Assembly (NCBI GenBank): GCA_007121535.1
Contig: SKKK01000548.1
Location: forward strand, 1 to 33,608
Direction: 5' to 3'
From: Planctomycetaceae bacterium
GTDB taxonomy: Bacteria; Planctomycetota; Planctomycetia; Pirellulales; Pirellulaceae
Length of the DNA stretch: 33,608 nt
Part shown: positions 1-33,608 of the stretch, piece by piece
Numbering within the stretch: position 1 is the stretch's first letter
Layout of the letters: each line of letters starts with the position of its first letter
Position numbers and translations under genes: made by a program
Notes under the pieces: generated by a model
What the model was told of the DNA's origin: nothing
What the model saw: the letters and a program-made list of their open reading frames with translations, nothing else
Database searches by the model: none

Positions 1-20
1 CGGCCACCGGTCGTGTGGGT

Positions 21-67
21 CCCGAGCGCCGAGCGGGAGCCGGCCGGGCCCCCGCTCGGCGCTCGGG
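21..67. repeat. GC-rich perfect inverted repeat (hairpin) upstream of purH
   Basis: A 17-bp perfect inverted repeat has arms at 21-37 and 51-67 around a 13-nt GC-rich spacer. A short outer pairing (TGTGG at 14-18 with CCACA at 71-75) may extend it. No T-run follows on either strand close to the stem, so a classical intrinsic terminator is not obvious. It may end transcription of a gene left of the window or be an intergenic palindromic repeat. The gene to its left is not visible, so its role is undecided. Confidence 0.6.
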
Positions 68-93
68 GGGCCACATGGGCTGAATAGGCGTAC

Positions 94-122
94 TTGACCA
101 AACGGCGTGCAAGCCGTAAACC
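94..122 (+). promoter_or_regulatory. Possible sigma70-type promoter of purH
   Basis: TTGACC (94-99) is followed after 17 bp by TAAACC (117-122), about 45 bp before the purH start codon. The -35 box is good and the -10 box is weak. The call rests only on consensus match and position. Confidence 0.3.
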
Positions 123-166
123 ATAGCGTGGACTTTACTTCGCTGGACTAAAGACAGGGACCGACG

Positions 167-1732
167 ATGAACATTCCGATCGAAAACGCCATCATCAGCG
201 TCAGCGACAAACTGGGCTTGAACGATTTCGCTCGTGGTCTGGCCGATTGTGGCGTCACGATTTACAGCACCGGGGGGACGCGTCGGCATCTGGAAAAGGC
301 CGGACTAGACGTCGAGGACATCTCTTCCTATACCGGTTTTCCCGAGATGATGGATGGACGCTTGAAGACGCTTCATCCCAAGATTTTCGGGGGCATTCTT
401 TGCCGGCACGATCGCCCGGAGGACATGCAGGCCATCGACCGGCACGAAATCGTTCCCTTCCCGCTGGTGGTGGTTAATCTGTATCCTTTCGAGGCCACGA
501 TCTCGCGCAGCAATATCACCATCGAGGAAGCGATCGAGCAGATCGACATCGGGGGTCCCAGCCTGGTACGAGCGGCGGCGAAGAACCATGCGTTCGTCGC
601 CGTCGTTACCAACGCCGAGCAATACTCCTCGGTATTGCTGGAAATCATTGAAACGGGCGGCGTTTCCGCGGAATTGCGACGTCGGCTGGCGGCGGAAGCA
701 TTCGCCCGCACGGCGGCCTACGACCGAGCGATCGCGGATTATTTCGCCGATCAGTGGGACGACGGCGGTTTCGCTCCGATGATGAACCTGACGCTGCGAC
801 GAAAGTCCGAGCTGCGATACGGGGAAAACCCGCACCAGCGAGCGGCCGTGTATCGCGAAGTCGGCGCTCGCGGCGCCAGCCTGGTGACGGCTCGACAATT
901 GAACGGGAAGGAGCTGTCCTACAACAACCTGCTGGATCTGGACAGCGCCCTGTCCATCGTCCGGCAGCTTTCTCAGCCCGCTGCGGCGGTCATCAAGCAC
1001 AACAATCCGTGCGGCGCCGCCGTCGGGTCGTCGTTGGCCGATGCGGCGACCAAAGCGATGGCCGGGGATCCGCTGAGCGCCTACGGTTCCGTGCTGGGCT
1101 TCAACCGCACGGTGGATGTGGACACGGCCGAGGTGCTCTCGCAACCGGGGCTGTTCATCGAAGCGATCGTCGCGCCGGATTTCGAGGCGGCTGCCGTGGG
1201 CGTGCTGACCACCAAGCCGAAGTGGAAGAAGAACGTTCGGCTGATGCAGGTCGGACGCTTGGACGATCCACCGGGGATGCGGCATTATCGCTATATCGAC
1301 GGCGGGATGCTGGTGCAGCAATCGGACTCTGGTGCGGATGTCGAGAGCGATTGGCAGGTGGTGACCGACACGCAGCCGTCCGACGATCTGTTGTCGGACT
1401 TGCGTTTCGGCTGGGCCATCGTGCGGCACGTCAAGTCCAATGCGATCCTGCTGGCCAAAGACGAAGCCGTGTGCGGCGTCGGTGCGGGCCAGATGAGCCG
1501 CGTGGATTCGGTGGAAATCGCGATCCACAAAGCCGGGGACCGTGCGGCCGGATGCATCCTGGCCTCGGATGCCTTCTTCCCCTTCCCCGATTCGATCCAC
1601 CAAGCGGCCGATGCCGGCATCGCCGCGATCATTCAACCGGGCGGTTCGATCCGAGATCAGGAGGTCATCGCGGCTTGTAACGAGCGCCACCTGCCGATGA
1701 TTTTTACAGGCCGTCGCCACTTCAAACACTAG
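167..1732 (+). CDS. purH: Bifunctional AICAR formyltransferase / IMP cyclohydrolase PurH
   Basis: PurH catalyses the last two steps of de novo IMP synthesis in the cytoplasm: formylation of AICAR with 10-formyl-tetrahydrofolate, then ring closure to IMP. The 521 residues match the usual bacterial length. Residues 1 to about 150 form the MGS-like cyclohydrolase domain, with STGGT near the N-terminus and TLHPKIFGG. The rest is the formyltransferase domain, with RYGENPHQ and the catalytic KHNNPCG signature (residues 277-283; more often KHxNPCG). The ATG is preceded by AGGGA at a suitable distance. pepA follows after 13 bp, so the two are probably cotranscribed. The assignment is firm. Confidence 0.97.
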   Translation: MNIPIENAIISVSDKLGLNDFARGLADCGVTIYSTGGTRRHLEKAGLDVEDISSYTGFPEMMDGRLKTLHPKIFGGILCRHDRPEDMQAIDRHEIVPFPLVVVNLYPFEATISRSNITIEEAIEQIDIGGPSLVRAAAKNHAFVAVVTNAEQYSSVLLEIIETGGVSAELRRRLAAEAFARTAAYDRAIADYFADQWDDGGFAPMMNLTLRRKSELRYGENPHQRAAVYREVGARGASLVTARQLNGKELSYNNLLDLDSALSIVRQLSQPAAAVIKHNNPCGAAVGSSLADAATKAMAGDPLSAYGSVLGFNRTVDVDTAEVLSQPGLFIEAIVAPDFEAAAVGVLTTKPKWKKNVRLMQVGRLDDPPGMRHYRYIDGGMLVQQSDSGADVESDWQVVTDTQPSDDLLSDLRFGWAIVRHVKSNAILLAKDEAVCGVGAGQMSRVDSVEIAIHKAGDRAAGCILASDAFFPFPDSIHQAADAGIAAIIQPGGSIRDQEVIAACNERHLPMIFTGRRHFKH

Positions 1733-1745
1733 AGGACAGAATCCA

Positions 1746-3215
1746 ATGAAAATCGGGGTAACCGAAGGCCGTATTCCGGAGATCGAGGCAGATGCCGTGG
1801 TCGTCGGGGTGGATGATAAAGGAAACCTGACCAAGGAGGCGTTGGAGATCGATCAGGCCCTTGGCGGAAAGATTGCGGCGCTGGTGCAGACAAAGGAGAT
1901 CACCGGCAAGTTGAACGAATTGACCGTCCTGCTGGCTCCCAGCGGCATCCGCGCGGGCCAAGTGGTCGTTGTCGGGCTGGGCGACCGAGAGAACTTCGGC
2001 TGTGGCCAAGCCTACCGGGTGTCGGCGTCGGCGGCCCGGCGGCTGGCCGAAAAGAAACGCAAACGGGTCGCTTTTTGCCTGGGCGACGGATGGAGCGAGG
2101 GCTGCGTCGAAGCGGGGATCAGCGGGGCGTTGGTCGGTTGTCGAGGCCAGGACCTGTACCGCAGCGAAAAGAACTGCCATCCGTTTGACGAGATCTTGTG
2201 GAATGACGATTACCAAGCCGTGTTGGCCGCCGGACAAATCCTGGGCGAAACCGTCAACCTGACTCGGCAATTGGTCAACGAGCCGGCCAGCCGGATCTAC
2301 CCGGAGTCCTTTGCCGCCGAAGCGGAGAAATTCGCCGAGGAATTCGGGTTGGAAATCGAGGTCTGGGACCAACAGCGGCTGGAAGCCGAACGATGTGGTG
2401 CGCTGTTGGGCGTGGCCCGCGGGTCTGCTCGACCCCCACGGCTGGTGATCCTGTCGCATCGCGGGGGCGCCGCCGATGCGCCGACGCTGGCGCTGGCCGG
2501 CAAGGGAGTGACCTTCGATTCGGGCGGACTGTCGCTGAAGCCGTCCGAAGGCATGCAGGCCATGAAGTGCGATATGGCGGGCGCCGCGACCGTGTTCGGC
2601 GCCATGCAGGCCATCGCGCGACTTGAGTTGCCGATCAATGTAATCGGGCTGGCCGGGCTGGTCGAAAACATGATCAATGGCGATGCCTACAAGCTGGGCG
2701 ATGTCCTGACCGCTCGCAATGGAAAGACCATCGAGGTGCTGAACACCGACGCCGAAGGGCGGCTGGTCCTGGCCGACGTGCTGGACGTGGCGGTCGAACG
2801 CGGCGCCGCCAAGATCATCGATCTGGCGACCCTGACCGGCGCCTGCCTGGTCGCGTTGGGAATGGACGTCGCCGGGGTGATGACCAACGACCAGGACTGG
2901 TGCGACGCGGTCCTGGACGCGGCGGAAACCTGCGGCGAACCAGCTTGGCAACTGCCCATGTTCCCGGAATACGGGGAACTGATCCGCAGCAAGGTGGCCG
3001 ACATCAAGAACATCGGCCAAGGACGTTGGGGCGGTGCGATCACGGCCGCCAAGTTCCTGGAGGAGTTTGTCGCAGGCAAGCCGTGGGTCCACATCGACAT
3101 CGCCGGCCCGGCATTTCTGGAAGAGGCGAAATCCTGGACCGATGCGGGCGGGACGGGCGCCTTTGTACGAACCCTGGTGCAGATCGCCCGCAATTGGCAA
3201 AGCACCAGCGAGTGA
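1746..3215 (+). CDS. pepA: Leucyl aminopeptidase (M17 family, PepA)
   Basis: This cytosolic two-metal aminopeptidase removes N-terminal residues, preferring leucine, and normally assembles as a hexamer. It has 489 residues, typical of M17. Residues 1 to about 150 form the variable N-terminal domain. The catalytic domain carries the metal-binding stretch GKGVTFDSGGLSLKP (K253, D258, K265) and the family signature NTDAEGRL (residues 333-340, with the catalytic Arg at 339). AGGA stands 10 nt before the ATG, and the gene starts 13 bp after purH, which suggests an operon although the pathways are unrelated. In some bacteria PepA also binds DNA; nothing in this sequence decides that. Confidence 0.95.
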   Translation: MKIGVTEGRIPEIEADAVVVGVDDKGNLTKEALEIDQALGGKIAALVQTKEITGKLNELTVLLAPSGIRAGQVVVVGLGDRENFGCGQAYRVSASAARRLAEKKRKRVAFCLGDGWSEGCVEAGISGALVGCRGQDLYRSEKNCHPFDEILWNDDYQAVLAAGQILGETVNLTRQLVNEPASRIYPESFAAEAEKFAEEFGLEIEVWDQQRLEAERCGALLGVARGSARPPRLVILSHRGGAADAPTLALAGKGVTFDSGGLSLKPSEGMQAMKCDMAGAATVFGAMQAIARLELPINVIGLAGLVENMINGDAYKLGDVLTARNGKTIEVLNTDAEGRLVLADVLDVAVERGAAKIIDLATLTGACLVALGMDVAGVMTNDQDWCDAVLDAAETCGEPAWQLPMFPEYGELIRSKVADIKNIGQGRWGGAITAAKFLEEFVAGKPWVHIDIAGPAFLEEAKSWTDAGGTGAFVRTLVQIARNWQSTSE

Positions 3216-3291
3216 TGCTGGACGGACATTCTTTGCCGATGCCGAGCTTTCATCGCTTGCGTGTTTGTCTTTCACGTCGTAAAAAACGAGC

Positions 3292-4521
3292 ATGAAGAAT
3301 GCAATCGTATTGGTTATTGATCGGCTTCAAACCGGCTTTTTGGGGCCTTACGGCAATACTTGGATCGATACGCCCAGCTTCAATCGCTTGGCTGCCGAAT
3401 CGGCGTTGTTCGAGTTCGCAATCAGCGATTCGACGGATCTGCCGGTGGTCTACCGGTCGATGTGGGCCGGTTTGCACGCGATGAGCGATCCGCGTTCGGT
3501 TTCGGGGTTGGCCGAAGTCGCCAGCTCAAGCGGTATTCGGACCGTGCTGATCACGGACGAAGCACAGGTCGCCGATCATCCACTGGCCGGCGGCTTTACT
3601 GAGAAGCATCTGGTCCCGACGCCGCCGGTGGCGGCAGCCGCCGAGGATATCGGAGATACGCAACTGGCTCGCTTGCTGAGTTCGGCACTGGACTGGTTGC
3701 AGCATGCAACCGCCCCCGCAGACTCGCCGCGTCAACCTTACTTGCTGTGGATCCACAGCCAGGGCATGCAGGCGGCTTGGGATGCACCGTTCGATCTTCG
3801 TCAGCCGTTTGCCGACGAGGACGACCCGGAACCGCCCGATTTCGTCCAACCGCCGTGCCGCCGGGTTGCCAAAGACGAAGATCCTGACCAATTGCTGGGA
3901 ATCCAACATGCCTATGCCGGACAAATCAGCCTGTTGGATGCCTGCTTGGCGGTGTTTTTGGAAGCTTGTACGACAGCCGATTCCGATGACCAGACGTTGC
4001 TGCTGCTGGCTTCGCCGCGCGGTTACCCGTTGGGGGAGCATGGACGCATCGGTCCCGTGGATGCTTCGTTGTACGGCGAGTCGCTGCACGTACCGTGCCT
4101 GGTGCGATATCCTGATCGCCGGTACGCCCTGCAACGTTGCCAGCAATTGGTGCAACCCAGCGACTGGTACGCGACGTTGCTCGACTGGTTTTCGTTGCCC
4201 CGGCCGTCGCAATCTCATTGGGGGAACGTTTTGGAACGTCTGCTGGATGGCCAGATCGAATCGGACCGCGTATGCGCCGTATCGGCGGCTTGCCGCGCTC
4301 TACGCACGAAAGCATGGCTGCTGCTGTGCAAAGACAATGCCGACCACAAGCTGTTCGCTAAGCCGGATGATCGGTGGGAGGTCAATGAAGTGTCGGACCG
4401 CTGTCGGGATGTGATCCCCGAGCTGATCGCGCTGTTGGACGAATTCGAACGCGCGGCCCGCTCGATGCATCCCCTTCATTTTTCCCCAATTCCTCATTCT
4501 ATCGCTAGCAGTGATCGTTAA
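3292..4521 (+). CDS. Sulfatase-fold (alkaline phosphatase superfamily) protein, active site degenerate
   Basis: The fold is recognisable from the start (VLVIDRLQTGFLGPYGN, residues 6-22, like the sulfatase N-terminal metal-binding strand) and from LGEHGRIG plus LYGESLHVPCLVRYP in the second half. The key residues are missing. Residue 11 is Arg where a second metal-binding Asp is usual. The C/S-x-P-x-R formylglycine motif is replaced by TDLPVVYRS (48-56). The usual SDHG metal site reads SPRG (241-244). There is no signal peptide, unlike most planctomycete sulfatases, so it is probably cytoplasmic. It is 409 residues long. I infer a pseudoenzyme or a strongly altered hydrolase; the substrate is unknown. 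It begins 76 bp after pepA. Confidence 0.8.
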   Translation: MKNAIVLVIDRLQTGFLGPYGNTWIDTPSFNRLAAESALFEFAISDSTDLPVVYRSMWAGLHAMSDPRSVSGLAEVASSSGIRTVLITDEAQVADHPLAGGFTEKHLVPTPPVAAAAEDIGDTQLARLLSSALDWLQHATAPADSPRQPYLLWIHSQGMQAAWDAPFDLRQPFADEDDPEPPDFVQPPCRRVAKDEDPDQLLGIQHAYAGQISLLDACLAVFLEACTTADSDDQTLLLLASPRGYPLGEHGRIGPVDASLYGESLHVPCLVRYPDRRYALQRCQQLVQPSDWYATLLDWFSLPRPSQSHWGNVLERLLDGQIESDRVCAVSAACRALRTKAWLLLCKDNADHKLFAKPDDRWEVNEVSDRCRDVIPELIALLDEFERAARSMHPLHFSPIPHSIASSDR

Positions 4522-4583
4522 CCGCTCGATCGAGTGTGAAAAACCGGTCCGGATCGATATGGCTCTCAGAACCTTTGCGAGTC

Positions 4584-4589
4584 TATAAT
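4584..4589 (+). promoter_or_regulatory. Possible -10 box before the large exported protein
   Basis: A perfect TATAAT lies about 45 bp upstream of the ATG at 4635. No convincing -35 hexamer is seen 16-18 bp before it. If it is used, transcription starts near 4596, which rules out the GTG at 4536 as the translation start and supports 4635 or a later ATG. Confidence 0.3.
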
Positions 4590-4634
4590 CCGCCGCTTTC
4601 TTTTAACCAATCTATCATCCCCCCGGAATGGGCG

Positions 4635-7600
4635 ATGCTCGGACAGGGACGTCCGCAATTTGAATCGCTGCCACGGATGGCATCGGGTTTATCGCCGTTG
4701 CCCCGCTGGCCGTGCGCCATGATGTTGTTGTTCGTGGTTGCGCAGTTGCTGTTGCTGGCGTCGTCCGGTCGTGCGTCTGACGTCGATCTGAATCTGCGGG
4801 CTGCGTGGGGAGGTGGTTCGCCGCGTTGCTGGACGGGCGAGATCCAGGTTCAAGATTCGACGGGCGAGGCACTGAAGACCGCTCGAATTTTCGATTTGGT
4901 TCCGTTGGGGCTGAGTCCCGACGTACCCGGTTCGATGCGTGTGTCAGGGTCCGTGATCTCGATCACCCCACGTGTGGTTCGCGATTACGACGGGATCGAT
5001 TTCCGGTTGCGAGCCCCGCGAGATGCGAATCTGATGGTCCAGTTGACGCCGCGAGATCAGCCGCGTGCTCCATATCAGGTGACGATCCCCGTAGCGCATC
5101 TGATCGACGATTTCCACAGTTCTTTGTTGGACAATCACGGGAATCAACTGCGTGTGCGGCGTCGGCCCGGGGATGATTTGCGAGTGCATTTCGAGCGAGA
5201 TTCGCTGGTGTTTGGCGGCGGCGAGCACTTCGAATTCTTCGTGAATCCGTATCGTCTGGCCGGTGAGACCGATGTGACGTTGAGCTGCGAATTCGCGCTG
5301 GTCGATTCGATGAGCGGAGAAAAGCTTTGGGAGGAAACCCGTGAGATGCGTATCGATTCGACGGGCAGCGCGTCGGAACTTGGTCCTTTCTCGGTCCGGA
5401 TGCCGGATCGCGATGGCGTATTCGATCTGACCATCCAGGTCCTCCGTCGCCGCTTGCCGACTCCGTTTGCTCCCACCAAGACGATCGCCCAGCGATCGGT
5501 GCAGGTTGCCGTGGTATCATCGTCTGTCGGGAACTTGCCGGCATCATCGCCGTGGAACGCTTTGGGGGAAATCCTGCCCCAGGCCACTGAGGTGGCTTCG
5601 TTGAACGAGAGCGGCAAATCACGGATTTGGAATCCTTTGTCGAAGGTTCCTCACTGGTGGTGGGTTCCCGGTTCCACGAGTGGTGAAGCTAAGCGTCCGC
5701 TGGGAAACGGCAAGTCCTCGATGGCGACCGATCGCGGGGAAGGCTTCGTTCGCCTGGAACCCGGCGGATGGCAGGCGTATCCGCTGCCGACCGCCACGCT
5801 GCTGAGACCTCATCTGCTGGAGTTCGAGTACCCGGCGGATCTTCCGCAAGGGTTGCACTTTCGCGTCATCGAACCGGGAGCTTCCGGAATGGTGTCGCCG
5901 TTCGGTCCCGCTTCGGGTTTGGATCTGACGGATGCGACGAGCCAGGCGAGTGGCAAGTCGGATCGACACCGCATGGTCTTCTGGCCGAAGACCGAGACGC
6001 CATTGCTGCTGGTCACCAACAGCCGTCCTGACCAGCCCGCCGTATTCGGTCGCATCCGTATCCTGGCGGGTCCGACTCGATTGCCCGCAGCTCGCACGTC
6101 ATCGCGATCGGATGGCCGCCTGCTAGCCGCCTACTACGATCACCCCTTGTTTTGGGAGGATTTCGCCGCGACCAACTCCGTCGATGCCTTGACGGGCCGC
6201 AGTCTGAACGACTGGCGAACGTTCCAGGAAGGCGGTCTGCGGATGGTCGAGTATCTGGAATTCGCCGGATACAACGCAGCGATGATCAGCGCGTATCACG
6301 ACGGCGGCTCAATCTATCCCAGCCGATTGATCGAGTCCACGGCCCGGCATGACAACGGGACGTTCTTCGGGACGGGCCAGGATCCCGTTCGAAAGGATGT
6401 CCTCGAAATGCTGTACCGGCTGTTCGATCGTCGCGGGATGACGCTGATACCCATGCTGCGATTCTCGGCGCCGCTACCGGAATTGGAGCATCGCTTGCGT
6501 CAAGATCCTGCCGCGTCGTCGGGTTCATCGCTTGCTGCCGATCGTGGTCCATCCCCAGCCGACTCCGTCCCAACGCCGCCACCGGGTATCGAATTGGTCG
6601 GGATGGACGGACGCACGTGGCGTGAGAGCGTTGGAGCCAGTCGAGCGACCGGCGCTTACTACAATCCACTCGATCCACGAGTCCAGCAGGCGATGCGCCG
6701 CGTGGTGGTCGAATTGGCCGATCGCTACGGGCATCACGCTTCGTTTGGCGGTGTCGCCATCCGCTTGGGACCCGACACCTACGCACAAATGCCCGATTTG
6801 ACTTGGGGCGTCGACACTCACACGATCGCTCGCTTTACGGAATCCAGTCGCACTGCGCCGCCGGCGGTCTCCGAATCCGAAGCACAAGACCTGGCCTCGT
6901 GGATCATGACCGAGCAACGCGACGCCTGGGCTCGCTGGCGCGCTCAGCAGATGGCCGACTTCTACGTTGCGATGCAATCGGACGTGACCGACCGCGTCCC
7001 GCAGGCTCGACTCTATCTGGCCGGGGCGGATATGCTGAACCATCCGGCGATCCAGGCGGAATTGAGCCCGCGATTGCCCGAACGCCTGGATGTCCGCCGG
7101 CAGATGAAACGCGTCGGCATCGATCCATGGCTGTACGCTGCGTCGGACCGGATCGTGCTGATGCGGCCGGAACGCATCGCTCCGTTGATCTCCTTGGAAG
7201 AACACGCGGCTCAACTCCAGTTGCGTTATTCCACCGAGATGGATCGAATGTTCGCGCTGCGGACGGCGCCTGCGGCGGAAGCCGAGTCGTCCGGGACCCT
7301 GCGGGCCACGACCGGAAACCTGTTCTATCATGAGCCCAAATCTTTGATCCCGGCTTCGTTTCGAGACGCCAGTCCTTACGGCCCGGATCGCACCAGCAAT
7401 TGGTTCCTTGACCAGAGTGTTCCCGCCGGCGCCACTGCTCGGAAACGGTTCGTTCGCGCGCTGGCGATCCAAGACCCCCAAGTGATGGTGGACGGCGGTT
7501 GGGTTACCGGACAGATCCCGCTCGAAGGACTCAGTGAAATCCTGTCCGCCTATCGACAATTGCCCGCTGCTCGCTTCGAGACCGTACGGTCGTCATCCGC

Positions 7601-8729
7601 AGGCGAGGAGACGCAGCCTGTGGTCGTCCGGCGTCTGTCGACCGGACAACGAACCTACCTGTACCTTGTCAACCATTCACCGTGGCCCGTGCGGGTTGCG
7701 GTCAGCCTGGACGATCGTCGTCCCTTCACGTTGACTGCGCTGGGCGATCGCAACTTGCCGGATGTCACCGGCGGCACGTCCGGATTGAAGTGGCACGTCG
7801 AACTCAGGCCCTACGATCTGGTCGCTGCCCGGTTAAGCGCTCCCGAGATTCGAGTGCGGGACTGGCAAGTCGGTTTGCAGCGCGAGGTACTGGTCGAACT
7901 GCGGCAATCGGTCGACGAGCTGCGGCGACGCATCGGTCGTTTGAGCGATCCGGAACCCTTGCCGGTGCTGACCAACCCCAGCTTCGAAGCCGCTGTTTCG
8001 CACCAGACGCTTGTGGGATGGGAACATGCCACCGGCGAAGGCATTTCGGTAACGATCGACGACGATTCCGCTCGTGCAGGTCAACGTTCCTTGCGAATCG
8101 ACAGTTCCGGGCCGGTCGTTTGGGTCCGCAGCAACCCGTTCCCGAGCCCGAAGACAGGCCGATTGGATGTCTTTTTCTGGCTGAAAGTCGACGATCCGGA
8201 CCGCCAGCCCACCTTGCAATTGGCCGTCGAGGGACGATTGAACGGCGAGCCCTATTACCGGGCGTCCCGGGTCGGCGCCTCCAGCCCTTGGCAACTGACC
8301 GATTCCTGGTGGCGATACCAGCTTCGAGTCGACAACCTGCCGCCAAATGTCACCGATCTGCGAGTGGCGATCGACCTGATGGGCGCGGGCCAGGTCTCCG
8401 TCGACGACATCCAGGTATTCGACTTGTGGTTCGAGCGGATGGAACGCAACGAGTTACTCAAGCTGAACGCCTTGGCGAATCTCCATCTGGGCAAAGGAGC
8501 GGCCGTGGACTGCGAACGGTTGCTTCGCGGTTATTGGGCCGAGTTCCTGCGGCGGAACGTGTCCGTCGATTCGCTGCAACTGGCCGAACAGACGAGGCCA
8601 GCCGTCACGACGACCGAACCGGCTGCCGCGTCTCGTCCCGATCGGGACCCGGCGGCGAAGGAACCCTCGACTTCCTGGTTCCAGCGAGTCGTCCCCAGAA
8701 CGCCCACCATGCCTCGACTGTTTCGATAG
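4635..8729 (+). CDS. Large exported protein with probable glycoside-hydrolase-like TIM-barrel core and C-terminal jelly-roll domain
   Basis: I do not recognise a named family over the full length (about 1,364 residues). The N-terminus carries a secretion signal: an Arg-containing stretch, then a hydrophobic core MMLLFVVAQLLLLASS followed by GRA. The first 450 residues look beta-rich. The middle (GYNAAMISAYHDGG, then SFGGVAIRLGPDT) resembles barrel strands of family-10-like glycoside hydrolases, but I cannot name catalytic residues. Near the C-terminus, NPSFEAAVSHQTLVGWE to VSVDDIQVFDLWF resembles a carbohydrate-binding jelly-roll module. The tail is Pro/Thr/Ala-rich. The reading frame is open from a GTG at 4536; ATGs at 4635, 4677 and 4719 are alternatives, and 4677 gives a more compact signal peptide. 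Likely an extracytoplasmic carbohydrate-active or scaffold protein. Confidence 0.7.
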   Translation: MLGQGRPQFESLPRMASGLSPLPRWPCAMMLLFVVAQLLLLASSGRASDVDLNLRAAWGGGSPRCWTGEIQVQDSTGEALKTARIFDLVPLGLSPDVPGSMRVSGSVISITPRVVRDYDGIDFRLRAPRDANLMVQLTPRDQPRAPYQVTIPVAHLIDDFHSSLLDNHGNQLRVRRRPGDDLRVHFERDSLVFGGGEHFEFFVNPYRLAGETDVTLSCEFALVDSMSGEKLWEETREMRIDSTGSASELGPFSVRMPDRDGVFDLTIQVLRRRLPTPFAPTKTIAQRSVQVAVVSSSVGNLPASSPWNALGEILPQATEVASLNESGKSRIWNPLSKVPHWWWVPGSTSGEAKRPLGNGKSSMATDRGEGFVRLEPGGWQAYPLPTATLLRPHLLEFEYPADLPQGLHFRVIEPGASGMVSPFGPASGLDLTDATSQASGKSDRHRMVFWPKTETPLLLVTNSRPDQPAVFGRIRILAGPTRLPAARTSSRSDGRLLAAYYDHPLFWEDFAATNSVDALTGRSLNDWRTFQEGGLRMVEYLEFAGYNAAMISAYHDGGSIYPSRLIESTARHDNGTFFGTGQDPVRKDVLEMLYRLFDRRGMTLIPMLRFSAPLPELEHRLRQDPAASSGSSLAADRGPSPADSVPTPPPGIELVGMDGRTWRESVGASRATGAYYNPLDPRVQQAMRRVVVELADRYGHHASFGGVAIRLGPDTYAQMPDLTWGVDTHTIARFTESSRTAPPAVSESEAQDLASWIMTEQRDAWARWRAQQMADFYVAMQSDVTDRVPQARLYLAGADMLNHPAIQAELSPRLPERLDVRRQMKRVGIDPWLYAASDRIVLMRPERIAPLISLEEHAAQLQLRYSTEMDRMFALRTAPAAEAESSGTLRATTGNLFYHEPKSLIPASFRDASPYGPDRTSNWFLDQSVPAGATARKRFVRALAIQDPQVMVDGGWVTGQIPLEGLSEILSAYRQLPAARFETVRSSSAGEETQPVVVRRLSTGQRTYLYLVNHSPWPVRVAVSLDDRRPFTLTALGDRNLPDVTGGTSGLKWHVELRPYDLVAARLSAPEIRVRDWQVGLQREVLVELRQSVDELRRRIGRLSDPEPLPVLTNPSFEAAVSHQTLVGWEHATGEGISVTIDDDSARAGQRSLRIDSSGPVVWVRSNPFPSPKTGRLDVFFWLKVDDPDRQPTLQLAVEGRLNGEPYYRASRVGASSPWQLTDSWWRYQLRVDNLPPNVTDLRVAIDLMGAGQVSVDDIQVFDLWFERMERNELLKLNALANLHLGKGAAVDCERLLRGYWAEFLRRNVSVDSLQLAEQTRPAVTTTEPAAASRPDRDPAAKEPSTSWFQRVVPRTPTMPRLFR

Positions 8730-8756
8730 GCCTGTTGGGCCTCCATGCGATTCCCC

Positions 8757-8809
8757 GTAGCTACGTTCGCCGGAACGTGGAGATTCCGCACTCTGGCGAG
8801 TGCGGCTAC
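8757..8809. repeat. Pair of related 23-bp units in inverted orientation
   Basis: The reverse complement of 8757-8779 and the direct strand of 8787-8809 are diverged copies of one unit that shares GGCGA and ends in GCTAC. Each unit is itself hairpin-forming, for example CGCACT with AGTGCG at 8787-8802. They lie between the convergent ends of the large exported protein and tyrA. They could serve as a bidirectional transcription stop or be a dispersed intergenic repeat; no T-run is seen. Confidence 0.5.
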
Positions 8810-8859
8810 ATGACCCCCGCCCCCTGCACGAAACGCGACACACATACGTTTGTCGATCG

Positions 8860-9726
8860 TTACGGGCTTCGCTTCCCACGGCCTTCGTTTCCGAATGCGT
8901 CGCGACGAAGCTTGCCCAACTCCAGCAGATGGGCGATCTGCTGTCTGTCTTCCGCGTCCAAAGCGGCGCGGAATTGTGCCAGCGTTGCCGAGAACTCATC
9001 CAACGCTTTCAAAACAGGTTGCCGGTTTTGCAACAGGATCTGAAGCCACAGTTCCACGTCGCCCGCCGCGACTCGCGTGGTATCCCCCCATCCCGAACCG
9101 GCCAGCGAGAGAAGCTGTTCCGGTGTGGCAGCCGCCAGCACCGAGGCGACGACGTGGGGCGTATGGCTGACCGCTGCGACGGCCGCATCGTGCGCTTCGG
9201 GCGTCATGCGAACCACGAGCGATCCCAACGAGCGCCAGAAGTCCTCGATTTGCGACGTGAGATCCGTCGACCTGTCCTGGCCGGGGGTGACAACCGTGAC
9301 TCGATCGACGAACAAATCCGCCCGACCATGACGCGCGCCACTCTTCTCGCTGCCCGCCATGGGATGGCTGCCGACGAAGCGGGCGGCCAATTCGGGAGTG
9401 GCTGCCAGTTCTCGACAAATCTGCGACTTGGTGCTGCCCGCATCGGTCAGCAAAGCGCCGGGGGCGCTGGCAGCCGCCTGGCGAACGTGCGAAACGATAT
9501 GACCGACCGGCGTGCAAACGACGATCAACTGGGCTTCGGCTGCGCCCCGAGCCATATCGGTGGAAAATTCCGTCACCGCCCCCCCGTCGCGAGCCTCTTG
9601 CAACCGTTGGGCATTGCGGCCGATGCCGATGATCCTTTGCGCCAGGCCGCGTTTTCTGAGCGCCAGCCCGATCGAGGCGCCGATCAAACCCACGCCGACA
9701 ATCGCTACCGAATCCCATTGTCTCAT
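8860..9726 (-). CDS. tyrA: Prephenate dehydrogenase (TyrA family)
   Basis: TyrA oxidatively decarboxylates prephenate (or arogenate) with NAD(P)+ on the way to tyrosine, in the cytoplasm. The protein starts MRQWDSVAIVGVGLIGASIG, a Rossmann nucleotide-binding motif. It continues with TDAGSTKS, the catalytic-histidine motif GSHPMAGSEKSG and SHTPHVVA, all typical of TyrA. It is 288 residues, with no chorismate mutase domain and no obvious ACT domain, so feedback control by tyrosine is not evident. The frame is open further upstream, but the ATG at 9726 overlaps the larC stop as ATGA and gives the expected N-terminus, so I place the start there. Translational coupling to larC is likely. Confidence 0.93.
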   Translation of the reverse strand: MRQWDSVAIVGVGLIGASIGLALRKRGLAQRIIGIGRNAQRLQEARDGGAVTEFSTDMARGAAEAQLIVVCTPVGHIVSHVRQAAASAPGALLTDAGSTKSQICRELAATPELAARFVGSHPMAGSEKSGARHGRADLFVDRVTVVTPGQDRSTDLTSQIEDFWRSLGSLVVRMTPEAHDAAVAAVSHTPHVVASVLAAATPEQLLSLAGSGWGDTTRVAAGDVELWLQILLQNRQPVLKALDEFSATLAQFRAALDAEDRQQIAHLLELGKLRRDAFGNEGRGKRSP

Positions 9727-10901
9727 CGCTGTTCGGCTCCGCTTTCGTGGTATGCGCGGTGAGCGGCTTGGTAGACCTCTTGCAGCGGCACCTGGTGTGC
9801 GATCGCCACCGTTCGACAAGCTTCATACTCGGGCGAGAATCGCGGCCGATCGTTCAGCAAGGCCAACTTGCCCTGCACGGGTCCCCAAGGCGTGTCGACC
9901 GTGACCGCTTGGCGAGCCAGCTTTTGCCGCGTCACCGGCCAGCGGCGAACGCCCAGGGTTGTGGTTTCACGAAAGAGGATCTGCGTCAACGCATCGGCAC
10001 GTTCCGCCTGGCACAGTACGCTGAGCATCACGGCGGGACGGCCTTTCTTCATTTGGATCGCCGTGGTGTAAGCGTCCAAAGCGCCGCCGTCCATCAGCAA
10101 TTGCAGCGTGTGGCCGATCAGTTCGCCACTTTGATCGTCCAGATTCGTTTCCAGCATCCAGACCTGATCCTGCAGCACCGCATCGTCGCTGTGGCCGATC
10201 AACAAGCGGACGAGATTGGCTTGACCTTCGAAATCGCGACTGCCCGCGCCGTACCCGATCCGCTCGATGCGCATCGGCGGCAACGGCCCGAACCGGTCGA
10301 CCACCGTCGACACGATGGCGGCGCCGGTCGGCGTCGTCAATTCGGCCTTGATGGTGGACGGCGCCAGCGGAACGCCCTTCAGCAGTTCCGCGGTCGCCGG
10401 TGCAGGGACGCTGACCAGCCCATGGGCGATCTTGACCGTACCGGAACCGGTGGGGATCGCCGAGCACTCGATGCGGTCGGCGCCCAGCAGGTCGATGCCG
10501 ATCGCGGCTCCCACGATATCGGCGATCGAATCGACCGCTCCGACTTCGTGGAAGTGCACGCGCTGGATGGTCGTGCCGTGGACTTTCGCTTCGGCCTCGG
10601 CCAAACGCTGAAATATCTGCTTGGCCAGATGCTTCTGGCTGGGCGTCAGGTCGCTGCGATCGATCATCTCCGTGATATGGTGCAGATGCCGATGCACGTG
10701 TTCGGGCTCGTGCTGGACATCCACCTTGGTAGCTCGAAAACCTCGGCGTTTCACCTCGTGCCCGACCAGATCGCAGTTCGTCAGTCCCAGCGATCGAACG
10801 CCGGCACGGATCGCATCCAGGGGCACTCCCGAGTCGACCAGCGCGCCCAGCATCATGTCGCCGCTGATTCCACTGAAACAATCGAGGTAAACCGTCGTCA
10901 A
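9723..10901 (-). CDS. larC: Nickel-pincer cofactor biosynthesis protein LarC
   Basis: LarC is the CTP-dependent cyclometallase that inserts nickel into the pyridinium bis-thiocarboxylate mononucleotide to make the nickel-pincer cofactor of lactate racemase and related enzymes. The start MTTVYLDCFSGISGDMMLGA is the family signature. The middle holds HVHRHLHHI, a histidine cluster likely to handle nickel, and VHFHEVGAVDSI. It is a single 392-residue frame, whereas in Lactobacillus the gene is read through a programmed frameshift. It starts with TTG at 10901, with AAAGGAG 8 nt before it. No larA, larB or larE is in the window. It sits 58 bp after the transporter gene and overlaps tyrA. Confidence 0.92.
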   Translation of the reverse strand: MTTVYLDCFSGISGDMMLGALVDSGVPLDAIRAGVRSLGLTNCDLVGHEVKRRGFRATKVDVQHEPEHVHRHLHHITEMIDRSDLTPSQKHLAKQIFQRLAEAEAKVHGTTIQRVHFHEVGAVDSIADIVGAAIGIDLLGADRIECSAIPTGSGTVKIAHGLVSVPAPATAELLKGVPLAPSTIKAELTTPTGAAIVSTVVDRFGPLPPMRIERIGYGAGSRDFEGQANLVRLLIGHSDDAVLQDQVWMLETNLDDQSGELIGHTLQLLMDGGALDAYTTAIQMKKGRPAVMLSVLCQAERADALTQILFRETTTLGVRRWPVTRQKLARQAVTVDTPWGPVQGKLALLNDRPRFSPEYEACRTVAIAHQVPLQEVYQAAHRAYHESGAEQR

Positions 10902-10959
10902 CGAAGTGTCTCCTTTTGCTGCCAGTCAGTTTTTCCGGGAACGGGAAGCTTTGTCTCGA

Positions 10960-12213
10960 TCAGGTTGATTCGGATTCGTCCGGCGTGGCCTGGTTTGAGC
11001 CGGTATTTGCGGACGAGTCCTCCTTTGGGGCGATTGGCTCAGCCGCGCTTCGCTCGTTCGCCGGGGTAGCCGACGCCGGTTTCGGAGTCGATGGTTGCTT
11101 GGCAGCGGCCGCCGGTTCTTCCGGTTTCGGCTTCGGCTTCGACTTCGGTTCCTTCTTCGGCGGCGTCGGCTCGGGCTTGCCTCGCGGCGCGAAAAGCAGG
11201 ACCGTCACGGCGCCGCCGATCACCAACATCAAACTGGCGTAGAACAGCGACGTGGTCTGCTGGTACGTGCCTTCGTGCAGGATCGTGACGAACGTATTGA
11301 TCACCGGGGCGCCGCCGAAGACCAACGGCATCACGTAGATCGGCTTACCACCAAAGTTGAACGCCATGATGATCCCTAACGCCCCCAAAGCGCCGGCCGC
11401 GCCACCGGCCAACGACCAGACGGTACCGTGAAACGTCCAAGTCCCTGGTTCCACAAACAATCGCATCAACGCCAACGGCACCAAGACCGCGATCACAAAG
11501 TACGCCAACCCCACGCACAAGAAGGGCCTGAGCCGACTGCCGCCCATCTTCATCTGGCCTTTGTGCAGCACCGGACCGTAACTGCCCCAACAGCAACCCG
11601 TCAGCGCGATGGACAACAGCACGAGCGTTAATCCGGCAAGTCGATCGAGTAGAGATGTCGCCGCATGTTCCGCTTGCTCCAACACGCCATCGGCTGCCGG
11701 TGCAACCGCCGTTGGACCGGGCATCGGCGCAGGGGCGGGCTGCACCGGCCGGGAATACATCACGCCCGCAGCACCGATCGCCACGATGATCACCCCGGCA
11801 ATGAACACCGGACTAGCCTGCCGGAATGTCTTGGTCATCCACATGGCGACCAGCGTGCTCATCACCGGCGCCAATCCAAAGACCAGCGGCATAACAAACA
11901 CCGGTCGACCGCCAAACTTGAACGCCAGCGTGATTCCCAATGCACCAAACGCTCCCGCTATCCCCGCCATGAAAGACCAGAATGCCCCGGTGATTGTCCA
12001 GTGACCTCGCTCGCCGCGAAACCGCAGCAGCATCGAAGGCACCAGTACCCCAATCAGAAAATACGAAATCCCGACGCAAATGAATGGCCGCAGACTGCTG
12101 GGTTGTCCCGCCACCCCCAGCCCATGTTGCCCTTCGTGCAACACCGGACCGTACAGGCCCCACGAAGTGAAGGTCATGGCGACAAACAACAAGACGATCG
12201 GCAAGGTTCGCAT
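10960..12213 (-). CDS. Internally duplicated multi-pass membrane protein, EamA/DMT-like transporter
   Basis: The protein is a tandem repeat of one membrane unit: residues 1 to about 155 and about 195-345. Shared signatures are WGxYGPVLHxGQ (residues 18-29 and 209-220), LRPFxCVG followed by VLVP, and VMPLVFG (107-113 and 294-300). Each half has about four to five hydrophobic segments, giving roughly ten in all, as in drug/metabolite-type transporters. A Pro/Ala-rich linker joins the halves. The last 70 residues are a Lys/Pro/Glu-rich, probably disordered tail. The substrate is unknown. It is the first gene of a probable operon with larC and tyrA; a link to nickel or metabolite transport is speculation. 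The start ATG has only a weak ribosome site. Confidence 0.75.
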   Translation of the reverse strand: MRTLPIVLLFVAMTFTSWGLYGPVLHEGQHGLGVAGQPSSLRPFICVGISYFLIGVLVPSMLLRFRGERGHWTITGAFWSFMAGIAGAFGALGITLAFKFGGRPVFVMPLVFGLAPVMSTLVAMWMTKTFRQASPVFIAGVIIVAIGAAGVMYSRPVQPAPAPMPGPTAVAPAADGVLEQAEHAATSLLDRLAGLTLVLLSIALTGCCWGSYGPVLHKGQMKMGGSRLRPFLCVGLAYFVIAVLVPLALMRLFVEPGTWTFHGTVWSLAGGAAGALGALGIIMAFNFGGKPIYVMPLVFGGAPVINTFVTILHEGTYQQTTSLFYASLMLVIGGAVTVLLFAPRGKPEPTPPKKEPKSKPKPKPEEPAAAAKQPSTPKPASATPANERSAAEPIAPKEDSSANTGSNQATPDESEST

Positions 12214-12382
12214 GTCAGATTATCCGGCGGTTTGAAGTCGAACAGAACGCCCGAGTGGCAGGTCGCTACGGGCTGAACAGCCGTGAGTCTAACAAAACGG
12301 CCATCGATTGGGCAGGGTCTCGATCACAAACCTCAGAATTATCGATCGTTGGAAGAGACGCCGATTTTTTCCAGAAAAGTGT

Positions 12383-12411
12383 TTGACATGTCGACCGTTT
12401 TCGTGTTTACT
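12383..12411 (+). promoter_or_regulatory. Sigma70-type promoter of the 12.4-12.8 kb transcript
   Basis: A perfect -35 box TTGACA (12383-12388) is separated by exactly 17 bp from TTTACT (12406-12411, 4 of 6 matches). It predicts a start near 12418. It is the best consensus promoter I found in the window, and no convincing gene follows it for 420 bp. Confidence 0.6.
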
Positions 12412-12417
12412 AAAGAT

Positions 12418-12796
12418 GGTTGGCCGCAGTCTGGAAGCCAGGACGGCGGCGCAATTCCCGAACGCTGCTTTCGTGAAAGGGCTGCTAAGACCCTGGAGAT
12501 GCGGCGGCGTGGTGGGTGGTGGCAAATCGAGTTGCGGCCCACCATCGATCCGTCGCATCAAAATGGAGATATCGGCCGTTTCTACGAGCTGAGGAGGGTC
12601 GAAAAAGCCGTATGCCCTGAAAGCAGCCTGGGTTTGACTCGCTGGTGATGAGCCTTCCTGACTACCCTTCGTTCGAGGAGTGCGAATGGCTGCCGTTGTG
12701 GCTGTTTCCGAAGAGAGCGAGGTGACTCGTTTTCACCACGGGAGCTGCCACCAACCAGACTGGAGGGAGCAGGGTGAATTCCTGCTCCCTTTTTCT
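12418..12796 (+). ncRNA. Unidentified structured RNA or long regulatory leader
   Basis: The transcript predicted from the upstream promoter runs to an intrinsic terminator without a convincing protein gene. Possible closing stem: CAGTCTGG (12427-12434) with CCAGACTG (12755-12762). Internal hairpins include GGTGGG (12511-12516) with CCCACC (12538-12543), enclosing GCAA/TTGC, and GGTGA/TCACC at 12721-12737. I looked for the hallmarks of RNase P RNA, tmRNA, SRP RNA and common riboswitches (cobalamin, TPP, glycine, lysine) and did not find them. It is either a free small RNA of about 380 nt or a conditionally terminated leader of the gene at 12841, on the same strand 44 bp past the hairpin. There is no other gene between 12214 and 12840. 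Confidence 0.5.
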
Positions 12797-12798
12797 TT
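12764..12798 (+). terminator. Strong intrinsic terminator
   Basis: A 10-bp perfect stem (12764-12773 with 12781-12790) encloses a 7-nt loop and is followed by a T-rich run (12790-12798, broken by one C). It ends the structured transcript and lies just before the ribosome-binding site of the next gene, so it could also act as an attenuator. Confidence 0.85.
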
Positions 12799-12840
12799 AA
12801 TGGACGCAAGAAAATTCGCCTCTTGAACGGAGAACTCCGC

Positions 12841-14133
12841 ATGCCTCATCCCATGACTCGGCGACAATGGTTATCGACCACAACACAGGCTGCTTGTGCG
12901 GCTGCGGCCGCAGGAGTCTGGAATCCTTCCGCTGCTGCGGGAACGGCGGATGGTTATCCGCCACAGCGCACCATCACTCGCGGTCCGAAACATCATTGGT
13001 TCGCCTATTACGACAAGTTGCAATTCGATCCCTCGGGACGGTACTGCCTGGGGATGCAGGTGGACTTCGAGCATCGCAGTCCGCGACCGGATGATGTGAT
13101 CCGGATCGGGATGATCGATTTGCAGGACGAAGATCGCTGGATCGACTTGGACCAGAGTCGTGCCTGGGGTTGGCAACAGGGATGCATGTTGCAGTGGATT
13201 CCCGGTTCGGATCGGAAGATCCTGTGGAACGATCGAAAGGACGACCGGTTCGTCTGTCATGTGTTGGACGTTCGGTCCGGTCAGCGGCAAACGATCGGGC
13301 ATCCGATCTACTGCTTGAGTCCCGATGGGCGGACCGCGTTTTCCGCCGACTTTCGCCGCATCAATGACACGCGCCCCGGCTATGGGTATGTCGGCTTGCC
13401 GGACCCGCACGCCGACCAATGGGCTCCGGCCGAATCGGGCATCTATCGCGTCGATTTGCAGACGGGTCAGCAGCAGATGATCGTCTCGCTGGCAGAAGCC
13501 GCTGCGTTTCCGCTGCCGACGGAGAATCCCTACTTCGCGGCCGAAGACATGCCCCGAGCCAAGCATTGGTTCAACCATCTGCTGGTCAATCCCGATGGCA
13601 CTCGATTGATCTTCCTGCATCGCTGGCGACCCGAGGGGGCCAGGCGGTGGTTGACTCGCATGTTCACGTGTGCTCCGGATGGCTCGGAACTGCGTTGCGT
13701 CATCAATACGGGGATGGCCTCGCATTTCATTTGGCGCGATCCGGATCATATCTTGGTCTGGGCGCGTCACGCTTCCCACGGAGACAAGTTCTATCTGGTC
13801 GAAGATCGAGACGACGGAGACTTCGAAGTCGTGGCACCGGATGTGATGACCCGCGACGGGCACTGTTCGTACCTGCCCGACCTGGACTGGATCGTCAACG
13901 ACACCTACCCGGACGCGAATCGGGAACAGACCGTCTACCTGTACCACGTTCCGACCGAACGCCGCATCGAATTAGGGCGTTTCTACACGCCGCCCGAGTA
14001 CACGGGGGAATGGCGAGTGGACACGCATCCACGGCACAGCCCGGACGGGAAGATGATCGTGATTGATACCGCGCATACCAGCACCGGGCGGCAAATGCAT
14101 CTGATCGATATCAGCGAAATCGTCGCCGGGTAA
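12841..14133 (+). CDS. Tat-exported beta-propeller protein, TolB / oligogalacturonate-lyase-like
   Basis: The N-terminus MPHPMTRRQWLSTTTQAAC is a twin-arginine signal (RRQWL) with an Ala-rich core, so the folded protein is exported. The mature part has repeated blade-like motifs: DPSGRYCLGM, SPDGRTAFSAD, NPDGTRLIFLHRW, APDGSELRC and SPDGKMIVIDTAH, as in TolB-type propellers. HHWFAYYDKLQFD and the tryptophan-rich blades resemble proteins annotated as oligogalacturonate lyase, but I cannot confirm the catalytic site. It has 430 residues. The frame is open to a TTG at 12823, but the ATG at 12841 has GGAG 8 nt upstream and gives a compact Tat signal. The strong terminator 44 bp upstream may regulate it. 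Confidence 0.75.
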   Translation: MPHPMTRRQWLSTTTQAACAAAAAGVWNPSAAAGTADGYPPQRTITRGPKHHWFAYYDKLQFDPSGRYCLGMQVDFEHRSPRPDDVIRIGMIDLQDEDRWIDLDQSRAWGWQQGCMLQWIPGSDRKILWNDRKDDRFVCHVLDVRSGQRQTIGHPIYCLSPDGRTAFSADFRRINDTRPGYGYVGLPDPHADQWAPAESGIYRVDLQTGQQQMIVSLAEAAAFPLPTENPYFAAEDMPRAKHWFNHLLVNPDGTRLIFLHRWRPEGARRWLTRMFTCAPDGSELRCVINTGMASHFIWRDPDHILVWARHASHGDKFYLVEDRDDGDFEVVAPDVMTRDGHCSYLPDLDWIVNDTYPDANREQTVYLYHVPTERRIELGRFYTPPEYTGEWRVDTHPRHSPDGKMIVIDTAHTSTGRQMHLIDISEIVAG

Positions 14134-14153
14134 GGCAGGCAAAGAAACAAGCG

Positions 14154-14218
14154 AGCGGATTGGCGCTTGCCACCGGTTCCGATACGACCGACAGACCGGC
14201 GGCTAGCGCCTTGCCGCT
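14154..14218. repeat. Imperfect palindromic intergenic repeat, related to the one at 33501-33564
   Basis: Left arm 14154-14175 and right arm 14197-14218 pair with several mismatches. The right arm contains CGGCGGCTAGCGCC followed by TGCCGCT, matching the arm at 33540-33560 except for one base. It lies in the gap between the convergent ends of the beta-propeller gene and leuA. The shared arm at two sites in 33 kb indicates a dispersed repeat family. Confidence 0.6.
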
Positions 14219-14292
14219 TACGTGAAACCCCGACCGCTATCCCCTCCGCGATCTTTATGGATCAGCGTCGTCGAGCGGTCTTCCCGCCCCAG

Positions 14293-15885
14293 CTACGGCG
14301 TCACCTGCTCGACGGGCAGCGGGGGCTGTTGGTCGTCCGTTTCCGTCGCTTCGGCTTCGATACGATTGACCGCGTTCAAGATGGCTTTGACAGCGGCTTC
14401 CACCGTATCGGTCGAAACACCGCGACCTCGGATCATCGCGCCATTGTGTTCGATCTCCATGGTGACCTCGCCTTGTGCGTCACGGCCGACCGTAGCGCTT
14501 CGAGCTTCGAAGCCTTTGCAACTGAGCCGCTTGTCGATGATTTTCTCGACCGCGCAGAAGGCCGCGTCGATCGGTCCATCGCCATCGGTCACCTCGGCGA
14601 CGTGGTCTTGGCCGTTGTGCCGCAAGCACAGCTTGGCCCGCGGTGGCTGGCCGCTGCAGCAATGAGCCTCGAACGACACCAAGGTCCATTCTTCCTCCAC
14701 CGGAGAGTGCAGAAGTTGTTCGATCAAGGCCACGACGTCGCCGTCGTAAATCTCTTTCTTCTTGTCGGCCAGCTTTTTGAACTCTTCGAACACCGCCTGA
14801 AGCTGTTCGCCGGTCAACTGGAAACCGAGCGTCTTGGCGCGTTCGTTCAACGCGGCGCGGCCGCTGTGCTTGCCCAGCACCAAGTCGGTATGCGTAAACC
14901 CGACATCTTCGGGACGCATGATCTCGTAAGTCGAAGGTTCTTTCAGCATGCCGTCCTGGTGAATTCCGGCTTCGTGAGCGAAAGCGTTGCGCCCCACGAT
15001 CGCCTTGTTGCGTTGGACCTGGATCCCGGTCACCGACGCGACCAGACGGCTGGTGGGCACCAGACGCTGGGTCTTGATCCGGGTTTGGCACCCGAAGTAG
15101 TCGCTTCGAGTGCGCAACGCCATGACGATCTCTTCCAGAGAACAATTGCCAGCTCGCTCGCCGATCCCGTTGATCGTGCATTCGACCTGCCCGGCGCCTT
15201 GCTCGATGGCCGCCAGACTGTTGGCAACGGCCAATCCCAAGTCGTCATGGCAATGGACGCTGATCACGGCTTGATCCATGTTCGGCACTCGATTCCGGAG
15301 CATGGCGATGGTTTGTCCCATGTGCGTCGGGACGGCATAACCCACCGTATCGGGAATGTTGATCGTCGTGGCTCCCGCCTCGATGGCCGCTTCGACGACT
15401 TGGCACAAAAAGTCATGTTCGGTCCGCGCAGCATCTTCGGGAGAAAACTCGATGTCGTCGCAGTAACTCGCCGCACGCCGCACGCCCTCGACCGCCCGCT
15501 GGATGATCTCGTCCGTGGACATCCGCAGCTTGAATTCGCGGTGGATCGCGCTGGTGGCCAGGAAGACGTGAATTCGCGGGCGTTCGGCCAGCTTCAACGC
15601 CTCCCAAGCTCGATCGATATCCGCCGGATTGCATCGAGCCAGTCCGCACACCGTCGTCCCTCGGACGATCCGCGAGATCTCACGCACGGCTTCGAAATCA
15701 CCGGGCGAAGCGATCGGGAAGCCGGCCTCGATGATGTCGACTGCCAACGCCTCCAGGGCCTGAGCGATCTTCAGTTTCTCGTCCAAATTCATGCTCGCGC
15801 CCGGCGATTGCTCGCCGTCGCGAAGAGTCGTATCAAAAATTTTGATCTGTTTCATTTCGTTCGTTGTCACGTGGATCGGTGACAT
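14293..15885 (-). CDS. leuA: 2-isopropylmalate synthase LeuA
   Basis: LeuA condenses acetyl-CoA with 2-oxoisovalerate, the committed step of leucine synthesis. The protein shows [19 protein letters not shown] near the N-terminus (metal- and substrate-binding signature), [10 protein letters not shown] with the metal-ligand HxH, and [14 protein letters not shown]. The HDPS-type TIM barrel covers about residues 10-280, followed by the linker region with HEAGIHQDG and the C-terminal leucine-sensing LeuA dimer domain (about 400-530). It has 530 residues, normal for the family. The start is at 15885 or, 10 codons later, 15855; neither has a strong ribosome site. The 5' leader carries a leucine-rich peptide and a terminator, so attenuation by leucyl-tRNA supply is likely, besides enzyme feedback. 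Confidence 0.96.
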
Positions 15886-15925
15886 GGGTGATTTCCCGGA
15901 GTCTTATACGGCTCGGTCGAACAAC

Positions 15926-15954
15926 AAAAAAACCCGAGGCTTCGGGACCTCGGG
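15926..15954 (-). terminator. Intrinsic terminator in the leuA leader (attenuator)
   Basis: On the minus strand CCCGAGG (15954-15948) pairs with CCTCGGG (15939-15933) around an 8-nt loop, followed directly by seven T (15932-15926). It stands upstream of leuA, 40 nt before the start codon and on the same strand, so it acts inside the leader and not at a gene end. Its 3' arm can pair instead with 16005-15997 inside the leader peptide gene. Confidence 0.85.
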
Positions 15955-15989
15955 GTCAATAACGCTTGCTCTTACTTGCGCAAAAACCC

Positions 15990-16046
15990 CTAACATCCCG
16001 CCTCGACGGGCGCGAGTAACAGGCGAAGATCGAGCAACAACATCAT
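15990..16046 (-). CDS. leuL: Leucine-rich leader peptide of leuA attenuator
   Basis: The frame reads MMLLLDLRLLLAPVEAGC followed by TAG: seven leucines among residues 3-11, using TTG, TTG, CTC, CTT, CTG, TTA and CTC. AGGA lies 9 nt before the first ATG. The only start codons in the frame after an upstream stop are the two ATGs. The stop codon falls 5 nt after the segment 16005-15997, which can pair with the terminator 3' arm in a bulged 9-bp helix. A ribosome stalled on leucine codons would leave that segment free (antitermination). One that reaches the stop would cover it (termination). The symbol is given by functional analogy with enterobacterial leuL, not homology. Confidence 0.8.
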   Translation of the reverse strand: MMLLLDLRLLLAPVEAGC

Positions 16047-16107
16047 GCGATCATTTCCTGATTCAGGGTTCTGTCAAGGATTCTTGCTCAGCACTTTAGT
16101 TTCCCAA

Positions 16108-16136
16108 AGATTAGTCCATACCTCACGTTCCGTCAA
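16108..16136 (-). promoter_or_regulatory. Probable promoter of the leuA leader
   Basis: TTGACG (16136-16131) and TAATCT (16113-16108) are spaced by 17 bp on the minus strand. The -35 box is strong and the -10 box weak. A start near 16101 would give a leader of about 215 nt, with 55 nt before the leader peptide. A nearer TTGACA at 16077-16072 would start transcription inside the peptide's first codons and is less likely. Confidence 0.4.
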
Positions 16137-16252
16137 CGCCTGGACCTCTTTTCGGCATAATCGCTACGATTTCAAGCCGGCCCTTGGGCGCAGACGACGG
16201 GCATGGGCTATGCTAGAGAATCCGCTGGCTTTCTTCAAACGGACGAACCTCG

Positions 16253-17284
16253 ATGACTAATTCAACGCGACTGACTGGAATCTACACGCCAAACGTAGTA
16301 CCTTTGGACGATCGTGGCGAAATCCACGAGGCTGAACTGCGGCGTTACGTGGACTGGTTGATCGATCGGGGCGTCCACGGCCTGTATCCCAACGGATCGA
16401 CCGGCGAGTTCACTCGATTTACGGCCGACGAGCGTCGGCGCATCATTCAAATCATCGTCGACCAAACGGCGGGCCGGGTGCCGATTTTGGCGGGGGCGGC
16501 CGAAGCGAATACACGGGAAACCATCCGCGCGTGTGAACATTACTGCGAACTGGGGGTTCGAGCGGTGGCGATCGTTTCTCCCTTCTACTACAAGCTGACA
16601 CCGGCCGGCGTTTATGCCTATTTCAAAGAGATCGCGGACCATTCGCCCGTCGATGTTACGTTGTACAACATCCCCATGTTCGCATCACCCATCGACGTGC
16701 CGACGGTGGCCCGATTGGCGGAACAGTGCCCACGAGTGGTCGGCATCAAGGATTCGTCGGGGGATCTGCCGCACATGATGCGGATGATCGCCGCGGTTCG
16801 CCCCATGCGGCCCGACTTCAGCTTCTTGACCGGCTGGGATGCGGCCCTGATGCCCATGTTGTTGGTCGGATGTGACGGTGGCACCAATGCCACCAGCGGC
16901 GTGGTCCCCGAGATTACGCGCAAGCTTTATGATCTGACGGTTTCCGGCGACTTGGCCCAAGCTCGGGATCTTCAGTATCGCCTGCTGAAGCTGTTCGACG
17001 CCATGTTGTATTCGGCCGAATTTCCGGACGGTTTTCGTGCGGCGCTGACGTTGCGCGGCGTCCAGGCGGGTGTGAGCCGTCAACCCAAATCGGACAATCA
17101 ACGGCTGGAATTGAGCGAATTGAGTCGCCAGTTGCAGTGCCTGCTGGCTGCGGAAGGTTTTACGGACGAACCGGTCGGCGGCTGCTGCGTGCCGCGAGAG
17201 TTCGATCCCGAGCAGATTGCGCGGATCGTCCGCCAAGTGGTGGGCGATTTGCAGAACTCGACACGTGCCGATTCCACTAAATGA
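16253..17284 (+). CDS. Dihydrodipicolinate synthase / N-acetylneuraminate lyase family aldolase
   Basis: This is a class I aldolase of the DapA/NanA family that forms a Schiff base with a pyruvate-type substrate. Visible features are NGSTGEF (residues 47-53, GxxGE-like carboxylate-binding motif), Tyr138 in LYNIP and the Schiff-base Lys166 in VGIKDSSGD. It has 343 residues, about 50 longer than standard DapA. The extra C-terminal part ([20 protein letters not shown]) is not typical of lysine-pathway enzymes, so I do not call it dapA; sugar-acid or hydroxyproline-type aldolases are alternatives. It is divergent from leuA. mfnB follows after 39 bp on the same strand, so the two are probably cotranscribed. 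Confidence 0.85.
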
Positions 17285-17323
17285 GTACCTGGCCGGGTGC
17301 TCGCCTTGGAAAGAGGAAGCTGG

Positions 17324-18049
17324 ATGACCCGATTGTTGATCAGTGTCCGCGATGCGGACGAAGCGGCCACGGCTCTGGTTGGCGGCGTCGACTTGCTGGA
17401 CATCAAGGAACCCGATCGCGGTGCGTTGGGCGCTGCATCATCGGCGGCGTGGCGCGAGGTGCTTGCCGTCAGCCAGGGTCGCGTCCCCATGAGCGCAGCC
17501 TTGGGTGAATTGCTGGAAAACATTCAGCACGATGACACGTTACTGGCCCGGTTTCAATACGCCAAAATCGGGCTGGCTGGTTGCCGAGGGCATGACGATT
17601 GGCTGCATCGGTGGGGCCAATGGCTGCAACGTCTACCGCCAAGCGTCGCGCCGGTCGCCGTGGTCTATGCCGATTGGACCTGCTGTCAGGCTCCGCCGCC
17701 GCAAGAGATCATCCAACATTCGGCGCGACTGGGATGTCGGGCGGTCTTGTTCGATACCCACGCGAAATCGGGCGGCGACCTGTTCTCCTACCTGCCGATG
17801 GACCGACTCGAGCCGCTTGTGGCCATCATCCGCAATGCTGGCCAACAGATCGTTCTGGGCGGTTCGCTCGCGGGCCGGACGATCCGGACCGCGTGCGAAC
17901 TGAGCCCCGACTATATCGCCGTGCGAGGTGCCGTCTGTCAGGGACCCCGCAATGGACCGGTCGATCTCGAGCGGGTCCTCGCTATTCAAGCAGAGCTTTT
18001 TCAAACGCGGCACAGAACTCGGGCAGATCTTTCGGCAAGCGCGAGGTAA
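17324..18049 (+). CDS. mfnB: (5-formylfuran-3-yl)methyl phosphate synthase (MfnB family, DUF556)
   Basis: MfnB makes the furan precursor of methanofuran from two molecules of glyceraldehyde 3-phosphate. In planctomycetes it is expected to serve the methanopterin/methanofuran-dependent C1 pathway. Active-site positions known from the archaeal enzyme can be matched: Asp26 and Lys28 in LLDIKEPDRGALG, Lys81 in YAKIGL, and Asp144 and Lys148 in LFDTHAKSGG. It has 241 residues, the normal length. The frame is open upstream, but the ATG at 17324 has AGAGGAAG just before it and gives the family N-terminus MTRLLISVRD. The last 68 bp overlap the convergent DJ-1/PfpI gene. No other C1-pathway gene is in the window. 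Confidence 0.88.
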   Translation: MTRLLISVRDADEAATALVGGVDLLDIKEPDRGALGAASSAAWREVLAVSQGRVPMSAALGELLENIQHDDTLLARFQYAKIGLAGCRGHDDWLHRWGQWLQRLPPSVAPVAVVYADWTCCQAPPPQEIIQHSARLGCRAVLFDTHAKSGGDLFSYLPMDRLEPLVAIIRNAGQQIVLGGSLAGRTIRTACELSPDYIAVRGAVCQGPRNGPVDLERVLAIQAELFQTRHRTRADLSASAR

Positions 18050-18614
18050 TGATGTTGGCGTCCCGGATCATAGCCGCATCGGTGTAGTTGACCCCCGCAT
18101 CGTGCAGTTCGTCGACCATGCCGGCGAAGCACGTCGCGCGTCTGCCCTCCAGAACTCCGGCCGTCACCAACAATTGAGGCCCATGACAGATGGCGGCCAC
18201 GGGCTTGCCCGCTTCCACCATCGCGCGGGTGAACGCAACGATCGCTTCGTTCTGACGTAGCTTGGCCGGCGACCGTCCGCCGGGGATCACCAATCCGTCG
18301 AAATCGTCGGGGCAGACATCACCGATCGCTTTCTGGACGTAAACCTGGAGGTCGCTATTGTAAGGCGTCACGCGCCCAGGTTCGATACCGATCACGGTCA
18401 CCTTGGCACCGCGGCTGACCACATAGCCCATCGGAACCAGCGCCTCGGCATCCTGAAATCCTTCCCCCACCAGGAAGGCGATGTTCTTCCCTGCTAACGG
18501 CCCGCTATGGTGGTTCGCATCGGCGAATCCCACTGAGAGAGCCAGCATGGCGGCCGCTGCCAGAACCAGACACTTCCGCACTACGGTGTTGATCGTCGAT
18601 TTGCTAAATTTCAT
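17982..18614 (-). CDS. Exported DJ-1/PfpI family protein
   Basis: The first 33 residues form a signal peptide (basic start, then CLVLAAAAMLALSVGFADA), so the protein is extracytoplasmic. The rest is one DJ-1/PfpI domain: NIAFLVGEGFQDAE at the start, GLVIPGGRSP, and the nucleophile elbow AICHGPQLL with Cys143 and His144. The conserved Glu that supports the cysteine in PfpI (in FED) is Gln54 here (FQD), so protease or deglycase activity is uncertain. It has 210 residues. AGGAGG stands 7 nt before the ATG. The 3' end overlaps mfnB by 68 bp, tail to tail. A small inverted repeat, GTCACCC/GGGTGAC (18651-18668), lies in its 5' region. Confidence 0.85.
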   Translation of the reverse strand: MKFSKSTINTVVRKCLVLAAAAMLALSVGFADANHHSGPLAGKNIAFLVGEGFQDAEALVPMGYVVSRGAKVTVIGIEPGRVTPYNSDLQVYVQKAIGDVCPDDFDGLVIPGGRSPAKLRQNEAIVAFTRAMVEAGKPVAAICHGPQLLVTAGVLEGRRATCFAGMVDELHDAGVNYTDAAMIRDANIITSRLPKDLPEFCAAFEKALLE

Positions 18615-18761
18615 TTCTCATCCTCCTGGAATGGAACCAAGTAACCCACCGTCACCCTCACGGGTGACACGCTTGGGGAACCCTCCTCGAGTCCTTGTCC
18701 CTATTGTAGTGAAAACACGCGGCCTGTGAATGGCGTAAATCGTCCAACGATGCGATCATGG

Positions 18762-18861
18762 GATCGATTGGTGCGGTGATCGATTGGTGCGGTCGGTGAT
18801 CGATTGATCGATTCGTGCCACCCATACATCGAATCGATCGACTGGTGCCACCCATATATCG
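18762..18861. repeat. Cluster of short direct repeats rich in GATCGATT
   Basis: GATCGATTGGTGCGGT occurs twice in perfect tandem (18762-18777 and 18778-18793), followed by two further GATCGATT units. A second unit, GTGCCACCCATAYATCG, occurs at 18815-18831 and 18845-18861 with one difference. The surrounding 18615-19285 holds no convincing gene; the rest of that stretch shows no other clear structure. Confidence 0.75.
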
Positions 18862-19285
18862 TGCCTTACCTGGATGATTCGATCGACTTAACGATCGACA
18901 CCATCGAGCAACAGCGTTGGATCACCGAGAGCCGGCAAGCATCTGCAACCACCCAATCGAGTTGATTTTCAGCAGAAGGAGAAGTGGCTGAGCACTCGTG
19001 ACCACCGGATTAATACATCGTTAAGGTGGTTGATGTCGTTTCCAAGGTACTGCTTCTGTCCTCTCCGCTGTCTCTTCTGGCTCGGCTCTTTTGGGGTTGC
19101 CGAACCGGCCGTGTCTTGGGCTTAGCGCATGGATTGTGCTGGGTACCTGGCGAAAGGAAGATCGACGGCCTGCCTAACGGAAACGGGTTGTCCGGGGTTG
19201 GATGCGGCGTTGAGCCTGTCAGGGGATCTTGATCAGCGGCCGGCGCCGTAACGCTCGGGAAGTCGTTGTTTTCATAGGCGCGAGG

Positions 19286-20425
19286 TCATTTTCGAACCAC
19301 AAGATTTCCACTGACGCGACGCACCAAGTGCCGCATCTCTAGAACACTCAGTGTGGCGAGAACTCGCTGAATCGGCAAGCCACTGGTGACGGCCACCGCG
19401 TCGATACTGATCGGTTCGGTGTCGATGGCCTCCAAGATCAGGCGCTCCTGGTCGTTCAATTGCAACTCGGCCGGATGATGGATCACGCGCCCGTCCGCCT
19501 GAGGCGTGGCTTCGACCAAGGGGCCCAATTCCTCTAGCACGTCTTCGACCGTTTCGACCAACTTGGCTCCATCCCGAATCAGACGATGGCAGCCGCGCGA
19601 CATGCGGCTGTCCACCCGTCCGGGGACTGCGAACACCTCGCGTCCTTGCTCCATCGCATGGCGAGCCGAGATCAGCGCACCGGACCGCTCGCCTGCTTCG
19701 ACGACGATCACGCCGAGCGTCATCCCGGTGATCACGCGGTTTCGCTGGGGAAAGGAACCCGTCATCGGCTCGCTCAGCGGCGGATTCTCGCTGATGACGG
19801 CACCGGCGCCGATCACCTGTTCGGCTAATGCGACGTGTTCCGGCGGATAGATATTCATGACTCCGCTGCCCAGAACCGCAAGAGTCCGCCCACCCGCTTT
19901 CATCGCTCCTTGATGGGCGACCGCATCGATTCCCCGCGCCAGACCGCTGACGATCGTCAAGCCGGCTCGAGCCAATCCCGCAGCCAATCGCTCGGCCGTC
20001 TGACGTCCGTAGTGGCTGCAATGCCTGGTTCCGACAACCGCCACCGACAAAGCGTCCTCGGGCATCAAGGTGCCGCGAACGAACAGGATGGCCGGTGGAT
20101 CGTGGATCTCGCGCAACAGTCGCGGATATCGCGACGAATGTTCGGTCAACAGCGTGACACCGGACCGGCGACATAATTCCAATTGGGCTTCGACATCGAT
20201 TTCGTCACAAGCTGCTACGATGCGTCGAGCCAACGTTGCCCCAACGCCTGGTACTTCCCGTAATCGACTGGCGGGTGCGGCCAGGATCTCTTCGGCTGTT
20301 TCAAACGTTTCCAGCAACGCGCGGCGAGTCGCCGGACCGACGCCCGGCACCATGGCCAGGCGCACCGTCGCGATCAGTGCGGGATCGAACGACTCGTCCT
20401 TCGAACCGTCTTGGAGATCGTCCAT
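19286..20425 (-). CDS. dprA: DNA-processing protein DprA (Smf)
   Basis: DprA binds incoming single-stranded DNA during natural transformation and loads RecA. The 379-residue protein has an N-terminal helix-hairpin-helix/SAM-like part (VPGVGPATRRALLETF and VPGVGATLARRIV, residues about 25-75). The extended Rossmann fold typical of the family follows (VAVVGTRHCSHYGRQTAE, IVSGLARGIDAVAHQGA, LAVLGSGV, YPPEH, FPQRNRVITGM, EAGERSGALISARHA, VFAVPGRVDSRMSRGCHRLI). It ends in a C-terminal winged-helix domain (about 315-379), as in the longer DprA forms. AGAGGAAA precedes the ATG. No competence pilus gene is adjacent, apart from a small GspG-like protein upstream. Confidence 0.95.
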   Translation of the reverse strand: MDDLQDGSKDESFDPALIATVRLAMVPGVGPATRRALLETFETAEEILAAPASRLREVPGVGATLARRIVAACDEIDVEAQLELCRRSGVTLLTEHSSRYPRLLREIHDPPAILFVRGTLMPEDALSVAVVGTRHCSHYGRQTAERLAAGLARAGLTIVSGLARGIDAVAHQGAMKAGGRTLAVLGSGVMNIYPPEHVALAEQVIGAGAVISENPPLSEPMTGSFPQRNRVITGMTLGVIVVEAGERSGALISARHAMEQGREVFAVPGRVDSRMSRGCHRLIRDGAKLVETVEDVLEELGPLVEATPQADGRVIHHPAELQLNDQERLILEAIDTEPISIDAVAVTSGLPIQRVLATLSVLEMRHLVRRVSGNLVVRK

Positions 20426-20549
20426 CGGTTTCCTCTACGCCAAATTGATCTGTGGAGCATCGCCCAGCACCCAGAAAAGTCCCACGTCACCTTTTCGCGA
20501 AGGTGGGGCAAGGCCCTGGTGACAACCAGTTTTCCGGTCTTCGTCGATC

Positions 20550-20810
20550 TCAATCTTCCCGGTCGCGGCCCAATCTCAGGCCCTTCTTGATGCCCTTGAC
20601 GGCACCACTCGCAGCCCCCTCCGCGACGCCTTCGGCGGCTCTGGCTGCCTCTTGGGTGATCGAGCTTTCTCCGTGGCGTTTGCTGCGGGTGACGACGATG
20701 TCGTCACTGTTCTTAGGAAGCCCGTCGGGGCCGTTGGAACGGAGCGTCAGCACGTAATTGATCGGCCCCCGTTCAATCGTAGCCGATACGGGCTGCCCCC
20801 ATGCGTTCAT
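20550..20810 (-). CDS. Small protein resembling the C-terminal end of a GspG-type pseudopilin
   Basis: This 86-residue protein has no signal peptide and no N-terminal pilin helix. NAWGQP followed by YVLTLRSNGPDGLPKNSDDI matches the pattern of the type II secretion pseudopilin GspG tail (DPWGNPY, then LGxDGxPGxxxDI, which binds calcium). After it comes a charged, Ala-rich tail (AARAAEGVAEGAASGAVKG) that may form an amphipathic helix. A strong AAAGGAG stands 7 nt before the ATG, so translation is likely. It lies 54 bp after the Gfo/Idh gene on the same strand. Function unknown: it could be a trimmed pseudopilin remnant or a cytoplasmic protein that reuses this loop. Confidence 0.6.
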   Translation of the reverse strand: MNAWGQPVSATIERGPINYVLTLRSNGPDGLPKNSDDIVVTRSKRHGESSITQEAARAAEGVAEGAASGAVKGIKKGLRLGRDRED

Positions 20811-20864
20811 CCGAAAACTCCTTTCGTGCGCGAGCCAGGTCGGGACGCATGTCCCTTCTTCGAT

Positions 20865-22238
20865 TCAAACCTGCTCGGGCAATTCGTACGGTTTGCGACT
20901 CGGACGTTCCAAATACTCGTTGGCGATGTCGCAATTGGTGAACCGCTCCGCGTGCGGATCCCACTGTAACCGCTGACCGGTTTCGCCGGTGCGTTCGCTG
21001 ACCCAGCGAACGATATTGCCCAAGTGGCTGACGGTGACCGAGCGGTGCCCGATTTCGACGTGAGCGCCCGGTTGTCGGCGCTCCTTGATGCAGTCCAACC
21101 AGTCGCGGTAATGGTTGGTGCTCTGATACAACTGGACCTCCGGGTCGACCAGCGGTTCTTTGGCCAACTCCGGTGGATCGGAAACGACTTCGGTTCCCCG
21201 GACGGTCAACCAACCGTGTTCCCCCACGAAACGCGGAGGACTCGAACGTTCGGTGCATTGCAGCTCGATATCGCCCGGATACCGCATGAAAACCAGCGGG
21301 GCGCGTCTGCTGTGCGAATCGAACGGTTCGCCCTCCGTCCACACTTCGACCGGGCCACCGCCGTCCATGCCCAAGCCCCATTGGACCATGTCCAGGAAAT
21401 GGGAACCCGTGCACGTGAAGTTGGCGCCAGCGAAATCCTGATAGCTGCGATAGGTCAGACCCGGCGACATTCCATTGCCCTGGATCGACGAATGGAAGGG
21501 ATACAAAGGCGATGGACCGCACCATTGATTCCAATCCAAACCGTCGGGAATCTCCTGCGCAGAGATTTCTCCGGGCTGGATGGGCGATGAGTAATTCAGA
21601 TCGACCACCCGCAGCAATTTACCCAGCCGTCCATTACGGACCAGCATACAGGCCGTGTACCATTCGATGGCCGAGCGACGCTGAGTTCCCGTCTGAAACA
21701 CGACGTCGTATTTCTTCACAGCCTGGACCACCTTCTGACCTTCGCGGATCGTCCGAGTCAACGGTTTTTCACAATAGATGTCCTTTCCCGCTTGTGCTGC
21801 ATGGACACATGGCAAAGCATGCCAGTGTTCGGGAGTGGCAATGACGACGGCATCGATATCCCGGCGGTCGAGGATTTCGCGATAGTCCTGGTATCGGGCC
21901 ACGTCGCTTAGATCGGCTTGGCGTGGTGATACCCACCAACGTTCGGACACCAATCGCTGATCTTCCTCACGATGGTTTCCGATCGCGGCGGCGACCCGCA
22001 GATCCACGTCGGCAACGGCGGCGATCCGGACCTGGTCGAAACGTGAAAAACCTTGCCGCAGCAAAGCACCGCCCATTCGCCGAACACCAATACCGCCCAG
22101 CACGATTCGGTCGTTTGCACCGGGCTGGCCGGCACGAGCAAGAACACCGGACGGGATCAAAGAGGGAGCGGCGAAACCCGCGCAGCCAGCAGTGACGGCA
22201 TGCCTCAAAAGGCGGCGTCGAGTCAATCTCGTATTCAT
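20865..22238 (-). CDS. Tat-exported Gfo/Idh/MocA family oxidoreductase
   Basis: This NAD(P)-dependent sugar or polyol dehydrogenase-type protein carries an N-terminal twin-arginine signal (TRRRLLRHAVTAG), so it is exported folded. The Rossmann part is VLGGIGVRRMGGALL, VRIAAVADVD and AVVIATPEHWHALPCVHAA. The EKP catalytic motif is in IYCEKPLTRTIREGQ. The C-terminal alpha/beta domain runs through LRVVDLNYSSPIQPGE and NFTCTGSHFLDMVQWGLGMD. It has 457 residues. AGGAGA lies 8 nt before the ATG. Planctomycetes carry many exported members; the substrate cannot be read from sequence. The small GspG-like gene follows. Confidence 0.88.
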   Translation of the reverse strand: MNTRLTRRRLLRHAVTAGCAGFAAPSLIPSGVLARAGQPGANDRIVLGGIGVRRMGGALLRQGFSRFDQVRIAAVADVDLRVAAAIGNHREEDQRLVSERWWVSPRQADLSDVARYQDYREILDRRDIDAVVIATPEHWHALPCVHAAQAGKDIYCEKPLTRTIREGQKVVQAVKKYDVVFQTGTQRRSAIEWYTACMLVRNGRLGKLLRVVDLNYSSPIQPGEISAQEIPDGLDWNQWCGPSPLYPFHSSIQGNGMSPGLTYRSYQDFAGANFTCTGSHFLDMVQWGLGMDGGGPVEVWTEGEPFDSHSRRAPLVFMRYPGDIELQCTERSSPPRFVGEHGWLTVRGTEVVSDPPELAKEPLVDPEVQLYQSTNHYRDWLDCIKERRQPGAHVEIGHRSVTVSHLGNIVRWVSERTGETGQRLQWDPHAERFTNCDIANEYLERPSRKPYELPEQV

Positions 22239-22381
22239 CGAAGACTCTCCTAAACAGCAGAACAGTGGGTGAACCTGAATCCTTCCCTATGAATATAACG
22301 CTCGGATCAACCCGCTGCAATTCGGTCGCCTGCAATACGCAGCCGGGGATGCCAGTCCCGGGAATAAGCCCGAATGGAACG

Positions 22382-22417
22382 AAAAAAGCCTGGGAGAATG
22401 CAATCATTCTCTCAGGC
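22382..22417 (-). terminator. Intrinsic terminator of the fasciclin gene
   Basis: A 13-bp stem with one G-T wobble (22417-22405 with 22400-22388) and a 4-nt loop is followed on the minus strand by six T (22387-22382). It lies 34 bp after the stop codon of the fasciclin-domain gene. Confidence 0.88.
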
Positions 22418-22450
22418 CTCATTCTGTACCAGCCTGCTCTCGAGCGCCCC

Positions 22451-22930
22451 TTACGGCAGGAGAACGGCATCGATCACGTGGATGACACCGTTGCTGGTCA
22501 GGATGTCCGTCTTGATGACGTTCGCCTTGTTGACTTTCACGCCGGCATCGCAGGCCGAAATCGTCACCTCCTTGCCCTGCACGGTCTTCGCCGAGGACAG
22601 CTTGACAACGTCAGCAGCCAGGACCTTGCCGGGCACGACGTGGTAGGTCAGCACGGCGACCAGCTTGTCCTTGTTCTCCGGCTTCAGCAGGCTTTCGACC
22701 GTGCCCTCGGGCAACTTGCCGAACGCTTCGTTGGTCGGAGCGAACACCGTGAAAGGACCTTCACCCTTGAGCGTCTCGACCAGCCCAGCCGCTTGGACGG
22801 CCGCAACCAAGGTCGAAAACTGTTCTGCCCCCACCGCCGTGTCGACGATGTCCTTCTCGGCGGCCAGCGCCGGGGCGCTCGAAGAAACGACCAAACCCAA
22901 AACCAAAGCAAACGCGATACCTCGAACCAT
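22451..22930 (-). CDS. Secreted fasciclin (FAS1) domain protein
   Basis: A signal peptide ([20 protein letters not shown], then ALAAEK) precedes a single FAS1 domain of about 130 residues. The conserved H1 motif is [11 protein letters not shown] and the H2 motif is [13 protein letters not shown], with YHVVPGKV between them. FAS1 domains mediate adhesion or matrix interactions at the cell surface. The protein has 159 residues when started at 22930, where AGGAG stands 7 nt before the ATG; the open frame reaches 22969 but that would spoil the signal peptide. It appears to be a monocistronic unit with its own terminator. Confidence 0.92.
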
Positions 22931-23156
22931 TCTTGAACTCCTAACTGGGAAACGAATGGGAAACGACAAGGCGGCGAGAATCGTCTCGCCAAAACATTTT
23001 TTGTCGTGTGTCGCTAAGACTTTAGGAACGTGAAAAGGGCTCTCACGAAAAATCTTTTTTCGATCGGCGAGGGTCTCCGCCCCCGCCGCAATCGCCGACC
23101 GAACGTCTCCCGGCGGGACTGGACAAGAACGTCCGCCAATCCCATAATCAGAGGCT

Positions 23157-24557
23157 ATGCGCGACTACCAACGAGAAAACTTGAGCCACGATCCGGTCCA
23201 CGGGTACATCCCGTTCACTTCCGATGCTGACACGGCGGCCGGCGAGACTTCGGAACGCCAGATCATCGATCATCCGTGGGTCCAGCGGATGCGTTACATC
23301 CACCAGTTGCAGACGGCTTGGTGGGTCTACCCGTCCGCCGAACACACTCGGTTCCCGCACGTGATCGGCGCGATGCACATGGGCAGCCAAGCGATGGCGG
23401 TGTTGTACGACAGTTTGCGCGATACCTGTGCGGATGTCCCCAGCCGCGGATACGTGGAAAGCCTGATGCGGATGGCCGGGCTGCTGCACGACGTAGGGCA
23501 CGGCCCGTTCGGACATTTTTTCGACGAGCACTTTCTGCAAGGATACGGGCTGACTCACGAAACGTTGGGCGCGGCGATCATCCGCGGACCTTTGGCGGAT
23601 TTGTTACGAGGCTTGCGGCGTTCGCCCAACCATGCCCTGGCTGCCGACGAACGACTGGATCCCGAACAGATCGCCTGGCTGATCACGCGACCTCGCGACG
23701 ACGATGCGACGGATCGGCCGAAGTGGTTACGACTGCTGCGCAGCCTGATGAGCGGCATCTATACGATCGACAACATGGACTTTGTGCTGCGCGACGCGTA
23801 CATGACCGGATACAGCCAGCGGGCGTTCGACCTGGATCGCTTGCTGCACTACAGCTTCTTTACGTCCGCCGGGTTGACCATCTACGATCGAGGCATGGAT
23901 GCACTGGTGCGATTTGTGAGCGCGCGGGCCGAGCTTTTCCGTTCGGTCTATTTCCATCGCACGGTGCGGGCCATCGATTTGACGTTGGCCGAATTATTCG
24001 CCGAGAGCAAGCAGTACCTGTTCCCCGGCAACCCGCTGGACGATCTGACCCGCTACCTGCACTTCACCGAATCTTCGTTGCTGGTGGATGTCGCTCGCTG
24101 GCCGTACCAGCAGGACGATCGGCAGCGGGCCTTGGGTAAAGCCTGGCAACGGTTGTTGAGTCGTCAATTGGCTTGGGTGATGGTCTGTCAACGGAACCTG
24201 GTCTTCGCGGAAGACGACGCCGAACGCAGCAGCGTCTTCAGCGACGCGGAGATCGCCGAGCGGATGATCCGACGCCACTTGCCGGCCGAGCTGGCCGAAT
24301 TGCCGTTCCGCGTCGACGTGGCTCGAGCCATCTTCCGTCCGCACACTCGCGGGCCGGTGGCCGATCAGAACTTTCTGTTCGATTCGGCTCGCCGAACCAT
24401 TCGCCCCCTGACCGCTTATCAGTTGTTCCAGCGGTTGCCGGTCAGCCAGCGGATCTGTCGCGTATATGCCCGGTCGCTGGAACATGCCGACGACTTGGCC
24501 AGTGCCCTCGACCGTCTTCTGGGCGGTGAAGCAGACGACGACCTGACCAACATGTGA
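23157..24557 (+). CDS. HD-domain phosphohydrolase (dGTPase/SAMHD1-like, COG1078 type)
   Basis: The N-terminal HD domain has the metal ligands His63 (in EHTRFPH), His111-Asp112 (in [18 protein letters not shown]) and a later Asp205 (in [17 protein letters not shown]), the order seen in dNTP triphosphohydrolases of the dGTPase/SAMHD1 group. DPVHGYIPF at the N-terminus is also typical of the COG1078 subgroup. It has 466 residues, within the usual size. It probably removes triphosphate from dNTPs or acts on a related nucleotide in the cytoplasm; the true substrate is not shown. It stands alone, with AGAGG very close to the ATG. Confidence 0.88.
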
Positions 24558-24852
24558 TCGTCGATAAGAACCCGGTCAGGTACTTCCCGGTGCAATCGGG
24601 ATAGGACGCCGCAAACGGGTGGGCTGTCGAGGACTTCGTCCGGCGGGGGTTGGTGACGAATGAATCAAGGAATCAATCGATCTCGGCTGGTGATTGGTCT
24701 GGCAGCAAGCGGTCGATGGGGCCGGAGTGGCTGTGAAAGAATGGGACTGGCTCCGAGCGAGAAATGAAAAAACATTGGAAAATTGCTGGCATTGCAGCAT
24801 GCCGATCCGGCCAAATGAACGGTTGGTACGGTAGCCTTGCACGGATGACGGA
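24558..24852. other. Intergenic gap, no gene seen
   Basis: About 295 bp lie between the convergent ends of the HD phosphohydrolase and the FtsX-like permease. I found no believable open frame with a ribosome site, no strong hairpin with a T-run and no RNA gene signature. Confidence 0.5.
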
Positions 24853-26247
24853 TCAATGGTCCATCAGCACGATCGCCGGGTCTTGCGAGATGGCGGACAG
24901 CGTCGGCAGGTAGCTGGCCATCATGGTCACCAGCGGCGCACCGAGGATGGTTCCCAGCAGCAGCAGGGGGTGGGCCTGAAACAGTTCCACCCCGATCTGC
25001 ATCGCGCGGCTGCCCAGCACCGGGGTCAGCAGGTATCCGGCGACGCATCCGGCGATGCCGCCCAGCAGTCCCATCAGGACGGCTTTGCCCAGAAACAGGG
25101 ACGCGATGCTCGGGCCACCTTTGCCCAGCGAGCGCAGCACCCCGATTTCCGCGCGTCGTTCGCGGACGTTCAGCCACGTCATCAAGCCGACGAACAGAGC
25201 GCCGACCAGCACGACGACGGGCGTCGTCAGGGCGACCAGACGAGTCATGGTTTGAGCCTGACGCTGGCGGCTTTCCGTTTGACGCTGGTTGCTGGCCAAT
25301 TGGCGAGCGTGGTTTTCCTGAATGCGTTTCCAGTTGGCTTCGGCACGCGCCAACTCGGCCGCGCGAGCCGCTTCCACTACGTCCCGCTGTTGCTCGCGGG
25401 CTTCGGCTTGTGTCAAGTGCTCGGTGACTCTGGTATCCGGCAGGATCCCTTCCAGCTCTTCGCGGATCAACGAAATGCGGTCCCCTCTGCATTTGCAGTT
25501 CAGCGCCAGGATCTGATTGATTCTGCCCGGTTTGTTCAAGATCGCTTGAGCATCTTCCAAGTGCGTGACCAATTGCACGTCCTGCAACGTTCCGTACTCG
25601 CGCATGATCCGGGCGATCGTCAACGAATGCCCATTGATGTCGATCTGATCGCCCTCGTTCAATCCGAATCCCAGTTCATGGCCGACCAGGACGGTGCCTT
25701 TTTCGACGTTCTTCACCATGTGGGGCTTTTCTTCGTTCAACTGCGATTGGGTCAAGACGGGCAGCGTACCGACCAGCAGCACGGTACGATTGTTCCATTT
25801 CAACCGCTCTTGCAGCGTAGCCACGACGTGGACGATCAATTCAATGCGCTCGGCTTCTGCCAGACGATGGACATAATCTTCCGGAAAGTCGACGGCGACG
25901 AAATCCGTATACAGGTCTCCCATGTTGGTGTCTTGGTGCACGATGCGCAGATTGACGCCCATATCGCGCATGATCCGCCGCGTTTCCCTGTCCATCTGGG
26001 CCAATACCTGCTCGGTTTCCCGTTTCATTTCCGCCGTTTGGGCCTCCAACTTCGCCGCTTCGGCTTCCAGCTTGTCCGCTTCGTCCTGCAACGCTGCCAG
26101 ATGGCGGTTGGTGTCTTCGGCGTAACCCGAGATCAGGGTGGGACCGCTGACGAACAGTGCGGCGGCCAGCGCGATCACGAGCAGGCAGAGGAAGAAATTG
26201 ACGAAACGAAAACGGATTTCTGAAAGAACCAGATTCATTGCACTCAT
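24853..26247 (-). CDS. FtsX/MacB-type ABC transporter permease with coiled-coil segments
   Basis: This is an inner-membrane permease of the FtsX/MacB (type VII) class, which usually couples cytoplasmic ATP hydrolysis to periplasmic work. One transmembrane segment near residues 12-35 (FVNFFLCLLVIALAAALFVSG) is followed by a Glu/Lys/Ala-rich coiled coil (about 45-85). Next come a periplasmic MacB-like domain and a second coiled coil rich in Arg/Gln (about 275-335). Three C-terminal segments carry the FtsX signature MTWLNVRERRAEIGVLRSLG. It has 464 residues from the ATG at 26247, which has AAGGAG 7 nt upstream. No ATPase gene is adjacent. It is the third gene of a probable operon, 35 bp after the CYTH gene. 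Confidence 0.82.
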   Translation of the reverse strand: MSAMNLVLSEIRFRFVNFFLCLLVIALAAALFVSGPTLISGYAEDTNRHLAALQDEADKLEAEAAKLEAQTAEMKRETEQVLAQMDRETRRIMRDMGVNLRIVHQDTNMGDLYTDFVAVDFPEDYVHRLAEAERIELIVHVVATLQERLKWNNRTVLLVGTLPVLTQSQLNEEKPHMVKNVEKGTVLVGHELGFGLNEGDQIDINGHSLTIARIMREYGTLQDVQLVTHLEDAQAILNKPGRINQILALNCKCRGDRISLIREELEGILPDTRVTEHLTQAEAREQQRDVVEAARAAELARAEANWKRIQENHARQLASNQRQTESRQRQAQTMTRLVALTTPVVVLVGALFVGLMTWLNVRERRAEIGVLRSLGKGGPSIASLFLGKAVLMGLLGGIAGCVAGYLLTPVLGSRAMQIGVELFQAHPLLLLGTILGAPLVTMMASYLPTLSAISQDPAIVLMDH

Positions 26248-26282
26248 GCTATGACTCCTTGTTCTGGTGTTCGACCTGTTTC

Positions 26283-26867
26283 TCACAAACAATTTCGGGA
26301 TGGTTCGTCGCAAGCTCGACGTTCCAAGAACAACTCGAGGTAACTCCGGCGTTCGGCGTCCGACAGGCCCAGGTGTTCGGCCAGCGCCAGGATCTGCTGG
26401 CGAGCGATGTCCAGTGTTTGCTGGTCGGCCACGCGTTCCAGTTCGACGAACTGTCCGACGCCATCGACATTATCCAGCGCGATGTCGATGGTTGCAAGCT
26501 GCCAGACCACCGTTCCTTTCCGGCGTTGCTTGCGAACGCAGGCCACGGGCGTGAAGCCCAGCGCGTCCAGCAGACGCTGCCAGTCCCGGGCGACGGTCTG
26601 ACCGTGGGGCAACGGCAATTCAATCTCGCGCCGCGTCTTGGTGGTGGCGTCGATCTTGGGGCCTTTGTACGTGATGAACGTTCGGTCGTCCGATTGACGG
26701 ATCCGCAGGGCCTCGTCGGTCTCCGCGAAATCTCGCGCGGGATGGGCAAAGTAGCGATCGGACTGACAGACCTGGCCCTTCCACTGCACCCCGACTTGCA
26801 ACAAGCGACGTTCGAGGTTAGCGAGATCGGCGACAGGGAACTTTTGCTCGACTTCGAAATTCATCAC
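26283..26867 (-). CDS. CYTH domain protein (class IV adenylate cyclase / triphosphatase type)
   Basis: CYTH enzymes form a triphosphate tunnel and act on ATP (CyaB cyclases), thiamine triphosphate or inorganic triphosphate. The signature ExExK is present as EVEQK at residues 5-9. Further conserved charged positions occur in ALRIRQSDD, FITYKGPK, RREIEL and DIALDNVDGVGQFVELE. It has 194 residues, the usual CyaB/ThTPase length. The start can be ATG 26867 or the next codon. It begins 4 bp after the stop of the upstream gene and is followed at 35 bp by the permease, so cotranscription is likely. The substrate cannot be decided from sequence. Confidence 0.88.
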   Translation of the reverse strand: MMNFEVEQKFPVADLANLERRLLQVGVQWKGQVCQSDRYFAHPARDFAETDEALRIRQSDDRTFITYKGPKIDATTKTRREIELPLPHGQTVARDWQRLLDALGFTPVACVRKQRRKGTVVWQLATIDIALDNVDGVGQFVELERVADQQTLDIARQQILALAEHLGLSDAERRSYLELFLERRACDEPSRNCL

Positions 26868-26871
26868 AGCC

Positions 26872-28437
26872 TTACAAGGGAAAATCGTCGGTCGTCGCCT
26901 GTTCTTGGTAGATCGGCATGTACCGATAGTAGACTTCCAGAATCATGGTCGCCAGCGAGGTATTGTACAGGCGACCGCCGCGATCGGCGCCGTGCCCGCC
27001 CCGGAAATGCCAACTGCCCGTGGCCGGTCCTTCTTTGACCTGAGTATTGATCAGATAGTCGCGCATCTCGCGGTTCCACTTCTCCCAGTACTCGCCCCCG
27101 AACTGCCGCATCACCTGCGTGGCGTAATAGTTGTAGTACATGTCCGTCTTGGACGGTCCCGTTTCCGATAAGAAACGGACACCACGCTGCAACGCCTCAT
27201 GCTCTTGGTTCCAACCCAAATACATCCGACTCAGCAACCCGATCGAGGTCGTGGACGGGCGTCGGGCGGGCGAGGTGTATCCGTAGTACGCGCCGCCGTC
27301 CCCCTGGACGGAATCCAGAAACTTGATCGTCCCGCGGATCGTGTTGGGATGCACCTGCAGGTAGGACATGTGACCGCTTTTCATCGCCATCACCATCCAG
27401 CCAACCACCGAGGTGTCGCCCGGTTGTCGAGGCCGGTAACGCCAGCCGCCGCCGATCGGATCCTGTGACGCTGCGATGTAATTCAGCGAAGCTTGGGCCG
27501 GCGCCATCAGCGCGCGATCCTTGGTCATGCCGTACGCTTCCGTCAAGGTGATCGCCGACATACCATGCGAGTACATCGTGCCTCCACTTTCGTGGAGTCC
27601 CCCGTCGCGTTTCATGTTGTTGATCAGAAAGGCCAGACCGCCTTTGACCTGTTTGCGGTAACTGCCCTCGACGTGCGTCTGACCGGCGCCCAAGAACGGC
27701 AACAGCGCCATCGCCGTGGCGCCGTTGCGCGCATCAGCCAAACTGCCTGGATTGTCGGACAAGCGAGCCCGATTGGGCGAGCCCAACCGATGATCGAAGC
27801 TCCATCCACCATCTTCCATCTGAATGGCCGCGATCCAACGTAAAGCGGCAGCCACCGCCGACTCGCTCTGTTCGTTGCCCCCATAGCGGGCAACCATCGC
27901 CTTGCGAGCCGCCTCGCTGCGCCCTTCCAAGCCGGAACCGCTGTAGCTGCCGATCTCTTTGTACAGGTCGCTCCGGGGCGCCGTTTCAGCACCGAAGTCC
28001 ACCAGATCCACGGCGATCGCAGCCGCGTCGACATCGGCGGCAACCGACACCTCCGTGATATCCTCGGGCACCATGTTGGCGATCATCTCCATCGGTACCA
28101 CTTCGGCCGAAAAATCGGTGGTCACGTCGACATCCAGCGGCGTCAGCAACTCTTCCTCGAATTCCTCGATCTCCTCGATGTCCTCGATCGGCGGAGCTGC
28201 CGTGATAATGTTCGACACCCGGTCCATCGGGTCCGGAACCGTCAAGATTGCCAGGATCAACAGGCCCACGGCATGCACCACCATACTGACCAACCAGCCC
28301 GGCACGGCCGTGAATAACAGAAAGCGATGCCCGCCAACCACGTACTCGTCTTCCGCCTCCTCGCCCTCATAATCGTCGACCTCAGCCGCCTCGGACGCCA
28401 CAGCTTCCATCGCCTGTTGTTTCTGTTCCTCGGTCAT
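26872..28437 (-). CDS. Membrane-anchored prenyltransferase/squalene-oxidase repeat protein
   Basis: Residues 1-36 are acidic and cytoplasmic. One hydrophobic segment follows (about 45-67, PGWLVSMVVHAVGLLILAIL), then a very acidic stretch (IEDIEEIEEFEEEL, about 84-97). From about residue 185 an alpha/alpha-toroid built of repeats follows, with QW-like motifs such as AIQMEDGGWSF and SQDPIGGGWRYRP. This resembles terpene-cyclase-fold repeat proteins common in planctomycetes. The DxDD or DxDTA catalytic motifs of true squalene or terpene cyclases are not seen, so a structural or binding role outside the membrane is more likely. It has 521 residues and is the first gene of the operon with CYTH and the permease. 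Confidence 0.8.
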   Translation of the reverse strand: MTEEQKQQAMEAVASEAAEVDDYEGEEAEDEYVVGGHRFLLFTAVPGWLVSMVVHAVGLLILAILTVPDPMDRVSNIITAAPPIEDIEEIEEFEEELLTPLDVDVTTDFSAEVVPMEMIANMVPEDITEVSVAADVDAAAIAVDLVDFGAETAPRSDLYKEIGSYSGSGLEGRSEAARKAMVARYGGNEQSESAVAAALRWIAAIQMEDGGWSFDHRLGSPNRARLSDNPGSLADARNGATAMALLPFLGAGQTHVEGSYRKQVKGGLAFLINNMKRDGGLHESGGTMYSHGMSAITLTEAYGMTKDRALMAPAQASLNYIAASQDPIGGGWRYRPRQPGDTSVVGWMVMAMKSGHMSYLQVHPNTIRGTIKFLDSVQGDGGAYYGYTSPARRPSTTSIGLLSRMYLGWNQEHEALQRGVRFLSETGPSKTDMYYNYYATQVMRQFGGEYWEKWNREMRDYLINTQVKEGPATGSWHFRGGHGADRGGRLYNTSLATMILEVYYRYMPIYQEQATTDDFPL

Positions 28438-28725
28438 GGTTCTTCTTTCGCCGGTTAACGTTCTTCGAACGGGGAATCGGGAACCTTTTGTCGTTAGACT
28501 AACGGAATCTTCAATTTAATCAAGAATGTGTCGAATTCGTCAAATCAAAATGGCAACAAAAACGAACCACCAATAAGACGGATTCACAAGATATTTTCGA
28601 TCGGTTTCCGCCGATTTATTCCCTGCACCCAGAGTAATCCTAGTAGCATCGCGTCCGATTTTCGCTATACTTGGTCCTTTCATGCAAACAAAGAATCAGC
28701 ATTTCGTGGTGGAGTAGATAACGCG

Positions 28726-28890
28726 ATGGCAAAGTCGAAAAAGAAAGCCGAAGTGGTATTCCTGGTGTGTGAGGAAACGGGGGACTATAACTACAGCCTG
28801 CGACGTAAGCCGGGCGGCGAAAAACTGCGGTTGAAGAAGTACAGCCCCCGGTTGCGGCGGCACACGGTACACGTCGAAAAGAAGAAATAA
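28726..28890 (+). CDS. rpmG: 50S ribosomal protein L33 (bL33), zinc-free form
   Basis: This 54-residue basic protein has the L33 pattern: [16 protein letters not shown] in the first half and [16 protein letters not shown] in the second. Only one of the four zinc-binding cysteines is present (Cys15), which matches the known C-minus form that does not bind zinc. The frame is open upstream, but the ATG at 28726 gives the usual MAKSKKK start, with GGAG 12 nt before it. A TATACT at 28666-28671 may be its -10 box, although no good -35 is seen. recJ follows 72 bp downstream on the same strand. Confidence 0.93.
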
Positions 28891-28962
28891 CCAGTCTCAT
28901 GGTCGCAGCAGGGGGAGTGGCCTTCACCCCGAAATGGCATCTTTGGTCGGAGCCAATAGGCA

Positions 28963-30726
28963 ATGGAGAAGCGTTGGCGCATCCAACCACACGATTCGGG
29001 CCAAATCCGTTTGCTGGAGCGGCAGGCTGGTGTTTCCTCCGTTTTGGCCCAGCTTCTCGTCTGTCGTGGGGTGACCATCCCCGATCAAGTACGGTGGTTT
29101 TTGGATGCGAAGCTGACTGGTTTGCGCGATCCCGAGCTGCTTCCGGGACTGCCCGAGGCGGCTGATCGCATTCATCAGGCGATCAAGCAGCAGCGTCGGA
29201 TCGTTGTGTACGGCGATTATGACGCGGACGGGATGACCGGCACCGGCTTGCTGTACCGCTGCCTGAAGCTGCTGAACGCCGATTGTGGCTATCACGTCCC
29301 CAATCGTCTGGAAGAGGGGTACGGATTGCACGCCGACGCTCTGCGAAAGCTGGCAGAGCGCGGCGCATCGTTGGTGATTTCCGTCGACTGTGGCGTCTGT
29401 AGCGTGGGCGAAGCCGAGGTCGCTCGTCAGATCGGTTTAGAGCTGATCATCACCGATCACCACCAGATGGGCGACCAACTGCCGGACGCGGCGGCGTTGG
29501 TGCATCCGGGGTTGCCGGGATGCGATTATCCGTTTGCGGGTTTGTGCGGGGCGGGCGTGGCTTTCAAGTTGGCTTGGGCGTTGTGCCAACGAGCCCATCA
29601 AGCAAAGCGGGTGAGTCCGGCGATGCGTGAATTCCTGATGGCGGCGGTCGGTCTGACGGCGATCGGGACGGTGGCCGACGTGGTGCCGCTGGTGGACGAA
29701 AACCGCATCTTGGTCCGGCACGGGTTGGTCAGTTTACGCGAGCGTCCGGTGCCGGGGTTGGCTGCGTTGATGCGAGTGACGGGCCTGGACCAGAAGCCCG
29801 AGTTGGGCGGGGAAGACGTGGCGTTCGTGCTGAGCCCGCGTCTGAATGCCGCAGGTCGCTTGGGCCAGGCGCCGCTGGGCGTCGAGTTGATGACGACGGA
29901 TTGCCCGGATCGAGCGACCCGCTTGGCGGAATATCTGCACCAGTTGAATCAGAGCCGGGACAGCTTGGAGCGGAGCGTCTATCAGACCGCACATAAACAG
30001 GCCACCGAACAGTTTGATCCCGAGAACGATCCCGCGTTGGTGTTGGACGGTCAGGGCTGGCATCCGGGGGTGATCGGCATCGTCGCCGGGCGACTGGCCG
30101 AAAAATTCCACCGGCCCGTGGTGGTCATCGCTTGGGACCAAGCCGGCGTGAAACCGGGAACCGGTTCGTGCCGTTCGGCTGCCGGTTTGGATCTTCACCA
30201 GGCTCTTAGCGCGTGCAGTGAAACGCTTCTGGGACACGGCGGCCATCGCCAGGCGGCCGGTTTGAAGTTGCAGCGCCATCGGCTGGAGGCATTCCGTGCG
30301 GCGTTCTGCGAGTACGCGGCCAGCGAGATCAAAGCGGGGGACCGCGTGGCGGAGATCTCGATCGACGCCGAGGCGCCGTTCAGCCAATTGACGCTGCGCA
30401 CCATGCAGGAGATCGAACGGCTGGCTCCGTTTGGCGAAGGCAATCCGCGGCCCGTGTTGTGCGCGACAGGGGTGCGGCTGGTCGAGCCGCCGCGGAAGAT
30501 AGGCAACGGCCAGCGCCATCTGTCGTTGAAGCTGAACCAATATGGCGTCAACATGCGGGCGGTGGCTTTCGGATTGGGCGAGAGGGCTGACGAAATCGCC
30601 GCCGTCGACGGGGATTTGGACGTCGCTTTCAAGCCGGTCATCAATGAATTCCGCGGGCGGCGCAGCGTCGAGATGCATCTGGTCGACTGGCGCCCCACCC
30701 GCGCGGCCGTGGCGGCAACGCGATGA
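28963..30726 (+). CDS. recJ: Single-stranded-DNA-specific exonuclease RecJ
   Basis: RecJ degrades single-stranded DNA 5' to 3' in recombinational and mismatch repair. The DHH domain shows motif I GDYDADGMTGT (Asp85, Asp87 and Asp89 bind metal) and motif III TDHHQMG (Asp165, His166, His167). FVLSPRLNAAGRLG follows. The DHHA1 domain carries WHPGVIGIVAGRLAEKF and the GGHRQAAGL signature near residue 426. A C-terminal OB-like domain (about 465-580) follows. It has 587 residues, the usual length. The ATG at 28963 follows a weak ribosome site. The stop codon overlaps the ATG of the methyltransferase gene by ATGA, so the two are translationally coupled. Confidence 0.96.
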   Translation: MEKRWRIQPHDSGQIRLLERQAGVSSVLAQLLVCRGVTIPDQVRWFLDAKLTGLRDPELLPGLPEAADRIHQAIKQQRRIVVYGDYDADGMTGTGLLYRCLKLLNADCGYHVPNRLEEGYGLHADALRKLAERGASLVISVDCGVCSVGEAEVARQIGLELIITDHHQMGDQLPDAAALVHPGLPGCDYPFAGLCGAGVAFKLAWALCQRAHQAKRVSPAMREFLMAAVGLTAIGTVADVVPLVDENRILVRHGLVSLRERPVPGLAALMRVTGLDQKPELGGEDVAFVLSPRLNAAGRLGQAPLGVELMTTDCPDRATRLAEYLHQLNQSRDSLERSVYQTAHKQATEQFDPENDPALVLDGQGWHPGVIGIVAGRLAEKFHRPVVVIAWDQAGVKPGTGSCRSAAGLDLHQALSACSETLLGHGGHRQAAGLKLQRHRLEAFRAAFCEYAASEIKAGDRVAEISIDAEAPFSQLTLRTMQEIERLAPFGEGNPRPVLCATGVRLVEPPRKIGNGQRHLSLKLNQYGVNMRAVAFGLGERADEIAAVDGDLDVAFKPVINEFRGRRSVEMHLVDWRPTRAAVAATR

Positions 30727-31844
30727 GCGACGCGGAATTTCTGTTCGTCGTGTGCCAACGCGGTGCGGAATCCGCCTTGAAGCGCGAATTGGCGTGCACT
30801 TGGCCCCAGTTTCGTCTGGCCTTTTCCCGCCCCGGATTTGTGACCTTCAAGCTGCCCGTCGACCATGGTTTGAGCCCCGATTTCGCCCTGCGATCGGTGT
30901 TCGCACGATCCTATGGATTCTCGATGGGCCGATGCACCGGGTCCTATGCCGAGTTGATGGCCGATCAACTGTGGCAACAGGCCGGTCGACGAGCCGGTCA
31001 ACAAGCCTGGGACCATCTGCACGTTTGGCAGCGGGATACGGCCGTACCGGGCGATCGCGATTTCGAGCCCGGCATTTCGACACTGGCTCGACAGATCGGG
31101 CGGATCGTGGCGGAGCGCCGCCCCCCATCCGTCGCGCCGCAGCGAGTGTTTCCGGTCAATCTGGTCGCTCGACCCGGCCAGCACATTCTCGACTGTGTCC
31201 TTGTCGAACCGGGCCAATGGTGGATCGGCAGCCATCAAGCTTCGGACATGCCGTCCCGCTGGCCCGGCGGGACACCCAAGATCGACATGCCGGACGATGC
31301 GGTGTCGCGAGCCTATTTGAAGATGACCGAGGCGCTGCTGTGGTCACGGTTGCCGGTCGCGGCCGGTGATCGCTGTGTCGAACTGGGCAGTTCCCCGGGT
31401 GGTTCGTGCCAGGCTCTGCTGGATCGTGGATTGATCGTCACGGGCATCGATCCGGCCGACATGTCGCCCGTGGTGTTGCAGCATCCGAACTTCACCCACA
31501 TCAAGGCCCGCGGGGCCGATTTGAAACGGCGCGAGTTCAGTCGAGTCAAGTGGCTGGTCGCCGACGCCAATGTTGCTCCGAACCACACGCTGGATACCGT
31601 GGAACACATCGTCACCCATCGCCAAGTCGACATTCAGGGCATTCTGATGACCCTGAAGCTGATCGACTGGCACCTGGCCGATCGGATCCCCGAATACCTG
31701 CAGCGGGTTCGCCGCTGGGGTTACCCACTGGTCCGAGCCCGGCAATTGGCTTTCAACCGCCAGGAGTTTACCGTCGTCGCGCTTCGCCGTCGCCCTCGGC
31801 CATCGCGACGGTTTGCGACCAAGCGTCGTTTAACCTCGACCTGA
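30723..31844 (+). CDS. FtsJ/RlmM-like rRNA 2'-O-methyltransferase
   Basis: The C-terminal half is an FtsJ-type SAM-dependent methyltransferase: motif I is VELGSSPGGSCQALL (from Glu220 on), then VTGIDPADM, a catalytic-type Asp in LVADANV and a Lys in LMTLKLIDWH. The N-terminal 150 residues (EFLFVVCQRGAESALKREL) look like the THUMP-type RNA-binding part of RlmM, which methylates C2498 of 23S rRNA. It has 373 residues, close to RlmM. Its resemblance to E. coli RlmM is only partial, so the target RNA is inferred. It overlaps recJ by 4 bp. Confidence 0.8.
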   Translation: MSDAEFLFVVCQRGAESALKRELACTWPQFRLAFSRPGFVTFKLPVDHGLSPDFALRSVFARSYGFSMGRCTGSYAELMADQLWQQAGRRAGQQAWDHLHVWQRDTAVPGDRDFEPGISTLARQIGRIVAERRPPSVAPQRVFPVNLVARPGQHILDCVLVEPGQWWIGSHQASDMPSRWPGGTPKIDMPDDAVSRAYLKMTEALLWSRLPVAAGDRCVELGSSPGGSCQALLDRGLIVTGIDPADMSPVVLQHPNFTHIKARGADLKRREFSRVKWLVADANVAPNHTLDTVEHIVTHRQVDIQGILMTLKLIDWHLADRIPEYLQRVRRWGYPLVRARQLAFNRQEFTVVALRRRPRPSRRFATKRRLTST

Positions 31845-31993
31845 TCTATCTACGCCTCACCGCGAAACGTCCCCGTGACCAACAAATCGATCTCTGCGAT
31901 CTCAAAATTCTCGGTTTGATCCAGCCGGTACCTTCTGAAGATGGCACTGGCTTGCCGGTATTGAACCGCGAAGCGGGCGAGCCCCTTATCTGC

Positions 31994-32035
31994 TGCCCGC
32001 TACCGTTCTGTCCATGCCCGCTACAGTTCTGTCCA
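31994..32035. repeat. 21-bp tandem duplication across the stop codon of the Gfo/Idh gene
   Basis: 31994-32014 and 32015-32035 are identical except for one base. The second copy contains the last codons and stop of the oxidoreductase gene (minus strand, reading W-T-E-L-stop). The first copy repeats them immediately downstream as W-T-E-R-stop. It is a recent small duplication or the start of a simple repeat. Confidence 0.8.
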
Positions 32036-33382
32036 GTTGCCGGCCAGCGGCGCGGGGAAGAAGCCTTGCTCGTCCGCCTGGACCGGTGCGGGGCTGTCGA
32101 AGTCCAATTCGTCCAGGTACGTGCAGAATTGGAAGTTCGAGTTCACGACTTCGTCCCAGGTCACGATCCGGTTGTAATGAGCGGCGGCACGGCCCATCAA
32201 CGAAGCGTAATCGGCATACACGCCGCGAATGCCCTGATTGAACGGCCGATCGTTGCGGATGGCGTCGATGAAGTCCTTCCACTGGTAGTCCCACGGATTG
32301 AACGCATCCGGGGTGGGCGACCACTCGATGTTATCATCACGGATGTGCTGATCCTTGAAGATATGCACCGTCGCCGCGTGGATATTGCCGGAGAATTGAC
32401 CGGCCTTCTTGGAACCGTGGACAAATGTCGCGAATTCATTGAAAGCGCCCTGAGCGCGTCGGAACCCGCAAAACGCCTTGCGGCCGTCCTTGAAGGTGAA
32501 TTCCATCGTGTACACGTCCAGCGACTGGCCTCGATCCGTGGTCCCCACCTCGCGGCCCCCCATGCCCTGGCAGGACACGGGCCAATCGTCCATCAGCCAA
32601 CAGCATTCGTCGATCTGGTGGATCAGGAAATCGACCATCTGGCCCGATCCGACCCACAGCAGGTTGTTCCTGCCGAATTGCAATTGAGCCAGCAGCTCGT
32701 TCGAGCGATCCCCTTGATTGCCCAGCCAACCACGGCCGCCCAGTCGATTGGCCCGGACGTACTGTAGATCGCCCAATTCGCCGCTGTTGATCTTGTCGAT
32801 CAGCGCGGCGCGGGCGGGCGAGTGTCGGCATTGCAGTCCGGCCGCGATCTTGACGCCGTTGGTTTCGGCCTGTTTGGCCGCCTGCAGCAACCGATGCAAC
32901 CCGGCCGGATCGACCGAAAACGGCTTCTCCATGAAGACGTTGATCCCCTTGGACACCGCATACTCGACGTGTAGCGGACGGATGTAGGCACGCGTCGTGC
33001 ACATCGCCACGTCGCCGGGGCGCAGCGAATCGATGGCCTTTTTGTAGGCGTCGAACCCGACGAATTGCCGCTCCTCGGGCACGTCCACATTCTCTTCGAA
33101 TTGCCTTGACAGCGTCCTGAACGATCCCTGGACCGAGCCCCCATGGACATCGGCCAACGCGTACAATTGGACCGGCCCCTGGTCTCGCGTATTCATCGCG
33201 TTGCCCACCGCACCGTTGCCACGGCTACCACAGCCGATCAGAGCCAGTCGGATCGTATTGTTTTCGCCCGCATGCACGGCAGGAATGTTGCCGGACAACA
33301 CGGCCGCTCCCGCGACCGCCGCACCGCTGCGATTCAAAAACTGCCGACGATTGACATGCGAAACCTGCTTCGATTCGGACAT
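32021..33382 (-). CDS. Tat-exported Gfo/Idh/MocA family oxidoreductase
   Basis: The N-terminus MSESKQVSHVNRRQFLNRSG, followed by an Ala/Val-rich core, is a twin-arginine export signal. The Rossmann domain starts IRLALIGCGSRGNGAVGNAM. The catalytic EKP motif is in INVFMEKPFSVDPAG. The C-terminal half carries GQMVDFLIHQIDECCWLMDD, a family-type substrate-domain motif. It has 453 residues. This is a second exported family member, clearly different from the one at 20865-22238 (FMEKPFSV here against YCEKPLTR there). A GGGAGA ribosome site is present 12 nt before the ATG. The substrate is probably a sugar or inositol derivative, but this is not shown by the sequence. Confidence 0.88.
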   Translation of the reverse strand: MSESKQVSHVNRRQFLNRSGAAVAGAAVLSGNIPAVHAGENNTIRLALIGCGSRGNGAVGNAMNTRDQGPVQLYALADVHGGSVQGSFRTLSRQFEENVDVPEERQFVGFDAYKKAIDSLRPGDVAMCTTRAYIRPLHVEYAVSKGINVFMEKPFSVDPAGLHRLLQAAKQAETNGVKIAAGLQCRHSPARAALIDKINSGELGDLQYVRANRLGGRGWLGNQGDRSNELLAQLQFGRNNLLWVGSGQMVDFLIHQIDECCWLMDDWPVSCQGMGGREVGTTDRGQSLDVYTMEFTFKDGRKAFCGFRRAQGAFNEFATFVHGSKKAGQFSGNIHAATVHIFKDQHIRDDNIEWSPTPDAFNPWDYQWKDFIDAIRNDRPFNQGIRGVYADYASLMGRAAAHYNRIVTWDEVVNSNFQFCTYLDELDFDSPAPVQADEQGFFPAPLAGNWTEL

Positions 33383-33461
33383 GGATGGTGTTCTCCCGGA
33401 GCGTGAAAATGGAATGATTGTGGTTGGTGAGCCCTGCTCGATCTTCGTATAGGAAGGGAGC

Positions 33462-33596
33462 CTAGTGCGTTGTCCAGACTAAATTTTGGGGTCGCGATGA
33501 GTGAGCGGCACGGCGCTAGCCGCCGTTGGCGTCCAGAACCGGCGGCTAGCGCCGTGCCGCTCACAATCCGCATTTTTCGCCTAGACAACGCACTAG
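33462..33596. repeat. Nested inverted repeat, MITE-like palindromic element
   Basis: Outer arms of 13 bp, perfect, are CTAGTGCGTTGTC (33462-33474) and its complement (33584-33596). Inside lies a 25-bp perfect inverted repeat (33501-33525 with 33540-33564) around a 14-nt loop. The 135-bp element has no coding capacity. The inner arm sequence recurs, with changes, at 14197-14218. Terminal repeats plus a strong internal hairpin suggest a small non-autonomous mobile or REP-like element; no target-site duplication is certain beyond the CTAG at each end, which is part of the repeat. Confidence 0.7.
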
Positions 33597-33608
33597 CATA
33601 GCAGCAAG

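Follow-up and report, generated by a model that had tools for sequence, protein, structure and literature searches.

The window, a stretch of 33,608 nucleotides, carries tyrA-, larC-, leuA- and dapA-like genes around a locus at 12383-12797 that is predicted to be a free-standing gene for a folded non-coding RNA of about 380 nt. Its neighbours encode a sugar-permease-like membrane protein (named by sequence) and a secreted protein, neither of which matches Pfam. The locus has its own promoter and terminator, a fold that is better than chance and a structure that is conserved in a homolog (genome G026), which together mark a free-standing structured RNA gene. At the very contig end, window 1-70 holds a G+C-rich inverted repeat; this is probably a dispersed repeat at which the assembly broke off. 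The features of the RNA gene are:

12383..12411, + strand: sigma-70-like promoter TTGACA-N17-TTTACT; single match in the window, with a homolog equivalent at equal spacing
12418..12797, + strand: predicted transcript of the structured RNA gene, based on fold z-score, G026 homolog and lack of an Rfam match
12427..12434, + strand: 5' strand of the closing stem, CAGUCUGG; pairs with 12755-12762
12459..12472, + strand: conserved segment CGAACGCUGCUUUC; 13 of 14 bases identical in G026
12479..12494, + strand: conserved segment GGGCUGCUAAGACCCU; 15 of 16 bases identical in G026
12498..12559, + strand: long variable hairpin arm, from the fold; differs in length and sequence in G026
12570..12592, + strand: second core hairpin; pairs common to both RNAs, with a G-U to A-U change
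12595..12627, + strand: conserved 3' core AGGGUCGAAAAAGCCGUAUGCCCUGAAAGCAGC; GGGGUCGGAAGCCGGAGGCCCUGAAAGCAGU in the homolog
12628..12668, + strand: hairpin arm between core and outer rod, from the fold; equivalent hairpin in G026
12703..12746, + strand: 3' hairpin arm (GCGAGGUGACUCG...), from the fold; G026 equivalent with several double changes
12755..12762, + strand: 3' strand of the closing stem, CCAGACUG; pairs with 12427-12434
12762..12797, + strand: intrinsic terminator, a stem followed by a U-run, from the terminator scan; G026 terminator at the equivalent place

Transcription signals

The promoter consists of TTGACA (12383-12388), a 17-nt spacer and TTTACT (12406-12411). The more general pattern TTGACW-N17-NNTACT occurs once in the 33.6-kb window, compared to 0.01 expected occurrences, and once in the 9 kb around the homolog. 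A strict promoter scan did not report the site at 12383-12411 because the -10 box lacks an A at position 2. The 5' end of the transcript was placed about 7 nt past the -10 box. At the 3' end, the terminator stem (12762-12792) was scored at 13 pairs with a T-run after it. Since 2 terminator-like sites are expected by chance in the region, the weight of the terminator rests on the one found at the equivalent place in the homolog. Judged from the sequence of both members, a housekeeping-type promoter would drive transcription and an intrinsic terminator would end it.

The original prediction described the same promoter, a terminator with a 10-bp stem and T-run, and about 380 nt without a credible gene. 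The promoter was borne out, and so was the terminator, except that its stem is longer than the 10 bp proposed. The lack of a credible gene agrees with our finding that no open reading frame in the stretch has a counterpart around the homolog.

Fold and conservation in a second genus

The + strand folds at -185 kcal/mol, compared to -145 +/- 6.1 kcal/mol for dinucleotide shuffles (z -6.6). Across 102 window segments of 341 nt scored as a control, z averaged -0.23 with a minimum of -4.4, and the two lowest values were those of the two strands of the RNA gene segment. When measured as a 341-nt segment with 20 shuffles, the + strand of the RNA gene (z -4.4) is tied with a segment antisense to leuA, so fold stability by itself is strong and not unique. 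The second lowest + strand z among the controls (-4.4) is that of window 14620-14960, antisense to the leuA-like gene. The G026 homolog folds at z -3.9.

Searching relatives with blastn gave two collinear pieces on one G026 contig, which led to the complete homolog; other blastn pieces in relatives were mostly chance matches. G026 belongs to the Pirellulaceae and to a genus other than that of the window genome, and the matching contig in GTDB release 220 is JADHUC010000026.1 ('Pirellulaceae bacterium isolate BS150m-G36'). The homolog and the window gene have one order of parts, i.e., promoter, closing stem, core, variable arms and own terminator. The homolog's promoter reads TTGACT-N17-CATACT, and the distance from the -10 box to the closing stem is exactly 15 nt in both members. 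The genes next to the homolog are unrelated to those in the window, and no neighbour gene is common to both.

An 8-bp closing pair between 12427-12434 and 12755-12762 had been proposed originally. The pairing is exact, and it is kept in the homolog (UAGUCCGG/CCGGACUA) with two double changes (C-G to U-A and U-A to C-G). An unconstrained fold of the window sequence shows GGUUGG/CCAACC (12418-12423/12751-12756) and not the 8-bp pair, but the latter is preferred because the homolog conserves it. When the closing stem and core helices are held, both RNAs have a common layout in which the closing stem is followed by an outer rod ending in GAAC/GUUC (12460-12463 with 12671-12674). The core helices follow in the order GCUGCUUUC/GAAAGCAGC (12464-12472 with 12619-12627), GGGC/GCCC (the latter at 12614-12617), GCU/AGC (12606-12608) and GACCCU/AGGGUC (12595-12600), separated by internal loops. 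The remainder consists of two core arms, one more hairpin, the 3' hairpin and the terminator.

Sequence changes within the core are compatible with this layout. In the helices of 12459-12472, G-C to G-U and C-G to U-G changes preserve the pairs in G026, and the last core pair changes from U-A to C-G, a double change. The 5' strands of the last three core helices all lie in GGGCUGCUAAGACCCU, where U and AA sit in internal loops; these loops, with U opposite CNNNN and AA opposite GRA, are conserved. The near-invariant core comprises CGAACGCUGYUUUC (CGAACGCUG-YUUUC), GGGCUGCUAAGACCC, GGGUCGRA, AGCC and GCCCUGAAAGCAG. Invariant bases cluster in the internal loops and core helices, and the arms vary in length.

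A structure-aware alignment of the two RNAs contains 63 shared pairs, of which 47 are unchanged, 6 changed on one side and 10 changed on both. With the terminator excluded and the core pairs imposed in both sequences, there are 51 shared pairs, compared to 33 +/- 4 (maximum 44) in 80 shuffles of the homolog's variable stretches, and 8 double changes, compared to 3.9 +/- 1.5 (maximum 9) in these trials. In a plain alignment of the two sequences, pairing at the variable positions does not exceed that of slid controls. Covariation between two members is thin, and two sequences cannot prove every helix.

The G026 contig has additional features near the homolog. The space separating the RNA terminator from the following gene holds a 37-nt inverted repeat (92%; L020 4736-4825) that resembles a dispersed intergenic repeat. 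A short way past the RNA, a 10-mer at L020 4829-4838 is exactly complementary to the conserved UCGAACGCUG; this is probably chance, as the window has no equivalent.

Distribution and absence from Rfam

The distribution of the RNA was studied with R1, a 152-position covariance model of the core from two members, for which the window sequence was seeded without a few variable-arm and loop bases to help the alignment. Overlapping samples of 396 genomes of the order, 40 nearest relatives (laxer filters), 241 genomes of the family and 392 of the phylum were searched. Scores of 104 and 168 bits were obtained for the two founding members, and all other matches are at or below 22 bits. No third convincing member was found among the family, order and phylum genomes, where rare means rare at the sensitivity of R1, as a two-sequence model misses distant relatives. 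Weak matches of 13-22 bits (G339, G132, G509, G427, G513, G016, G042, G009, G038, G019 and G048) were rejected because core pairs were broken or core motifs missing, and several were clearly in coding sequence. Apart from JADHUC010000026.1, the GTDB pattern scan pointed to 12 contigs, all of which lack the RNA (best score 11 bits), and the pattern GGGCTGCTAAGACCC with one mismatch gave counts near those of the reversed-pattern control, which points to chance.

The nucleotide search among planctomycetes, also suggested with the original prediction, gave one clear relative, G026. The gene is present in a single copy in the window genome, and its closest congeneric relatives (G001-G003) have no match to the RNA, which is thus dispensable or acquired. 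This rarity suggests an accessory rather than a housekeeping role.

Covariance models from Rfam 15 gave no match in the whole window at gathering thresholds, in agreement with the original observation that hallmarks of RNase P RNA, tmRNA, SRP RNA and common riboswitches are missing. At E<=10, the best match in the stretch is that of the terminator hairpin to mir-9201 (22.5 bits vs. a cut-off of 95.5). Rfam matches in the G026 homolog are trivial only, and ARAGORN found neither tRNA nor tmRNA in the window. As the homolog has an equivalent structure and Rfam gives no match, the planctomycete RNA appears to represent a new, rare family of free-standing structured RNA absent from Rfam. The original prediction of a new small RNA, structured and outside the known classes, is supported by the homolog in another genus and by the housekeeping RNAs found elsewhere in the genome (see below). 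It was to be abandoned in the case of a known family or no conservation; neither was found, and conservation is very narrow (2 genomes).

Proposed action and comparison with known RNAs

We favor, with slightly better than even confidence, a non-coding RNA gene with its own promoter and intrinsic terminator, giving a closed multi-armed RNA that acts in trans via the conserved core. Based on the two-sequence comparison, the RNA would fold into the 8-bp closing stem, an outer rod, a near-invariant core helix with internal loops, and a junction with variable arms. The stable RNA would act in trans, with the conserved core as a putative binding site for a protein or small partner and the variable arms as spacers. 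It would most likely act as a protein-binding RNA, and we put its mechanism at about even odds. A more far-reaching and tentative suggestion, which we regard as doubtful, is that the RNA represents a novel kind of RNA machine in Planctomycetota, either an RNP scaffold or an RNA-only assembly, whose conserved internal-loop core is unlike that of known families.

Most base-pairing regulatory RNAs are encoded by free-standing genes with a promoter and an intrinsic terminator, and this single-copy gene has the same organization. An exposed loop might then pair with mRNAs in trans, with the fold serving mainly for stability. We consider this rather unlikely, since helices and small internal loops hold most of the conserved bases, with no long single-stranded seed, and a closed multi-arm RNA of 380 nt would be large for the class. 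The placement of the invariant bases is also the reason why a core serving as a binding site is preferred.

An origin from a mobile or satellite element, for example as a phage-borne RNA or the guide RNA of an insertion sequence, would explain the scattered occurrence, i.e., presence in two genera and absence from the nearest relatives. In G001, of the same genus, homology reaches no further than window 12276, shortly before the gene. However, the RNA has no match in pattern scans of viral contigs or in blastn of phage and plasmid records, those window neighbours that Pfam could name belong to ordinary metabolism, and no transposase, reverse transcriptase or Cas-like gene was found among the neighbours scanned, which makes a mobile origin quite unlikely. 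In G001, about 126 nt of contig follow the transporter gene, and the G002 flank carries other sequence, so that neither genome shows an empty site, and gain, loss and rearrangement of the RNA locus appear indistinguishable in this comparison.

The downstream gene, on the same strand, has its start codon at 12841, about 44 nt past the end of the terminator, as might be expected if the RNA were a cis-acting leader (riboswitch or attenuator) of that gene and 12762-12797 a regulatory terminator. However, the gene that follows the homolog is unrelated and lies about 300 nt away, behind the further 37-nt inverted repeat, so the two members have no conserved linkage to one downstream gene, and no riboswitch family matches. 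In addition, the downstream gene is widespread in relatives, and its orthologs there are not preceded by the RNA (R1 with filters off), which argues against a cis-acting leader. We conclude that the RNA is very probably not a leader of the neighbouring gene.

That the locus holds RNase P RNA, tmRNA or 6S RNA, i.e., a housekeeping RNA, in diverged form can practically be dismissed despite the similar length of RNase P RNA and tmRNA, since RNase P RNA (RF00010; C385:4240-4655, 293 bits), tmRNA (RF00023; C379, 171 bits) and a 6S RNA candidate (RF00013; C332, 48.1 bits, just above the cut-off) are each found elsewhere in the window genome above the Rfam cut-off, and the stretch has no match to them even at E 10. 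The 6S candidates in this genus (G000:C332:1266-1486, L077; G001, L078; G002, L079) score 43-48 bits at an Rfam cut-off of 46.4, and three other family members yielded no 6S RNA, so the model for this RNA seems to under-detect Pirellulaceae. The 78% complete G026 genome (BS150m-G36) has no RNase P RNA match, most likely due to its incompleteness.

The planctomycete RNA adds a family of structured RNA missing from Rfam in a phylum with little-charted RNA biology. Because its conserved core is both short and clearly delimited, a metagenome search or a core pull-down would quickly show how broad the family is and what binds to it.

Compared to known systems, the RNA resembles 6S RNA (RF00013) in being a free-standing, putatively trans-acting RNA with a closing stem and rod, but 6S RNA is about 190 nt with a single bubble, and the planctomycete RNA has no RF00013 match. 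Class A RNase P RNA (RF00010) is similar in length, multi-arm fold and closing stem; however, the RF00010 model does not match. The Rhodopirellula-1 motif is a reported candidate structured RNA from Planctomycetes and Proteobacteria, scored as possibly cis-regulatory and without a listed Rfam accession (PMC2864571), and it is set beside the planctomycete RNA by description only. OLE, ROOL and GOLLD are orphan large structured bacterial RNAs, and ROOL and GOLLD have no settled function (PMC12286853). Like these, the planctomycete RNA is free-standing, highly structured and non-coding, whereas it is shorter (about 380 nt; GOLLD is often >800 nt), lacks an Rfam match to them, has no phage or tRNA-island association and has two known members. 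Without being a member of any of these families, the planctomycete RNA appears, by analogy, to be of the same broad kind as the orphan structured bacterial RNAs OLE, ROOL and GOLLD.
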